A stretch of 64,000 nucleotides of DNA from Blastococcus aurantiacus (lineage in GTDB: Bacteria > Actinomycetota > Actinomycetes > Mycobacteriales > Geodermatophilaceae). Both the position numbers and the translations under genes were made by a program. How positions within the stretch are numbered: position 1 is the stretch's first letter; the number at the start of each line of letters is the position of its first letter. Of this stretch, positions 1 to 64,000 are shown piece after piece. The DNA lies in NCBI RefSeq assembly GCF_900102425.1, contig NZ_FNBT01000004.1:372001-436000 (forward strand). Direction: 5' to 3'. The notes under the pieces were generated by a model. It was not told the DNA's origin, ran no database searches, and saw only the letters and a list, made by a program, of their open reading frames with translations.

Positions 1-96
1 CGGGACGACGACGGAGTTCAGCACCCGGTAGAAGGCGCCGGTGTCCATCGCGTCGGGGTCGAAGGAGACGCGCTCGCGCGCTGCCGGGGAGGTCAC
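1..96 (-). CDS. Flavin reductase family protein (N-terminal fragment, runs off the left edge)
   Basis: Only the first 32 codons are inside the window. They read VTSPAARERVSFDPD and then AFYRVLNSVVVP. The second stretch resembles the opening of FMN-binding split-barrel flavin reductases, where a similar YRLLxxVVVPRPI block precedes the flavin-binding core. The GTG start overlaps the TGA of the upstream glycosyltransferase by 4 bp (GTGA), so it is probably the last gene of the carotenoid operon. It could reduce free FMN or FAD or act as a small flavoenzyme. The assignment rests on a short motif and is moderate. Confidence 0.5.
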   Translation of the reverse strand, partial: MTSPAARERVSFDPDAMDTGAFYRVLNSVVVP

Positions 97-1241
97 CGGC
101 CCATCCTCGCCGCAGCGCGGCCCTGCGGCGCGGGCGGCTCCGCGGTCACGCCGCGGCCCCGCCAGCGCAGCGTGCCGCGCCGGTGACCGGCCACCGAGCG
201 CACCATCAGGACGTCCAGGGCCAGCACGGAGAGCGGGTGGGCCAGCGCGTCGGGCCACACCCGGCCACCGGTCGCCGCGGCGCTGACCGCCCGGCCGGCC
301 ACCCCGCCCGCGTACCCGACGAGCCCGGCCCGTGAGCCCCGCAGCGCCGCGGCCGCGGGGAGCACCCACACCGCGGTGAGGGCGCCGGCGGTGACGAGCC
401 CGGCAGCCGGCGAGCCCCCGACGGCGGCCCACAGCGACTTCGCGTAGCCCTCCCGCACCCCGGCCCAGCCCTCGTACATGCGGCACACGGCCAGCCGCGA
501 CCCGTCGACGACGGCCCCGCGCCCGCCTGTCGCCTTCACCGCGCGCAGCAGGGCGACGTCCTCGATGACCTCGCCGCGGACCGCGGCGTGCCCGCCGGCC
601 CGTTCGTAGGCCGCGCGCCGCACGACGAGGAACTGCCCGTTGGCCGCGGCCAGCGCGGGCCGTGGCGAGCGCTCGGCCAGCCGGAGGGGCAGGAACGTCG
701 CCCACAGCCACTGCTGCAACGGCTGGACCAGCCGCTCGGCAGCGCTGCCGGTCAGCTGCCGCGGCCAGGGGGAGACCAGGTCCAGCCCCGCGTCGTCCAG
801 CACCGCGACGGCCGCGGCGACGGCGTCGGGCATCAGCCGCACGTCCGCGTCGAGGAACACGAGGACGTCGGCGTCGTCCGCGATCGCGGCGCCGTGTGCG
901 CAAGCATTCGGCTTGCCCAGCCAGCCCGGCCCGGGCGGTGGCGCCGTCACCAGCTGCACGCGGGGGTCGGGGTGGGCGGCGACGAGCTCGGCGGTGCCGT
1001 CGGTCGAGCCGTCGTCCACGACGACGACGCGCAGCCTGGGGACGCCGCGCTGGTCGAGGGCCGCGGCGAGGCAGTCGCGGACGTCCGCCGCCTCGTCGCG
1101 CACCGGGACGACCACGGTGACCGACCGGCGGACCGTGGCCGGCGCGGCGGGTGGGCGGCGCAGCAGCGCGGCGTTGAGGGCAGCGTGCGCCGCGCCCGCG
1201 ACCGAGATCCCGGCCAGGGTGCGCAGGAACCTGCCGCTCAC
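93..1241 (-). CDS. GT2-family glycosyltransferase, probable carotenoid glycosyltransferase (CruG-like)
   Basis: A 382-aa protein. The N-terminal half is a GT-A fold: VVVPVRDE near residue 45, DDGSTDGT near 78, and the metal-binding FLDADVRL near 130. An IEDVALL block follows near 220. The C-terminal third has hydrophobic segments, as in membrane-associated GT2 enzymes. The GTG start overlaps the stop of the CruF gene by 4 bp and the stop overlaps the flavin reductase gene. In cyanobacteria the cruF neighbour cruG encodes a GT2 enzyme that glycosylates the 2'-hydroxyl made by CruF; the same job is inferred here from position. Transfer of another sugar or to another lipid is possible. Confidence 0.75.
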   Translation of the reverse strand: MSGRFLRTLAGISVAGAAHAALNAALLRRPPAAPATVRRSVTVVVPVRDEAADVRDCLAAALDQRGVPRLRVVVVDDGSTDGTAELVAAHPDPRVQLVTAPPPGPGWLGKPNACAHGAAIADDADVLVFLDADVRLMPDAVAAAVAVLDDAGLDLVSPWPRQLTGSAAERLVQPLQQWLWATFLPLRLAERSPRPALAAANGQFLVVRRAAYERAGGHAAVRGEVIEDVALLRAVKATGGRGAVVDGSRLAVCRMYEGWAGVREGYAKSLWAAVGGSPAAGLVTAGALTAVWVLPAAAALRGSRAGLVGYAGGVAGRAVSAAATGGRVWPDALAHPLSVLALDVLMVRSVAGHRRGTLRWRGRGVTAEPPAPQGRAAARMGR

Positions 1242-2053
1242 GGCTGCCGCGCGTGCTGGACGGCGAGCACGGCGAGGACGGCGGCACCGAGGCCGGCGCC
1301 CCACACGGCCGATCCGGGCAGCCCGAGCCAGCCGGCGTGGGCGAGCGCGCCGCCGAGGGTCATCCAGGCCAGCGCGAGCAGCGGGGCGGCGTCGCCGACG
1401 GCGGGGGGAGTGGCCGTGCGCTCGACGAGGAGGTCCAGCAGCGTCATCAGGACCACCCCGGCCAGCAGCCAGCCGGCGAGGTTGGTCAGCGGCACGGTGT
1501 CGATCCCCGGGAGGCCCGGCGAGGGGTGCGCCCACGTCCAGTAGCCGGCGTCGACCATCTGCGGGTCGAGGACGACGTCCCAGGCGGCGAAGACGGCCGC
1601 GGCCCACGCGATGCGCGCCGCCCGCCGTCGTCCGGGGCGCACCGGCCGGGCCAGCCGGCCGCCCAGCAGCCAGCTCGGCCAGGCCATCATCAGCCAGGCC
1701 AGAGGCACGAGGAACGGCACGCCGAGCAGCGTCGGGCCCAGGACGTCGCTGTAGGTGTAGCTCCCGTACGGGAATCCGGTGGCCAACCCGACGCTCTCGA
1801 ACGCCACGGCGACGCCGCCGACGAGGACCAGGACGCCGAGGCCGGTGCGCGCTCCCCGGCTCAGCCAGGCGTGCACCACCGACAGCGTCGCGCCGAGCAG
1901 GACGATGGCCCAGCTGACGGCGTTCCGGGTGTCGCCGTCGGCGAGGGGATAGGCGATCGCGGTGGCCAGCAGTGCCGCGGCGAGGGCGAGCGGCACCAGC
2001 TCCCGGGCGGTGCGGAGCCGTGGCAGGGGGAGCGCGGCGATCGACGGGATCAC
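1238..2053 (-). CDS. cruF: Carotenoid 1',2'-hydratase, CruF/DUF422 family
   Basis: A 271-aa multi-spanning membrane protein with about seven hydrophobic helices. Family-typical stretches are ESVGLATGFPYGSYTYSD, then DVVLDPQMVDAGYWTW and VPLTNLAGWLL. CruF adds water across the psi-end of monocyclic or acyclic carotenes, giving the 1'-hydroxyl found in deinoxanthin- and myxol-type carotenoids. The GTG start at 2053 overlaps the CrtO stop by 4 bp and the stop overlaps the glycosyltransferase start. The order CrtO-CruF-GT therefore suggests ketolation, hydration and glycosylation of one pigment. Some DUF422 members are bisanhydrobacterioruberin hydratases (CruF/LyeJ neighbours), so the exact substrate is open. 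Confidence 0.8.
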   Translation of the reverse strand: MIPSIAALPLPRLRTARELVPLALAAALLATAIAYPLADGDTRNAVSWAIVLLGATLSVVHAWLSRGARTGLGVLVLVGGVAVAFESVGLATGFPYGSYTYSDVLGPTLLGVPFLVPLAWLMMAWPSWLLGGRLARPVRPGRRRAARIAWAAAVFAAWDVVLDPQMVDAGYWTWAHPSPGLPGIDTVPLTNLAGWLLAGVVLMTLLDLLVERTATPPAVGDAAPLLALAWMTLGGALAHAGWLGLPGSAVWGAGLGAAVLAVLAVQHARQP

Positions 2054-3729
2054 GAAGGTCTCCGCCCGAGCCTGGCCCCCGCCCGGCGCAGGGACCCGAT
2101 CGCCGCCGCGCGGGCGCGCGCCGGCCGCGACCGGTCGCCGAGCACGACCCGGGCCGCGCTGCGGCCGGAGTTCCCGGAGACGCCGCCGCCGGGGTGGGTG
2201 GAGGCGCCGGCGAGGTAGAGGCCGCGCAGGCCGGGGACGCGGTAGCCGGACAACGCGGGTGTGGGCCGGAACCCGAACATGCTGGCCAGCCCCATCTCCA
2301 CGTGCATGACGTTGCCACGGGGCAGGGACAGCTCGCGCTCCAGGGCGACCGGGGTCTGGACGTACAGCCGCTGTACCGAGTCGGCGAACCCGGGCGCGAA
2401 GCGGTCGACCGCCTCGACGAGCCGCTGCGCCTCCGCGTCGGCGAGGGCGTCCCAGTCGCTGCCGTCGGCCAGGGCGTAGGGATACCACTGACCCCAGATC
2501 GTGACGACGTGCGAGCCGTCGGGAGCGAGCGTGTCGTCGCTGGCGGAGAAGGACATCGCCAGGGGCACCGGCTCGCGCGGCACCCGTCCGGCGCCCCAGT
2601 CGCCATGGGCGGCGGCGAGCTGCGCCCGGTCGGTGCACAGCAGTTGCAGTCCCTGCAGCGACTCCTCGGGAGTGGCGCCCGGATAGGCCGGCAGCGCGTC
2701 GGTGAGCGCGCGCACGACCAGCCCGAAGCCGTTGCCGACCGGCGGATTGGCCTCGGCCAGCGCCGGGGGTGCGTCCTCGCCGGCCAGCCGCCGGGTCACC
2801 CCGATGTGGCACGCGGCCACGACCGCGCCGGCGACCACGCGCCGCCCCGACTCCGTCTCGACGCCGGTCATCCGGGGCCCGGTGCCGTCGTCGTCGACGA
2901 GCAGGCGCGCGGCGCCGTCGCCGAGCACCACCCGTCCGCCGTCGGCCTCCAGCCGTCGCCGCAACGCCGCGGTCAGCCCACCCGAGCCGCCGACGGGGTG
3001 GCCGGGCGGCACGTCGTGCAGCAGCGCCACCCAGCCGACCATGGCGGCGGTGCCGGGCTCGGACATCGGCGGGCCGGACTGGGCGCCGAACCAGGCCAGG
3101 GCCGCCTTGAGCCGCTCGCTGCCGAACCAGCGGTCCAGCAGGGCGTCGCCCGAACCCAGGAAGTCGACCGCCAGCTCGCCTCCGGGGGTGCGGGTGCGGC
3201 CCTCCCCGGGGGCGCCCAGCGGCCAGAAGGAGCGGACCAGCCCGCCGGCGCTGGGACGACGGCCGAACGAGGCGACGACGGCCCGGCTGCGCGGCCCCCA
3301 GACCGCGACGAAGCGGCGGTAGGCGTCGGCGTCGTCCTGGCCGCAGGCGGCGGCGATGGAGGCGCAGGTCGCGTCCAGGTCGACGGAGAAGACCAGCGGC
3401 CGGCCGTCGGGACCGGCGTCGCCCGGGGACGGCGCGGGCGCGAAGCCCCACGGGTCGCAGTCGAGGTAGCGCAGGCCGTGGGCGGCCAGGCCCAGCTCCT
3501 CGACGATGCCGCTCTGCCGGATGATCACGTGCGCGCTCGAGCCGCGGTCGACGCGCACGCCGGGCCAGCGCTCGACGGTGGAGACCGCCCCGCCGAGGAC
3601 GGTGTCGGACTCCACGACCTCGACCGACAGCCCTTGGCGCGCCAGGTAGCAGGCGGCGACCAGCCCGTTGTGGCCGGAGCCGATCACGACGACGTCGACG
3701 GGAGCCGGTTGCGCTTCGGGGGAGGGCAC
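2050..3729 (-). CDS. crtO: CrtO-type carotenoid ketolase (phytoene-desaturase superfamily flavoprotein)
   Basis: A 559-aa FAD/NAD(P) oxidoreductase. The dinucleotide motif GSGHNG is at residues 17-22. The blocks SSAHVIIRQSGIVEELGL and MSFSASDDTLAP, and the C-terminal LYLAGASTHPGGGVSG, closely follow the CrtO beta-carotene ketolases of Deinococcus and cyanobacteria, as distinct from CrtI desaturases. CrtO inserts the 4-keto group on the beta ring. The GTG start at 3729 lies just behind the stop of the GNAT gene. Longer upstream readings in this frame are low-complexity shadow sequence, so this start is preferred. Lycopene synthesis and cyclisation genes are not in the window. Confidence 0.8.
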   Translation of the reverse strand: MPSPEAQPAPVDVVVIGSGHNGLVAACYLARQGLSVEVVESDTVLGGAVSTVERWPGVRVDRGSSAHVIIRQSGIVEELGLAAHGLRYLDCDPWGFAPAPSPGDAGPDGRPLVFSVDLDATCASIAAACGQDDADAYRRFVAVWGPRSRAVVASFGRRPSAGGLVRSFWPLGAPGEGRTRTPGGELAVDFLGSGDALLDRWFGSERLKAALAWFGAQSGPPMSEPGTAAMVGWVALLHDVPPGHPVGGSGGLTAALRRRLEADGGRVVLGDGAARLLVDDDGTGPRMTGVETESGRRVVAGAVVAACHIGVTRRLAGEDAPPALAEANPPVGNGFGLVVRALTDALPAYPGATPEESLQGLQLLCTDRAQLAAAHGDWGAGRVPREPVPLAMSFSASDDTLAPDGSHVVTIWGQWYPYALADGSDWDALADAEAQRLVEAVDRFAPGFADSVQRLYVQTPVALERELSLPRGNVMHVEMGLASMFGFRPTPALSGYRVPGLRGLYLAGASTHPGGGVSGNSGRSAARVVLGDRSRPARARAAAIGSLRRAGARLGRRPS

Positions 3730-3731
3730 GC

Positions 3732-4334
3732 TCAGGTGTTCGCCGGCTGCGGGTCGCGCGGATGCATCGGGAGCTCGACGCCGAGGATCGCGAACGGCCG
3801 CGGATCGCCCGGGAAGTGGTAGCCGCGGGCCAGGTCGACGAAGCCGTCGGCGTGGTAGAGCCGGAACGCCTTCGTGTCGGCGTCGGGGGTGGAGAGCAGG
3901 GCCACCGGAGCGGTCGCGCCGGCCACCAGGGCGTGCAGCAGCTGCCGGCCCAGACCGCGGCTCTGGTGGTCGGGGTGGACGTGCAGCTCGCAGACCTCGA
4001 AGGCGCCGGGCAGCCACTTCTTCGCCGTCCGGCGGTCCAGGGCGGCGCGCACCTGGTCGTGCCACCACTGGCCCGGTGCGATCAGGTAGCCGTAGCCGAA
4101 GCCGACGAGCTGCTCGGCCGCCTCGCCCCCACCCGCCCCAGTGGCGGCGAAGGCGCCGACGGCGCGGAAACCGGGGCGGTCGGTGTGCTGGATGGCGTAG
4201 CCGTAGCGGCCGGCCACGACCGCCGGGTCGTACCCCATGGCGAGGCCGTAGATGGCCAGCGCCTCGTGCATGTGGTCGCGCAGCCAGGCGACCGGCAGCT
4301 CGACGATCCGGGTGCCGGGTCGGGTGTCGGTCAC
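3732..4334 (-). CDS. GNAT-family N-acetyltransferase
   Basis: A 200-aa protein. The acetyl-CoA-binding core is visible as ELHVHPDHQSRGLGRQLL (motif A, R/QxxGxG/A type) followed by a motif B region RLYHADGFVDLARGYHF. The GTG start overlaps the YbaK-family stop by 4 bp (GTGA), and the CrtO-like gene starts directly after its stop, so all minus-strand genes from 4.9 kb to the left edge could share a transcript. The substrate cannot be told from sequence. A role in the carotenoid pathway is not implied by the family. Confidence 0.8.
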   Translation of the reverse strand: MTDTRPGTRIVELPVAWLRDHMHEALAIYGLAMGYDPAVVAGRYGYAIQHTDRPGFRAVGAFAATGAGGGEAAEQLVGFGYGYLIAPGQWWHDQVRAALDRRTAKKWLPGAFEVCELHVHPDHQSRGLGRQLLHALVAGATAPVALLSTPDADTKAFRLYHADGFVDLARGYHFPGDPRPFAILGVELPMHPRDPQPANT

Positions 4335-4885
4335 GGGCCGACCGCCTCCGGGACGTCGTAGGGGAGGGGGGCGGGACCGGTGGACGAGGGAACGGCGCCG
4401 ATCGGGCCGTCGCCGACCTCGGCGGCGGTGCCGTCGGTGAGCCGGAGGAGTTCGTCGTAGGTGGTCGGGAAGACCGTCGCCGGGTGCCCTGCCGCCGCCC
4501 AGACCTGCGGGTGGCGGGACAGCTCGACGTCGACGAGGGTGCCGATCGGCTCGGGATGGCCCACGGGGGCGACGCCGCCGATGGGCTGGCCGGTGACCTC
4601 CCGGACCAGCTCGGCCGGTGCCCGGGAGACGGAGTCCACGCCCAGCAGGGCGGCGACCTTGGCCTCGTCCACCCGGTGCGCGCCGCTGGTCATCACGAGC
4701 AGCGGCTGACCGGCGGCGACGAAGACGAGGCTGTTGGCGATCGCGCCCACCGGCACGCCGAGCTCGGCGGCCGCCGCGGCGGCGGTGCGGACCTCGGCGG
4801 GGAGCACGCGTACCTCACCGGGCGCGCCGGCCTCCCGCAGCAGGTGGCTGACCGCGGCGACCCGGGGGTGCGCGGGCGAGGACAT
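4331..4885 (-). CDS. YbaK/EbsC-family aminoacyl-tRNA deacylase
   Basis: A 184-aa protein of the YbaK/ProX editing-domain family. The characteristic core is visible: a hydrophobic strand AIANSLVFVAAGQPLLVM, then AHRVDEAKVAALLG and IGGVAPVGHPEP. Family members hydrolyse mischarged tRNAs (for example Cys-tRNAPro) free in the cytoplasm. The ATG start is followed by a plausible N-terminus. The stop overlaps the following GNAT gene by 4 bp. Which tRNA is edited cannot be inferred. Confidence 0.85.
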   Translation of the reverse strand: MSSPAHPRVAAVSHLLREAGAPGEVRVLPAEVRTAAAAAAELGVPVGAIANSLVFVAAGQPLLVMTSGAHRVDEAKVAALLGVDSVSRAPAELVREVTGQPIGGVAPVGHPEPIGTLVDVELSRHPQVWAAAGHPATVFPTTYDELLRLTDGTAAEVGDGPIGAVPSSTGPAPLPYDVPEAVGP

Positions 4886-4949
4886 GGGTCGATCCTGCCA
4901 CCGCCCCCGGGAGTCCGGCGGGTCGGGCGACGCGGCCGTCGGTGCTCCG

Positions 4950-5588
4950 TCAGCTGCGGGCCCAGGTCCGCAGCTCGTCGCTCCCGGGGCCGGTGAGCTG
5001 GTCGAGGTGGACCGGGCGCCGGGTGACGGCCAGTGCCAGCGCTTCGGCCGGCCCCTCGACCCGCGGCCCCGAGCCGCGCGACCAGTCGATGTCGGTGGCG
5101 GCCCAGGTCAACCGGGGCAGGCCGCGGGGGAGGAAGGCCGGGCTGGCCTTCTTGCTGACGAGGAGGTCCAGGACGTCGGCCCACGGGTCCGGGGACCGGC
5201 CGTGGTCGAGGCCGAGGGGGACGGTGATGTCGAGGCGGTGGACGAGCAGGTCGGTCAGCGGGGCGTGCCAGTCCAGGCCCGGTGGGGTGAACCGGTCGCC
5301 GGCCTTCTCCCGCAGGTCGGCGACGAGGGTGGCGGTCGGCAGCCGTGCGCGGTCGTCGGCCAGGAGGTGGTTGGCGCGGTCGAAGGACCCCCGGGCGCGC
5401 ACCATCGCCCGGAGGAAGCCCGTCCAGGAGCCGGTGGGCCCGGCCATCAGGTGGGCGGCGACGTGCCGGACCGTCCAGCCCGCGCACAGGCTCGGGGTGG
5501 CCCACTGCTCGGGGCTCAGCCCGTCGAGCAGGTCGGCGAGGGCACGCCGCTCGGCGGCGACGGTGGTCCAGGCGGCGGTCTCGTCCAT
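4950..5588 (-). CDS. Maleylpyruvate isomerase family mycothiol-dependent enzyme (DinB-like fold)
   Basis: A 212-aa protein with the N-terminal hallmark of the actinobacterial TIGR03083 family: LADLLDGLSPEQWATPSLCA followed by GWTVRHVAAHLMAGP. The second half carries DLLVHRLDI, whose histidine usually joins the first pair in metal binding. Members are four-helix DinB-fold enzymes that use mycothiol as thiol cofactor. The specific reaction is unknown for most. The start at 5588 faces the divergent SOS-controlled operon, with the LexA box between them, so damage control of this gene is possible but not shown. Confidence 0.8.
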   Translation of the reverse strand: MDETAAWTTVAAERRALADLLDGLSPEQWATPSLCAGWTVRHVAAHLMAGPTGSWTGFLRAMVRARGSFDRANHLLADDRARLPTATLVADLREKAGDRFTPPGLDWHAPLTDLLVHRLDITVPLGLDHGRSPDPWADVLDLLVSKKASPAFLPRGLPRLTWAATDIDWSRGSGPRVEGPAEALALAVTRRPVHLDQLTGPGSDELRTWARS

Positions 5589-5659
5589 GGGGTGATCGTG
5601 GCAGGTGAGGACGACGGCGCGTCCGTCTTGACGCCCGTCCGGGGCTCGGGTCTACTGGA

Positions 5660-5687
5660 CATCGTTCGAACACGCGTTCGAACGATG
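5660..5687. promoter_or_regulatory. LexA/SOS box (perfect palindrome) upstream of the DnaE2 operon
   Basis: The core at 5666-5681 is TCGAACACGCGTTCGA, an exact match to the actinobacterial LexA consensus TCGAAC-N4-GTTCGA. The palindrome extends to two perfect 12-bp arms (CATCGTTCGAAC and its complement) around an ACGC spacer. It lies 86 bases before the DUF6504 start and 71 bases before the divergent maleylpyruvate-isomerase-family gene. A 7-bp inverted repeat (5702-5708 with 5732-5738) follows in the leader. Confidence 0.9.
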
Positions 5688-5773
5688 GAGTCAGTCGCCA
5701 TCCGCACCCGTCCCCGCCTTCCCCACGGGGTGGTGCGGACGGCGGGGGTGTCGGAGACGTGGGGAGGTCCGTC

Positions 5774-6097
5774 ATGAGCCGGGTGCTCGGTGAGGCCGTC
5801 GACCGGGTCGGCGAAGAGGTGCAGGTGGAGCGGGGCGCTCTCGGTCCGCTGCAGTTCTGGCGCGGGCAGTCCCGCTACCTCGTGGGGGAGCTGCTCGACT
5901 CGTGGATGGAGACCTCGCCGTGGTGGCAGCGCGACGCCGGGTCCGGGGGAGCGTCGGCCGACCTGGTCGCCACGCGCGAGGTCTGGCGCGTGGAAGCGGT
6001 GCGCGCGGGGCGCTCGCGGACGGACTTCGCCGGCGTCTTCGACCTGTCCTGGGACGCCGCGGCGAACCGCTGGTGGCTCGTCCGGGTGCACGACTGA
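5774..6097 (+). CDS. DUF6504 family protein (SOS operon)
   Basis: A 107-aa protein whose core reads GPLQFWRGQSRYLVGELLDSW, then EVWRVEAV and RWWLVRVHD. It is a small, Trp-rich, beta-type domain of unknown function that in actinobacteria is found beside error-prone polymerase genes. The ATG at 5774 is chosen because GGGGAGG at 5761-5767 gives a good ribosome site; an in-frame GTG at 5759 lies before that site. The stop overlaps the HEPN gene start by one base (TGATG). As first gene after the LexA box it should be damage-inducible. Its role with DnaE2 is inferred only from linkage. Confidence 0.75.
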   Translation: MSRVLGEAVDRVGEEVQVERGALGPLQFWRGQSRYLVGELLDSWMETSPWWQRDAGSGGASADLVATREVWRVEAVRAGRSRTDFAGVFDLSWDAAANRWWLVRVHD

Positions 6098-6567
6098 TGG
6101 GCGCCCGACCCCTCATGGCCGACCAGCTACCCCTGCCCCCGGCGCTGCCCGCCGCCGCCGTCACGCTGCTGGAGCAGGCCTATCGCGGGCTGTCCGAGGC
6201 GACCGGCTGCACCGACGCCCGCCAGCGCTACGCCACCGCGCACCTCGGCGCACTGCGGGCCGCGGCTGCCGTGCTGGCCGCCCGCACCCGTCCCGAGGGT
6301 GGCCGCCGCCGCCCGCGCAGCGCCTGGGTGCTGCTCGGCCAGATCGCGCCCGAGCTGGGGGAGTGGGCCACCTTCTTCGCCGCCGGTGCCGCCAAGCGGG
6401 CGGCCGCCGAGGCCGGGCTGTCCCACGCCGTCACCGACCGGGAGGCCGACGACCTCGTCCGCGACGTCGGCGCCTTCCTGATCGTGGTGGAGAACCACCT
6501 CGGTGCCGTCCCCGCCTACCCGCGGCCGCGGGTCGTCGGGGGCACCTCCTCCGAGCCCCGTCGGTGA
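6097..6567 (+). CDS. SAV_6107-family HEPN domain protein (SOS operon)
   Basis: A 156-aa helical protein: LLEQAYRGLSEATGCTDARQ, RYATAHLGALRAAAAVLAAR and AKRAAAEAG segments match the SAV_6107 HEPN-type family. It is coupled at both ends: one-base overlap with DUF6504 upstream and 4-bp GTGA overlap with dnaE2 downstream. An alternative start is the ATG at 6115. The classical RNase motif Rx4-6H of toxic HEPN proteins is not clearly present, so a scaffold or binding role is as likely as nuclease activity. Function in damage tolerance is inferred from operon position. Confidence 0.7.
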   Translation: MGARPLMADQLPLPPALPAAAVTLLEQAYRGLSEATGCTDARQRYATAHLGALRAAAAVLAARTRPEGGRRRPRSAWVLLGQIAPELGEWATFFAAGAAKRAAAEAGLSHAVTDREADDLVRDVGAFLIVVENHLGAVPAYPRPRVVGGTSSEPRR

Positions 6568-9500
6568 ACGACCCCTTCGTCCACCTGCACGTCGCGTCGG
6601 GCTACTCCATGCGGTTCGGGGCCAACCACCCCGCCGACCTCGTGGCACGCGCTGCCGAGCACGGGATGGGGGCGCTGGCCCTCACCGACCGCGACGGGCT
6701 GTACGGGGCGGTCAAGTTCGCCCTGGCCTGCCGCTCGGCGGGGATCCGCCCGATCTTCGGGGTCGACCTCGCCGTGGCCCCCGCGCTGGACACCACCGTG
6801 CCCCCGGCGCTCGCGCACGCCCTCGGCGGCGCGGCGTCCGGTGCGCGGGCACCGCGCCTGCACCCGTCCTCCCCGCCGGGCACCCGCCGGGCGCCTGCCC
6901 GCGGCGGATCGGCGGTCGACCTCCGGCTGCCGCGCACCACCTTCCTGGCCCGGGACGGCGCCGGCTGGGCGTCGTTGTGCCGGCTCACCAGCAGCACCCA
7001 CCTGCGCGGCACCCGCGGCGAACCGGTCAGCTCGCTGGCCATGGCCGCCGAGCACGCCACCGGCCTGACCGCGCTGCTGGGCCCCGACTCCCCGGTGGGG
7101 CGGGCGCTGGCCACCGGCCGCACCGATCTCGCCGCCGCGCAGCTCGACATCTGGCGGTCGGTCTTCGGTCCGCACCTCGTCCTGGAGGTGGTGCACCACC
7201 GGGGTCGGGGCGACCGGCAGCGGGCGCAGGCGATGCTCCGGTTCGCCGCCGAGCAGGGCGTGCCGGCGGTGCTCAGCAACGCGGTCCGCTACGTCGACGC
7301 CCTCGACGCGCCGACCGCCGACGTCCTCGACGCCGCCCGCCGGCTCGTCCCGTTGGACCTGCGGCACGTCGACCGGCGCACCGCCGAGGGCTACCTGAAG
7401 TCGGGCAAGGAGATGGCGCAGGTCGCCGAGGACCTCGTCGGCCCCGACCGGGACGCAGCAGCGCGGCTGCTCGAGCGCACCGCGCGGCTGGCCGAGCAGT
7501 GCGCCGTCGACATCCGCGACGACCTCGGCATCGGCAGCGTCCGCTACCCCGAGCTCGACGTCGTCACCACGGCCGCCGAGCGGGGGATGACCTCCTCCCA
7601 GGTGCTGCGGGCCCGCTGCGAGGCCGGGCTCGGCCGGCGCGGGATGCTGCTGTCGGAACGGGTGCGCGTCCGGCTGGACGAGGAGCTGGCGGTGATCGAC
7701 CAGCTCGGTTACCCCTCCTACTTCCTCACTGTCGCCGACGTGGTCGACCTCATCAAGAGCTTGAGGGTTCGGGCGGCGGCGCGCGGTTCCGGCGCAGGCA
7801 GCCTGGTCACCTACCTGCTCGGCATCTCCGACGTCGACCCGATCCGCTACGGCCTGCTGATGGAGCGGTTCCTCTCGCCGCTGCGCCACCAGCTGCCCGA
7901 CATCGACATCGACGTGGAGTCCGCCCGGCGGATGGAGGTCTACGACGCCGTCCTCGACCGCTTCGGCGCCGACCGGGTCAGCTGCATCTCGATGATGGAC
8001 ACCTACCGGGTGCGGCACGCCATCCGCGACGTCGGCGCCGCCCTGAGCCTGCCGCAGGCCGAGATCGACGCCGTCGCCAAGGCGTTCCCGCACATCCGGG
8101 CCAACCAGGTGCACGCCGCGCTGCGCGACCTGCCCGAGCTGCGCGCCAGTCGGTACGGGTCGAAGCGAGCCGGGGGCTCGGGCGATCTCGACCTGCTGTT
8201 CGACCTGGTCGCCCGGCTCGACGGGTTGCCGCGGCACATCGCACTGCACCCGTGCGGGGTGCTGCTGTCCGACACCACCCTGCTCGACCGCACACCCGTC
8301 GAGAGCAGCTACCTCGGCTACCCGATGAGCCAGTTCGACAAGGACGACGTCGAGGAGCTCGGGCTGCTCAAGCTCGACCTGCTCGGCATCCGGATGCAGT
8401 CGGCGATCGCGCACGCCATGGACGAGGTGGCCCGGGTCGACGGCGAGACCCTCGACATCGACGCCGTCCCGCGGGACGACCCGGCGACCTTCGAGCTGAT
8501 CCGCAGCACCCGCACGCTCGGCATGTTCCAGATCGAGTCACCGGGTCAGCGCGAGCTGGTGGGCAAGTTCGGGCCGCAGACGTTCGAGGACCTCGTCATC
8601 GACATCTCGCTGTTCCGGCCCGGGCCGGTGAAGAGCGACATGGTCACCCCGTTCCTCCTGGCCCGGAACGGCTGGCGGGACGCCGAGTACCCGCACCCCG
8701 ACCTGGAATTCGCGCTGGCGGAGACCGCGGGGGTCGTGGTCTTCCACGAGCAGGTGCTGCACGTCGTCTCGCGGATGACCGGCTGCACGCTGGCCGAGGC
8801 CGATGAGGTGCGCCGGGCGCTGGGGGAGAAGGACGCCCACCCCGAGGTGCGGGCCTGGTTCATGCCCCGCGTGCTGGACGCCGGGTACCCGGAGGCGGTC
8901 GCCGAGCAGGTCTGGCAGGTGCTGGTGGCCTTCGGGTCGTTCGGCTTCTGCAAGGCCCACGCCGCGGCGTTCGCGCTGCCCACCTACCAGTCGGCGTGGC
9001 TCAAGACCCACCACACGGCGGCGTTCCTCGCCGGGGTGCTCACTCACGACCCCGGCATGTACCCGAAGCGGCTGATCCTCGACGACGCCCGCAACTTCGG
9101 CATCGCGGTGCTCGGGCTCGACGTGAACTCCTCGGGGGCGACCTACCGGGTCGAGCGCCTCGACCGGGAAGAGGGGTGTGACGAAACCCCGGCGGAGAGT
9201 CCGGCCGGGGGCTGGCGGCCGCCGGAGTGGATGCCGGCGGCGATGCCCGACCCCTCCCGGTACGGCATCCGGCTGTCGCTGGCCGACGTGAAGGGCATCT
9301 CCGACGACGAGGTCGCCCGCATCGTCACCGGGCAGCCCTACCGGTCGCTGAGCGACTTCTGGTCCCGGGCGTCGGTGTCGCGCCCGGTGGTGGAGCGGCT
9401 GGTGCTCGCCGGGGGCTTCGACGCGCTCTACGGGTTCGGCATGCGCGACCGCGAGTCGCGCCGGCCCGCGCACCGCCGCCGGCAGCTGACCCGCCGAGAC

Positions 9501-10394
9501 CTCCTCCTGCAGATCGGCGAGCTCGACCGGTGGAGCCGCAGCGGCGCACGGGCGAGCTCCGCCGGGCAGCTGAGCCTGGACCTCCTGGGCCTGGGCTCGG
9601 AGGAGGCAGGCCAGGACGCCGGGCAGGACGGCCTGTTCCCGCTCGAGGACGTGACGGGGCAGGAGGAGGGCGCCGGCGGGCTCGGTGCCGGTCCGGGCTG
9701 GGCCGAGGGAAGCGGGCTGCCGGAGTTCACCGACGCCGAGCTGGTGCGCGCCGAGCTCGAGGTGCTCGGCCTGGACGCCAGCCGGCACGTCGTCGACTTC
9801 TACAAGCCGTTCCTCGCCGCGCTCGGGGCGGTGCCGGCGGCCGACCTGCTCGGCTGCCGCAGCGGCTCGGAGCTGCTGGTCGCCGGGGTGAAGGTGGCGA
9901 CGCAGACCCCGCCGATCCGGTCGGGACGGCGGGTGGTGTTCGTGACCCTGGACGACGGCTCGGGATGCACCGACTCGACCTTCTTCGAGGACGCCCAGGG
10001 TCCCTACGCCGCCACGGTCTTCCACTCGTGGCTGCTGGTGGTCCGCGGGGTGCTGCGCCGCACCGGTGCGCGTGGGGTCTCGCTGCGGGCGACCGGGGCG
10101 TGGGAGCTGCCGGCGCTGCACGAGGCCTGGGAGACCGGCGGGCTGGACGCGGTGCGCGAAGTGATGGCCGCACCCGGGGAGTACACCGAGCAGGCGATCG
10201 CGGGGGCGGCGGCCTCGCACGGGCCGCGGCCGGTCGTGGTGCGCCCGGTGCTGGTGCACCCCACCGGCTTCCGGATGTCGCCCTACGCCGACATCAAGCC
10301 GGCCGGCGACGACGCCGGGACGGCGGCCCGGCGCGCGGCCTCCGGCCCACCGCGCAAGCTCTGGCACTCCAGCCCCGGCAGCTCCGGTCACTGA
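6564..10394 (+). CDS. dnaE2: Error-prone DNA polymerase III alpha subunit, DnaE2 type
   Basis: A 1276-aa C-family polymerase. It opens with a PHP domain (FVHLHVASGYSM) and has the catalytic motif PDIDID at residues 445-450, so the palm aspartates D446 and D448 are present. Thumb and finger motifs follow (SFGFCKAHAAAFAL near 800) and an OB-like C-terminus. The N-terminus resembles the streptomycete DnaE2 group more than mycobacterial DnaE2. A Gly/Glu-rich linker near residues 1000-1060 contains QLSLDL (about 1002), a possible sliding-clamp peptide. GTG start, 4-bp overlap with the HEPN gene. Behind the LexA box it should act in translesion synthesis; the replicative DnaE1 is at 59-62.6 kb. No imuB lies in the operon. 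Confidence 0.92.
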   Translation: MNDPFVHLHVASGYSMRFGANHPADLVARAAEHGMGALALTDRDGLYGAVKFALACRSAGIRPIFGVDLAVAPALDTTVPPALAHALGGAASGARAPRLHPSSPPGTRRAPARGGSAVDLRLPRTTFLARDGAGWASLCRLTSSTHLRGTRGEPVSSLAMAAEHATGLTALLGPDSPVGRALATGRTDLAAAQLDIWRSVFGPHLVLEVVHHRGRGDRQRAQAMLRFAAEQGVPAVLSNAVRYVDALDAPTADVLDAARRLVPLDLRHVDRRTAEGYLKSGKEMAQVAEDLVGPDRDAAARLLERTARLAEQCAVDIRDDLGIGSVRYPELDVVTTAAERGMTSSQVLRARCEAGLGRRGMLLSERVRVRLDEELAVIDQLGYPSYFLTVADVVDLIKSLRVRAAARGSGAGSLVTYLLGISDVDPIRYGLLMERFLSPLRHQLPDIDIDVESARRMEVYDAVLDRFGADRVSCISMMDTYRVRHAIRDVGAALSLPQAEIDAVAKAFPHIRANQVHAALRDLPELRASRYGSKRAGGSGDLDLLFDLVARLDGLPRHIALHPCGVLLSDTTLLDRTPVESSYLGYPMSQFDKDDVEELGLLKLDLLGIRMQSAIAHAMDEVARVDGETLDIDAVPRDDPATFELIRSTRTLGMFQIESPGQRELVGKFGPQTFEDLVIDISLFRPGPVKSDMVTPFLLARNGWRDAEYPHPDLEFALAETAGVVVFHEQVLHVVSRMTGCTLAEADEVRRALGEKDAHPEVRAWFMPRVLDAGYPEAVAEQVWQVLVAFGSFGFCKAHAAAFALPTYQSAWLKTHHTAAFLAGVLTHDPGMYPKRLILDDARNFGIAVLGLDVNSSGATYRVERLDREEGCDETPAESPAGGWRPPEWMPAAMPDPSRYGIRLSLADVKGISDDEVARIVTGQPYRSLSDFWSRASVSRPVVERLVLAGGFDALYGFGMRDRESRRPAHRRRQLTRRDLLLQIGELDRWSRSGARASSAGQLSLDLLGLGSEEAGQDAGQDGLFPLEDVTGQEEGAGGLGAGPGWAEGSGLPEFTDAELVRAELEVLGLDASRHVVDFYKPFLAALGAVPAADLLGCRSGSELLVAGVKVATQTPPIRSGRRVVFVTLDDGSGCTDSTFFEDAQGPYAATVFHSWLLVVRGVLRRTGARGVSLRATGAWELPALHEAWETGGLDAVREVMAAPGEYTEQAIAGAAASHGPRPVVVRPVLVHPTGFRMSPYADIKPAGDDAGTAARRAASGPPRKLWHSSPGSSGH

Positions 10395-10420
10395 TCGCAC
10401 CGGGTGGGCAGGATGGGGAG

Positions 10421-11029
10421 GTGACCTGGGACCTGCGCGTCTGCTTCGTCGGCGACTCCTTCGTGGCCGGCGTCGGCGACCCCGAGCACCTGGGCTGGCC
10501 GGGCCGGCTCTGTGCGGCGAGCGAGCGCGCCGGTCTGCCCGTCACCCGCTACGTCCTCGGCGTCCGCCGGCAGACCACCGCTGAGGTGGCCGCACGCTGG
10601 GCCGCCGAGTGCCGCCCCCGGCTGGCAGGCGGCGACTGGAAGCCACGAGTCGTGCTGTCCACCGGGGTCAACGACACCACCGAGGTGGACGGCGCCCCGC
10701 GGCTCGACCCGCACGAGTCGGTCGCGGCCCTCGCCGGGATGCTGACCGGCGCGGCAGCCGCCGGGTGGCCGGTGCTCGTGGTCGGTCCGCCGGCCGTCGC
10801 CGACGACGCCCAGAACGAGCGGATCGCCGATCTCGACGACCGCTTCGCGCGGACCTGCGCCGGGCACGGCATGCCGTACGTCCCGGTCGTCGCCGCGCTG
10901 GCCGCCGACCCGACCTGGCGCGACGAGGTCGCGGCGGGCGACGGCGCGCACCCCGGAGCCGCGGGCTACGCGCTCCTCGCCGACCTCGTCCGCCCCTCCT
11001 GGGAGCGGTGGGTTCCCGCAGGTCCCTAG
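10421..11029 (+). CDS. SGNH/GDSL-family hydrolase
   Basis: A 202-aa single-domain esterase-type protein. The block I serine is in FVGDSFVAGVGD (about residue 9), the block III Asn in STGVNDTTEVDG, and the block V Asp-x-x-His in GDGAHPGAAGYALLADL. No signal peptide is seen, so it is probably cytoplasmic. GTG start at 10421, 27 bases after dnaE2; it may be read through from the SOS operon. The stop overlaps the converging GNAT gene by 2 bases. The substrate is unknown; family members cleave acyl or acetyl esters. Confidence 0.85.
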   Translation: MTWDLRVCFVGDSFVAGVGDPEHLGWPGRLCAASERAGLPVTRYVLGVRRQTTAEVAARWAAECRPRLAGGDWKPRVVLSTGVNDTTEVDGAPRLDPHESVAALAGMLTGAAAAGWPVLVVGPPAVADDAQNERIADLDDRFARTCAGHGMPYVPVVAALAADPTWRDEVAAGDGAHPGAAGYALLADLVRPSWERWVPAGP

Positions 11030-11475
11030 CGGAGCGAGGGCAGGTGGATCAGCCCGGCATCGGTGGTCCGGAAACCGCAGGCGTCGAGGTAGAAGGCGCG
11101 CAGCTCGGGTCGGAAGTCCACGTGCAGCCACTCGCATCCCGCTGCCTTCGCGGCTGCGGCCGCCGCTCCGACGACCATCGCCCCGATGCCCTGGCGCTGG
11201 TGGTCCTCCCGAGTCTTCGTGTCCAGGAGGAAGGCGTGGTCACCGCCGTCCCAGGCGACGTTCACGAACCCGAGCAGGGTGCCGCCCGCGCGGGCGGTCA
11301 CCCAGCCGAGGCTGTGCGGGCGGATCCGGTCCCACCAGCCCGGTACGGGCGAGCCGCCGTGGGAGGCGACCAGCTCGACCATCTCGTCGTCGCCCAGGGG
11401 GCCGCGCCAGGCGAGGACGACTGCTGGGTCGGCGCGCACGTCCGGGACGCTAGGCGTGGCCTCCGACGACGGCAC
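11026..11475 (-). CDS. GNAT-family N-acetyltransferase
   Basis: A 149-aa protein with a compact GNAT fold: LLGFVNVAWDGGDHAFLLD strand pair, the acetyl-CoA loop REDHQRQGIGAMVV and the closing LRAFYLDACGFRTT. The C-terminus LIHLPSLR is typical of small bacterial GNATs. The start is uncertain: GTG at 11475 is used, but GTG at 11439 would also keep the whole domain. It converges with the SGNH hydrolase gene, with the two ends overlapping. Substrate unknown. Confidence 0.75.
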   Translation of the reverse strand: MPSSEATPSVPDVRADPAVVLAWRGPLGDDEMVELVASHGGSPVPGWWDRIRPHSLGWVTARAGGTLLGFVNVAWDGGDHAFLLDTKTREDHQRQGIGAMVVGAAAAAAKAAGCEWLHVDFRPELRAFYLDACGFRTTDAGLIHLPSLR

Positions 11476-11565
11476 CTCCGTTCCCCGGCCGGCCGATGAG
11501 TTCGGGGCGGGGGGCTGGTCCACACCACGACAGCCATCGCCCGGCGAGGAGGAAGGACCAGCACC

Positions 11566-12054
11566 ATGCCCCAGCAGATCCCGTGCCTGTGGTTCGACGG
11601 CCAGGCGGAGGAGGCGGCGAAGCTCTACACCTCGGTCTTCCCGAACTCCAGCATCGGCCAGGTGACCCGCTACGGCCCCGACATGCCGCCGCCGATGAAG
11701 GAGGGCGACGTCCTCACCGTCGACTTCACCCTCGACGGCCAGGCGTACACGGCGCTCAACGGCGGGCCGCAGTTCCCGTTCAGCGAGGCCGTCTCCTTCC
11801 AGATTCCCTGCGCCGACCAGGAGGAGAGCGACCACTACTGGTACGGACTCATGGCCGACGGCGGCGAGGAGAGCCAGTGCGGCTGGCTCAAGGACCGGTT
11901 CGGCGTCTCCTGGCAGGTCTACCCCGCCGAGCTGATCGCCCTGACGAGCGACCCGGACCCCGGCCGGGCACAGCGGGCCACCCAGGCGATGCTGCAGATG
12001 CGCCGCATCGACATCGCCGAGATCCGCCGGGCCGCCGACACGGTCGGCGCCTGA
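11566..12054 (+). CDS. PhnB-like VOC family protein (3-demethylubiquinone-9 3-methyltransferase domain)
   Basis: A 162-aa protein: QIPCLWFDGQAEEAAKLYTS at the start, YTALNGGPQFPFSEAVSF in the middle and LKDRFGVSWQVYP near residue 110, matching the PhnB/glyoxalase-like family. Despite the domain name these proteins are not methyltransferases; most have no proven reaction. The ATG is preceded by a strong purine-rich ribosome site (GAGGAGGAAGGA). A hairpin terminator follows at 12063, so it is probably monocistronic. Confidence 0.85.
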   Translation: MPQQIPCLWFDGQAEEAAKLYTSVFPNSSIGQVTRYGPDMPPPMKEGDVLTVDFTLDGQAYTALNGGPQFPFSEAVSFQIPCADQEESDHYWYGLMADGGEESQCGWLKDRFGVSWQVYPAELIALTSDPDPGRAQRATQAMLQMRRIDIAEIRRAADTVGA

Positions 12055-12062
12055 ACGCGGAC

Positions 12063-12097
12063 GCGGCGCCCACCGTCGGGGAAGCGGTGGGCGCCGC
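12063..12097 (+). terminator. Hairpin terminator after the VOC gene
   Basis: A perfect 13-bp inverted repeat: GCGGCGCCCACCG at 12063-12075 pairs with its complement at 12085-12097 across a 9-base loop. There is no U-tract, as is common in high-GC actinobacteria. It sits 9 bases after the VOC stop codon. Confidence 0.75.
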
Positions 12098-12107
12098 CCC
12101 TCGCCAC

Positions 12108-12113
12108 TAGGCT
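12108..12113 (+). promoter_or_regulatory. -10 box for a likely leaderless methyltransferase transcript
   Basis: TAGGCT lies exactly 7 bases before the GTG at 12121, so transcription would begin at or next to the start codon. No Shine-Dalgarno sequence is present. The placement just past the terminator supports a new transcription unit. No clear -35 box is seen. Confidence 0.5.
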
Positions 12114-12120
12114 CCGGCAG

Positions 12121-12876
12121 GTGCCGACACCGCCCGCGCCGTCCTCCGCCGAGCAGCTCCCACCGCGGAGCGCGGCCGTCTGGGCGGCGCTGGACCCGGT
12201 CATCGGCGCCGGCACCCCGCTGCGCGTGCTGGACGTCGGCGGCGGCAGCGGCATGTTCGCCGTCCCCCTCGCCCGGCTCGGGCACTCGGTCACCGTCGTC
12301 GATCCCAGCGCCGACGCGCTGGCCACCCTCGCCCGCCGCGCCGCCACGGCCGGTGTGGGCGACCGGGTGCAGGGCGTGCAGGGCGACGGCGACCTGCTCG
12401 GCGAGGTGCTCACCGCCCTCACCCCGGACGACGGCGGCTACGACCTCGCGCTGTGCCACTTCGTGCTGGAGGTGGTCGACGATCCCGCGGTCACGCTGCG
12501 GGAGATCGCCGGGGCCCTGCGCACCGGCGGTCAGGTGAGCGTGGCGGCGGCCAACCGCGCCGGCGCCGTCCTGGCCCGCGCCGTCGCCGGGCACCCGGTC
12601 GAGGCGCTGGCGCTGCACGAGGACCGCGACCCGGCGACCGCTCGCACCCGGCCCACGGCGCGGCGCCGCTTCACCCCGGAGGCCCTCCTCGCCCTGGTCG
12701 AGGGCGCCGGTCTGCAGGCCGGCCCGTGGCGCGGTGTCTCGGTGGTCGCCGACCTGCTCGACGCCTCCTCGGGCGCCGACCCCGACGCCGTGCGCGCCCT
12801 CGAGCTGGCGCTGGCCGGCGCGTCGCCCTACCGCGAGGTGGCCACCGGCCTGCACGTCCTGGCCGCCCGCCCCTGA
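12121..12876 (+). CDS. Class I SAM-dependent methyltransferase
   Basis: A 251-aa Rossmann methyltransferase. Motif I is LRVLDVGGGSGMFAVPLA (about residues 36-53), the acidic post-I residue is in VTVVDPSAD, and motif IV is YDLALCHFVLEVVDDPA. The order and length suit Methyltransf_11/25-type small-molecule or lipid methylation. The GTG start appears leaderless. The stop overlaps the next gene's ATG by one base (TGATG), so the phosphodiesterase is cotranslated. The substrate is not recognisable. Confidence 0.85.
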   Translation: MPTPPAPSSAEQLPPRSAAVWAALDPVIGAGTPLRVLDVGGGSGMFAVPLARLGHSVTVVDPSADALATLARRAATAGVGDRVQGVQGDGDLLGEVLTALTPDDGGYDLALCHFVLEVVDDPAVTLREIAGALRTGGQVSVAAANRAGAVLARAVAGHPVEALALHEDRDPATARTRPTARRRFTPEALLALVEGAGLQAGPWRGVSVVADLLDASSGADPDAVRALELALAGASPYREVATGLHVLAARP

Positions 12877-14057
12877 TGGAGTCGTCCGAGCTGCTGCCGG
12901 CGGACCTGCACCGGCCGGCCTACGGCGCCGCCTCCCTCGCCGACGTGCTGCCGGGTGCGGCGGCGGCGCTCGGCGTACCGCTGGACCGCGGGGACCTGCC
13001 CGCCGACCCGCTGGGCCTGACCACCGCGCTCGCCGGAGCCCGCCGGGTGGCCGTGCTGCTCGTCGACGGCCTCGGCGCGGACCTCGTCCGGCAGCACGCC
13101 CACCTCGCCCCCACCCTGGCGGCGCTGGCCTCCCCGGTCGGCGACCTCTCCGCGCCGTGCCCCAGCACGACCCCGGTCAGCCTCACCACCCTGGGCACGG
13201 GCCTGCCGCCCGGGAGCCACGGCGTCCTCGGCTTCGTCACCGACGTCCCCGGGGAGGACCGCGCCCTCAACCACACGCAGTGGCGCGACGACCCCGACCC
13301 CGGCACGTGGGCGCCGCAGCCCACCGTCTTCGCGCGGGCCGACGCGGCCGGGGTCCCGGCCACCGTGGTCGCGCCGTACCTCTACCAGGGCAGCGGCCTG
13401 AGCCTGGCGGCCTACCGGGGTGCGGCCTACTCGGGCACCGTGGGCGCCGGTGACCTGGCCGCCCTGGTGCTGCAGGCGCTGCACGCCACCCCGCGCGCCC
13501 TCGTCTACGGCTACTTCGCCGACCTCGACCTCACCGGTCACGTGCGTGGCGTGGACTCCGACAGCTGGCGGGCGCAGCTCCAGCTGGTCGACCGCATGGT
13601 CGAGCAGGTCGTCACCGGGCTGCCCGGCGACGCCGCCCTGCTCGTCACCGCCGACCACGGGATGCTCGACGTGCCGGCCGGCACGCGGTTGGACCTCGAC
13701 GCGGTGCCCGACCTCGGCGAGGGCGTCCGCCTGCTGGCGGGGGAGCCGCGGGCCCGGTACGTGCACGCCGTGCCGGGTGCCGCCGCGGACGTCCTGGACC
13801 GGTGGCGGGAGGTCCTCGGCGAGCGAGCCTGGGTCGTGCCCCGCGACGAGGCGGTCGCCAGCGGCGTCTTCGGTGCCGTCGACGCCGGGATGGCCGCCCG
13901 CATCGGCGACGTGGTCGCGCTCGCCCGCGGCACGTGGGCGCTCACCGCCTCCGAGCGCGAGCCCGGCCCCAGCCGGCTGACCGCCTTCCACGGCTCGCTC
14001 ACCGCCACCGAGCTGGCCATCCCGCTGCTCGCCGCCCACGGCTCCGCTCTGACCTGA
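12876..14057 (+). CDS. Alkaline phosphatase superfamily protein (nucleotide pyrophosphatase/phosphodiesterase-like)
   Basis: A 393-aa protein of the type I phosphodiesterase fold. The first metal site is in VLLVDGLGADL, the nucleophile threonine in PSTTPVSLTTLGTG, and the second metal ligands in YFADLDLTGHVRG and VTADHGMLDV. No signal peptide or membrane segment is evident, so a cytoplasmic phosphodiester or phosphonate-ester hydrolase is likely. It is coupled to the preceding methyltransferase. Substrate unknown; nucleotide-sugar or phospholipid headgroup esters are family possibilities. Confidence 0.85.
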   Translation: MESSELLPADLHRPAYGAASLADVLPGAAAALGVPLDRGDLPADPLGLTTALAGARRVAVLLVDGLGADLVRQHAHLAPTLAALASPVGDLSAPCPSTTPVSLTTLGTGLPPGSHGVLGFVTDVPGEDRALNHTQWRDDPDPGTWAPQPTVFARADAAGVPATVVAPYLYQGSGLSLAAYRGAAYSGTVGAGDLAALVLQALHATPRALVYGYFADLDLTGHVRGVDSDSWRAQLQLVDRMVEQVVTGLPGDAALLVTADHGMLDVPAGTRLDLDAVPDLGEGVRLLAGEPRARYVHAVPGAAADVLDRWREVLGERAWVVPRDEAVASGVFGAVDAGMAARIGDVVALARGTWALTASEREPGPSRLTAFHGSLTATELAIPLLAAHGSALT

Positions 14058-14073
14058 GGGCGGCGCTCCGGCG

Positions 14074-15039
14074 TCAGGCGGCGGCCGTCACCGACAGCCG
14101 GTGCCAACTGCGCACCCGGCCGGGGCGCACGGCGGAGCAGGTCAGGTGCGCGGCCTCGGGTGAGGGCCGGCTCTCGACGACGACGGTGACCGGCCCCGTG
14201 GGCCCGGCCAGCGTCACCTCCCACCGCTCGACGTCGGGTCCGGGTTCCGGCAGCCGGGTCGCGCTCAGGGGAGCGAGATCGTCGATGCCCAGCAGGCCGA
14301 GCTCCTCGCGGGCGCCGTGCTGGGCGGCCTGCACGTGCGCCGGCAGCCCGGCCCGGCCGCGCAGCCAGGCGAGCGCGACCTGTCCCTGCTCGTGGGCGGC
14401 CACCAGCAGCCCGCCGTCCCCGGGCACCTGCCCGTAGTAGAAGCCGTGGGGGAGGACGACGACGTTGGCGGCGAACCGGTCACCACCGAGGTGGCTGCAC
14501 TCCCACACGTCGGCGGGGCCGCGCGCGGGCATGGCGCGGGCCAGGGGCCGGCCCCGCAGCGCGCAGCAGGCGTCGTGCCCGCCGTGGGTGCACACCAGGT
14601 ACGTCGGGCGCTCGGTCCGCTCGCCGACCGACCCGTCCCAGGGTGCGGCGAGCAGGTCGGCGTCCGAGGTCCGCACCGACCACCACAGGCCCTCGCGGCC
14701 GGGTCGGCCGTCGGCGTAGGCCCAGCGCCCACCCGCGTCGGACAGCCGGTCGCCGGGGCGGCGCACCAGCAGGACCCGGACGTCCTCCCGGCGGGCCCGC
14801 TCGGCCAGCAGCGGCGCCACGCGGGCGTCGAAGCGCGACTGCAGCAGCGCGTCCCGTCCCCACGGCCCGGGCTGCTCGACCAGCAGCCACCGCTGCACGG
14901 GGGAGGCCGTCGCCATGCCGGAGTCGCCCCGCGCCAGGGCCTGCACCGAGCAGCGCGCCGCGTCCAGCCGGCCGGCCGGCCGGGCCGGGAGGTCGGGGCG
15001 GCAGAAGTCGTCGGCGGGTGGGAGGTCCGCGGTGGTCAC
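14074..15039 (-). CDS. Sucrase/ferredoxin-like family protein
   Basis: A 321-aa protein of the sucrase-ferredoxin family (thioredoxin-like fold that in relatives carries a 2Fe-2S centre). The cysteine-rich core VCTHGGHDACCALRGRPLA is followed by ECSHLGGDRFAANVVVLP. Both are conserved landmarks. The name comes from an early plant link and no enzyme activity is proven in bacteria. The GTG start overlaps the stop of the cupin oxygenase by 4 bp, so it is the third gene of a tightly coupled operon; an electron-transfer role for the oxygenase is a reasonable guess but unproven. Confidence 0.8.
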   Translation of the reverse strand: MTTADLPPADDFCRPDLPARPAGRLDAARCSVQALARGDSGMATASPVQRWLLVEQPGPWGRDALLQSRFDARVAPLLAERARREDVRVLLVRRPGDRLSDAGGRWAYADGRPGREGLWWSVRTSDADLLAAPWDGSVGERTERPTYLVCTHGGHDACCALRGRPLARAMPARGPADVWECSHLGGDRFAANVVVLPHGFYYGQVPGDGGLLVAAHEQGQVALAWLRGRAGLPAHVQAAQHGAREELGLLGIDDLAPLSATRLPEPGPDVERWEVTLAGPTGPVTVVVESRPSPEAAHLTCSAVRPGRVRSWHRLSVTAAA

Positions 15040-16349
15040 GGCCCGGGGGTCAGGGCATCGGGGGTCAGGGCATTGGAGGTCAGGGCGTCGGGGACCACCG
15101 CGACCGACTCGGTGACCAGCCGCCGGGCGAGGGCCAGCCGGTCGTCGGGTTCCAGGCCGGGCAGGTCGCCGACCTTCAGCTCGCCGACGGCCAGCAGCTC
15201 CGCGAGGGCCGGGCGCACCGAGGCCGGGAAGGAGTGCGTGCGGCGGCCGCCGATCAGGGTCACCCGCCCATCGTCCTCGTCGCGCAGCAGGCAGCGCAGG
15301 CGCGGGCGGAGTCGGAGCACGGTGTCGGGGCCGAGCGCCGCGGCGGCGGTCGCCTGCGCCAGGGGAGCGACCGGCTCGGGGCGCACCTGGGACCAGGTGC
15401 GGGCGCGGAGCCGCTCGGCCACCTCGGCCGGGTCCACCCGTGCCAGCCAGTCCCGGAGGCCCTCGACCACTGCCGTGACGTCGTCCCGCAGACCGTCGGG
15501 ATCGGCGAGGTCGACGCCCAGGGGGAGGGAGCCCCGCAGGTCCGGGTCCTCGGCGGCCAGGGTCCGGACCAGGTCCAGGGCGGCTTCGGCCGCGCCCCAG
15601 CGGGTGACCGAGTGGACACCGATGGTCAGGTGGGCGCTGATCTCACCGAGCGCGGTGGCCGAGTGCAGGAAGCCGCGGGGGAGGTAGAGGACGTCGCCGG
15701 GCTCGAGGACGGCGTCGATCACCGGCTCGCGCGTGGCGGCGGCGGCCACCTCCTCGCGGCGGTCGGTCCACACCTGGGTGCGCAGCGGGTCGCGGAGCAC
15801 CGGCTCGTGGATGGTCCAGTGCTTCTGACCGGCCACCTGCAGCACGAAGACGTCGTGGACGTCGTAGTGGGGGTCGAACCCGCGGGAGGACGGCGGGGTG
15901 ATGTAGGCGTTGACCTGCGTGGGGTGGCCCAGGTCGGCGGCCAGCTGGTCGGCGAACTCGATCAGCGGCGGCCAGAGCCGGTGCAGGCCCTGCAGGACCA
16001 CGGTGCTGCCGTCGGCGAACAGCCGCAGCACGGCGTCCGAGCTGACCTGGTCGGCGATCTCGGCGCCCGCGCCGCCGGAGGTGGTGAAGCGCGCGGTGTC
16101 GACGACCTGGCCGTCCTTGGCGATGCGCAGGAACGGCGTGCGCAGCCCGCGGCGGGAGAGCAGCTCGTCGACCGCGGCGAGGTCGAGGAGGTCGGTGAAG
16201 GTGTTCCCGGTGTCCGCGGCGCGGGTCAGCAGCGGGTGCCGGCCCCAGTGGTCACGGGCGAAGACCTCGGGGTCGGCGTTCGTGCAGCGCCGCAGGGCCG
16301 GGCGGAGCAGCTGCTCCGCCCGGCCCCGCGGGGCAGGGCTCTCGCTCAG
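15036..16349 (-). CDS. Cupin_4/JmjC-type 2-oxoglutarate oxygenase (ribosomal-oxygenase-like)
   Basis: A 437-aa protein if translation begins at CTG 16349. The jelly-roll core has the Fe(II) triad H161-x-D163 (in PHYDVHD) and H229 (in GFLHSA), with K176 in GQKHW as probable 2-oxoglutarate ligand. This pattern is that of YcfD/MINA53/NO66 protein hydroxylases. The conserved N-terminal region, including DHWGRHPLL, is encoded upstream of the first ATG/GTG/TTG in frame (GTG 16031), which would remove 106 residues. CTG 16349 overlaps the repeat-peptide stop by 4 bp (CTGA), just like the GTGA junctions elsewhere, so a CTG start is preferred. Target: a ribosomal protein, or the adjacent peptide. Confidence 0.8.
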   Translation of the reverse strand: MSESPAPRGRAEQLLRPALRRCTNADPEVFARDHWGRHPLLTRAADTGNTFTDLLDLAAVDELLSRRGLRTPFLRIAKDGQVVDTARFTTSGGAGAEIADQVSSDAVLRLFADGSTVVLQGLHRLWPPLIEFADQLAADLGHPTQVNAYITPPSSRGFDPHYDVHDVFVLQVAGQKHWTIHEPVLRDPLRTQVWTDRREEVAAAATREPVIDAVLEPGDVLYLPRGFLHSATALGEISAHLTIGVHSVTRWGAAEAALDLVRTLAAEDPDLRGSLPLGVDLADPDGLRDDVTAVVEGLRDWLARVDPAEVAERLRARTWSQVRPEPVAPLAQATAAAALGPDTVLRLRPRLRCLLRDEDDGRVTLIGGRRTHSFPASVRPALAELLAVGELKVGDLPGLEPDDRLALARRLVTESVAVVPDALTSNALTPDALTPGP

Positions 16350-16627
16350 GCCGAACCGTCCGCACCGCCGTCGGCGCCACCGTCGGCACCGCCGTCGGCG
16401 CCCTTGTCGGCGCCACCGTCAGCGCTCCCGTCGGCACCGCTGTCCGCGCCGCCGTCGGCACCGCCGTCGTGGGTTCCGGGCGTGCCACCACCGGAGCCGG
16501 CATCCATCGGACCCTCGTGGCCGTTGTCGGCGCCGGTCGCGCCGCCGCCGACGCCGCCGTCGGCACCGCTGTCGGCGCCGCCGTCCGCGCCGCCGTCGCC
16601 GCTGGTCATCTCGTCGTCCAGAGCCAT
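16346..16627 (-). CDS. Small Gly/Asp/Ala-repeat protein, coupled to the cupin oxygenase
   Basis: A 93-aa acidic protein. A short leader (MALDDEMTSG) is followed by repeats of the type DGGADGGADSGADGG, a middle segment with HEGPMDAGSGGGTPGTHD, and a second repeat block to the C-terminus. Almost all residues are G, A, D or S, with no cysteine. The ATG at 16627 has a strong ribosome site (GGAGGAG). A longer frame up to 16708 exists but lacks such a site. The stop overlaps the oxygenase start by 4 bp. A leader plus Asp-rich repeats next to a 2OG oxygenase could be a modified peptide (RiPP-like) or a disordered metal-binding protein; no function is known to me. Confidence 0.65.
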   Translation of the reverse strand: MALDDEMTSGDGGADGGADSGADGGVGGGATGADNGHEGPMDAGSGGGTPGTHDGGADGGADSGADGSADGGADKGADGGADGGADGGADGSA

Positions 16628-16813
16628 GGGCTCCTCCGCTCGTCTGGGAACCGGCCGCCGGTCGGCGGCTCTCCGCCGCTGCTTACCTCCCCCGGAGCGG
16701 TCCGACACATGGTGCGCCCGCGGGTGCCCGGAGCGGAGCCGGTCACGACTGCGTCACGGCGGCCGGGCCGGTGCGCTGCGGCGAGCCGGGGCGGCTACGG
16801 TCGACCCCGGTAG

Positions 16814-16829
16814 GCGAACAGGTGTTCGA
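16814..16829. promoter_or_regulatory. LexA/SOS box upstream of dinB
   Basis: GCGAACAGGTGTTCGA matches TCGAAC-N4-GTTCGA with one mismatch in the first base. It ends 14 bases before the dinB start, and a possible -10 box TACGGT lies at 16796-16801, so bound LexA would block the transcription start. It is also about 190 bases before the divergent repeat-peptide operon. Confidence 0.75.
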
Positions 16830-16843
16830 ACGGAGGAGGCGGA

Positions 16844-18139
16844 GTGGGCGGGCGCGCGCAGGGCTGCACCGTGCTGCACGTCGACATGGACGCGTTCTTC
16901 GCCAGCGTCGAGGTGCGCCGGCACCCCGAGCTCGCCGGCACCCCGGTGATCGTGGGCGGGGCGGGCAACCGGGGCGTGGTCACCTCGGCCACCTACGAGG
17001 CGCGGCGCTACGGCGTGCACGCGGCCATGCCCACCGCCCGCGCGCTGCGGCTGTGCCCGACGGCGACGGTGCTCCCCGGCGACCTGTCCCTCTACGCCGA
17101 GGTGTCCCGGTCGGTGATGGCCCTGTTCCGCTCGATCACCCCGTTGGTGGAGCCGCTGAGCCTGGACGAGGCGTTCCTCGACGTCTCCGGCGCCGGCCGC
17201 CGGCTGGGCGACCCCGCCGAGATCGGCGAGTACCTCCGCGCCCGGGTCTTCGACGAGCAGGGCATCACCTGCTCGGTCGGCGTGGCGGGCAGCAAGTTCG
17301 TCGCCAAGCTGGCCTCCACCTCCGCCAAGCCCGACGGAATGCGGATCGTCCGCCCGGCCGAGGTCATGGACTTCCTGCACCCGCTGCCGGTCGGCGCGCT
17401 GTGGGGCGTGGGCCCCAAGACCGAGGAGCAGCTGCTGCGGCTCGGCATGCGCACCGTGGGAGATCTCGCGCACGTGCCGGCCAGGACGCTGCAGCGGGCC
17501 CTGGGTCCGGCCGCCGGCGCCCACCTGCACGAGCTGGCCTGGGGGCGTGACCCGCGCCGGGTGGTCCCCGACGAGCCGGAGAAGTCCACCGGCCACGAGG
17601 AGACCTTCGGCACCGACGTCGACGATCCAGTGGTCATCCACCGCGAGCTGCTGCTGCTCTCCGAGCGGACGGCGGGCCGGCTGCGCTCGGGCGGCTGGCT
17701 GGCCCGGACGGTCAGCATCAAGGTGCGCTTCGCCGACTTCGCCACGATCACCCGCAGCCGCACCCTCGACGTCCCCACCGACGTGGGACAGGAGCTCTAC
17801 GACACCGCCCGGGCCCTCTTCGACGCGCTGGGGCTCGACCGGGCCCGCATCCGGCTGGTGGGCGTGCGCGCGGAACGGCTGGTGGAGGCCGGGTCCGCGC
17901 CCCAGCAGCTGGAGCTCGGCGCCCGCGAGCACGGCCGGCGGGACGCCGAGCTGGCGGCCGACCGCGCCGCCCGCCGGTTCGGAGCCGGCGCGGTGCGCCC
18001 GGCCACCCTGCTGCACCGCGACGGTCGCCCGGGGCGCGCCGGGCGGCCCTCCGCAGCCCGGCCGGCAGCCGGCGGACGGACCCCCGGGAGCACCCGCGGG
18101 GCCCCCGATCGGCCGGCCGCGGGAAACCCGGAGGGGTGA
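16844..18139 (+). CDS. dinB: DNA polymerase IV (DinB, Y family)
   Basis: A 431-aa Y-family polymerase. Catalytic residues are D14 in HVDMDAFFASVE and D108-E109 in PLSLDEAFLDVS. The helix-hairpin-helix thumb region (WGVGPKTEEQLLRLGMRTVGD) and the little finger domain (HEETFGTDVDD onward) follow. The C-terminal 60 residues are Arg/Pro/Gly-rich and probably disordered. GTG start with GGAGGAGG about 5 bases upstream. The SOS box directly before it predicts induction by DNA damage, together with dnaE2. A clamp-binding peptide may be GSAPQQLELG near residue 345. Confidence 0.93.
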   Translation: MGGRAQGCTVLHVDMDAFFASVEVRRHPELAGTPVIVGGAGNRGVVTSATYEARRYGVHAAMPTARALRLCPTATVLPGDLSLYAEVSRSVMALFRSITPLVEPLSLDEAFLDVSGAGRRLGDPAEIGEYLRARVFDEQGITCSVGVAGSKFVAKLASTSAKPDGMRIVRPAEVMDFLHPLPVGALWGVGPKTEEQLLRLGMRTVGDLAHVPARTLQRALGPAAGAHLHELAWGRDPRRVVPDEPEKSTGHEETFGTDVDDPVVIHRELLLLSERTAGRLRSGGWLARTVSIKVRFADFATITRSRTLDVPTDVGQELYDTARALFDALGLDRARIRLVGVRAERLVEAGSAPQQLELGAREHGRRDAELAADRAARRFGAGAVRPATLLHRDGRPGRAGRPSAARPAAGGRTPGSTRGAPDRPAAGNPEG

Positions 18140-18265
18140 TCACCGGCGGTTCGCCCCCGGCTCGCCGTATCGTCATCTTTCGCGCCCCCCAAAGGGCTCG
18201 TATCCTCGAAGTCACCGTCGGCGGAAGCCTCCGACGGCCATGGCTCCGCCCACCTGGAGGTCGAC

Positions 18266-18676
18266 GTGCCGCTCTCCGAGCACGAACAACGGCTGCTGGA
18301 GCAGATCGAGCGCGCCCTCGTCGATGACGATCCCAAGTTCGCCTCCTCCGTCCGCACCGGCGATCGCCGGCTGAAGTCCCGTCGGCGCCTGCAGATCGGC
18401 GCCGCCCTCGTCGTCGTCGGCTTCGCGATCCTCGTCGGCGGCGCCGTCGCGCAGGAGTGGCTCATCGGGGCGCTCGGCTTCCTGGTCGCCTTCGGCGGCG
18501 CGGCGCTCGCGGTCCTGCACTACAAGGTCGCCACCGGCGCGGTCGAGCCCGGCCCCGCCCCCACGAGCGGTCGCGGACCGTCCGGACCCGCCCGCGGCAA
18601 CCGCGGGGCCCGGGGCGGGCGCCAGCCGCTGAAGAGCCGCCTCGAGGAGCGCTTCCGCCGCCGCTACGACCAGTAG
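18266..18676 (+). CDS. DUF3040 domain membrane protein
   Basis: A 136-aa protein. The N-terminal MPLSEHEQRLLEQIERALV is the signature of DUF3040, followed by two transmembrane helices (IGAALVVVGFAILVGGAVA and LIGALGFLVAFGGAALAVL) and a basic Gly/Arg-rich tail. It is an actinobacterial membrane protein of unknown function that is regularly found just before the dcw cluster. GTG start with GGAGG 5 bases upstream. The stretch before it (18140-18265) has no clear promoter beyond a possible TATCCT at 18201. Confidence 0.9.
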   Translation: MPLSEHEQRLLEQIERALVDDDPKFASSVRTGDRRLKSRRRLQIGAALVVVGFAILVGGAVAQEWLIGALGFLVAFGGAALAVLHYKVATGAVEPGPAPTSGRGPSGPARGNRGARGGRQPLKSRLEERFRRRYDQ

Positions 18677-18704
18677 CCGGTAGCCCCTGCGCGACGCCCG
18701 GACC

Positions 18705-19169
18705 GTGGCGGGCCCTCTGAAGTACGCGGTGGTGGAGCGGGAGCGCCGTTACCTCCTCGCGAGCATGCCGGACGGGGTCACCGGCACCAGGGACATCGTC
18801 GACCGCTACGTGATCGGCACCCGCCTCCGTCTGCGCGAGGTGCGCGGGCCCGACGGCGCGGTGACCCGCAAGCTCGGCCACAAGGTCCGTCTCTCCGACG
18901 GGCCCGGCGAGATCGCCTGCACCACCTTCTACCTGGACGACGAGGAGTGGGCGGTCCTGGCGGTGTTGCCCGCCCGGACCCTCCGCAAGAAGCGGCACAC
19001 GATCGCCCGTGACGGGTGGGTGCTCGCGGTCGACGAGCACGAGGACGGCGCGCTCGTTGCGGAGATCGACGACCGCGACGAGCCCTCCGACCGCCTTCCC
19101 GACTGGCTCGACGTCGTCAAGGACGTGACCCGGGACGAGGCGTGGACCGGTGGAGGCCTGGCGCGCTAG
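18705..19169 (+). CDS. CYTH-domain-like protein
   Basis: A 154-aa protein with the pattern of CYTH tunnel-fold proteins: VERERRYLL near the N-terminus in place of the usual ExExK, YVIGTRLRLREV, KLGHKVRL, KKRHTIARDGWVLAVDEH and LVAEIDD. CYTH enzymes bind triphosphates (thiamine triphosphatase, adenylate cyclase CyaB). The first glutamate pair is altered, so catalysis is uncertain. GTG start, 28 bases after DUF3040; probably cotranscribed. It converges with the transglutaminase gene. Confidence 0.7.
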   Translation: MAGPLKYAVVERERRYLLASMPDGVTGTRDIVDRYVIGTRLRLREVRGPDGAVTRKLGHKVRLSDGPGEIACTTFYLDDEEWAVLAVLPARTLRKKRHTIARDGWVLAVDEHEDGALVAEIDDRDEPSDRLPDWLDVVKDVTRDEAWTGGGLAR

Positions 19170-19187
19170 CCGCCCACGGTCCGCGCG

Positions 19188-21530
19188 TCAGACCCGGCGC
19201 ACGCCCCGCCGCCAGGCCCAGAGGAGCGCGGGCAGCCGGCGTGCCCACGCCGGCAGGCCCGCCTGCACCGCCGCCGGCAGGGACGCCGGCCAGCACACCG
19301 CCCGCACGCGGGCCCACCGGTCGGCGCCCCGGACGAGTTCGCGTCGCGCGGTGCGCAGCGCCGGGCGCAGGTCGTCGTCCCGGGCTCCGGTCGTCGGGCC
19401 GTAACTGGCCAGCTCCTCGGCCTGCGCCAGGCGCGCGACCGCCTGGGCGCCCGCGGATCCGGCCGTCCGCTCCACCAGGGCTCGGCCCGCCTCCCGCGGC
19501 GTCCAGGCCGGGTCCCGGTCGATGCCGAGGTCGTCGGCGGTGGCGGTCAGTTCGTCCCACAGCGCCCGCGGCGTCCCCGCGACGAGCCGCCGGCGCCGCT
19601 GCAGCAGCCGCACCCCGGCCGGCAGCGCGAGCGCGGTGACCGCCAGCGCGCCCAGGCCGGCGCGCAGCAGCCAGGTCTCCTCGTCGGCGTCCGCGGAGTA
19701 GTCGCCGACCGCGTCGGAGGATTCCAGGTCAGGTCCCAGCGGCACCACCGGGTCGATGAGGAGCAGCTGGTCCGGGGGGATCTCCGGCGCCACGGGCGCC
19801 TGCTCCGGGAAGTCCTCGACGGCGACCCGGGGGGCCCACGGCAGATCCGCGCGCCGGTCGACGTCGATGGGCGTGGGGTCGAAGGGCACCCAGCCCAGGT
19901 CGTAGAAGTACACCTCGACCCAGGCGTGCGCGTCCTCGCTGGTGATCACCCGGCTGCCGTCCTCCTGGACGGCCCCGGGCGTGTAGCCGAGCGCGACCCG
20001 CGCCGGCATCCCGGCGGCGCGCACCATGACCGCCATCGCCCCGGCGTACTGCTCGCAGTACCCCCGGCGCTCGGTCAGGAAGTCGACCAGGTCGTCACCG
20101 CTGGTGCCGGGGGCGGTGGACAGGGCGTAGACGAAGCCGTTGGCGGGATCGGTGAGGAAGTCCATGATCCGCTGGACGCGTGCGTACCCGCCCTCCACGC
20201 CGTCGACCAGTGCGTCCACCTGCGCCCGGACGCGCGGGTCGAGGGGGGGCAGCGAGGTGAAGCGGTCGCGCACCGGGTGCCCGGGACGGAGCGGGGGCGC
20301 GGCCTGCAGCTGCTCCGGCGTCGGGCGCACCTCGGAGGCGGTCACCTCGTAGCTGCGGTCGGCGCTCGTGACGTCCTCGCCCACGACGCTGCCCGCCGTC
20401 GGGTCGAGCCGCCACCCGTCCCAGCCGCCGTCCAGCCGCACCGCCAGCGGTGAGACGGGCACCGGGAGGTACCGGTCGTCGTGCCCCAGCGCCTCGATCC
20501 GGGCGCTCACCTGACGGCCGGACGCCTTCTGGTGCGGCCGCGGCAGCTGGGCGCCCAGGGGGAGCAGCGAGCCGGGCTCCCCCTCGATCCAGCCCGCCTC
20601 CGCGTCGTACCGGTCGACCGTCACCGAGCGCAGGTAGCCGGGGTCGGGCACGTCGGTCTCCAGCCGCAGGAGGTCGACGGGGTCGTTGCGCGTCAGCTGC
20701 CCGCGCATGGCCGCGACCGGATCCAGCGCCGTCCCCGTGCCACCCGCGCCACCCGTGCCGCCGGAGCCGCCGTTCAGCGTCCCCTCGGCGAGGGTCGGCA
20801 GCATCCCGCCGCCGAGCACGCCCACCAGCACGGCCACCACGGCGATGCGGACGGCGGTGCCGCCGCCTGCCCCGCGCGCGGCGTCGGCCCGGGCGCCGGG
20901 GTCCAGCTGCCGCGACTGGTCGGCCCACAGCAGCAGGGCCAGTCCCGCGGCGGGTGCGACGACGGGGACCAGGCCGATGTCGCCGCCGAGGGTGAACACC
21001 GGTACGCCGAACAGCACCAGCAGCGCGAGTCCGGCGGCAGCGGCCTGACGCCCGGCCACGGCCAGCAGGTCGACGAACACCGCGACGAGCCCGACGAACA
21101 CGGCGACCAGGGCCACGAGCGCGGCCACGGGGAAGGCGGGCGCGGTCTGCTCCCGGATCTCGTCCGCGCCGTCGCGCATCACGGCCAGCAGCGCCTCGAC
21201 GCCGTCCGCCGTGGGGAGGACGCCCCACGTCGTCCCCACGGAGGTGAACCGCCCGGTGAGGTAGCCGGTCAGCGCGACCAGCTGGCCGACGGGGACGGCC
21301 AGCGTGCCGAGAGCCGCCCACAGCGGCGGGACCGGGCGCCGGGGGAAGGCGCGGGCCGCGATCGCCTCACCGGCGTACCGGAGCGCCAGTCCGGACAGCA
21401 GGACGACGACGACGGCGGCGATCACCGGGCGCACCCAGTCACCCGCCGAGAAGACGGGGGAGAGGGCCAGGGCGCCCGACAGGGTCGCGGCCGCGGCGGC
21501 CAGGGAGGTGCGGACGTCGGGGTGTCTCAC
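19188..21530 (-). CDS. TgpA-like transmembrane transglutaminase (DUF3488 + transglutaminase core)
   Basis: A 780-aa membrane protein. The N-terminal 230 residues hold about six helices, then an extracytoplasmic region with a Gly-rich linker. The transglutaminase core has the catalytic Cys in RRGYCEQYAGAMAVM, and the His and Asp in SEDAHAWVEVYFYDLGWVPFDP. A further helix precedes a cytoplasmic DUF4129-like tail. The GTG start overlaps the DUF58 stop by 4 bp. With DUF58 and MoxR it forms a conserved operon whose precise job (envelope protein processing or assembly) is not established. Confidence 0.9.
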   Translation of the reverse strand: MRHPDVRTSLAAAAATLSGALALSPVFSAGDWVRPVIAAVVVVLLSGLALRYAGEAIAARAFPRRPVPPLWAALGTLAVPVGQLVALTGYLTGRFTSVGTTWGVLPTADGVEALLAVMRDGADEIREQTAPAFPVAALVALVAVFVGLVAVFVDLLAVAGRQAAAAGLALLVLFGVPVFTLGGDIGLVPVVAPAAGLALLLWADQSRQLDPGARADAARGAGGGTAVRIAVVAVLVGVLGGGMLPTLAEGTLNGGSGGTGGAGGTGTALDPVAAMRGQLTRNDPVDLLRLETDVPDPGYLRSVTVDRYDAEAGWIEGEPGSLLPLGAQLPRPHQKASGRQVSARIEALGHDDRYLPVPVSPLAVRLDGGWDGWRLDPTAGSVVGEDVTSADRSYEVTASEVRPTPEQLQAAPPLRPGHPVRDRFTSLPPLDPRVRAQVDALVDGVEGGYARVQRIMDFLTDPANGFVYALSTAPGTSGDDLVDFLTERRGYCEQYAGAMAVMVRAAGMPARVALGYTPGAVQEDGSRVITSEDAHAWVEVYFYDLGWVPFDPTPIDVDRRADLPWAPRVAVEDFPEQAPVAPEIPPDQLLLIDPVVPLGPDLESSDAVGDYSADADEETWLLRAGLGALAVTALALPAGVRLLQRRRRLVAGTPRALWDELTATADDLGIDRDPAWTPREAGRALVERTAGSAGAQAVARLAQAEELASYGPTTGARDDDLRPALRTARRELVRGADRWARVRAVCWPASLPAAVQAGLPAWARRLPALLWAWRRGVRRV

Positions 21531-22846
21531 CGGACTGCCTCCGCAACCGGCCGGCCGGCGAGCTCGGCCCACGCCCGGGCCACGGGGTCGCCGGCCCGGG
21601 CGACGGCGACCCGCCAGCCGGCCGCGCGGAGCACCCCCGCGACCTCCTCGCGCTGGTCGGACAGCGTCGTGCTCGCGCCGGACACGCCGGGGCGGTGGCC
21701 GCGGACCCCCGGCAGGAAGCTGCCGAGGTCGAGCAGCACCGCCAGGCCGGCCGAGGGGCCGGACCGGGCGCGGACGAGATCGGCGACGTCCTCGGGCCCC
21801 AGGGCGCCCAGCACGCAGACGACCTGGCCGTCACCGGCGATGCGCCGCACCACCTCGAGCCCCGGGGCGAGGTCGGTCCCGGAGGAGGGCGTGAGCGTGG
21901 CCAGCCGGTCGAGCAGCTCCTCGGGAGCGCCGCCCAGCGGGCCGGCCGGCACCCGACCGGAGCCGGCGAGCTCACCTGCCTCGGTGACCAGGCGCACCTC
22001 GTGGCCCCGGGCGCCGAGGGCGACCGCGATGCTGGCCGTGGCCTCGACCGCCCACTCCAGGCTGTCGGCCGGATCGGCGTCGTGCTGGGGGGCGATGAGG
22101 TGCGCGGGCCTGCGGGCGTCGAGCAGCACCGTGGTCCGCGCCCGCCAGGGGCGCTCCTCCAGGCGGACCTTGAGCTCGCCGGTGCGGGCGGTGGCCCGCC
22201 AGTGCACCTTGCGCAGGTCGTCCCCGCGCCGGTACTCGCGGATGCTCACGTCGTCCTCGCCGTGCACGGCGATCGAGCGGCGCGAGCCCTCGCCGCCGTG
22301 CCCGTCCAGCGGACCGGCGGCGCCCAGCGGCTGCACCCGGGGGAGGACGAGCAGTGGCGTGGTGCCGGCTCCGGCGTTGCTGCGCTCCACCAGCCCGAAC
22401 GGGTCCACCACCCGCGACCTCAGGGGGCCGAGGGCGTAGCGGCCGCGGCGGCGCGGGACCAGCCGGTAGCGCAGGACCGTCCCGCGGCCCACGGGCAGCC
22501 GGGCGAGGGTGAACCGCTGGTCGGTGCCGAGCGCGGGGGGCAGTTGCTCGGCGAGCAGCCAGGTGGCTCCCGGCCCGCGTCCGGCGCTGGTGATCTCGAG
22601 CGACACCTCGGCGCCCTCGCCCCGACGGACCCGGGCTGGGTCCACGGTGCGGGCCACTGCCGGGCGGAACCGCTCGCGCGCCACCACCAGAGCGGACACG
22701 ATCGGCAGGGCCAGCACGAAGACGGTCAGCTGCACGACGGACCGCTCGCCGAGCAGCGCCCCGGCGACCAGCAGCGCCGCCCCGCCGGCGAGCAGCCACC
22801 GGCCGCGGCGCGTGAGCGCGGTCCGCGGCGCTCCCGGTCCCCGCAC
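21527..22846 (-). CDS. DUF58 domain protein
   Basis: A 439-aa protein. Two adjacent membrane helices lie near the N-terminus (WLLAGGAALLVAGALL and VVQLTVFVLALPIVSALVV). The DUF58 core reads DDVSIREYRRGDDLRKVHWR followed by TVLLDARRP, the start of a von Willebrand-A-like domain. The start is placed at GTG 22846; an in-frame CTG at 22855 overlaps the MoxR stop in a CTGA junction and is an alternative. It is the middle gene of the MoxR-DUF58-transglutaminase operon, where the MoxR ATPase is thought to act on the VWA-like partner. Confidence 0.88.
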   Translation of the reverse strand: MRGPGAPRTALTRRGRWLLAGGAALLVAGALLGERSVVQLTVFVLALPIVSALVVARERFRPAVARTVDPARVRRGEGAEVSLEITSAGRGPGATWLLAEQLPPALGTDQRFTLARLPVGRGTVLRYRLVPRRRGRYALGPLRSRVVDPFGLVERSNAGAGTTPLLVLPRVQPLGAAGPLDGHGGEGSRRSIAVHGEDDVSIREYRRGDDLRKVHWRATARTGELKVRLEERPWRARTTVLLDARRPAHLIAPQHDADPADSLEWAVEATASIAVALGARGHEVRLVTEAGELAGSGRVPAGPLGGAPEELLDRLATLTPSSGTDLAPGLEVVRRIAGDGQVVCVLGALGPEDVADLVRARSGPSAGLAVLLDLGSFLPGVRGHRPGVSGASTTLSDQREEVAGVLRAAGWRVAVARAGDPVARAWAELAGRPVAEAVR

Positions 22847-22851
22847 CGGCG

Positions 22852-23835
<984 letters not shown>

Positions 23836-23949
23836 CCCTCCCACGGTACGTGGACTCGACGGTCGCGGGGGGTGATCGGCCTCGGTCCGCCACCGGGCGC
23901 TGAGCTGGGTCGGGGTCCGGGTGGGGAGGCCGACCACGACACGGTGCTG

Positions 23950-23979
23950 AGTGGTGTCCAGTGGGGGCCAGTGGGTTAC
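23950..23979 (+). promoter_or_regulatory. MraZ operator: three direct 10-bp repeats
   Basis: Three consecutive decamers begin AGTGG: AGTGGTGTCC (23950), AGTGGGGGCC (23960) and AGTGGGTTAC (23970). MraZ of other bacteria binds TGGG-type direct repeats at exactly this 10-bp spacing in front of its own gene. The third repeat overlaps a possible -10 box TACTGT (23977-23982), so binding would repress the dcw promoter. The leader to the GTG is about 70 bases. Confidence 0.8.
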
Positions 23980-24058
23980 TGTGTCGCTCGGTGGGGAGGC
24001 AGGGACCGCTCAGGGGTCGCTGCGGAGCCAATGGAGGACAGATGCAGGGGGTGATCCG

Positions 24059-24493
24059 GTGTTCGTCGGCAGCTACCCCTTGCGGCTCGACGAGAAGGGC
24101 CGGCTCGCCCTCCCCGTCCGATTCCGCGACCAGGTGGCCGACGGCATGGTGATCAAGAAGGGCCAGGAGCGCTGCGTCTACGGCCTGACGATGGCCCGGG
24201 TCGCCGAGCAGAGCGCCGCCATGGCCGCCATGGCTCCCTCCGACACCGCCCGCGCCCGCATGGCCGCCCGCATGAGCTTCGGGTCGATGGTCGAGATCGA
24301 GCCGGACAAGACCGGCCGCATCACCATCCCCGCGAGCCTCCGCGAGTACGCGGGCCTGGACCGCGACGTCGTCGTCGTCGGTGTGGACACCCGCTTCGAG
24401 ATCTGGGACGCCACCAACTGGGAGGCCTACGTGGCCGAGCTGGAGGCGGCGTACGCCGACCTGGAGAGCGAGGGGATGCCGACCCTGTCGTGA
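24059..24493 (+). CDS. mraZ: Transcriptional regulator MraZ
   Basis: A 144-aa protein with the two SpoVT/AbrB-like MraZ repeats: [20 protein letters not shown] at the start and [20 protein letters not shown] near residue 78. Length matches the family. MraZ is a ring-forming DNA-binding repressor or regulator of the dcw operon. The GTG at 24059 is chosen because AGGGGG lies about 7 bases upstream and MraZ proteins begin at MFxG; longer readings into the operator are not credible. A 442-base spacer separates it from rsmH. Confidence 0.95.
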
Positions 24494-24935
24494 TCCCCGG
24501 TCGCCTCCACCCGACCCCACCCGGGTCCCCGAGAGCCCCGAACGAGCCGCCTTCCCCGCGGCTCGACCGGTTCAAGAGCCCCAGCCGCCTTCCCCGCTGC
24601 TGGGTCCCCGCTCCTCGTCGATCCGGACCGGACAGGGTGCGACCGGCCCGCCACCCCCCGGCGGACCGGTCCCGGCGACCTCCCGGCCCCGCGGGGCACC
24701 ACCTGACGCTCTTCCCCGACGCCAGGCGGGCGCCCCGCGGGCCGGCTCCCCATCCCGCTCCACTGTCCCCACTCCGCCCCACCCACCCCGTTCCGCCCCA
24801 CCCCACCGCTCCGCCTCGGTGTCGCTCCCGTCCCACCCACCCGCTTCGTCCCACCCGCCCGGATTCCTCCCACCACCGCGCCTCGGGGCGCGGCACCATC
24901 GCAGGCGCTCCACCGGAACCCGAGAGGCAGTGACG
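24494..24935 (+). other. 442-base non-coding, C-rich spacer between mraZ and rsmH
   Basis: No credible gene is seen. The plus strand has long pyrimidine tracts, especially 24740-24890, with many repeats of CCCCAC, CCGCCCCAC and CCCACC. The minus strand is therefore full of GTGGG and GGGGT runs that could form G-quadruplexes or bind MraZ-like factors. An open frame crosses it in the mraZ +1 frame but its product is only Pro/Arg low-complexity. The end of the spacer provides the rsmH ribosome site. Confidence 0.6.
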
Positions 24936-25931
24936 ATGAGCAGCACCGGATCCACCGGCGCGCCCGACGCGCCCGGGTCCCCGGTGCACGTGCCCGTCCT
25001 GCTGGAGCGGGTCACCGAGCTCCTCGGCCCCGCCTGCGCGGCGCCCGGCGCCGTCCTCGTCGACGCCACCCTCGGCCTGGCCGGCCACTCGCTGGCGCTG
25101 CTCGACGCCCACCCCGGCCTCCGGCTCGTCGGCCTCGACCGCGATCCCGAGGCCCGCGCCGAGGCCGCCCGCCGCATCGAGGCCGCCGGCCACACCGACC
25201 GCGTCACCCTGGTCCCCGCCGTCTTCGACGAGCTCCCCGACGTGCTCGACCGCCTCGGCATCGACGAGGTGCAGGCCGTGCTGTTCGACCTCGGCGTCTC
25301 CTCGCTCCAGCTGGACCGGCCCGACCGGGGCTTCAGCTACTCCGCCGACGCCCCGCTGGACATGCGGATGAACCCGGAGACCGGGCGCACCGCCGCGGAG
25401 ATCGTGAACACCTACCCGCCCAAGGAGCTGGCCCGCGTGCTCCGGGTCTACGGCGAGGAGCGCTTCGCCTCGCGCATCGCCGCCGCCATCGACCGCGAGC
25501 GGGCCCGGGAACCCTTCACCTCCACCGGTCGGCTCGCGGAGCTGGTGCGCGAGGCGATCCCCGCCGCCACCCGGCGCACCGGTGGTCACCCGGCCAAGCG
25601 GACCTTCCAGGCGCTGCGCATCGAGGTCAACGACGAGCTCGGCGTCCTCGAGCGCGCGCTGCCCGCGGCGATCGAGGCGCTCGCCGTCGGCGGACGGATC
25701 GCGGTCATCACCTTCCACTCCCTCGAGGACCGCATCGTCAAGCAGACCCTCGCCGAGGGTGCGACCGACCACACGCCCCACGGGATGCCCGTGCCCCTTC
25801 CGGAGCACGGTCCCGTGCTGCGGCTCCTGACCCGCGGCGGCGAGGCCGCCTCGGACGCAGAGGTCACCGTCAACTCCCGCGCGGCCTCGGCCCGGGTCCG
25901 CGCGGCCGAGCGCATCCGGAGGGCCGCATGA
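24936..25931 (+). CDS. rsmH: 16S rRNA (cytosine1402-N4)-methyltransferase RsmH (MraW)
   Basis: A 331-aa SAM-dependent methyltransferase that modifies C1402 in the ribosomal P site. Visible landmarks: [13 protein letters not shown], the SAM motif [28 protein letters not shown] with RGFSY, the motif [19 protein letters not shown], and [15 protein letters not shown] at 24936 is used (GAGAGG about 8 bases upstream); GTG 24930 in frame would add two residues. The stop overlaps the ftsL start by 4 bp (ATGA). Confidence 0.95.
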
Positions 25932-26461
25932 GCAGCCGAGCCACTGCCCGCGTCCCCGTGAGCCCGCGGACGCCGTCCGCCCGGTCCGTCCCCGTGCGGA
26001 CGACGCCGCGGACGACGCCGCGGTCCCACCCCCGACCGCAGCTCAGTGTGGTCGCACCGCCCGCGCCGCGTCCCCGCCGCAGCGCCCGCACGGCCCTGCG
26101 CAATCGCCGGGCGCCGTTCGTGCTGCTCGTCGTCGCCCTCCTGGCCGGCACCGCACTGGGGCTGCTCGTGCTCAACACCGCGATCGCGGTCGACTCCCTG
26201 GAGGCCACCCGCCTCCGCGCGGACAACGCCCAGCGAGCTCAGGACGTGCAGCGCCTCGAGCAGCGGGTCATCGACGGCAACACGCCGGCCGCGATCGCGC
26301 AGGCCGCCGTCGCCGCCGGCCTGGTGCCCGCGGCCGGGGCCGCCTACCTCGTCCTCGACCCCGAGGGCGCACCCGTGCTGCGCGGGGAGCCGGTGCCCGC
26401 CGAGGCGCCGCCCGCCCCGCCGGCACCCGCACCGGCGGAGCGTCCCGCGGGAGGGAACTGA
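25928..26461 (+). CDS. ftsL: Cell division protein FtsL-like (septum-associated bitopic protein)
   Basis: A 177-aa bitopic protein: a basic, Pro/Arg-rich cytoplasmic N-terminus of about 60 residues, one transmembrane helix ([19 protein letters not shown]) and an extracytoplasmic coiled-coil-like segment [20 protein letters not shown], then a Pro/Ala-rich end. Its identity rests on topology and the position between rsmH and ftsI, since FtsL sequences diverge widely. It would bind FtsQ and FtsB in the divisome and activate FtsW-FtsI. ATGA overlap with rsmH. Confidence 0.85.
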
Positions 26462-26463
26462 CC

Positions 26464-28311
26464 GTGGCGGGCACCGTCCGCGGCCCCGGTAGCAGTCCTC
26501 GCGGCGGGGGCCGGCCGGCTCCGCGCTCCGGTCCGGGCGCCTTCACCTCGCGGCGCCCACCCGGCAGCCGGCGCAGCGGGGGAGCGGGTCTGACCCTCGC
26601 CCAGCGCACCCGGCGCAACCGGATCGGCCTGATCCTGCTGGTCACCCTGCTGCTCGTCGTCATCGGCCGGCTCGCCGTGGTCCAGGGCGTCGACGGCGCG
26701 GCGTACGCCAACGCGGCCTCCCAGGACCGGCTGCGGACCTATCCCATCGAGGCGATCCGAGGTGAGGTGCGCGACCGCGACGGCCGGCCGTTCGCCTACA
26801 CCGTCGACGCCTCGCGCGTGACCGCCGACCCCACGGTGGTCGCCGACCCGGCACGCACGGCCCTGGCCCTGACCACGCTGCTGGACGTGCCCGTCCGCGA
26901 GCTCACCGAGAAGCTCTCCGCCGAGGGCCGCTACGTCGTGCTCGCGACGCAGGTGCCCCCGGAGACCGCCGACGCCGTGGAGGAGCTGGAGCTGCCGGGC
27001 ATCGTCCTCGTGGACGACCCGGTGCGGCTGTACCCGGCCGGCGCGGTCGGCGGTCAGGTCGTCGGTTTCGTCGGCGGCGAGGGCACGGGCGCGGCCGGCA
27101 TCGAGCAGACCTTCGAGGACGTGCTGGCCGGTACCCCGGGCAAGCGCCGCGTCGAGGTGGGCAGCGGCGGCAACCCGATCCCGTCGCGTGGGATCGACGA
27201 GGCCGAGCCGGCGACCGACGGCAGCGACGTCACCCTGACGCTCGACCAGGACCTCCAGTACGTGACCGAGCAGCGGCTGGGCCAGGCGTGCACCGACGGG
27301 GCGACGACGCGGGCGTCGGCGGTCGTGCTGGACGTGCGGACCAGCGAGGTCGTCGCCATGGGCTCCTGCCCCGGCTACGACCCGGGCCGGTACTCCGACA
27401 CCGACCGCGACCTGCTGGGCAACCCGATCGTCTCCAGCGTCTTCGAGCCCGGCTCGGTCATGAAGGCGGTCACCATGGCCGCCGCCGTCGAGGAGGGCGT
27501 CGCGACGCCGGACCGGGTGCTCAGCGTCAACGGGCACATCGAGGCAGGCGACCGGGTGGTCACCGACGCCCACGATCACGCGCCCATCGACTGGACGGTC
27601 ACCGGCATCCTCGCCAAGTCCAGCAACGTCGGCACGATCATGCTGGCCCGCGAGGTCGGCGACGAGAAGCTCGAGCGGTACCTGCGCGCCTTCGGGATCG
27701 GCAGCGAGACCGGCATCGAGCTGCCCGGCGAGAGCGCCGGCATCCTGCAGGACTCCGACGAGTGGAGCCGGATCCGGGCGGCCAACATCGCCATCGGGCA
27801 GGGCGTGTCGGTGACCACGCTGCAGATGGCCTCGGTCTTCCAGGCCATCGCCAACGGCGGTGTGCGCATCGAGCCCCGCATCGTCCGCTCGATCACCTCG
27901 CCGGAGGGCCAGGTGCGCCCGACGGAGGAGCCGGAGTCCACCCGGGTGATCAGCGAGGAGACCGCGGACTCGCTGGCCTACATGCTGGAGGCCGTCGTCG
28001 GTCCGGGCGGCACCGCGCCGCTGGGGGAGATCGAGGGCTTCCGAGTGGCCGGCAAGACCGGCACCGCGCAGCGGGCCAACCCCGAGACCGGCCGGTACGA
28101 CGGCGGCGGCTACGTGACCACCTTCGTGGGCTTCGCCCCGGCCGACGACCCGCAGTACGTGGTGGCCGTCGACCTGGAGCGGCCCACCAGCTCGGCCGAG
28201 GGCGGCCAGGTCGCGGCACCCGTGTTCGCCGACATCCTCCGCTACGCGCTCACCGCCGACGGCGTCGTCCCCTCGGGCACGGCGCGACCCGACTTCCGGC
28301 TCACCGGATAA
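26464..28311 (+). CDS. ftsI: Peptidoglycan transpeptidase FtsI (PBP3/PbpB, class B PBP)
   Basis: A 615-aa class B penicillin-binding protein. After a basic, Gly/Pro-rich cytoplasmic tail there is one membrane anchor (GLILLVTLLLVVIGRLAVV), a dimerisation or pedestal region (IEAIRGEVRDRDG) and the transpeptidase domain. Active-site motifs are S331-V-M-K334 (nucleophile), S386-S-N388 and K531-T-G533. It cross-links septal peptidoglycan with FtsW. GTG start three bases after ftsL. No PASTA repeats are present, unlike some class B PBPs. Confidence 0.95.
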   Translation: MAGTVRGPGSSPRGGGRPAPRSGPGAFTSRRPPGSRRSGGAGLTLAQRTRRNRIGLILLVTLLLVVIGRLAVVQGVDGAAYANAASQDRLRTYPIEAIRGEVRDRDGRPFAYTVDASRVTADPTVVADPARTALALTTLLDVPVRELTEKLSAEGRYVVLATQVPPETADAVEELELPGIVLVDDPVRLYPAGAVGGQVVGFVGGEGTGAAGIEQTFEDVLAGTPGKRRVEVGSGGNPIPSRGIDEAEPATDGSDVTLTLDQDLQYVTEQRLGQACTDGATTRASAVVLDVRTSEVVAMGSCPGYDPGRYSDTDRDLLGNPIVSSVFEPGSVMKAVTMAAAVEEGVATPDRVLSVNGHIEAGDRVVTDAHDHAPIDWTVTGILAKSSNVGTIMLAREVGDEKLERYLRAFGIGSETGIELPGESAGILQDSDEWSRIRAANIAIGQGVSVTTLQMASVFQAIANGGVRIEPRIVRSITSPEGQVRPTEEPESTRVISEETADSLAYMLEAVVGPGGTAPLGEIEGFRVAGKTGTAQRANPETGRYDGGGYVTTFVGFAPADDPQYVVAVDLERPTSSAEGGQVAAPVFADILRYALTADGVVPSGTARPDFRLTG

Positions 28312-28422
28312 GCACCCCACCGCCCCCCACCGTTCGCAGGCTCGTGGCGGGACCGTGCAGCGGGGCCGGTGTCGACCACGCCCATGATCGTGGCGTCGCG
28401 CGGGCCGACCGGCGGTCGCCGG

Positions 28423-28428
28423 TAGATT
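28423..28428 (+). promoter_or_regulatory. Possible internal -10 box before murE
   Basis: TAGATT lies 8 bases before the murE GTG, in the 125-base gap after ftsI, which is one of the few real gaps of the cluster. It would give a leaderless or nearly leaderless murE transcript. No ribosome site is evident. A degenerate copy of the hairpin-element core (CGCAGGCTCGTGGCGGGACC region, about 28335-28358) lies in the same gap. Confidence 0.35.
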
Positions 28429-28436
28429 GGAGCCCC

Positions 28437-30005
28437 GTGACCCCGACCGACGCCGGGTCGGCCCCCCGGCCCTCGGGGAGCCGCCCACGCGATCCGCGCC
28501 CCGTGCCGCTGTCCGAGCTCGCCGATCTCGTCGGCCGACCCGTGCCGGGCACCCCCGACGTCCTCGTCACCGGCCTCACCCTGGCCTCGGGCGAGGTGTG
28601 CCCCGGAGACCTCTACGCCGCCCTGCCCGGCGCCCGCACGCACGGCGTCCGGTACGTCGGCGAGGCGGTCGAGCGGGGCGCCGTCGCCGTCCTCACCGAC
28701 CCGACCGGCGCGGCGGAGGCCGCGGCCACGGGGCTGCCGGTCTGCGTCGTGGACGACCCCCGCGCCGTCCTCGGCGAGGTCGCCGACCGCGTCTACGACC
28801 GGCCCAGCGAGCGGCTGCGCGTCATCGGCGTCACCGGGACCAACGGCAAGACGACGACCAGCTACCTGATCGAGGCCGGCCTGGCCGCGGCCGGGCAGGC
28901 CTCCGGCCTCATCGGCACGGTGCAGACGCGGACCCGCGCCACCGACGGCACCGTGACCGCCATCCCCAGCGAGCGCACCACCCCCGAGGCGCCCGCCGTG
29001 CACGCCCTCCTCGCAGCCATGGCCGAGGCGGGCGCGACCACCGTGGTCATGGAGGTCTCCAGCCACGCCCTGGTGCTGGGACGGGTGGGCGCCGTCCGCT
29101 TCGCCGCCGCCGGCTTCACCAACCTGGGCCGCGACCACCTGGACTTCCACGGCGATCTCGAGGAGTACTTCCGGGCCAAGGCGCTGCTGTTCGACGGGCG
29201 CGCGGCCGCCGAGGTGGTCGACGTCGACGACGAGCACGGCCGGCGGCTGCTGGACCGGCCCGGCCGCCCCCGCCCCACCACCGTCTCCATCGCGGGCGGC
29301 GACGCCGACTGGCGGGCCACCGACATCACCGCCGCTCCCGACGGGGGTTCCCGCTTCACGCTGCACGGTCCCGGCGCGGTGCGCCGCGAGGCCCGCGTGC
29401 GGCTGCCGGGCCGGTTCAACGTCGCCAACGCGGTGCTCGCGGTCGCCCTGCTCGACGCCGTGGGCGTGCCGCTGGACGCCGCGCTCGAGGGCGTGGCGAC
29501 GACGGTGGTCCCCGGCCGGATGGAGCCGGTCGAGGCCGGCCAGCCCTTCGTCGCGGTCGTCGACTACGCGCACACCCCCGACGCCGTCGCCACCGCCCTC
29601 GGCGCGCTGCGGGCGACGTCTCCCGGGCGGCTGATCACCGTGCTCGGCTGCGGGGGTGACCGCGATCCCGGCAAGCGGGCCGCCATGGGCGAGGCCGCGG
29701 CGGCCGGCGGCGACGTCCTGGTCGTGACCGACGACAACCCGCGCTCGGAGGACCCCGCCACGATCCGCGCCGCGATGCTCGCGGGCGTCCTGGACGTGCC
29801 GGCGGACCGTCGCGCCGAGGTGCTCGAGGTCGGTGACCGGCGGGCGGCGATCGAGGCGGCCGTGGCGCTGGCCCGTCCCGGCGACACCGTCCTCGTCGCG
29901 GGCAAGGGGCACGAGACCGGTCAGGACATCGCCGGCACGGTGCACCCCTTCGACGACCGCGCGGTCCTGCGCGAGGTCCTGACCACGACGAGGAAGCCCG
30001 CATGA
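28437..30005 (+). CDS. murE: UDP-MurNAc-L-Ala-D-Glu:meso-diaminopimelate ligase MurE
   Basis: A 522-aa Mur ligase. The ATP loop is T133-GTNGK138 in VIGVTGTNGKTTTSY; the central domain has VMEVSSHAL and NLGRDHLDFHG. The substrate-selecting motif is D433-N-P-R436 in TDDNPRSEDP, the version that binds meso-diaminopimelate rather than lysine. The peptidoglycan of this organism is therefore predicted to be meso-DAP type. GTG start at 28437; the stop overlaps murF by 4 bp. Confidence 0.95.
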   Translation: MTPTDAGSAPRPSGSRPRDPRPVPLSELADLVGRPVPGTPDVLVTGLTLASGEVCPGDLYAALPGARTHGVRYVGEAVERGAVAVLTDPTGAAEAAATGLPVCVVDDPRAVLGEVADRVYDRPSERLRVIGVTGTNGKTTTSYLIEAGLAAAGQASGLIGTVQTRTRATDGTVTAIPSERTTPEAPAVHALLAAMAEAGATTVVMEVSSHALVLGRVGAVRFAAAGFTNLGRDHLDFHGDLEEYFRAKALLFDGRAAAEVVDVDDEHGRRLLDRPGRPRPTTVSIAGGDADWRATDITAAPDGGSRFTLHGPGAVRREARVRLPGRFNVANAVLAVALLDAVGVPLDAALEGVATTVVPGRMEPVEAGQPFVAVVDYAHTPDAVATALGALRATSPGRLITVLGCGGDRDPGKRAAMGEAAAAGGDVLVVTDDNPRSEDPATIRAAMLAGVLDVPADRRAEVLEVGDRRAAIEAAVALARPGDTVLVAGKGHETGQDIAGTVHPFDDRAVLREVLTTTRKPA

Positions 30006-31399
30006 TCCGGCTGACGCTGGCCGAGGTGGCCGAGCTGACCGGTGGCACGCTCACCGGCGGCGGCGGGGACGCCACGGTCACCGGCGCGGTGACCCTCGAC
30101 TCGCGGGCCGTCTCCCCGGGCGACCTCTTCGTCGCCGTCGCGGGGGAGCGGGTCGACGGGCACGACTTCCTGACGGCCGCGGCTGCCGCCGGAGCCGTCG
30201 GTGCGCTGGCGGCCCGCCCCGACCCGGCCCTGCCCTGCGTGGTCGTGGCCGACCCCGTCGTCGCCCTGGGCCGGCTGGCCGCCGGCGTGCACGCCCGGCT
30301 CACCGCCACCGGCCTGCGCACGCTGGCCCTCACCGGCTCCTCCGGCAAGACGTCGACGAAGGACCTGCTGGGCCAGGTGCTGGGGGCCGCAGGGCCCACG
30401 GTGAGCCCGCCCGGGTCGTTCAACAACGACATCGGCCTCCCGCTGACCGTCCTCTCCGCGGACGAGGACACGCAGTACCTCGTGCTGGAGATGGGGGCCC
30501 GGGGCATCGGCCACATCGCCCGGCTGTGCGCCGTCGCCCGTCCGCAGATCGGCATCGTGCTCAACGTGGGCTCGGCGCACCTCGGCGAGTTCGGCAGCGC
30601 GGAGGTCATCGCGCAGGCCAAGGGCGAGCTGGTCGAGGCGCTGCCCGGGGACGGCACCGCAGTCCTCAACGCCGACGACCCGCGCGTCCTGGGCATGGCC
30701 CCGCGCACCCGCGCCCGCGTGGTGACCACCGGCCGAAGAGCGGACGCTGACGTGCGGGCCACCGACGTCGTGCTCGACGACTCCGCCCGCGCCCGGTTCA
30801 CGCTGGTCGCCGCCGGCGAGGAGCACGCCGTCGCGCTGCGCGTCGTCGGCGAGCACCAGGTCGCCAACGCGCTGTCGGCGGCGGCGGGCGCGCTCGCCGC
30901 CGGGATGGCCCCGGCGGACGTCGCCTCCGCGCTGTCGTCGGCCGGGGCGCTGAGCCGCTGGCGCATGGAGGTCGAGCGGCGGGCCGACGGCGTCACCGTG
31001 GTGAACGACGCCTACAACGCCAACCCGGAGTCCATGCGCGCCGCGCTCGCCGCGCTCGCCGGCATGCCCGCCGGCCGGCGGATCGCCGTGCTGGGCGCCA
31101 TGGCCGAGCTGGGACCCGACGCCGTCGCCGAACACGTTCGGCTGGGCCGCGACGTCGCGGCCGCCGGGATCGACCTGGTCGTGGCCGTCGGCCCCGATGC
31201 GGTAGGCATAGCCGACGGAGCGGCCGCAGCCGGGCGTCGTCGAGGAGAGGAGTCGGTGCTCGTGCCGGACCGGGCCGCTGCCCGTCAGCTGATGTCGGAG
31301 GTGCTGCGCCCCGGGGACGTCGTCCTCGTGAAGGCCAGCCGGGCCTACGCCCTGGAGCTGCTCGCCGCCGACCTGCTCGACGGGGGGACGCAGGGATGA
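30002..31399 (+). CDS. murF: UDP-MurNAc-tripeptide:D-Ala-D-Ala ligase MurF
   Basis: A 465-aa Mur ligase adding D-Ala-D-Ala to the UDP-MurNAc tripeptide. The N-terminal domain shows TLDSRAVSPGDLFVAV; the ATP loop is LTGSSGKTSTKDL; NNDIGLPLTVL and VVNDAYNANPESM are the MurF-specific central and C-terminal blocks. Four-base overlaps with murE (ATGA) and mraY. Length normal for the family. Confidence 0.95.
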   Translation: MIRLTLAEVAELTGGTLTGGGGDATVTGAVTLDSRAVSPGDLFVAVAGERVDGHDFLTAAAAAGAVGALAARPDPALPCVVVADPVVALGRLAAGVHARLTATGLRTLALTGSSGKTSTKDLLGQVLGAAGPTVSPPGSFNNDIGLPLTVLSADEDTQYLVLEMGARGIGHIARLCAVARPQIGIVLNVGSAHLGEFGSAEVIAQAKGELVEALPGDGTAVLNADDPRVLGMAPRTRARVVTTGRRADADVRATDVVLDDSARARFTLVAAGEEHAVALRVVGEHQVANALSAAAGALAAGMAPADVASALSSAGALSRWRMEVERRADGVTVVNDAYNANPESMRAALAALAGMPAGRRIAVLGAMAELGPDAVAEHVRLGRDVAAAGIDLVVAVGPDAVGIADGAAAAGRRRGEESVLVPDRAAARQLMSEVLRPGDVVLVKASRAYALELLAADLLDGGTQG

Positions 31400-32472
31400 G
31401 GAGCGTCCTCATCGCCGCAGGCGTCGGCCTGATCCTGTCGATCCTGATCACCCCGCTGGCCATCCGCCTCTTCCGGCGGCAGGGCATGGGCCAGGAGATC
31501 CGCGACGACGGACCCGAGAGCCACCTGTCCAAGAAGGGCACGCCCACGATGGGCGGCACGGTGATCGTCGGGGCCACCGTCGTCGGTTACCTCGTGGCGC
31601 ACCTGGCGTTCATCGGCAACGAGGGCTGGGGCTTCAGCGCCACAGGACTGCTCCTGCTGTTCCTCATGGTCGGCATGGGCACCGTCGGTTTCCTGGACGA
31701 CTACCTGAAGATCCGCCACCGCCGCAGCCTGGGCCTGAACAAGACGGCCAAGCTCGTCGGGCAGCTGCTGGTGGGCGTGACCTTCGCCGTCCTGGCGATC
31801 AACTTCCCGAGCAACGGGCTCACGCCGGCGTCCACCGTCGTCTCCTACGTGCGTGACATCGAGCCGCTGGCCCTCGGGTCGATCGGGTTCGTGATCCTGG
31901 CCTACCTGTTCATCGCCGGGTTCTCCAACGCCGTCAACCTCACCGACGGGCTCGACGGGCTCGCCGCCGGCAGCTCGGCCATGGTGCTGGCGTCCTACAT
32001 CGTCATCTCGTTCTGGCAGTTCACCCACGACTGCGCCACCGAGCTCATCGACGGCTGCTACCAGGTGCGCGACCCGCTGGACATCACGCTGGTCGCCGCG
32101 GCCGGCATGGGCGCCTGCCTGGGCTTCCTGTGGTGGAACACCAGCCCGGCGCGGATCTTCATGGGCGACACCGGCTCGCTCGCCCTCGGCGGGCTCGTCT
32201 CCGGCCTGGCCATCGTCACCCGCACCGAGCTGCTGCTGGTCGTGCTCGGGGGCCTGTTCGTGGCCGTCACGCTCTCGGTCGTCATCCAGGTGGCGTTCTT
32301 CCGGGCCACGCGGCGGCGGGTGTTCCGGATGGCCCCGCTGCACCACCACTTCGAGCTGGCCGGCTGGACCGAGAACACCGTGATCGTCCGCTTCTGGCTG
32401 GTGACGGGCATGGCCGTGGCCTTCGGGCTGGGGCTGTTCTACGCCGACTGGCTCTCCTTCGCGGGCCTGTGA
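31396..32472 (+). CDS. mraY: Phospho-MurNAc-pentapeptide transferase MraY
   Basis: A 358-aa polytopic membrane enzyme that makes lipid I on the inner face. About ten helices; catalytic aspartates in FLDDYLKI and NLTDGLDGLA; the cytoplasmic loop motif FMGDTGSLALGG and the MAPLHHHFELAGW histidine motif are present. The loop KKGTPTMGG near residue 50 is typical. The ATG overlaps the murF stop; the TGA overlaps the murD GTG. Confidence 0.95.
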   Translation: MRSVLIAAGVGLILSILITPLAIRLFRRQGMGQEIRDDGPESHLSKKGTPTMGGTVIVGATVVGYLVAHLAFIGNEGWGFSATGLLLLFLMVGMGTVGFLDDYLKIRHRRSLGLNKTAKLVGQLLVGVTFAVLAINFPSNGLTPASTVVSYVRDIEPLALGSIGFVILAYLFIAGFSNAVNLTDGLDGLAAGSSAMVLASYIVISFWQFTHDCATELIDGCYQVRDPLDITLVAAAGMGACLGFLWWNTSPARIFMGDTGSLALGGLVSGLAIVTRTELLLVVLGGLFVAVTLSVVIQVAFFRATRRRVFRMAPLHHHFELAGWTENTVIVRFWLVTGMAVAFGLGLFYADWLSFAGL

Positions 32473-33890
32473 CCGGCCTCGGGACGGCACGGGTCCTCGT
32501 CGCGGGGCTGGGGGTCTCCGGCGTCGCCGCGGCCCGGGTCCTGCTCGACCTGGGCAGCAGCGTGCTGCTCACCGACGCCGCCGAGCGCCCCGTGGTCGCC
32601 GAGCTCACCGCCGCGGGGGCGACGTGGCTCGGGGAGCTGTCGGTCGTGCCCGAGGGCACCACGCTGGTCGTCACCTCCCCGGGCTGGCGCCCGGACTCCC
32701 CGCTGCTGGCCGACGCCGCGCGCCGGGGTATCGAGGTGGTGGGGGAGCCGGAGCTGGCGTGGCGGCTGCGCATCACCGGGCCCGACGGCGTCCCGGCGCC
32801 CTGGCTGGCGGTCACCGGCACCAACGGCAAGACGACGACGGTCACGATGCTCGAGGCGATCCTGCAGGCCGACGGGCGGCGCGCGGTGGCCGCGGGCAAC
32901 GTCGGGCGGCCGCTGGTCGAGGTGGTCACCGCGCGCGACCCCGACGGCACGCCCACCTTCGACACGATCGCCGTCGAGCTGTCGAGCTTCCAGCTGCACT
33001 GGTCCTCCACCCTGGCGCCCGCGGCCGCGGCGGTGCTCAACGTGGCCGACGACCACACCGACTGGCACGGCTCCTTCGCCGCCTACCGGGACGCCAAGGC
33101 GCGCATCCTCGAGCGCGCCCCGGTCGCCGTCGCCGACGCGGGCGACCCCGTGGCGTCCTCGCTCGTCGCCGCCCACGCCCGTCCGGTGACGGTCACCCTC
33201 GGCGAGCCGGTGCCCGGCCAGCTGGGCGTGCGGTCCGGCGCCCTGGTCGACCGGGCGTTCTCCGCCGACCCGGCCGGGGAGGTCCTGCTCGAGGCGGGGC
33301 TGCTGCAGGTGCCCGGCCCGCACAACACCGTCAACGCCCTGGCCGCCGCCGCCCTGGCGCGGGCGGCCGGCGTGCCCGCGGCGTCGGTGGCCCGGGGGCT
33401 GGTCGGCTTCCGCGGCGGCGCCCACCGCAACGTGCTCGTGGCCACCGTCGACGGCGTGGACTGGGTCGACGACAGCAAGGCGACCAACCCGCACGCGGCC
33501 GGTGCCTCCCTGGCGTCCTACCCGCGCGTGGTGTGGATCGCCGGTGGCCTGCTCAAGGGCGCCGACGTCGACCCGCTGGTCGCGGCCGTGGCACCGAGGC
33601 TGGCCGGAGTGGTGCTGCTGGGTCGCGATCGAGACCGGATCGCCGCGGCAGTGGCGCGACACGCCCCGACGGTCCCCGTCGTGACGGTGCCCAGCGGCGA
33701 CGATGACGGGATGGATGGGACGGGTGTGACGGCCGAGGCGACGACGGCCCGCGTGGTCGCGGCCGCGCGCGGGCTCGCGCGCCCCGGGGACACGGTCCTT
33801 CTGGCCCCCGCGGCCGCGTCGATGGACGTGTACCGCGACTACGCCCACCGCGGCACCGCCTTCGCCGCCGCGGTGCGGGCGCTGGGCTGA
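32469..33890 (+). CDS. murD: UDP-MurNAc-L-alanine:D-glutamate ligase MurD
   Basis: A 473-aa Mur ligase. The N-terminal nucleotide-fold LVAGLGVSGVAAARVL, the ATP loop LAVTGTNGKTTTVTML, the central AVELSSFQLHW and NVADDHTDWH, and the C-terminal WVDDSKATNPHA identify MurD. GTG start with 4-bp overlap with mraY. A short linker (GDDDGMDGTGVTAEA) near residue 415 is longer than in E. coli MurD. Seven bases separate it from ftsW. Confidence 0.95.
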   Translation: MTGLGTARVLVAGLGVSGVAAARVLLDLGSSVLLTDAAERPVVAELTAAGATWLGELSVVPEGTTLVVTSPGWRPDSPLLADAARRGIEVVGEPELAWRLRITGPDGVPAPWLAVTGTNGKTTTVTMLEAILQADGRRAVAAGNVGRPLVEVVTARDPDGTPTFDTIAVELSSFQLHWSSTLAPAAAAVLNVADDHTDWHGSFAAYRDAKARILERAPVAVADAGDPVASSLVAAHARPVTVTLGEPVPGQLGVRSGALVDRAFSADPAGEVLLEAGLLQVPGPHNTVNALAAAALARAAGVPAASVARGLVGFRGGAHRNVLVATVDGVDWVDDSKATNPHAAGASLASYPRVVWIAGGLLKGADVDPLVAAVAPRLAGVVLLGRDRDRIAAAVARHAPTVPVVTVPSGDDDGMDGTGVTAEATTARVVAAARGLARPGDTVLLAPAAASMDVYRDYAHRGTAFAAAVRALG

Positions 33891-33897
33891 GGCGGCC

Positions 33898-35592
33898 ATG
33901 ACGACGACGCAGGCCCGCCCTCGTCCCGTCCGCGGCCCGCGCGAGGAACGGCCCACCGGGCCGTCGTCGCCGTCCGCGCGCTGGTCGGGCCCCGCCTGGC
34001 TCGACGGCCCCATGACCAGCTGCCACCTGGTGCTGGGTGCGGCCGGCCTGCTGCTGCTCATCGGCCTGGTGATGGTCTTCTCCGCCTCGTCGATCGAGGC
34101 GGCGCTGGCCGACCAGTCCGCGTGGGCGCCGGGCGTCCAGCAGCTCGTCTGGGCCGCGCTGGGGCTGGGCGCGATGCTGGTCGCGATGCGGCTGCCCATC
34201 GGGCTGATCCGGCGGTGGTCGCCGATCGGGCTGGTGGTCGTCGCCGTCCTGCTGCTCCTGGTCCTGGTGCCCGGCATCGGCGTGCGGCTCAACGGCGCCC
34301 GGCAGTGGATCGACCTGGGCTTCACGCTCTTCCAGCCCTCGGAGCTGGCGAAGATCGTGTTCGCGCTGTGGGGCGCCCACGTCCTGGCCCTGCGGGAGCG
34401 CTACCTCACGACGACGTCGCTGCTCGTGCCGGTGCTGCCGGTGTTCGGCGTCCTGTCGCTGCTGATCATCGCCGAGCCGGACTTCGGCGGGGTCGTGAGC
34501 CTCGGCCTGGTCCTGGCCGGGCTGCTGTGGGCCGGTGGGATGCCGCTGCGCTGGTTCGGTGCGGCGTTCGCCGCCGGAGCCGCGCTGCTGGCCGTCGTGG
34601 TCACCGTCTCGGCCGAGCGGCGCGACCGCCTCACGTCGTTCCTCGACCCGTTCGCCGACCCGACCGACAGCGGCTTCCAGGCCATCCGCGGCATGTACGC
34701 GCTGGCCAGCGGGGGCCTGTGGGGCGTGGGCCTGGGCAACAGCGCGATGAAGTGGAACATCCTCCCGGAGGCGGAGTCGGACTACATCTTCGCGATCATC
34801 GGCGAGGAGCTGGGCTTCCTGGGCTGCCTGGTCGTCGTCACGCTGTACGGCGTGCTGGCCTACGCCGGCTTCCGCATCGCCCGCCGTGCCGCCGATCGGT
34901 TCGTGCAGCTGGCCTGCGTCGCCATCACCGTGTGGCTCGTCGGGCAGGCCACCATGAACATGGGCTACGTGGTCGGTCTGCTCCCGGTGACCGGCGTGAC
35001 GCTCCCGCTGATCTCCGCGGGCGGCACGTCGCTGATCCTCACCCTCGCCGTCGTCGGCCTGCTGGCCCGCTTCGCCTGCACGGAGCCCGCCGCCGTGGAG
35101 TCGCTGCGCTCCCGGGACCGCGGGCGCATCGCCCGGCTGCTGCTGCCGGCCCCCGCGGCGGCGGTCGAGCCGGTCCGGCCGCGCCGCCGTCCCGAGGAGC
35201 GCGACGCACGCCGTCCCGCGATGGGCGGCGGGCGGACCCTCGTCCACGCCCGCAGCGGAGCTCCCCGACGGACCGCAGCGCCCGGGCCTGCCCGGGCCGA
35301 GCGCCCGGCCCCCGGCCTCCGCGCCGTCCCCACCGACCGCCCGGCCCGTGCCGAGCGCCCGACCCGGGCCGACCGCCCGGTGCGCGCCGACCGCCCGGTG
35401 CGCGCCGCGCGCCCGGACCCGGCGGCCCGGCCCGTGCGGGCCGAGCGGCCGCCGGCGACCGAGCGCCCCGCCCGTCCGCAGCGACCGGCACGGGCGGACC
35501 GGCCGGCCGAGCGCGGCCCGCGCGTGCCACCTGGCGGTGACCGTCCGGCGCCCCGGGTCCCACCGGGCCGCCGTCCCGGGGGAGCGACGTGA
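33898..35592 (+). CDS. ftsW: Septal peptidoglycan glycosyltransferase FtsW (SEDS) with long repetitive tail
   Basis: A 564-aa SEDS polymerase. The membrane core (about residues 40-400, ten helices) has the family blocks [18 protein letters not shown], the acidic extracellular loop [18 protein letters not shown]-type segment ([11 protein letters not shown]) and [17 protein letters not shown]. It polymerises glycan strands with FtsI. The last 160 residues are an Arg/Pro/Ala-rich cytoplasmic tail with near-repeats such as [20 protein letters not shown], much longer than in most FtsW proteins. ATG 33898; stop overlaps murG. Confidence 0.93.
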
Positions 35593-36725
35593 GCGAGCTC
35601 GCGAGCGCACCGCCGTCCCACCCGTTGTCGATCGTGCTCGCCGGTGGCGGTACCGGCGGCCACATCGAGCCGATGCTGGCCCTCGCCGACGCGCTGCGCC
35701 GCCGTCCCGGCGCCGACCTGCGGATCACCTGCCTCGGCACCGAGCGGGGCATGGAGACCCGGCTGGTGCCGGCCCGCGGCTACGACCTGCGACTGATTCC
35801 GCCGGTGCCTTTACCGCGGAAGCCGACCGTGGACCTGCTCCGCGTGCCCGGCCGGGTGCGGCGGGCGGTCGCGCAGACCCGGGCCCTGCTCGATGAACTC
35901 GAGGCCGACGTCGTCGTCGGCTTCGGCGGCTACGTCGCCCTGCCGGCCTACCTGGCGGCGCGGCGGGCCGGCGTCCCGATCGTGGTGCACGAGCAGAACG
36001 CGCTGCCGGGGCTGGCCAACCGCATCGGAGCCCGGCTCGCCGCCCGGGTGGCGGTCACCACGCCGGGCACACCCCTGCACGCCGGCGTCCACGTGGGCAT
36101 GCCACTGCGCGTGGCGATCGGCTCGCTGGACCGGGCGGCGATGCGGGCCGAGGCGCGCACCGCGTTCGGCCTGGAGGCCGACCGGCCCACGCTGCTGGTC
36201 TTCGGCGGCTCGCAGGGTGCCGCCACGCTCAACCGGGCGGCGGTGGGTGCCGCCGGAGCGCTGTCGGAGGCCGGCATCCAGGTGCTGCACGCGCGCGGGC
36301 CGAAGAACACCGACGTCGAGGTGCCGCCGCGCACCGGCTCGGCGCCGTACGTGGTGGTCGACTACCTGGAGCGCATGGACCTCGCCTACGCCGCCGCCGA
36401 CCTGGCCCTGTGCCGGTCCGGGGCGGTGACCGTGGCGGAGCTCTCCGCCGTGGGGTTGCCGGGAGTCTTCGTGCCGCTGCCCATCGGCAACGGCGAGCAG
36501 CGGCGCAACGCCCTGCCGGTGGTCGAGGCCGGGGGAGGGCTGCTGGTCGAGGACGCGGACCTCACGCCCGGGTGGATCGCCGAGCACGTCGTGCCGCTGC
36601 TCACCGACCCCGAGGCGCTGGCCGGGTACGCCCGGCACGCCGCCGCGGCGGGGGCGCCCGACGCCGACGAACGGCTGGCTGACATGGTCCTCGACGTGGC
36701 CACGGGGACCGGAGTCGAACGATGA
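35589..36725 (+). CDS. murG: UDP-GlcNAc:lipid I GlcNAc-transferase MurG
   Basis: A 378-aa GT-B enzyme that makes lipid II. The N-terminal loop [21 protein letters not shown] (usually TGGHVYPA), the second Gly loop [42 protein letters not shown] and the UDP-binding [17 protein letters not shown] are all present, with [13 protein letters not shown] near the end (PYAxxxHQ in others). GTG start overlapping ftsW by 4 bp; stop overlaps murC. Confidence 0.95.
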
Positions 36726-38203
36726 GCGCTGCAGACGTCGCCGCCTGGTCGGGGCCGGTGCCCTCGCCTGAGGAGCTGGGGGCGGTGCACTTCGTCGGCA
36801 TCGGCGGCGCCGGCATGAGCGGGATCGCGCGCATCCTGCTGGCGCGCGGGGTCCCCGTCTCGGGCAGCGACCGACGCGACACCCCGACGCTGCTGGCGCT
36901 GCGCGCCCTGGGAGCGCGGGTCGAGCTCGGGCACGCCGAGGAGCACCTCGGCCACGCCGACACCGTCGTCGTCTCCACCGCGATCCGCGACGACAACCCC
37001 GAGCTGTCTGCGGCGCGGGCCCGGGGCCTGCGAGTGCTGCCGCGGGCGGTCGCGCTCGCCTCCGTCATGGCCGGGAGCCGCAGCGTCGCCGTGGCCGGCA
37101 CGCACGGCAAGACCTCGACCACCTCGATGCTCACCGTCGCCGTCCAGGCGTGCGGGGTCGACCCGTCCTTCGCCATCGGCGGCGACCTCAACGAGTCGGG
37201 CAGCAACGCCCACTCGGGAGGGGGCGACATCTTCGTCGCCGAGGCCGACGAGAGCGACCGCTCCTTCCTCCTGCTGGCGCCCTTCGGCGGGATCGTCACC
37301 AACGTCGAGGCCGACCACCTGGACAACTACGGCGACCTCGCCGCGGTCGAGGCGGCTTTCGACCGCTTCCTGCAGACGGTCTCCCCGGACGGGTTCGTGG
37401 TGGTCTGCGCCGACGACACCGGCTCCGCCCGGCTGCGCGGCGTGCCGTCCCCGGCCCGGCTGCGGACCTACGGGCGGGCGGCCGACGCCGACCTGCGCCT
37501 GGAGGACCTGCGGGTCGAGGGCGACGCCACCAGCTACACCGCCGTCCTCGACGGCACGGAGCTGGGCCGGGTGCGGATCCTCGTGCCCGGGGAGCACATG
37601 GCCCTCAACAGCGCGGCCGCGCTGCTCGCCGGCCTGGAGCTGGGGCTGCCGGCCGACGGGCTGATCGACGGCCTGGGTCGCTTCGGCGGGGTGCACCGGC
37701 GGTTCGAGCTCAAGGGCGTCGTCGACGGCGTCCGGGTGTACGACGACTACGCCCACCACCCGACCGAGGTGCGCGCCCAGCTGCGCGCCGCCCGCGCGGT
37801 GGCGGGGGACGGGCGGCTGGTCGTGGCCTTCCAGCCGCACCTGTACAGCCGGACCCGGGAGTTCGCCGCCGGCTTCGGCGAGGCCCTCGGCCTGGCCGAC
37901 GACGTCGTGGTGATGGAGATCTACGGCGCCCGCGAGGACCCGGTGCCCGGCGTGACCGGCGCGATGGTGGCCGACGCGGTCCCGCTGCCGCCCGGGCAGG
38001 TGGTCTTCGAGCCGTCGTGGTCTGCGGCCGCCCCGGCGCTGGCCGCCCGGGCGCGTGCCGGTGACCTGGTCATGACGATGGGTGCCGGGGACGTCTCGAT
38101 GGTCGGCCCGGAGGTGCTCGAGGCGCTCACGGCCCGCGCGGCCGGGCGGGACGGGTGGGACGGGGAAGGGAAGGCGGGCGACGCGACGGGCGCGGAGCGG
38201 TGA
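36722..38203 (+). CDS. murC: UDP-MurNAc:L-alanine ligase MurC
   Basis: A 493-aa Mur ligase catalysing the first peptide addition. The N-terminal block [19 protein letters not shown], the ATP loop [14 protein letters not shown], the central [12 protein letters not shown] with [11 protein letters not shown], and the C-terminal [16 protein letters not shown] are diagnostic. ATG overlapping murG by 4 bp. The last 20 residues are a Gly/Asp-rich extension. Its stop overlaps the ftsQ GTG. Confidence 0.95.
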
Positions 38204-38991
38204 GCCGCACGGGGACGACCACCCGCGACCGCGGGTCGTCCCGGCGGACCTCCGGCCGGCGCGCGAGCGCGCCGGTCACCCCGCTGCGCAACCGGCGCCA
38301 CCACCCGCGCCGCCGGGGCGCCGTGCTGCTCGGCGTCGGCCTCGTGGTGCTCGCCCTGCTCGGGTGGGCGCTCTGGTCCGGTCCGCTGCTCGCCGTCCGG
38401 TCGGTCCAGGTCGACGGCGCCACCACGCTGCCCGCCGCGCTGGTCCGCGAGGCCGCGGGCATCGAGGACGGCCGGTCCCTGCTGCGGGTCGACGTCGACG
38501 CCGCGCGCGACGCGGTGGCCGAGCTGCCGCAGGTGGAGTCGGTGACGGTCACCCGTGGGTGGCCCAGCAGGGTGGTCATCACGCTGGTCGAGCGGACACC
38601 GCTGGCCGTCGTCGGCGAGGCCGGGCGGCGGTCCCTGCTCGACGAGCGGGGCGTCGTCTTCGACACGGTCACCGGCGAGCCGCCGGCAGGTGTCGTGCCC
38701 CTCTCGGTGCGCGACCCCGGGCCCGAGGACGAGGCGACCCGGGCCGCGCTCGGCGCCATCGCCGCGTTACCGGATCCCGTGCGCGAGCAGGTGGCCGAGG
38801 CGGCTGCCGAGAACGCCGAGTCGGTCGCGCTGACGCTGAAGGACGGGACCGTGGTGCGCTGGGGCGGCGCGGACGAGTCGGGCAAGAAGGCTGAGATCCT
38901 CGCCGCGCTGCTCGACGAACTGGCCGCGGAGAGCCTCGAGCCGGCGGGCGAGCTCGACATCAGCGTCCCCTCGGCCGTCGTCGTCCGCTGA
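38200..38991 (+). CDS. ftsQ: Cell division protein FtsQ
   Basis: A 263-aa bitopic protein: basic cytoplasmic N-terminus, one membrane helix (AVLLGVGLVVLALLGWALW), a POTRA domain (VRSVQVDGATTLPAALVREA) and the FtsQ beta domain (VTVTRGWPSRVVITLVERTPLAVV-type pattern). It connects FtsL/FtsB and other divisome parts outside the membrane. GTG at 38200 overlapping the murC TGA. The first copy of the hairpin element begins directly after the stop codon, ending the continuous overlap chain that starts at murE. Confidence 0.92.
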   Translation: MSRTGTTTRDRGSSRRTSGRRASAPVTPLRNRRHHPRRRGAVLLGVGLVVLALLGWALWSGPLLAVRSVQVDGATTLPAALVREAAGIEDGRSLLRVDVDAARDAVAELPQVESVTVTRGWPSRVVITLVERTPLAVVGEAGRRSLLDERGVVFDTVTGEPPAGVVPLSVRDPGPEDEATRAALGAIAALPDPVREQVAEAAAENAESVALTLKDGTVVRWGGADESGKKAEILAALLDELAAESLEPAGELDISVPSAVVVR

Positions 38992-39049
38992 AGAAGGACC
39001 CCCTCCTCCTCACCCCTCACGCGCTGGGGGCGAGCCTCGGGACGGGGTC
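38992..39049 (+). repeat. Dispersed nested-hairpin element, copy 1 (after ftsQ)
   Basis: Begins AGAAGGACCC immediately after the ftsQ stop and ends GGGACGGGGTC. The outer arms (GACCCCCTCC and GGACGGGGTC) pair with one mismatch; the inner stem is weaker than in the other copies. About 58 bases, same orientation as copies at 40710, 41535 and 45115. It may act as a terminator or attenuator before the separately promoted ftsZ. Confidence 0.7.
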
Positions 39050-39425
39050 GGCCCGCCACCGTGCGAGGGGCCGTCGCTGTCCGTCGCTGGCCGCCTCCGC
39101 ACGGCTCGAACGGGCCCGCCCGACCGACACGCCGACGGCGGCGACACGCCCGACGGCAGAAACAAATGTCGTGCGTGTGATTTCTGGGGACGGCGGGAGT
39201 CTGCACCCCGACGTGAGACGAAATCAGCGCGGGTCGTCACGATCAGTGGTGCAGTTGTGATCGATGAGTCGCGAGTGTTCGGTCGTGTTCCGCCCTACCG
39301 ACACGCCGAGCCGGACGGGGTGCTTGTAGCGCCTCTCGACCCGCACCTAACTTCAACCACGTCGACCGAGTTGACATAACTGTAAGGCTGAACTTGAGGA
39401 TGAGGGTCCAGTTGGGGAGCGCCGC
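39050..39425 (+). promoter_or_regulatory. ftsZ upstream regulatory region
   Basis: A 376-base gene-free stretch clearly less GC-rich than its surroundings, as expected for a promoter-bearing region. The best promoter is TTGACA at 39371-39376 followed, 17-19 bases on, by TTGAGGAT (39394-39401). A second possible -10 is TAACTT near 39348. A ribosome site GGGGAG (39414-39419) precedes the ftsZ ATG. ftsZ is thus expected to have its own promoter(s) besides read-through from ftsQ. Confidence 0.6.
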
Positions 39426-40709
39426 ATGACACCTCCGCACAACTATCTAGCGGTCATCAAGGTCGTCGGCATCGGCGGCGGCGGGGTGAACGCGGTCAAT
39501 CGCATGATCGAAGTCGGCCTCAAGGGGGTCGAGTTCATCGCGATCAACACCGACGCCCAGGCCCTCCTGATGAGCGACGCCGACGTCAAGCTCGACGTCG
39601 GCCGCGAGCTCACCCGGGGGCTGGGCGCCGGCGCCCAGCCCGACGTGGGCCGCCAGGCCGCCGAGGACCACCGCGAGGAGATCGAGGAGGTCCTCAAGGG
39701 GGCCGACATGGTCTTCGTGACGGCGGGCGAGGGCGGCGGCACCGGTACCGGTGGCGCGCCGGTGGTCGCCTCCATCGCGCGCAAGCTAGGCGCCCTGACC
39801 ATCGGCGTCGTCACCCGCCCGTTCGCCTTCGAGGGCAAGCGGCGCGCGGTGCAGGCCGAGTCGGGCATCGAGGAGCTGCGCAACGAGTGCGACACGCTCA
39901 TCGTGATCCCGAACGACCGGCTGCTGCAGTTGGGCGACCGGAACGTCAGCGTGATGGACGCCTTCCGCACCGCCGACCAGGTGCTGCTGTCCGGTGTCCA
40001 GGGCATCACCGACCTGATCACCACGCCCGGCCTGATCAACCTGGACTTCGCCGACGTCAAGTCGGTCATGTCCGGGGCGGGCTCGGCGCTGATGGGCATC
40101 GGCAGCGCCCGCGGCGACAACCGCGCGCTGCTGGCCGCGGAGCAGGCGATCGCCAGCCCGCTGCTGGAGGCCTCGATGGAGGGCGCCCACGGCGTACTGC
40201 TGTCGATCTCCGGCGGGTCTGACCTGGGGCTGTTCGAGATCAACGAGGCCGCCTCGCTGGTCTCCGACGCGGCGCACCCGGACGCCAACATCATCTTCGG
40301 CGCCGTCATCGACGACGCCCTGGGTGACGAGGTGCGGGTGACGGTCATCGCTGCCGGGTTCGACAGCGGCAAGCCCAACGTCCGCAAGGACGGCGCGGCC
40401 GCCTCCGTGCCCGGGAGCCAGTCGAACGGTTCGGTGCCCAGCGGGCTCTCGCCGCACCGCCGTCCGGCGATGGCACCGATGAACCCGGTGGCCGCCCCGG
40501 CGCCGCAGGGCTCCGGCGAGCGTCTCGCCCCGGCACCCCAGGCGCAGGCGGCCCCCGCTGCCCGGCCGGCCCCGGCACCGGCGCCCCAGGGCGGTGGCAT
40601 CACGGTGCCGCCGCTTCCGCCCATCCCGGGTGCGATCAACGGCCGCCGGCCGCTGTCCAACGAGGACTTCGAGGAAGAGTTGGACATCCCCGAGTTCCTC
40701 AAGCAGTAA
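39426..40709 (+). CDS. ftsZ: Cell division GTPase FtsZ
   Basis: A 427-aa tubulin homologue. The GTP-binding signature is G103-GGTGTGG110 inside [19 protein letters not shown]; the N-terminal [18 protein letters not shown] and the T7 synergy loop ([20 protein letters not shown]) are intact, so it should polymerise and hydrolyse GTP. A Pro/Ala-rich linker (about 320-410) leads to the conserved C-terminal peptide [10 protein letters not shown], the docking site for SepF and possibly FtsW. ATG with GGGGAG upstream. Confidence 0.97.
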
Positions 40710-40771
40710 GAGGACCCCCGTCCTCCTCATCCCTCGCACGCTCGGGACGAGCCTCTGGACGGGGGCCTTCC
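40710..40771 (+). repeat. Dispersed nested-hairpin element, copy 2 (after ftsZ)
   Basis: Starts at the base after the ftsZ TAA. The outer arms are CCCCCGTCC and GGACGGGGG, nine perfect pairs, flanked by AGG/CCTT. The inner stem is GCTCG-GGA-CGAGC. With this strength it could terminate ftsZ transcripts. Confidence 0.75.
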
Positions 40772-40788
40772 ATCCAGGACCGAGGCCC

Positions 40789-40794
40789 TAAGCT
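40789..40794 (+). promoter_or_regulatory. -10 box for a likely leaderless pgeF transcript
   Basis: TAAGCT is 8 bases before the ATG at 40803 and no Shine-Dalgarno sequence is present, so transcription probably begins at or one base from the start codon. Confidence 0.4.
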
Positions 40795-40802
40795 CGCGTC
40801 AC

Positions 40803-41534
40803 ATGGATACGACACCGGCCGCCCCGTCGTCGGTACGACCCCGGAGGGTCGTCACCGACCGACGGGGCGGCCGTTCTCGTGCGCCCTACGACTCCTTCAA
40901 CCTCGGTGACCACGTCGGGGACGATCCGGGCGACGTCGCCGCCAACCGGTCCCGCGTGGCCCGCGAGCTCGGTGTCGGCGAGGACCGCCTGGTCTGGATG
41001 AACCAGGTGCACGGCTCCGAGGTCGCCGTGGTCGAGGGCCCGCAGGACGGGCCGTTGGCCGGGACCGACGCCCTCGTCACCGCCACGCCGGGGCTGGTCC
41101 TCGGCGTGCTGGCCGCCGACTGCGTCCCCGTGCTGCTCACCGATCCGGTCGCCGGGGTGGTCGCCGCCGTGCACGCCGGGCGCGAGGGGCTGCGCCGCGG
41201 GGTGCTGCCGGCCACGCTGTCGGCCATGGCGAGCCTCGGGGCCCGCGCCCGCCACGTGACCGCGCTGCTGGGCCCGGCCGTGTGCGGTGCCTGCTACGAG
41301 GTGCCGCAGGCGATGCAGGCCGAGGTGGCCGCCGTCGCGCCGGCCGCCGCCGTCCCCACCCGCCGCGGTACTGCCGGTCTGGACCTGCGCGCCGGGCTGG
41401 CCGACATCCTGGGCCGCGCGGGCGTGACCGAGGTCGTGCACGACCCGCGCTGCACCGTCGAGGACCCGCAGCTGTTCTCCCACCGCCGCGACGGCGTCAC
41501 CGGGCGCCAGGCCGGCCTGGTGTGGCTGGGCTGA
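40803..41534 (+). CDS. pgeF: PgeF/YfiH laccase-domain protein (peptidoglycan editing factor, purine nucleoside phosphorylase)
   Basis: A 243-aa protein of the YfiH/DUF152 family. Metal-ligand region: MNQVHGSEVAVVE, the Cys in LAADCVPVLLTDP, and AAVHAGREGLRRG where many members have HAGWRG. Family members remove wrongly incorporated L-Ser from the peptidoglycan precursor (PgeF in E. coli) and cleave purine nucleosides in vitro; the place after ftsZ fits a wall-precursor role. GTGA-type coupling is absent; transcription may be leaderless. Hairpin elements flank it on both sides. Confidence 0.88.
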   Translation: MDTTPAAPSSVRPRRVVTDRRGGRSRAPYDSFNLGDHVGDDPGDVAANRSRVARELGVGEDRLVWMNQVHGSEVAVVEGPQDGPLAGTDALVTATPGLVLGVLAADCVPVLLTDPVAGVVAAVHAGREGLRRGVLPATLSAMASLGARARHVTALLGPAVCGACYEVPQAMQAEVAAVAPAAAVPTRRGTAGLDLRAGLADILGRAGVTEVVHDPRCTVEDPQLFSHRRDGVTGRQAGLVWLG

Positions 41535-41592
41535 AGAAGGACCCTGTCCTCCTTGCCCCTCGCAGGCTCGGGGCGAGCCTCGGGACTGGGCC
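41535..41592 (+). repeat. Dispersed nested-hairpin element, copy 3 (after pgeF)
   Basis: Begins AGAAGGACCC directly after the pgeF TGA. The inner stem GGCTCG-GGG-CGAGCC is perfect; the outer arms CCCTGTCC and GGACTGGG pair with one mismatch. It lies 15 bases before the yggS start, immediately before its ribosome site. Confidence 0.75.
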
Positions 41593-41607
41593 GGGAAGGA
41601 TGTACTG

Positions 41608-42354
41608 ATGGTCGCCTCCGAGGAGAGCCTGCGCGCGGTACGGGCGCGGATCGACGCTGCCGCCCGGGCGGCCGGACGGGACCCGGCGACGGTCGCGCTG
41701 CTCGCCGTCAGCAAGACCTGGCCGGCAGCCGACGTCCGCGCCCTGGCCGCGCTGGGGCAGGTTGACTTCGGCGAGAACCGCGCGCAGGAGCTGATCGGCA
41801 AGGCGGCCGAGCTCGCCGACCTGCCGGTCCGCTGGCACTTCATCGGCCAGCTCCAGCGCAACAAGGCCGCCGCGGTCGCCCGGCTGGGTGCCGTGGTCCA
41901 CTCGGTCGACCGCACGTCGCTCGCGCAGGCCCTCAGCCGGGCCGGTGAGGCCGCGCAGCAGCCGGTCGACGTCCTGCTCCAGGTGGACCTCGGCGGGCCG
42001 GAGGGCGAGCTGGGGGCCCGCGGGGGAGCGGACCCCGGGGACGTGCCCGCCCTCGCCGACGCCGCCGCGGAGCTCTCCGGTGTCCGGCTGCGCGGGCTCA
42101 TGGCGGTCGCGCCCCGGGAGGAGGAGCCCGGCCCGGCGTTCGCCCGGCTGGCCGCCCTCGCGGCCCGGGTTCGCGCCGACCACCCGGAGGCAGGAGAGCT
42201 CTCCGCCGGCATGAGCGGTGACCTCGAGGAAGCCGTCGCAGCCGGCGCGACGATCGTGCGTGTCGGAACCGCGTTGTTCGGCAGCCGGCCCCTAACCTCG
42301 CCCTCAGACACACCAGTCACACCAGTCACACGGGCCTCCGGAGCCCCGGGGTGA
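41608..42354 (+). CDS. YggS/PLPBP family pyridoxal-phosphate homeostasis protein
   Basis: A 248-aa TIM-barrel protein. The PLP lysine is in LLAVSKTWPAADV (about residue 36); VDFGENRAQELIGKA, RWHFIGQLQRNK and GMSGDLEEAVAAGATIVRVG are the family blocks. It binds PLP without a known reaction and balances vitamin B6 pools. In actinobacteria it regularly lies between ftsZ/pgeF and sepF. ATG with GGAAGGA 7 bases upstream. After the usual GTALFGSRP end a 15-residue Thr/Pro/Ser tail is added. Confidence 0.92.
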   Translation: MVASEESLRAVRARIDAAARAAGRDPATVALLAVSKTWPAADVRALAALGQVDFGENRAQELIGKAAELADLPVRWHFIGQLQRNKAAAVARLGAVVHSVDRTSLAQALSRAGEAAQQPVDVLLQVDLGGPEGELGARGGADPGDVPALADAAAELSGVRLRGLMAVAPREEEPGPAFARLAALAARVRADHPEAGELSAGMSGDLEEAVAAGATIVRVGTALFGSRPLTSPSDTPVTPVTRASGAPG

Positions 42355-42411
42355 TTACGTCGACGCTCGTCGAACGTGCACGCTGAGCACGTCAGTAGAG
42401 GGGGAGGTCCG

Positions 42412-43104
42412 ATGGCTGGAGCCATGCGGAGGATGGGGATCTACCTGGGGCTCGTCGAGGACGACGACGCCCGCGGGTACGGCCGGTACGACGTCCGCCA
42501 GTCCGACCATCCCGATCCCGACCGCCGGTACGGGCGGTACGAGGACGACCACTACGACGACTACGCCGGGGGCGACTACCCGGCCGGGTACGCCGACGAG
42601 GAGCTCCCCGAGCCCGCGCCGACGCGGGCACCGGAGCCGTTGAGCGTGCGCCGTGTCGCGCCGGCCCGCCCGCTCGGCCTGGCGCCGTCGGGGGGCACCG
42701 GTGGCGGGGCGTCCCGGATCAGCGCCATGAGCAGCGGCCCGGTCGGTGCCGCCGGCCTGGCGGTCCGCGAGCCGGTCGCCGCCATCGTGCCCGAGCCGGC
42801 CCCGGCACCCGTGCCCGCACCGCAGCCCTACCGGATCACCACCCTGCACCCGCGCACCTACAACGAGGCGCGCGTGATCGGGGAGCGGTTCCGCGACGGG
42901 ATGCCGGTCATCATGAACCTGACGGAGATGGACGACGCCGACGCCAAGCGGCTCGTCGACTTCGCTGCGGGGCTGTCGTTCGGGCTGCGCGGTAGTATCG
43001 AGCGCGTCACGGCGAAGGTGTTCCTGCTCAGTCCGCAGAACGTCGACGTGACGGCCGAGGACAAGGCGCGGATCCGCGAGGGCGGGTTCTTCAACCAGTC
43101 CTGA
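42412..43104 (+). CDS. sepF: Cell division protein SepF
   Basis: A 230-aa protein. The N-terminal amphipathic membrane-targeting helix [18 protein letters not shown] is followed by a Tyr/Asp/Pro-rich linker and the SepF core ([59 protein letters not shown]). In actinobacteria SepF replaces FtsA/ZipA as membrane anchor of FtsZ, binding its C-terminal peptide. ATG 42412 is chosen because GGGGAGG lies at 42401-42407; an in-frame ATG at 42376 has no such site. Confidence 0.95.
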
Positions 43105-43173
43105 GGCCGCTCGGGCCCCGGCCCGCGCTCACGATGACGGCGGCACGTCAGGTGCCCTGGACGAACGAGGACC

Positions 43174-43464
43174 GTGGAACTCTTCTGGGCGATCATCTCG
43201 GCTGTCCTGCTCGTCTTCCTGATCCTGCTCTTCGCGCGTTTCGTCGTCGACTGGGTGATGGTGCTCGCGCGCAGCTGGCGCCCCACCGGCCTCGTGGCGG
43301 CCGGGCTCGAGGTCGTGTACAGCACCACGGACCCTCCGTTGAAGGCCGTGCGCCGGGTCATCCCGCCGCTGAACCTGGGCACCATCCGGCTGGACCTGGG
43401 TTTCATGGTGCTGTTGATCGCGGTGGTCATCCTCCGTGGCATCACCACGTCGCTCTCGCGCTAA
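43174..43464 (+). CDS. YggT family membrane protein
   Basis: A 96-aa protein with two membrane helices (FWAIISAVLLVFLILLFARF and the C-terminal GFMVLLIAVVILRGI) and the YggT signature VVYSTTDPPLKAVRRVIPPL followed by LNLGTIRLDLGF. It is a conserved member of the sepF-divIVA neighbourhood with no proven function. GTG start with GAGGA 5 bases upstream. Confidence 0.9.
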   Translation: MELFWAIISAVLLVFLILLFARFVVDWVMVLARSWRPTGLVAAGLEVVYSTTDPPLKAVRRVIPPLNLGTIRLDLGFMVLLIAVVILRGITTSLSR

Positions 43465-43548
43465 CGTGACCAGTGATCTCGCAGCAGCGGAGCGCGGCGG
43501 CCACCCGGTCCCGTGCCCTGCTCTGCACCCCCAGTCCCGCCGTATCAC

Positions 43549-43554
43549 TAAGGT
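43549..43554 (+). promoter_or_regulatory. Possible -10 box or ribosome site before wag31
   Basis: TAAGGT sits 6 bases before the ATG at 43561. It can be read as a -10 box of a leaderless transcript, or the overlapping AAGGTGA as a Shine-Dalgarno sequence at good spacing. TATCAC at 43543 is another candidate -10. The sequence alone does not decide. Confidence 0.35.
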
Positions 43555-43560
43555 GACCTG

Positions 43561-44286
43561 ATGCCACTCACGCCTGCCGACGTGCACAACGTCGTCTTCA
43601 AGAAGCCGCCCATCGGCAAGCGGGGCTACGACGAGGACGAGGTCGACGCCTTCCTCGACGTGGTGGAGGCCGAGCTGGCCCGCCTGATCGAGGAGAACAA
43701 CGAGCTGCGCTCGGGCGCCGGCAGCCGCGTCCAGGCCCGTGCCGAGGAGCGACCCGAGCCGCCGGCCCCCGCGCCGGTCGCCGTCGCGCCGCCGGTCCAG
43801 CAGCCGCGCGAGGACGACAGCGCCCGGGCCTCCCGGATGCTCGCCCTGGCCACCGAGACGGCCGACCGCTACGTCAACGAGGCCAAGACCCAGGCTGAGC
43901 AGATGCTCAGCGGTGCGAAGACCAACAGCGAGCGCCTGATGTCCGACGCCCGGACCAAGAGCGAGCAGATGGTCACCGAGGCCAAGCACCGCGCCGACTC
44001 GATGATCGGCGACGCCCGCACCCGGGCGGAGACCATGGAGCGGGAGGCGCGGGCCAAGGCCGCCGCCCTCGACCAGGACGCCGAGCGCCGTCACGTCGAG
44101 GCCATGGGCAGCCTCGAGGAGAAGCGCACCAGCCTCGAGCGCAAGATCGAGGAGCTGCGCACCTTCGAGCGCGAGTACCGCACCCGCCTGCGGTCCTACC
44201 TCGAGTCCCACCTGCGCGACCTCGACGCCCGCGGATCGGCGGAGCCGGCCTCCAACGCGCGTCAGAACCAGCACGCCAGCGCCTGA
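43561..44286 (+). CDS. wag31: DivIVA/Wag31 polar growth and division protein
   Basis: A 241-aa coiled-coil protein. The N-terminal DivIVA domain [20 protein letters not shown] plus [20 protein letters not shown] is diagnostic; a Pro/Ala linker follows and then long heptad coiled coils (from about residue 90 to 220), including [18 protein letters not shown]. It marks negatively curved membrane and, in actinobacteria, directs polar wall growth. A strong terminator follows at 44300. Confidence 0.95.
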
Positions 44287-44299
44287 TCCCAGGCCGGCC

Positions 44300-44336
44300 G
44301 ACAGGGGCCTCCGGACCACGGTCCGGGGGCCCTGTC
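44300..44336 (+). terminator. Strong hairpin terminator after wag31
   Basis: The arms GACAGGGGCC-TCCGGACC and its complement GGTCCGG-GGGCCCTGTC form a stem of about 17 bp with one bulged base and a two-base loop (AC at 44318-44319). It lies 13 bases after the wag31 stop. No U-tract. It probably ends the dcw transcription unit. Confidence 0.8.
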
Positions 44337-44390
44337 GCGTCTCCGGGGCGCGCCGCCGCCGGGACCGCAGCGGCGCAGGGGCGCTGGCCC

Positions 44391-44396
44391 TATTGT
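44391..44396 (+). promoter_or_regulatory. -10 box for a likely leaderless transcript of the next gene
   Basis: TATTGT with exactly 7 bases to the GTG at 44404; no ribosome site. It follows the wag31 terminator, consistent with a separate transcription unit. Confidence 0.5.
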
Positions 44397-44403
44397 CCTG
44401 ACC

Positions 44404-45114
44404 GTGATCGTCGCGGCCGGCCTCTTGGTGCTCGTGGGTGCGGGACTGTTCGTGGCCGGTCTGCTGACCGAGGTCACGGCCTACTACTGGGCGTGCGTCG
44501 CCGCGTGCGTGGTCGCCGCCGTGCTGCTGTACTTCGCCCGGCGGAAGATGACCGCCTCCGCCCCGGCCGCCGCTGCTGCCGCGCCTGCGGGCGCCGCCGC
44601 CGCCGTGCCTGCCGCTGCCGGGGCCGGCGCCGGCCGGCACGCCGGTACGGGCGACGCCACCACCGAGCCGGGGGCGGCGGTCCGAACGCCGCCGACCTCG
44701 CAGACGACGGCGACCCCGGCCCCCGTGGAGCAGGTCGCCACGCCCGCCGCGGCACCCGAGCTGACGCCGCCTGCCGCGGCGCCCGCCTCAGCCGCTGTCG
44801 GCACCGCGACGACGACGGCACGGGCCGAGCCCTCCGGCGCCACGGCGGGTTCCACCGCGGGCCCGGCCGGGGCGGGCGAGCCGCCGCTCGAGGAGGTCGA
44901 GGTCACCGACCTGCTGCTGGTCGTCGACCTCAGGGACGAGGTCCTCGTCGTCGACGAGCACCCGCGCTACCACGTCGAAGGCTGCCGCCGCCTGACCGGC
45001 CAGGAGACCATCCCGATCCCGCTGGACGAGGCGAAGACCGACGGGTTCACGCCGTGCGGCACCTGCCGCCCGGACGCCACCCTGGCCGACCGGGTGCGCG
45101 CCCGGAAGAACTAG
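44404..45114 (+). CDS. Membrane protein with Ala/Pro linker and C-terminal Cys/His (Zn-binding-like) domain
   Basis: A 236-aa protein of no named family that I can place. Two N-terminal helices (VAAGLLVLVGAGLFVAGLL and YYWACVAACVVAAVLLYF) are followed by about 110 residues of Ala/Pro/Thr low complexity. The C-terminal 70 residues are well ordered: VTDLLLVVDLRDEVLVVDE, then HPRYHVEGCRRLTG and GFTPCGTCRPDATLAD. The spacing H-x3-H-x2-C ... C-x2-C suggests a small zinc site like that of Ada-type or ribbon domains. It is predicted to display this domain on the cytoplasmic or outer face next to the Wag31 gene; function unknown. Confidence 0.7.
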   Translation: MIVAAGLLVLVGAGLFVAGLLTEVTAYYWACVAACVVAAVLLYFARRKMTASAPAAAAAAPAGAAAAVPAAAGAGAGRHAGTGDATTEPGAAVRTPPTSQTTATPAPVEQVATPAAAPELTPPAAAPASAAVGTATTTARAEPSGATAGSTAGPAGAGEPPLEEVEVTDLLLVVDLRDEVLVVDEHPRYHVEGCRRLTGQETIPIPLDEAKTDGFTPCGTCRPDATLADRVRARKN

Positions 45115-45174
45115 CAGAAGGACCCCCGTCCCCCTCCCCACTCGCAGGCTCGTGGTGAGCCTCCGGACGGGGCC
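45115..45174 (+). repeat. Dispersed nested-hairpin element, copy 4 (between convergent genes)
   Basis: Begins one base after the TAG of the membrane-protein gene (CAGAAGGACCCC) and runs to two bases before the ileS stop codon. Outer arms CCCCGTCC/GGACGGGG pair perfectly; inner stem AGGCTC/GAGCCT with a 5-base loop. Here it serves as a bidirectional terminator candidate for both genes. Confidence 0.75.
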
Positions 45175-45176
45175 GC

Positions 45177-48362
<3,186 letters not shown>

Positions 48363-48493
48363 GCGCTCCATTCTCCCCGAACCGGCAAACGGGTTCCGCG
48401 CGGCGTCCGCCCCGGCGCGCTGGCCGGCTCCGGGACGCGACACGGCGACGACACGGGCGTACGGGAGACTGCCCCCATGGGGGACGGCGGCGA

Positions 48494-50005
48494 GTGAGCA
48501 CGACCGTGACGCTCGCGCTGGGCGTCGGCGCCGTCGTCGTCCTGGTGGCCGCCGTCGCGCTGCGGCTCGCCGACCGGCTGGGGCTGCCCAGCCTGCTGCT
48601 CTACCTGGCCCTGGGCGTGGGCCTCGGGGAGAGCGGCCTCGGCGTCCAGTTCGAGGACTACGAGCTGACCCACACCCTCGGCTACGCCGCGCTCGTCATC
48701 ATCCTGGCCGAGGGCGGGCTGACGACGCGGTGGGCCGACGTCCGGCGGGCGATCGGACCCGGCATCTCGCTGTCCACCGTGGGCGTCGCGGTGAGCGTGG
48801 GGGTGACCGGAGCGGTCGCCGCGCTGGTCCTGGGCTACAGCTGGGGCTTCGCCTTCCTGCTGGCAGCGGTGATCAGCTCCACCGACGCCGCCGCCGTCTT
48901 CGCCACGCTCCGCCGGCTGCCCCTCCCGCGCCGGCTCGCCGCCTCGCTCGAGGCCGAGAGCGGCCTCAACGACGCCCCGGTGATCCTGCTCGTGACCGCG
49001 CTCGCCGAGTTCCTCACGGGGGAGTCGGACGGCCCGTGGTGGCTCGTCGGCGTCGTGGTGGTCGCCGAGCTGATCGGTGGGGCCGTGGTCGGGGTGGGCA
49101 TCGGCTTCGCGGGTGCTGCCCTCCTGCGCCGGGTGGCCCTGCCCGTGGCCGGCTTCTACCCCCTGGCCACCCTCGCCCTCTGCGTGCTCGCGTACTCGTC
49201 CGCCAGCCTGGCGCACACCTCCGGCTTCGTCGCGGTCTACCTGGCCGGGGTGGTGCTGGGCAACGCGACGCTGCCGCACCGATCGGCGAGCGTCGGCTTC
49301 GCCGAGGGCATGGCCTCGCTGGCCCAGATCGGTCTGTTCGTCCTTCTCGGGCTGCTGGTCTCCCCGGGCCGGCTGCCCGAGGCGGTGGGGCCGGCGCTGG
49401 TCGTGGGCGGGGCCCTGCTGCTGCTCGCCCGGCCGCTGTCGGTGGTCGCCAGCCTGGTGTGGTTCCGCTTCCCGTGGCCTCAGCAGGCGTTCATCTCGTG
49501 GGCGGGGCTGCGCGGGGCGGTGCCGATCGTGGCGGCCATCATCCCGTTGACCGCGGACGTGCCCGGGGCGACCAGGATCTTCGACACCGTCTTCGTGCTG
49601 GTCGTCGTCTTCACCGTCGTGCAGGGAGGGTCGCTGCCCTGGATGGCCCGGCGGCTGCGCATCGCGACGCCCGTGGCGCCGCGCGACGTGCACGTCGAGG
49701 CTGCTCCGCTGGGCGAGCTCGACGCCGACCTCATGCAGGTGACGGTGCCGCCCGGGTCCCGGCTGCACGGTGTCTACCTGCCCGAACTGCGGCTGCCGGA
49801 AGACGCCGCCGTGGTCCTCGTCGTCCGCGAGGGCCGCTCGTTCGTGCCGGACGACCAGACCCGCCTCATGCGCGGCGACCAGGCGCTCATCGTGACGGCC
49901 CGGCGCTCCCGGCACGAGGCCGAGCGCCGGCTCCGCGCGGTCAGCCGGGCGGGGCGGCTGGCGTCCTGGCGCGGCGAGACGGGCGCGGCGACCGGCGCCG
50001 ACTGA
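48494..50005 (+). CDS. K+/Na+:proton antiporter, NhaP2-like with RCK_C domain
   Basis: A 503-aa membrane antiporter of the CPA1 family. About twelve helices over residues 1-390, with ISSTDAAAVFATLR and ESGLNDAPVILLV, the conserved unwound-helix acidic motif, and the late helix WAGLRGAVPIVAAI. Residues 415-480 form a TrkA-C/RCK_C regulatory domain (VTVPPGSRLHGVYLPELRLP). Exchanges K+ or Na+ for H+, probably gated by a nucleotide. GTG start; divergent from ileS. Confidence 0.88.
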   Translation: MSTTVTLALGVGAVVVLVAAVALRLADRLGLPSLLLYLALGVGLGESGLGVQFEDYELTHTLGYAALVIILAEGGLTTRWADVRRAIGPGISLSTVGVAVSVGVTGAVAALVLGYSWGFAFLLAAVISSTDAAAVFATLRRLPLPRRLAASLEAESGLNDAPVILLVTALAEFLTGESDGPWWLVGVVVVAELIGGAVVGVGIGFAGAALLRRVALPVAGFYPLATLALCVLAYSSASLAHTSGFVAVYLAGVVLGNATLPHRSASVGFAEGMASLAQIGLFVLLGLLVSPGRLPEAVGPALVVGGALLLLARPLSVVASLVWFRFPWPQQAFISWAGLRGAVPIVAAIIPLTADVPGATRIFDTVFVLVVVFTVVQGGSLPWMARRLRIATPVAPRDVHVEAAPLGELDADLMQVTVPPGSRLHGVYLPELRLPEDAAVVLVVREGRSFVPDDQTRLMRGDQALIVTARRSRHEAERRLRAVSRAGRLASWRGETGAATGAD

Positions 50006-50058
50006 AAGAGGACGTGGGAAGGTGGCCTGACGACGCCGTCCACGGGGAGGAGCGCGCC

Positions 50059-51297
50059 ATGCGGTTCCTGTTCCGACCTCCCGCCGCCGAGGCGACGGGT
50101 CTGCTCAGCCTGCCGTGGAGCGAGCCGCTGGCAGAGTGGGACCCGGAGCTCCTGCTCGAGGTGCCGCAGCGCGGCATCTCCCGGCACGTCGTGCGGTTCG
50201 TCGCCTCCGGCGGGCAGGTCTTCGCGCTCAAGGAGATCAACGAGCGCCTCGCCCGTCACGAGTACCGGCTCCTCGCCGAGTTCGAGGAGGAGGGCCTGCC
50301 GACGGTCTCCGTGCTCGGCATCTGCGTGGACCGTCCCGATGACCAGGAGGCCATCCTGGTCACCCGGTACCTGGAGTACTCGATGTCCTACCGGTGGCTG
50401 TTCTCGCGGCCGCGAGGGGCGCACTCCGCCGATCAGCTGCTCGACACGATGGTCGAGCTGCTGGTCCGCCTGCACCTGGCGGGCGTCTTCTGGGGCGACT
50501 GCTCCCTGTCCAACACGCTCTTCCGGCTCGACGCCGGCGCCCTGACGGCCTACCTGGTGGACGCGGAGACGGTGGCCCGCCACCGGACGTTGTCGGCGGG
50601 GCAACGGGCCTACGACGTCGACCTCGCCCGGGAGCGCGTGGGTGCCGAGCTCCTGGACCTCCAGTTCGGCGAGCTCCTGCCCGAGGGCATCGACCCGATC
50701 GCGGTGGCCGATAGCTTGGCGCCGCGCTACGAGGCGCTGTGGAACGAGGTGACCCACGAGGAGGTCTTCAGCAGCCACGAGCAGAACTGGCGCGTCGCCG
50801 AGCGGCTCCAGCGGCTCAACGACCTCGGGTTCGACGTCGGGGAGGTCGAGCTGGTCACCGACGGGGACGGCGTGCGGCTCCGCGTGGAGACCCGCGTCTC
50901 CGAGCCGGGCCAGCACCGCCGGGAACTGTTCCGGCTGACCGGGCTGGAGGTCCAGGAGCGGCAGGCGCGCCGGCTGCTCAACGACATCCGGGCCTTCCGC
51001 GCGCACCTGGAGCGGACGTCCGGGGGGACCGTTCCGGAGTCGTTCGCGGCACACCGCTGGCTGACGGAGGTCTACCAGCTCGTGGTGGACGCGATCCCGC
51101 CGGACCTCGCCGGCCGGCTCGCCCCGGCCGAGGTGTTCCACGAGGTGCTGGAGCACCGCTGGTTCCTCTCGGAGCAGGCCCAGCGCGACGTCGGGACCGC
51201 CGAGGCGGCGGGGTCCTACTTCCGGAACGTGCTGCCCCAGACGCCCAAAGAGGTCACGACCCCCTCGGTCATCGTGGGGCTCGCCCGGGAGGGCTGA
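50059..51297 (+). CDS. DUF4032 protein with kinase-like fold
   Basis: A 412-aa protein. The N-terminal half looks like an atypical (lipopolysaccharide or RIO-like) kinase: VFALKEINERLARHEYRLL (Lys and Glu of the ATP site), LHLAGVFWGDCSLSNTLFRL (catalytic-loop Asp and Asn) and AYLVDAETVA (metal Asp). The second half is the DUF4032 C-terminal domain. Actinobacterial members have no demonstrated substrate. ATG chosen for GGGGAGGAG about 6 bases upstream. It lies 53 bases after the antiporter and before lpqY; cotranscription with the antiporter is possible. Confidence 0.82.
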   Translation: MRFLFRPPAAEATGLLSLPWSEPLAEWDPELLLEVPQRGISRHVVRFVASGGQVFALKEINERLARHEYRLLAEFEEEGLPTVSVLGICVDRPDDQEAILVTRYLEYSMSYRWLFSRPRGAHSADQLLDTMVELLVRLHLAGVFWGDCSLSNTLFRLDAGALTAYLVDAETVARHRTLSAGQRAYDVDLARERVGAELLDLQFGELLPEGIDPIAVADSLAPRYEALWNEVTHEEVFSSHEQNWRVAERLQRLNDLGFDVGEVELVTDGDGVRLRVETRVSEPGQHRRELFRLTGLEVQERQARRLLNDIRAFRAHLERTSGGTVPESFAAHRWLTEVYQLVVDAIPPDLAGRLAPAEVFHEVLEHRWFLSEQAQRDVGTAEAAGSYFRNVLPQTPKEVTTPSVIVGLAREG

Positions 51298-51360
51298 ACC
51301 GTCCCACCGGCGCGTCCGGTCACGATCGGGTCGCGCCGCACGTGCAGGTCACGGTTCGAA

Positions 51361-51440
51361 TTGACAGCGTTTGTGGCCTGGACCACGCTCCGAGAACCGC
51401 TCTTGATCAGCTCGTGGCGCGCCAACGGAGGCGATGACCG
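51361..51440 (+). promoter_or_regulatory. Probable promoter and leader of the lpqY-sugABC operon
   Basis: TTGACA at 51361-51366 is a consensus -35. The best -10 17-18 bases on is only CACGCT, so an activator may be needed. Downstream, CGAGAACCGCTCTTG (51391-51405) has weak dyad symmetry of the LacI-operator kind; this is a guess. GGAGG at 51427 is the ribosome site for the ATG at 51441. Confidence 0.4.
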
Positions 51441-52799
51441 ATGCCGAACGCTCCAGGCCGTTCCGGATTCCGAGGGCCCGCCCCGGCGCCCCTCCGAGGA
51501 AGGAGCCGGTCGCGCCGACGCGGGGTGGCCGGCGCCGCTGCGCTGCTGGTCACGGCCGGGACGCTCGCCGCCTGCGGCGGGGACAGTGGGGGTACGCCGA
51601 CCCTGACCTGGTACTTCAACCCCGACAACGGTGGCCAGGTCGAGTTGGCCAGGCGCTGCACGGAGGAGGCCGACGGCCGGTACCGGATCGAGACGGCGAT
51701 CCTGCCGCGCGACGCCTCCTCCCAGCGCGAGCAGCTGGTGCGCCGCCTCGCGGCGAAGGACGCCTCCATCGACCTCATGAGCCTGGACCCGATCTACGTC
51801 CCGGAGTTCGCCCAGGCCGGGTTCCTGGCTCCGGTGCCGGAGGACGTCGCCGAGCGGGTCACCGAAGGTGTCGTGCAGAGCGCGATCGACGGCGCGACCT
51901 GGGACGACGAGCTCGTCGCCGTCCCGTTCTGGGGCAATACGCAGCTGCTCTGGTACCGCAAGTCGGTGGCCGAGGCCGCCGGACTGGACATGACCAAGCC
52001 GGTGACCTGGGAGCAGATCGTCACCGCCGCGCAGGAGCAGGACGTCGAGCTGGGTGTCCAGGGCATCCGCGCCGAGTCGCTGACCGTCTGGTTCAACTCC
52101 CTCATCGAGTCCGCGGGCGGCTCGGTGATCGAGGGCAACGCCGACGACCCGGAGAACCTGGAGCTCGGGCTGGACTCCGACGCCGGCCGGCAGGCCGCCG
52201 AGGTCATGAAGATGGTGGCCGAGTCCGGCCAGGCCGGTGCGGCGTTCTCCACGGAGAACGAGTCGGCCTCCGCCGCGGAGTTCGAGGGGGAGCGCGGCGG
52301 CTTCATGGTCAACTGGCCGTTCATCTACGCCCAGGCCGTGAGCGGCGTCGAGGGCGGCACGATCGACCAGGCGGTGCTCGACGACTACGGCTGGACCCTG
52401 TGGCCGTCGGTTCTCCCGAACGTGCCGAGCGCCCCGCCGCTGGGCGGCATCGACCTCGGGATCGGCGCGTACTCGGCGAACGTGGACTTCGCCTACGAAG
52501 CCGCCGAGTGCATCACCACGGACGAGAACCAGGCCTACTACATGATCAACGAGGGGAACCCGGCGTCCTCGGCCGCGGTGTTCGACGCCCCGGATGTCGT
52601 CGAGAAGTTCCCCATGGCCGACACCATCCGGCAGTCGCTCGAGCAGGCCGCCCCGCGTCCGCAGACCGCCTACTACAACGAGGTCTCCGGCGGCCTCCAG
52701 CGCGAGTACCACCCGCCGGCGTCCGTGCAGCCCGGCGACACGGGCCCCAAGGCGGCCGAGCTGATCGCCGCGGTCCTCCGAGGGGAGCAGCTGCTGTGA
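51441..52799 (+). CDS. lpqY: Sugar-binding lipoprotein, LpqY-like (trehalose importer)
   Basis: A 452-aa lipoprotein: basic signal sequence, hydrophobic GVAGAAALLVTAGTLAAC with lipobox LAAC and lipidated C45, then a periplasmic-type binding fold. The blocks NTQLLWYR, TVWFNSLIESAGGSVIEG, GGFMVNWPFIYAQAV and LGGIDLGIGAYS recall mycobacterial LpqY, the trehalose receptor of LpqY-SugABC. The gene order receptor-permease-permease-ATPase is also identical. Trehalose is therefore the best guess; other alpha-glucosides are possible. Its stop overlaps sugA (GTGA). Confidence 0.8.
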   Translation: MPNAPGRSGFRGPAPAPLRGRSRSRRRGVAGAAALLVTAGTLAACGGDSGGTPTLTWYFNPDNGGQVELARRCTEEADGRYRIETAILPRDASSQREQLVRRLAAKDASIDLMSLDPIYVPEFAQAGFLAPVPEDVAERVTEGVVQSAIDGATWDDELVAVPFWGNTQLLWYRKSVAEAAGLDMTKPVTWEQIVTAAQEQDVELGVQGIRAESLTVWFNSLIESAGGSVIEGNADDPENLELGLDSDAGRQAAEVMKMVAESGQAGAAFSTENESASAAEFEGERGGFMVNWPFIYAQAVSGVEGGTIDQAVLDDYGWTLWPSVLPNVPSAPPLGGIDLGIGAYSANVDFAYEAAECITTDENQAYYMINEGNPASSAAVFDAPDVVEKFPMADTIRQSLEQAAPRPQTAYYNEVSGGLQREYHPPASVQPGDTGPKAAELIAAVLRGEQLL

Positions 52800-53758
52800 G
52801 CACCACGACCCTTCCCCCGACCAAGAAGGACGCGCCGAAGTCGGCGCCGGCCGCGACGACCAGCGACCGTGCCCGTAGCGAGCGCAAGCTCGGCTGGCTG
52901 CTGGCCGGGCCGGCGTTCCTGGTGATGCTGGCCGTCACCGCCTACCCGATCCTCCAGGCGACCTACGAGTCACTGTTCTCCTACCGGCTCACCGACCCGG
53001 ACAACCGCTCGTTCGTCGGCCTGCAGAACTACGGCGTCATCCTCAGCGACCCGTTGTGGTGGCAGTCCCTGTGGGTGACGGCGCTCATCACCTTCGTCAC
53101 CGTGCTCGTGGAGCTGGTGCTCGGCTTCGCGCTGGCGATGGTCATGGCCAAGGCGCTGAGCTCCATCCGTCCGGTGGTCCGCGCCGCGATCCTCATCCCG
53201 TACGCGGTCATCACCGTGGTGTCGGCCTACGCCTGGCAGTTCGCCTTCGACATCAACACCGGGTTCGTGAACTCCTGGTTCGCGTGGATACCGGGGGTCG
53301 GGACGGACACCGACTGGTTCGGTGACTTCGGGACGTCGATCTTCGTGATCTGCCTGGCCGAGATCTGGAAGACGACGCCGTTCATCTCGCTGCTGCTGCT
53401 CGCCGGTCTGGCGCAGGTCCCCGAGGTGCTGCAGGAGGCGGCCAAGGTCGACGGCGCGACGTGGTGGCAGCGGTTGTGGCGGGTCACGCTGCCGAACATG
53501 AAGGCGGCGATCATGGTCGCCCTGCTGTTCCGCACGCTGGACGCGTTCCGGATCTTCGACAGCATCTTCGTGATGACCGCCGGCGCCAACGGCACCGAGT
53601 CGGTGTCCTTCCTGGCCTACCGGCAGACCATCTCCCGGCTGGAGATCGGGCTCGGGTCCGCGCTGTCGGTGCTGCTGTTCCTGTCGGTGGTGCTGATAGC
53701 CGCGATCTTCATCAAGGGCTTCAAGGTCGACCTGGCACAGGCGAGGGGTGAGGGCTGA
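52796..53758 (+). CDS. sugA: ABC transporter permease, SugA/MalF type
   Basis: A 320-aa permease with six helices after a polar N-terminus. The cytoplasmic EAA loop is EAAKVDGATWWQRLWRVTLP, which docks to the SugC ATPase. It forms the heterodimeric channel with SugB. GTG start overlapping the lpqY stop by 4 bp; stop overlaps sugB by one base (TGATG). Confidence 0.88.
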   Translation: MSTTTLPPTKKDAPKSAPAATTSDRARSERKLGWLLAGPAFLVMLAVTAYPILQATYESLFSYRLTDPDNRSFVGLQNYGVILSDPLWWQSLWVTALITFVTVLVELVLGFALAMVMAKALSSIRPVVRAAILIPYAVITVVSAYAWQFAFDINTGFVNSWFAWIPGVGTDTDWFGDFGTSIFVICLAEIWKTTPFISLLLLAGLAQVPEVLQEAAKVDGATWWQRLWRVTLPNMKAAIMVALLFRTLDAFRIFDSIFVMTAGANGTESVSFLAYRQTISRLEIGLGSALSVLLFLSVVLIAAIFIKGFKVDLAQARGEG

Positions 53759-54591
53759 TGTCCCGGCGGGAGAAGACCTGGTGGTGGGTCGGCGGCGCGC
53801 TGATCGTCGTCTACTGCCTGTTCCCGATCGCGTGGATCGTCTCGCTGTCGCTGAAGGCGCCCAGTGATCTCAACACCGGGGGATTCCTGCCCAGCGCGGT
53901 GTCATGGGAGAACTACCAGCTGATCCTCACCGGTGGCGCCAGCGACCTGTTCCTGCCGGCGCTGCGCAACTCCTTCGGCATCTGCCTGATCGCCACCGCG
54001 ATCTCCTGCCTGCTGGCGATGTTCGCGGCCTACGCCATCGCCCGGCTGGACTTCCCGGGCAAGAGGCTGATCCTGTCCACGGCGCTCATCGTGGCGATCT
54101 TCCCGATCATCTCGATCGTCACGCCGCTGTTCAACCTGTGGCGCAACATCGGTCTGTACGACACCTGGCCCGGCCTGATCATCCCGTACCTGTCGCTGAC
54201 GCTGCCCATCTCCATCTGGACCATGTCGGCCTTCTTCCGGGAGATCCCCTGGGAGATGGAGCAGGCCGCGCAGGTCGACGGCGCGACCACGTGGCAGGCG
54301 TTCCGCAAGGTGATCGTGCCGCTGGCGACGCCGGGTGTGTTCACCACCGCGATCATCGCGTTCTTCATCGCCTGGAACGACTTCCTGTACGGCATCTCGC
54401 TCACCTCGACCAGCGCGGCGCGGCCGGTGCCCGCGGCGATCGGCCTGTTCTCCGGCGAGTCGCAGTTCGTGGAGCCGACTGGCGCGATCGCCGCCGCGGC
54501 GGTCATCGTCACCATCCCGGTGGTGCTCCTGGTCCTGCTCTTCCAGCGGCGCATCGTCGCCGGCCTCACCAACGGCGCGGTCAAGGGATGA
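53758..54591 (+). CDS. sugB: ABC transporter permease, SugB/MalG type
   Basis: A 277-aa six-helix permease. The EAA loop is EQAAQVDGATTWQAFRKVIVP, and LDFPGKRLILSTALIVAIFP and AFFIAWNDFLYGISLT are typical of MalG-like subunits. Coupled to sugA by a one-base overlap. Unusually, its stop overlaps not the ATPase gene but a 38-codon repeat frame. Confidence 0.9.
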   Translation: MSRREKTWWWVGGALIVVYCLFPIAWIVSLSLKAPSDLNTGGFLPSAVSWENYQLILTGGASDLFLPALRNSFGICLIATAISCLLAMFAAYAIARLDFPGKRLILSTALIVAIFPIISIVTPLFNLWRNIGLYDTWPGLIIPYLSLTLPISIWTMSAFFREIPWEMEQAAQVDGATTWQAFRKVIVPLATPGVFTTAIIAFFIAWNDFLYGISLTSTSAARPVPAAIGLFSGESQFVEPTGAIAAAAVIVTIPVVLLVLLFQRRIVAGLTNGAVKG

Positions 54592-54704
54592 CCCCCGAGC
54601 CGCTCCCCACCACTTCCAAGCCGCTCCCCACCACTTCCAAGCCGCTCCCCACCACTTCCAAGCCGCTCCCCACCACCCCACCCACCCAGCGAGGGGACTC
54701 CTGA
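54588..54704 (+). CDS. Small heptad-repeat reading frame between sugB and sugC
   Basis: A 38-codon frame. The ATG overlaps the sugB stop (ATGA) and its TGA overlaps the sugC ATG by one base (TGATG), so it is coupled at both ends. The product is [11 protein letters not shown], two more PLPTTSK heptads, then [13 protein letters not shown]. No signal or membrane segment. The repeats arise from a 21-bp tandem DNA repeat. It could be a real small protein or only a coupling device that keeps ribosomes moving from sugB to sugC. I know of no family for it. Confidence 0.45.
54600..54676 (+). repeat. 21-bp tandem repeat between sugB and sugC
   Basis: The unit CCGCTCCCCACCACTTCCAAG begins at 54600, 54621 and 54642, three identical copies, with a partial fourth from 54663. 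The unit is a multiple of three and keeps the small reading frame open. Identity between copies suggests recent slippage or selection; copy number may vary between strains. Confidence 0.92.
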
Positions 54705-55954
54705 TGGCCTCGATCGAGATGCGGAACATCGTCAAGCAGTACGGCGACGGGTTCCCGGCGGTGAACGACGTCAGCCTGGACATCGCCGACGGCGAGTTCA
54801 TGATCCTGGTCGGACCGTCCGGCTGCGGGAAGTCGACGCTGCTGCGGATGATCGTCGGGCTGGAGGACATCACCAGCGGCGACATGGTCATCGGGGGGAA
54901 GCGGGTCAACGACCTGGCGCCCCGGGACCGCAACCTGTCGATGGTGTTCCAGAACTACGCGCTCTACCCGCACATGACGGTGTTCGAGAACATCGCCTTC
55001 CCGCTGCGGCTGTCCAAGATGCCCGACGACGAGGTGCGCCGCCGCGTCACCGAGGCCTCCGACGTCCTGGAGCTCAAGGAGCACCTCGACCGCAAGCCGG
55101 CCAACCTCTCCGGCGGGCAGCGGCAGCGCGTGGCCATGGGGCGGGCGATCGTCCGGCAGGCCGAGGCGTTCCTCTTCGACGAGCCGCTGTCCAACCTGGA
55201 CGCCAAGCTGCGCGGCCAGATGCGCACCGAGATCTCCCGGCTGCAGCGCCGGCTCGGGATCACGACCGTCTACGTCACCCACGACCAGACCGAGGCCATG
55301 ACCCTCGGAGACCGGGTCTGCGTGCTGCGCAAGGGCAAGATCCAGCAGGTGGCCTCGCCGCGCGAGTTGTACGAGCAGCCGGTCAACCTGTTCGTCGCCG
55401 GGTTCATCGGCTCGCCGCCGATGAACTTCCTGCCGGCCACCCCGAGGGGCGACCGGCTCGAGACCCCGTTCGGCGACATCGCCCTGGACCAGAAGCGGGC
55501 CGCCGCCGTGGCCGGTCACGAACTGCTGCTGGTCGGCATCCGGCCGGAGTACTTCGAGGACGCCTCCCTGGTCGACGAGGCGAAGCGGCCGGTCGGCTCG
55601 ATCTTCAAGGCCCGCGTCGACGTCACCGAGTGGCTGGGCGACTCGCAGTTCGCCTACATCCCCTACGAGGCGCCGGAGTCGATCCAGCAGCACCTGCGCG
55701 AGCTGTCGCGGGAGCTGGACTCGGAGGAGTTGCGCACCCAGGCAATCGTCTCGATCGACGCCACCAGCCGGATCCGGGAGGGCCGGGAGGCGGAGTTCTG
55801 GCTCGACAGCCGCAAGGTGCACGTCTTCGACCCGGAGACGGGGGAGAACCTCACCCGCGACCCCGAGGCCGGTGCCGAGCTCACCCGCATGGCCACCCAG
55901 GACCGGGTGGAGCAGCTCGAGGAGGTCCGGGGGGCGTCGGTCGGGGCGGCGTAG
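54704..55954 (+). CDS. sugC: Sugar ABC transporter ATPase, SugC/MsmK/UgpC type
   Basis: A 416-aa ATPase. Walker [15 protein letters not shown], signature [14 protein letters not shown], Walker [15 protein letters not shown] and the switch H in [11 protein letters not shown]. The C-terminal 170 residues are the TOBE/MalK regulatory domain ([13 protein letters not shown]), with an extra tail of about 30 residues. It powers LpqY-SugAB import. ATG with GAGGGG 7 bases upstream. Followed by a 36-base gap to lspA. Confidence 0.9.
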
Positions 55955-55977
55955 CGGGGGGCGGGGGCGGGCGCGGC

Positions 55978-55983
55978 TATCGT
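55978..55983 (+). promoter_or_regulatory. -10 box for a likely leaderless lspA transcript
   Basis: TATCGT is exactly 7 bases before the GTG at 55991 and no Shine-Dalgarno sequence exists; the same TAnnnT-N7-GTG arrangement is seen at 12121 and 44404. Confidence 0.5.
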
Positions 55984-55990
55984 CGTCGGC

Positions 55991-56581
55991 GTGACCGAGC
56001 AGCCCGACCCCGCCGTCGGCGAACCGGTGCGCCGGCCGCGCACGCGCCTGCTGCTGTCGCTGGCCGCCGCCGTGCTGCTCGTCGACCTGGTGACCAAGCT
56101 CGTCGTGGTCGCCACGATCGAGCCGGGCGAGGACATCCGCGTGCTCGGTGGAGCGTTGTACCTGACGCACCTGCGCAACACCGGCGCCGCGTTCTCCTTC
56201 GCCGAGGGCTTCACGATCGTCTTCACGCTCGTGGCCCTCGCCGTCGTCGTCGTCATCGTGCGCACCGCCCGTCGGCTGTTCTCCACCGGCTGGGCGGTCA
56301 CGCTGGGGCTGGTGCTGGGCGGCGCCGTCGGCAACCTGGTCGACCGCGTCTTCCGCGACCCCGGCTTCCTGCGCGGCGGCGTCGTCGACTTCCTGTCGGC
56401 CTTCGGTCCCGACGGCGAGATGTGGCCGGTGTTCAACGTGGCCGACTCGGCGATCGTCTGCGGCGGCATCCTCGGCGCCGTCCTGGCGCTGCGCGGCATC
56501 GACTTCGACGGCAGCCGCGCGGGTGCCGACCCGGCGGGCTCCACCGGTCGCGGGAGCCGGCCCGTCACAATGGGGGAGTGA
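55991..56581 (+). CDS. lspA: Lipoprotein signal peptidase LspA
   Basis: A 196-aa four-helix aspartyl peptidase that cleaves prolipoproteins after lipidation. Catalytic aspartates lie in [13 protein letters not shown] and [20 protein letters not shown] and [10 protein letters not shown] are further landmarks. Helices near 20-40, 72-90, 102-120 and 150-168. The 25-residue tail is Gly/Arg-rich. Its clients include LpqY. The stop overlaps the pseudouridine synthase GTG by 4 bp. Confidence 0.95.
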
Positions 56582-57531
56582 CCAGCTCTCCCGGCCTGCC
56601 CGCGTCCGGGACCAGCCGCGCCCTGCCCGTCCCCGACGGGCTCGAGGGGCAGCGGGTGGACCAGGCGCTGTCCCGCCTCTTCGGGCTCTCGCGGTCCGTG
56701 GCCGCCGAGGTGGCCGACGCCGGTCACGTCCTGGTCGACGGCCGGGTGCGCGGCAAGGGCGACCGGCTCAGCGGAGGCAGCTGGCTGGAGGTCGAGCTGC
56801 CGCCGCCACCGGGTGAGCCGGCGGCACCCAGGCCGGTCGAGGGCATGACGATCCTGTACGACGACGACGACCTGGTCCTGGTGGACAAGCCCGTCGGGGT
56901 GGCGGCCCACCCGAGCCCCGGCTGGGACGGTCCGACCGTCATCGGCGGCCTGGCCGCCGCCGGGTACCGGGTCTCCACCTCCGGTGCCGCCGAGCGGCAG
57001 GGCGTCGTGCACCGCCTCGACGCCGCGACGACGGGCGTGATGGTGGTGGCCAAGAGCGAGCGCGCCTACACCTCCCTCAAGGCGGCGTTCAAGGAGCGCA
57101 CCGTCGAGAAGGGCTACCACGCCCTCGTCCAGGGCCACCCCGATCCCTCCCGCGGCACCATCGACGCCCCGATCGACCGGCACCCCAAGCACGACTGGCG
57201 TTTCGCCGTGGTGCAGGGCGGCCGCCCCTCCGTCACGCACTACGAGGTGATGGAGGCGTTCCCGGCCGCCAGCCTCGTGGACATCCGGCTGGAGACCGGG
57301 CGCACCCACCAGATCCGGGTGCACTTCTCCGCGCTGCGCCACCCCTGCGTCGGGGACATCACCTACGGCGCCGACCCCACGCTGGCCGCGCGCCTCGGGG
57401 TGAGCCGCCAGTGGCTGCACGCGGTGCGGCTGGGCTTCCCGCACCCGGCCGACGGGCGCTGGGTGGAGTTCACCAGCGAGTACCCGTCCGATCTCGCCGG
57501 CGCGCTGGCCGTCCTGCGCGCCGAGGCCTGA
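56578..57531 (+). CDS. RluA/RluD-family 23S rRNA pseudouridine synthase
   Basis: A 317-aa enzyme. N-terminal S4 domain ([34 protein letters not shown]), then the RluA catalytic core with [20 protein letters not shown] (catalytic Asp in HRLD), YHALVQGHP, and [19 protein letters not shown]. Coupled to lspA, a pairing kept in many bacteria. Target uridines by analogy with RluD (helix 69 of 23S rRNA); not certain. Confidence 0.93.
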
Positions 57532-57550
57532 CCCGGCCCAGGCGTCGGCC

Positions 57551-58342
57551 GTGAGCGGGCTCCCGGACGCACTCACCGACTTCGGCCCGGCGGCTTTCGC
57601 CGCCGTCGTCGTCGCGGTGTACCTGGTCGCCGGGGAGCCCGTGGCCGGGCACGTCCTGCACCGCCGCTTCGAGGGCAGGCTGCGGACCGACCCCGGCGCC
57701 CGCCGCTCGTTCTACGGCCGGCTGCTCGTCCTGGAGTGGGGTCTGGCCCTGCTGGCCCTCGTCGTGTGGCTGTCCGCCCCGGGGGTGGACGCCGCCGCGG
57801 TGGGCCTGACCTGGCCGCGGTCCTGGCCCGGCCCGCTGACGCTGCTGCTGGTCGTCCTCGTGCTCGGCTTCGTCGTCGTCTCCACCCGCGCCCTGCGCGG
57901 GGGCGCGCTGATGGAGGCGACGGCGCCACCGCCCCGCCGGCCGCCCGGGCAGGGCAGGCACGCCGAGCCACCGGGGCACGCCACGCTGGCGCTCCTGCCG
58001 CGGACGGCGGGAGAACGCCGGCTGTTCACCGTGGTCGGCCTCACCGCCGGCATCTGCGAGGAGTGGCTCTACCGGGGCTTCTTCCTCGCCGTGGTCGCCG
58101 CCGTCGCCGGTGACCTGCCCGGCTGGGTGCTCGTTCTGGTCGCGGCGGTCGCGTTCGGGCTGGCCCACGCCTACCAGGGCCGGGCCGGGATCCTGCTCAC
58201 CGGCGTGCTCGGCGGCGTGATGGCCGCGCTCTACCTGGGCACGGGGTCGCTGCTGATCCCGGTGCTGCTGCACGCCGCCATCGACCTACGCTTTCTCCTC
58301 GTGCCCACCCGCGTGCTGCCCACCGCAAGGCCGGCCTGGTGA
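57551..58342 (+). CDS. CPBP-family intramembrane metalloprotease (Abi/Rce1-like)
   Basis: A 263-aa membrane protein with about seven helices. Motif 1 is CEEWLYRGFF (EExxxR), motif 2 FGLAHAYQGRAG and motif 3 HAAIDLRF, the residues that form the glutamate/histidine active site of CAAX-type proteases. Between helices lies a Pro-rich loop (TAPPPRRPPGQGRH). Substrates in bacteria are mostly unknown. GTG start; the stop overlaps the GNAT gene by 4 bp. Confidence 0.88.
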   Translation: MSGLPDALTDFGPAAFAAVVVAVYLVAGEPVAGHVLHRRFEGRLRTDPGARRSFYGRLLVLEWGLALLALVVWLSAPGVDAAAVGLTWPRSWPGPLTLLLVVLVLGFVVVSTRALRGGALMEATAPPPRRPPGQGRHAEPPGHATLALLPRTAGERRLFTVVGLTAGICEEWLYRGFFLAVVAAVAGDLPGWVLVLVAAVAFGLAHAYQGRAGILLTGVLGGVMAALYLGTGSLLIPVLLHAAIDLRFLLVPTRVLPTARPAW

Positions 58343-58848
58343 CCGGGCCGTCGGCCTCCGTGGCCACCCCTGACGACTGGCCGGAGGTGGTGGACCTGCG
58401 CACCCGCGTCTTCGTCGGGGAGCAGGGCGTGCCGCCGGAGATCGAGCAGGACGACCGCGACGCCACGGCCGTGCACGTCGTCAGCCGGGGCCGCGCGGGG
58501 GGCGTCGCCGGGCGCGTCGTCGCCACCGGGCGCCTGCTGCTGCCCGGGGACGGCTCGCGCACCGCGGCGATCGGCCGGATGGCGGCCGACATCTCGGTCC
58601 GGGGGCTCGGGCACGGCGCCGCGGTGCTGGCCGAGCTGCACCGCCAGGCCGCCCTGCGCGGCGCGACCGCGGTCGAGCTGCACGCGCAGGTCAGCGCCCG
58701 CGGCTTCTACGAGCGGGCCGGCTACACGGCCGTCGGCCCGGAGTACCTCGAGGCCGGTATCGCGCACGTCACGATGCGGCGGGTGCTCGAGAGGCCGGAC
58801 GCGGACCGGGTGGCGGGCGGACAGGGGAGCGGCGCGGGGCGGGTGTGA
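58339..58848 (+). CDS. GNAT acetyltransferase (ElaA-like)
   Basis: A 169-aa protein: VVDLRTRVFVGEQGVPPEIE at the N-terminus, typical of ElaA-type GNATs, then GRMAADISVRGLGHGAAVLAEL with the acetyl-CoA loop and SARGFYERAGYTAVGPEYLEAGI at the end. GTG start overlapping the CPBP gene (GTGA). Substrate unknown. The following 188 bases (58849-59036) lead to dnaE1. Confidence 0.85.
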   Translation: MTGPSASVATPDDWPEVVDLRTRVFVGEQGVPPEIEQDDRDATAVHVVSRGRAGGVAGRVVATGRLLLPGDGSRTAAIGRMAADISVRGLGHGAAVLAELHRQAALRGATAVELHAQVSARGFYERAGYTAVGPEYLEAGIAHVTMRRVLERPDADRVAGGQGSGAGRV

Positions 58849-59036
58849 CCGATCGGTCCGCGAAGCAGCAGACACGTCCTGTCAGACCCTCGGCGTAGAC
58901 AGCTTCCAGTGCGAGGATCGGGGGCGAACCCGAGACACCTTCTCCCGAGGGCCTCGCACGCCGGTCTTCCCCGCCGGTCGCCCGCCGGAGACCATGCCGG
59001 CCGGGCACGCACGACCACTGAGGAGCACGACCGCCC

Positions 59037-62000
59037 GTGACCAGTTCGTCCGATTCGTTCGCGCACCTGCACGTCCACACCGAGTACTCGATGCTGGACG
59101 GCGCGGCCAAGCTGCCCGAGGTGACGAAGGCGGCCGCCGAGCAGGGCATGCCGGCGCTGGCCATGACCGACCACGGCAACGTGTTCGGCGCCTACGACTT
59201 CTACAAGCAGGCCACCTCCGCGGGCGTGAAGCCGATCATCGGCATGGAGGGCTACTACACGCCGGGCTCGCGCTTCGACCGCGCCCCGTTCGACTTCGGC
59301 GACAAGCTCCTCGACGAGGAGGGCGACGGCGGGAACAACCGGGGCAAGGCGGCGTACACCCACATGACGCTGCTGGCGCGGACGACGGAGGGGATGCACA
59401 ACCTCTTCCGCATCTCGTCGCTGGCCAGCCTCGAGGGCCAGTACCGCAAGCCGCGCTTCGACCGCGACCTGCTCGAGCGGTACGGCAAGGGCCTCATCGC
59501 CACCACCGGCTGCCCCTCGGGCGAGGTCAACATGTGGCTGCGCGCGGGCAAGGAGGACAAGGCCAGGCAGGCGGCGGCGGACTTCCAGGACATCTTCGGG
59601 CGGGAGAACTTCTACGCCGAGCTGATGGACCACGGGCTGTCGATCGAGAAGAAGACCCGCCCGGCGCTGCTGGGCATCGCCAAGGACCTCGGCATCCCGC
59701 TGCTGGCCACCAACGACCTGCACTACACGCACAAGGAGGACGCGCAGGCCCACGACGCCCTGTTGTGCATCCAGACCGGCTCACGCCTCAACGAGCCCAA
59801 CCGCTTCAAGTTCAACGGCGACGGCTACTACCTGAAGAGCGCCGCGGAGATGCGGGCGCTGTTCCCCGGCGAGCTCTCGGTCGCCTGCGACAACACGCTG
59901 CTGGTGGCCGAGCAGTGCGAGGTCGCCTTCACCGAGGGCGCGGACCTCATGCCGCGCTTCCCCCTGCCCGAGGGCGAGGACGAAACCTCCTGGTTCATCA
60001 AGGAGGTCGAACGCGGCCTGCACAAGCGCTGGCCGAACGGCATCCCGGACCACGTGCGCAAGCAGGCGGACTACGAGACCGGGATCATCTGCCAGATGGG
60101 CTTCCCGGGGTACTTCCTCGTGGTCGCCGACTTCATCAACTGGGCCAAGGACAACGGCATCCGCGTCGGTCCGGGCCGTGGCTCGGCCGCCGGCTCGCTG
60201 GCCGCCTACGCGATGGGCATCACCGACCTCGACCCTCTGGCGCACGGCCTGATCTTCGAGCGCTTCCTCAACCCTGAGCGCGTCTCCATGCCTGACGTCG
60301 ACATCGACTTCGACGACCGCCGCCGCGGCGAGGTCATCCGGTACGTGTCGGAGAAGTACGGCGAGGAGCGGGTCAGCCAGATCGTCACCTACGGCACGAT
60401 CAAGGCCAAGGCCGCCATCAAGGACGCCGCGCGGGTGCTGGACCGGCCCTACTCGGTGGGCGACGAGCTGACCAAGCTCATGCCGCCGGGCGTCATGGGC
60501 AAGGACATCCCGCTGTCGGGGATCTTCGACCCGTCCCACCCCCGCTACAAGGAGGCCGCGGAGTTCCGCGCGCGCTACGAGTCCGACCCGGGTGCCGCCG
60601 AGGTCGTCGACCAGGCGCGCAAGCTCGAGGGCCTCAAGCGGCAGTGGGGTGTGCACGCCGCCGGCGTGATCATCGGCCGGTACCCGCTCATCGACAGCAT
60701 CCCGCTGATGCGCCGCGAGGCCGACGGCGCGATGATCACGCAGTTCGACTACCCGACGTGCGAGACGCTCGGCCTGCTCAAGATGGACTTCCTGGGCCTG
60801 CGCAACCTGACCGTCCTGGACGACGCGCTGCGCAACATCGTGCTCAACGGCAAGGCGCCGGTCGACCTCGACGAGATCAGCAAGGACCTCACCGACAAGG
60901 CGACCTACGAGCTGCTCGGGCGGGGCGACACGCTGGGCGTCTTCCAGTTCGACGGCGGCCCGATGCGCTCCCTGCTGCGGCTGATGCGGCCGGACAACTT
61001 CGAGGACATCTCCGCCGTCGGCGCGCTGTACCGGCCCGGGCCCATGGGCGCCAACTCGCACACGAACTACGCGCTGCGCAAGAACGGCCAGCAGGAGATC
61101 ACGCCGATCCACCCGGAGCTGGCCGAGCCGCTGGAGGAGATCCTCGGGCAGACCTACGGCCTGATCGTCTACCAGGAGCAGGTCATGGCGATCGCGCAGA
61201 AGGTCGCCGGGTACTCGCTCGGCAAGGCCGACCTGCTGCGCCGCGCCATGGGCAAGAAGAAGAAGTCGGTCCTGGACGCGGAGTACGTCGGCTTCGAGGC
61301 CGGGATGAAGGCCAACGGCTTCTCCGCCGCTGCGGTCAAGACGCTCTGGGACATCCTGGTCCCGTTCGCCGACTACGCGTTCAACAAGGCCCACTCGGCG
61401 GCGTACGGGCTCATCTCCTACTGGACCGCCTACCTCAAGGCCAACTACCCGGCCGAGTACATGGCCGGGCTGCTCACCAGCGTCCAGGACGACAAGGACC
61501 GCCGGCCGATCTACCTGGCCGAATGCCGCCGGATGGGCATCAAGGTGCTGCCGCCGGACGTCAACGAGTCCTCGTGGGACTTCACCGCCGTCGGCACCGA
61601 CATCCGTTTCGGCCTGGCCTCGGTGCGCAACGTCGGGCACAACGTCGTGGAGTCGATCGTCAAGGCGCGCGAGGAGAAGGGCGCGTTCAAGGACTTCCCC
61701 GACTTCATGAAGAAGATCGACACGGTGGCCTGCAACAAGAAGGTCATCGAGTCCCTCGCCAAGGCCGGCGGCTTCGACTCCCTCGGCCACTCCCGCCAGG
61801 GGATCGTCGCCATCCACGCGCAGGCCGTGGACTCCGCGATGGGGCTCAAGCGCAAGGAGGCCGAGGGCCAGTTCGACCTGTTCGGCAGCTTCGGCGGGGA
61901 CGACGCGGTCGAGGACCCCTTCGGCAGCGCACTGGACATCGTCATCCCGACGGCGGACTGGTCCAAGAGCGAGCGGCTGGTCTTCGAGCGGGACATGCTC

Positions 62001-62597
62001 GGCCTCTACGTCTCCGACCACCCGCTGCACGGCGTCGAGCACGTGCTGGCGCAGAACGCCGACACCCCGATCGCCGAGATCAACGCCGGCGGGGTGGAGG
62101 ACGGCGCGAACGTCACGATCGCCGGCATCCTCACCTCGGTCTCGCCGCGCACCAACAAGCAGGGCGCGCCCTGGGCCATCGCCACGCTGGAGGACCTGGA
62201 GTCCGGCATCGAGGTGTTGTTCTTCCCCAAGACGTGGGCGGAGGTCTCGGAGAAGGTCGTCCGGGACCAGATCGTCGTCGTCAAGGGCCGGATCAGCCGA
62301 CGCGACGACCAGCCGTCGCTCTTCGGTTCCGAGGTCACGCTGCCCGAGCTCACCGAGGGCGCGCGCGGCCCGGTGCTCGTGTCCATGGCCGCGGCGCGCT
62401 GCACCCCGCCGGTCGTCGAGCGGCTCCGCGAGGTGCTGGGCAGCCACCCCGGCACGACCGAGGTGCAGCTCAAGCTGGTCAACGGCAGCCGCGAGACGGT
62501 GCTGCGGCTGGACCAGGGCCTCCGGGTTCGGCCCAGCACGGCGCTGATGGGCGACATCAAGGCGCTGCTCGGTCCCACGAGCGTCGCGCTGCTGTGA
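59037..62597 (+). CDS. dnaE1: Replicative DNA polymerase III alpha subunit DnaE1
   Basis: An 1186-aa C-family polymerase. The PHP domain begins FAHLHVHTEYSMLDGAAKLP; the palm motif is P419-D420-V-D422-I-D424 inside SMPDVDIDFDDRRRGEVI; VGPGRGSAAGSLAAY and FNKAHSAAYGLISYWTAYLK are strongly conserved. The internal clamp-binding peptide QFDLF is at residues 945-949, followed by an OB domain (VTIAGILTSVSPRTNKQG). GTG start. The upstream 188 bases contain no clear promoter; TGTCAG and TAGACA near 58880-58910 are weak candidates. This is the high-fidelity replicase partner to the SOS-linked DnaE2. Confidence 0.96.
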   Translation: MTSSSDSFAHLHVHTEYSMLDGAAKLPEVTKAAAEQGMPALAMTDHGNVFGAYDFYKQATSAGVKPIIGMEGYYTPGSRFDRAPFDFGDKLLDEEGDGGNNRGKAAYTHMTLLARTTEGMHNLFRISSLASLEGQYRKPRFDRDLLERYGKGLIATTGCPSGEVNMWLRAGKEDKARQAAADFQDIFGRENFYAELMDHGLSIEKKTRPALLGIAKDLGIPLLATNDLHYTHKEDAQAHDALLCIQTGSRLNEPNRFKFNGDGYYLKSAAEMRALFPGELSVACDNTLLVAEQCEVAFTEGADLMPRFPLPEGEDETSWFIKEVERGLHKRWPNGIPDHVRKQADYETGIICQMGFPGYFLVVADFINWAKDNGIRVGPGRGSAAGSLAAYAMGITDLDPLAHGLIFERFLNPERVSMPDVDIDFDDRRRGEVIRYVSEKYGEERVSQIVTYGTIKAKAAIKDAARVLDRPYSVGDELTKLMPPGVMGKDIPLSGIFDPSHPRYKEAAEFRARYESDPGAAEVVDQARKLEGLKRQWGVHAAGVIIGRYPLIDSIPLMRREADGAMITQFDYPTCETLGLLKMDFLGLRNLTVLDDALRNIVLNGKAPVDLDEISKDLTDKATYELLGRGDTLGVFQFDGGPMRSLLRLMRPDNFEDISAVGALYRPGPMGANSHTNYALRKNGQQEITPIHPELAEPLEEILGQTYGLIVYQEQVMAIAQKVAGYSLGKADLLRRAMGKKKKSVLDAEYVGFEAGMKANGFSAAAVKTLWDILVPFADYAFNKAHSAAYGLISYWTAYLKANYPAEYMAGLLTSVQDDKDRRPIYLAECRRMGIKVLPPDVNESSWDFTAVGTDIRFGLASVRNVGHNVVESIVKAREEKGAFKDFPDFMKKIDTVACNKKVIESLAKAGGFDSLGHSRQGIVAIHAQAVDSAMGLKRKEAEGQFDLFGSFGGDDAVEDPFGSALDIVIPTADWSKSERLVFERDMLGLYVSDHPLHGVEHVLAQNADTPIAEINAGGVEDGANVTIAGILTSVSPRTNKQGAPWAIATLEDLESGIEVLFFPKTWAEVSEKVVRDQIVVVKGRISRRDDQPSLFGSEVTLPELTEGARGPVLVSMAAARCTPPVVERLREVLGSHPGTTEVQLKLVNGSRETVLRLDQGLRVRPSTALMGDIKALLGPTSVALL

Positions 62598-62616
62598 CTC
62601 GGGGTTCACTGGACCG

Positions 62617-63216
62617 GTGAGCACCCCGCCCCAGGTCGCCGTCCGCGATGCCGGCACCGACCACCTGCCCCTGCCCGCCGACCGCTGGAACGGCCGGCAG
62701 GAGCTCCGGGCCGACCTGCGCCCCGCTGCCCTGCTGGCCCTCGCGCTGGCCGGGGTCGGCGTGCCGGCCGGGCTGGTGTGGTGGGCGCTGGCCCCCCGCG
62801 CGGAGTTCCGCATCACCGAGGACGGCCCCCAGGTCATCGGGTCACCGTCGGGCGAGCTGCTCGTCGCCGACGACGCCGTCTTCGTGCTGGTGCTCGCCGT
62901 CGTGGGGCTGCTCGGCGGCGTCGCCGCCTGGCTGCTGCGACGCCACCGCGGGGTGGTGCTGGTCGCGGCACTCGCGCTGGGGGCGACGGCGGCCGGGGTG
63001 GTCGCCTGGCTGGTCGGCGAGCTGCTGGGGGGCGGGCCCTCGGAGGAGCAGCTCGCCGACGTCGGGGGGACGGTCACCACCGGCCTCGAGCTCGGTGCCA
63101 CGGCTGCCCTGGCGGTCGCGCCGTTCGTCGCGGTGCTGGTCTACCTGCTCGGCGTGATCATCAACGCCGACGACGGTCTCGGCCGCCCCGACGCTTCTTC
63201 GGCTGGGTCCTTCTAG
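62617..63216 (+). CDS. DUF2567-like membrane protein
   Basis: A 199-aa protein with four helices (LLALALAGVGVPAGLVWWAL, AVFVLVLAVVGLLGGVAAWL, LVAALALGATAAGVVAWLVG and ALAVAPFVAVLVYLLGVII). The loop LAPRAEFRITEDGPQVIGSP after helix 1 recalls the actinobacterial DUF2567 family (unknown function). GTG start 19 bases after dnaE1; possibly cotranscribed. It converges with the LON-domain gene 10 bases away, with only a very short hairpin-element remnant between. Confidence 0.65.
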   Translation: MSTPPQVAVRDAGTDHLPLPADRWNGRQELRADLRPAALLALALAGVGVPAGLVWWALAPRAEFRITEDGPQVIGSPSGELLVADDAVFVLVLAVVGLLGGVAAWLLRRHRGVVLVAALALGATAAGVVAWLVGELLGGGPSEEQLADVGGTVTTGLELGATAALAVAPFVAVLVYLLGVIINADDGLGRPDASSAGSF

Positions 63217-63226
63217 GCGTCCTTCT

Positions 63227-64000
63227 TCAGTTGACCGTCATCGGGGTGGCGAAGCGCTGCAGCGGCGCCGGGACCGCTCCGAGCTCGCGCACCAGGGTCA
63301 GCTCTCTGCGCAGCAGGCGCGTCTCCGCCGCCAGCCGGCGCCGGGTGGCCGACTCGGCCAGCAGCGCCTGGCGGTCCTCCGTGGTGAGCAGCGCGGTGGA
63401 GGCCACCAGCCAGGAGAGGGCTGTCGGGTCGTCGGCCACCGCGTCGAGCAGCGCAGCGCGCTCGGCGTCCGCCCCGTCGCTTCCGGCGCCGAGGTCGGTC
63501 ACCTCGTCGACGTAGTCGGTGAACAGCTCCTGCACGCCGGCCGCGAGCAGTGCCAGCGAGTCCCGGGCCACGGCGGCAACCACCTCGTCCAGGTGCTCGT
63601 CGCACGGCGGTGAGGCGGTGGCCGGATCACCCGGGCCGGCCGCAGCGGACCGGGTGCCGGGGACGACCAGGCCCTCGGCGTCGCCGGCGGCCTCCTCGGC
63701 GGCCTCCTCGTCGGCGAGCCACTCGACCTCGCCCTGCAGGTAGGGCGGGTCCTCGCCGACCAGGACGTCGCGCAGCCGGAAGCGCTCCCCTCCGACGGTG
63801 ACCACCCGGAAGCCGCCGTCGGACTGGGGCCGCACCATCTGCAGGCGGGCCACGCAGCCGATGTCGTACAGCGCCTCGGCCGGCGCGATCCGCTCCACCT
63901 CCCAGCCCTGCCGGATGGCGACGACGCCGAAGAAGCGGCGCTCGCTCTCCTCCGGGATCGCCAGCAGGTCGAGGACCAGCCGCCGGTAGCGGGGCTCGAA
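63227..64000 (-). CDS. LON substrate-binding-domain protein (start beyond right edge)
   Basis: 258 codons are visible; the N-terminus lies past 64000. The readable start FEPRYRRLVLDLLAIPEES followed by RRFFGVVAIRQGWEVERI is the core of the LON N-terminal (PUA-like) domain, found in stand-alone proteins as well as in the Lon protease. After YDIGCVARLQMVRPQSDGG come an Ala/Glu-rich region and helices ending in a TRLLRRELTLVRELGAVP coiled segment. No ATPase or protease domain follows, so this is a stand-alone LON-domain protein of unknown role. Confidence 0.85.
   Translation of the reverse strand, partial: FEPRYRRLVLDLLAIPEESERRFFGVVAIRQGWEVERIAPAEALYDIGCVARLQMVRPQSDGGFRVVTVGGERFRLRDVLVGEDPPYLQGEVEWLADEEAAEEAAGDAEGLVVPGTRSAAAGPGDPATASPPCDEHLDEVVAAVARDSLALLAAGVQELFTDYVDEVTDLGAGSDGADAERAALLDAVADDPTALSWLVASTALLTTEDRQALLAESATRRRLAAETRLLRRELTLVRELGAVPAPLQRFATPMTVN

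Follow-up and report, generated by a model that had tools for sequence, protein, structure and literature searches.

The known substrates of the JmjC_2/ROX oxygenases MINA53, NO66, and YcfD are His or Arg residues of ribosomal proteins, and we know of no repeat peptide encoded beside these enzymes. In the locus described here, by contrast, the JmjC_2 gene is immediately preceded by a gene for a dedicated acidic peptide. JmjC-type 2-oxoglutarate (2OG) enzymes also occur in RiPP settings. For example, PbsQ and BipG are ornithine hydroxylases of biphenomycin-type RiPP clusters (PMC12257519, PMC12707348) and are reported to hydroxylate a ribosomal precursor peptide. Going by the descriptions given there, they act on Orn in a short macrocyclic core and are clustered with an MNIO, an arginase, a radical SAM enzyme, and a protease, whereas our locus has an Asp-repeat core and one oxygenase with a TLF-type protein. 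The RRE-Finder update notes PF08007 proteins with an RRE-like domain, with bacterial homologues in RiPP-like contexts (PMC12710340). This is the same type of fusion as here; that paper's passage on PF08007-RRE proteins mentions neither a precursor or product nor Asp repeats or a Suc_Fer partner. For SmaO/SmaX of a graspetide cluster, a RiPP precursor is described as being enzymatically beta-hydroxylated at Asp (PMC13097080); in that description, the Asp lies in the N-terminal part of the graspetide precursor and is later converted to aminomalonate, and there is no mention of tandem repeats.

The thioredoxin-like ferredoxins Apd1 and Aim32 have a Cx8C...HX3H cluster motif (PMC8482512). They share with the Suc_Fer-like protein of our locus the sucrase/ferredoxin-like family, the C-x8-C motif, and the thioredoxin-like [2Fe-2S] fold (predicted here), and differ from the proteins studied here in that the second His of HX3H is mostly Asp in the latter. 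JmjC-type hydroxylation of RiPP precursors and PF08007-RRE fusions are already known. The author of an earlier note on this DNA was aware of no system composed in this way, and in open-access papers, to which the search was mostly confined, we found no account of the Asp-repeat peptide, of the oxygenase paired with it, or of these two together with the Suc_Fer protein.

The window is the whole stretch of DNA that was analysed—i.e. 64,000 nucleotides from Blastococcus aurantiacus—and contains the following features:

16346..16627, minus strand: peptide gene, 93 aa, precursor-like, with a MALDDEMTS N-terminus followed by two DGGA-repeat blocks
16346..16349, minus strand: CTGA overlap, holding the peptide stop TGA and the likely oxygenase start CTG
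15036..16349, minus strand: JmjC_2 (PF08007) oxygenase gene, 437 codons, Fe(II)/2OG type
15084..15338, minus strand: predicted winged-helix/RRE-like C-terminal domain of the oxygenase, about residues 338-422
14074..15039, minus strand: gene of the Suc_Fer-like protein, predicted to be of the thioredoxin-like [2Fe-2S] ferredoxin type

All three genes are on the minus strand and overlap by 4 bp, as the earlier note had stated, with CTGA shared by the peptide and oxygenase genes and GTGA by the oxygenase and Suc_Fer genes. Its account of a peptide made almost wholly of G, A, D, and S, with a leader and two repeat blocks, is likewise accurate: the 93 residues include 35 G, 18 D, 17 A, and 6 S, and the short MALDDEMTS is followed by DGGA-type units that flank a different middle stretch. 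With its 18 Asp, the peptide has a computed pI of ∼4.05. A GGAGGAG stretch is located 5' of its ATG, and no known family in Pfam or NCBIfam accounts for the peptide.

A first survey reveals the repeat ORF just upstream of the oxygenase gene in 53 of 53 loci (L001-L053; some species present twice). Among 105 distinct oxygenases of the clade, 103 have such a peptide gene directly upstream, compared with 1 of 833 control ORF starts from the same loci. Peptides were counted when the ORF ended between -400 and +60 nt from the oxygenase start and its last 40 residues contained at least 65% G/A/D/S/T and at least 12% D. Duplicates were removed by oxygenase sequence, and the cut for the clade, 225 bits, was set after a gap in scores was seen; four loci in which the gene or its upstream DNA is cut or split were left out of this set, and the controls exclude ORFs starting up to 900 nt from the oxygenase on its strand. 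The two loci that fail the test, L116 and L117, carry another acidic peptide in place of the repeat peptide. These are two related genomes inside the DGGAD clade, with a peptide of the form DDPEL.GADL.EDQ..G.GPT.EPGA and without a Suc_Fer gene.

A profile built from 12 peptides and run on 296 genomes of the class, with up to 18 candidates scored per genome, matches 48 places in 44 genomes. All 48 are on the same strand as an oxygenase gene and -1 to 407 nt upstream of it, and no candidate scored in any of the genomes without the oxygenase matches the profile (Fisher P ∼ 1e-44 for co-occurrence, a figure that ignores relatedness). An oxygenase scoring 219 bits or more is present in 53 genomes, 9 of which have no profile match. 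Five of the nine carry an Asp-rich peptide that the profile misses, either of the DGGAD type (L082 and L118) or of other types (L119, L121, and L125), and the remaining four are L116, L117, G153, cut by a contig end, and G200 (L126, below the 225-bit cut), where no peptide is seen. Outside the class, an Asp-rich peptide is present in 11 of 12 loci with upstream DNA, and the 12th (L160) has a different repeat. In this last case, the JmjC_2 gene is preceded by an ORF with many ADGTDQGVxGGTYGPRDA-type repeats, and no Suc_Fer gene is seen.

The linkage between peptide and oxygenase is far beyond chance, and the RiPP-typical arrangement, in which a small precursor-like gene adjoins a gene for an enzyme of a peptide-modifying type, is found at 103 of 105 loci and at 48 of 48 profile places. 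The earlier note had proposed looking for the peptide beside cupin_4 genes across actinobacteria, and the pairing indeed extends beyond the class within the phylum, with constant order. It had also proposed testing whether all three genes co-occur: the peptide and the oxygenase do, and the Suc_Fer gene follows in only 91 of 103 loci. Homologous oxygenases without a peptide neighbour, which it had named as counterevidence, are just 2 of 105 within the clade, and distant JmjC_2 genes mostly lack the peptide.

Across most genomes belonging to the order of the window and its close kin, the peptide starts with M[A]LDD[DE]DM-T-[ST] or similar, and its core consists of a variable number of EGPADGGA..GTPG.HDGGADGGADGG units. 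The N-terminal motif recurs outside the class, where peptides start with [DE]-E-[DE]-I-x-T or similar and have cores of DADGTDGDGTDGTDGD, DADASDADASD, or TDTDTTDSTDTD; D-x-T-D-like cores are also found inside the class (L119, L121, L125, L129, L130, L134, and L135). The earlier note had also asked whether the leader is conserved while the repeats vary: the repeats do vary, and 78 of 103 peptides have the leader, counted as a simple motif, whereas the N-termini of other lineages are short and divergent. Several lineages have just six or seven residues ahead of the repeats. Asp is present in 103 of 103 cores, where it makes up 17.5%, and is retained in a distant core (L151) from which Gly and Ala are nearly gone.

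Judging from the sequences, the type of core changes in step with the phylogeny of the oxygenase. A tree was built from 98 oxygenases (128 before thinning), leaving out rows with a profile match under 300 positions; on it, the DGGAD type requires 2 changes vs. 28.5 in shuffles, and the D-x-T-D type 4 vs. 13.2. Adjacent repeat units (689 pairs, 50 of them identical) differ by 0.48 per site at third codon positions and by 0.04 at positions 1 and 2, the latter rate being biased low because the units were picked by amino-acid pattern. The 48% third-position difference between neighbouring units shows that they are not recent duplicates at the DNA level.

The oxygenase matches Pfam JmjC_2 (PF08007, E = 3.5e-29, above the cut-off). 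The claim of an intact HxD...H triad and a 2OG lysine stands, as all 18 of the 18 diverse homologues compared share H161, D163, H229, and K176, of which the first three are the predicted catalytic residues. Among the matches listed, two protein hydroxylases, NO66 and MINA53, are the closest proteins of known structure, and the oxygenase bears a family resemblance to the ribosomal oxygenase (ROX) group. The fold of the C-terminal domain matches PqqD, PbtF, TbiB1, ThcOx, McbB, and heterocyclase domains (among the matches listed), and in the predicted structure it has the PqqD-type winged-helix fold. PqqD similarity is not detectable at the sequence level (no Pfam PqqD match; hhalign probability of 0.3%). 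As modelled, the domain resembles an RRE that binds a precursor.

Upstream of the overlap, the oxygenase frame stays open for only 69 nt (back to 16418), and from there to codon 107 (GTG at 16031) it contains no ATG, GTG, or TTG, so the CTG inside the CTGA overlap is the likely start. CTG is found at the overlap position in 58 of 103 loci, in 41 of which no other NTG start is nearby; initiation at CTG thus appears, from sequence, to be conserved and coupled to termination of the peptide. CTG is a rare start codon, apparently retained in these oxygenase genes across a group of genomes. Many loci have a gap between the two genes instead of an overlap, with the peptide still present. A peptide-oxygenase fusion through a -1 frameshift is disfavoured, because at this locus the frame of the overlap extends no more than 23 open codons before the CTG.

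The third gene was correctly assigned as sucrase/ferredoxin-like (Suc_Fer-like PF06999, E = 4.2e-17) and is the sole PF06999 match in the genome. That its product is a probable 2Fe-2S protein, as also claimed, agrees with the thioredoxin-like [2Fe-2S] ferredoxin fold of the predicted structure, but the full Cx8C...HX3H ligand set is absent. Specifically, the protein has C150-x8-C159 and H183-L-G-G-D187; across loci, Cx8C is present in 112 of 113 and the first His of HX3H is retained, while the second is replaced by D in 106 of 113, by C in 5, and by E in 1, and is cut off in 1. Bis-His ligation is therefore not kept, and the Asp, Cys, or Glu at this position suggests an unusual set of cluster ligands.

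The Suc_Fer gene is located downstream in 91 of the 103 loci having enough DNA. The 12 loci without it (L061, L071, L076, L078, L079, L080, L096, L098, L102, L116, L117, and L120) are spread over several families, and 10 of the 12 retain an Asp-rich peptide. A role of the third protein as partner, another proposal of the earlier note, fits its predicted ferredoxin-type fold and its frequency but does not extend to these 12 loci. The core pair is the peptide and the oxygenase, with the ferredoxin-like protein as a common accessory.

The neighbour groups present in at least 4 of 46 loci are the oxygenase, the Suc_Fer gene, Geodermatophilaceae synteny, and antisense frames. No leader peptidase, exporter, or transporter gene recurs in at least 4 of these 46 loci as seen by a crude gene caller, which misses genes, since it called a Suc_Fer gene at just 20 of the 46. 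None of the 103 upstream stretches has a canonical IdeR-like box (TTAGG-N9-CCTAA) or a Zur-like palindrome; at loci with a peptide start called too early, the stretch is displaced. An SOS-like box is found upstream in 23 of 103 loci, 22 of which are Geodermatophilaceae or of the same family. In the window, this box (CGAAC-N4-GTTCG, 16815-16828) is located between the peptide gene and a divergent gene on the plus strand (16844..18139), which we take to be dinB-like. Given this divergent gene and the restriction of 22 of the 23 boxes to one family, the box probably belongs to the dinB-like gene, with likely LexA control of that polymerase gene, and we rejected SOS control of the peptide operon. 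A mobile origin was also rejected, with no match in 50,697 phage records and plasmid matches all below 60% identity.

We give a probability of roughly 0.6 to a RiPP-like system in which the oxygenase would capture the peptide through its RRE-like domain and hydroxylate the Asp repeats, with the Suc_Fer protein as an accessory. That the peptide is the substrate is likely, given the class of the enzyme, its fixed pairing with the peptide, the way core and enzyme change in parallel, the constancy of Asp, and the RRE-like domain. In the proposed mechanism, the oxygenase would be translated directly after its substrate from the same mRNA, and its winged-helix domain would bind the peptide, probably at the acidic N-terminal DDEM/DEDI-x-T where this is present. 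With Fe(II), O2, and 2OG, the enzyme would then hydroxylate the repeated Asp, most likely at the beta carbon, moving along the array. The Suc_Fer [2Fe-2S] protein, where present, would keep the oxygenase iron reduced or act in a later redox step.

Beta-hydroxylation of Asp is probably the chemistry involved. The same substrate might instead be oxidatively cross-linked, cyclised, desaturated, or decarboxylated at Asp, or be hydroxylated at Gly, Ala, Ser, or Thr, as 2OG enzymes in RiPP pathways go beyond hydroxylation (e.g. a 2025 paper with a title on 2OG-dioxygenase macrocyclisation in RiPPs is cited in PMC12710340) and the presence of a 2Fe-2S-type partner in 91 of 103 loci hints at additional redox chemistry. 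We find this unlikely, given that NO66 and MINA53, the closest solved structures among the matches listed, are protein hydroxylases, and that in distant cores Gly and Ala are largely replaceable whereas Asp is not.

It is more doubtful still that the oxygenase hydroxylates a ribosomal or other protein, with the acidic repeat peptide as its inhibitor, chaperone, or regulator. Such repetitiveness, and a repeat type that shifts with the enzyme tree, would be unexpected of a regulator, and 10 of the 12 loci without the third gene retain the Asp-rich peptide; the match to the ribosomal oxygenase family, the almost leaderless state of some peptides, and the frequent lack of such a peptide at distant JmjC_2 genes are the points in its favour. 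That the peptide ORF is spurious, a product of GC-rich repeat DNA, or that its sole function is translational coupling, is very improbable despite the CTGA and GTGA overlaps, the low-complexity sequence, and the likely CTG start, because amino acids are held while synonymous sites vary (the position 1 and 2 rate being partly built in by the choice of units), the N-terminal motif is found again outside the class, and the peptide persists at many loci with a gap.

If the oxygenase does hydroxylate the Asp repeats, our likeliest guess for the product is a metal-binding poly-hydroxyaspartyl peptide. Hydroxyaspartate is a good metal ligand, which is the basis for considering a metallophore or metal buffer; against this idea, no IdeR- or Zur-like box is seen upstream, and no transporter recurs nearby as far as the crude gene caller shows. 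More speculatively, and with long odds, the product could be a ribosomally encoded poly-(beta-hydroxyaspartyl) peptide with up to dozens of hydroxyaspartates spaced 2-4 residues apart, a polymer specified by a gene that binds iron or calcium, the 2Fe-2S protein being a reductase for maturation or iron release and a separate JmjC_2 lineage, with an Asp-bearing peptide and an FhuF_C-type 2Fe-2S protein, being a parallel invention.

Among JmjC_2 genes below the 225-bit cut, 1 of 15 passes the peptide test (L072, a truncated gene at 223 bits) and 7 of 15 have another short Asp-bearing peptide, while none is seen at L073, L126, L131, L132, L142, and L143. In a distant JmjC_2 group within one actinobacterial family (f31), a short conserved peptide ending like GGDSDGTDSSSDFI is found at 7 loci. 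This second RiPP-like cluster (L127, L133, L136, L137, L139, L140, and L141) has the peptide type MDPIEVEVEDL.EVTSRD[IV]TAGGDSDGTDSSSDFI and also includes an S9 prolyl oligopeptidase (Pfam, L136) and an FhuF_C 2Fe-2S protein (Pfam, L127 and L133). On a Streptomyces clavuligerus plasmid (L174:4826-8173), a JmjC_2 gene and an S9 peptidase gene accompany a gene for a 48-aa peptide that has IAD-x-DP-x-DP repeats, with an ABC transporter gene nearby. On a Streptomyces sp. plasmid (L175:4500-5100), an unannotated short ORF ending TPADGGGTGKGDGND directly before a cupin gene may be a precursor. JmjC_2 enzymes with Asp-bearing precursor peptides may be a broader theme, and the proposed system would give reason to seek missed upstream peptide genes beside JmjC_2 genes annotated merely as "cupin domain-containing protein."

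Many actinobacteria carry a tiny aspartate-rich repeat peptide gene in an operon with an oxygenase that probably hydroxylates it. If true, this would be a modified-peptide system that is undescribed, compact, and widespread in Actinomycetota, three overlapping genes encoding its enzyme, its substrate, and its putative reductant, and a case of a JmjC_2/ROX-type oxygenase tied to a dedicated substrate. It would also provide a model for iterative hydroxylation along a repeat and suggest a biological source of poly-hydroxyaspartate.
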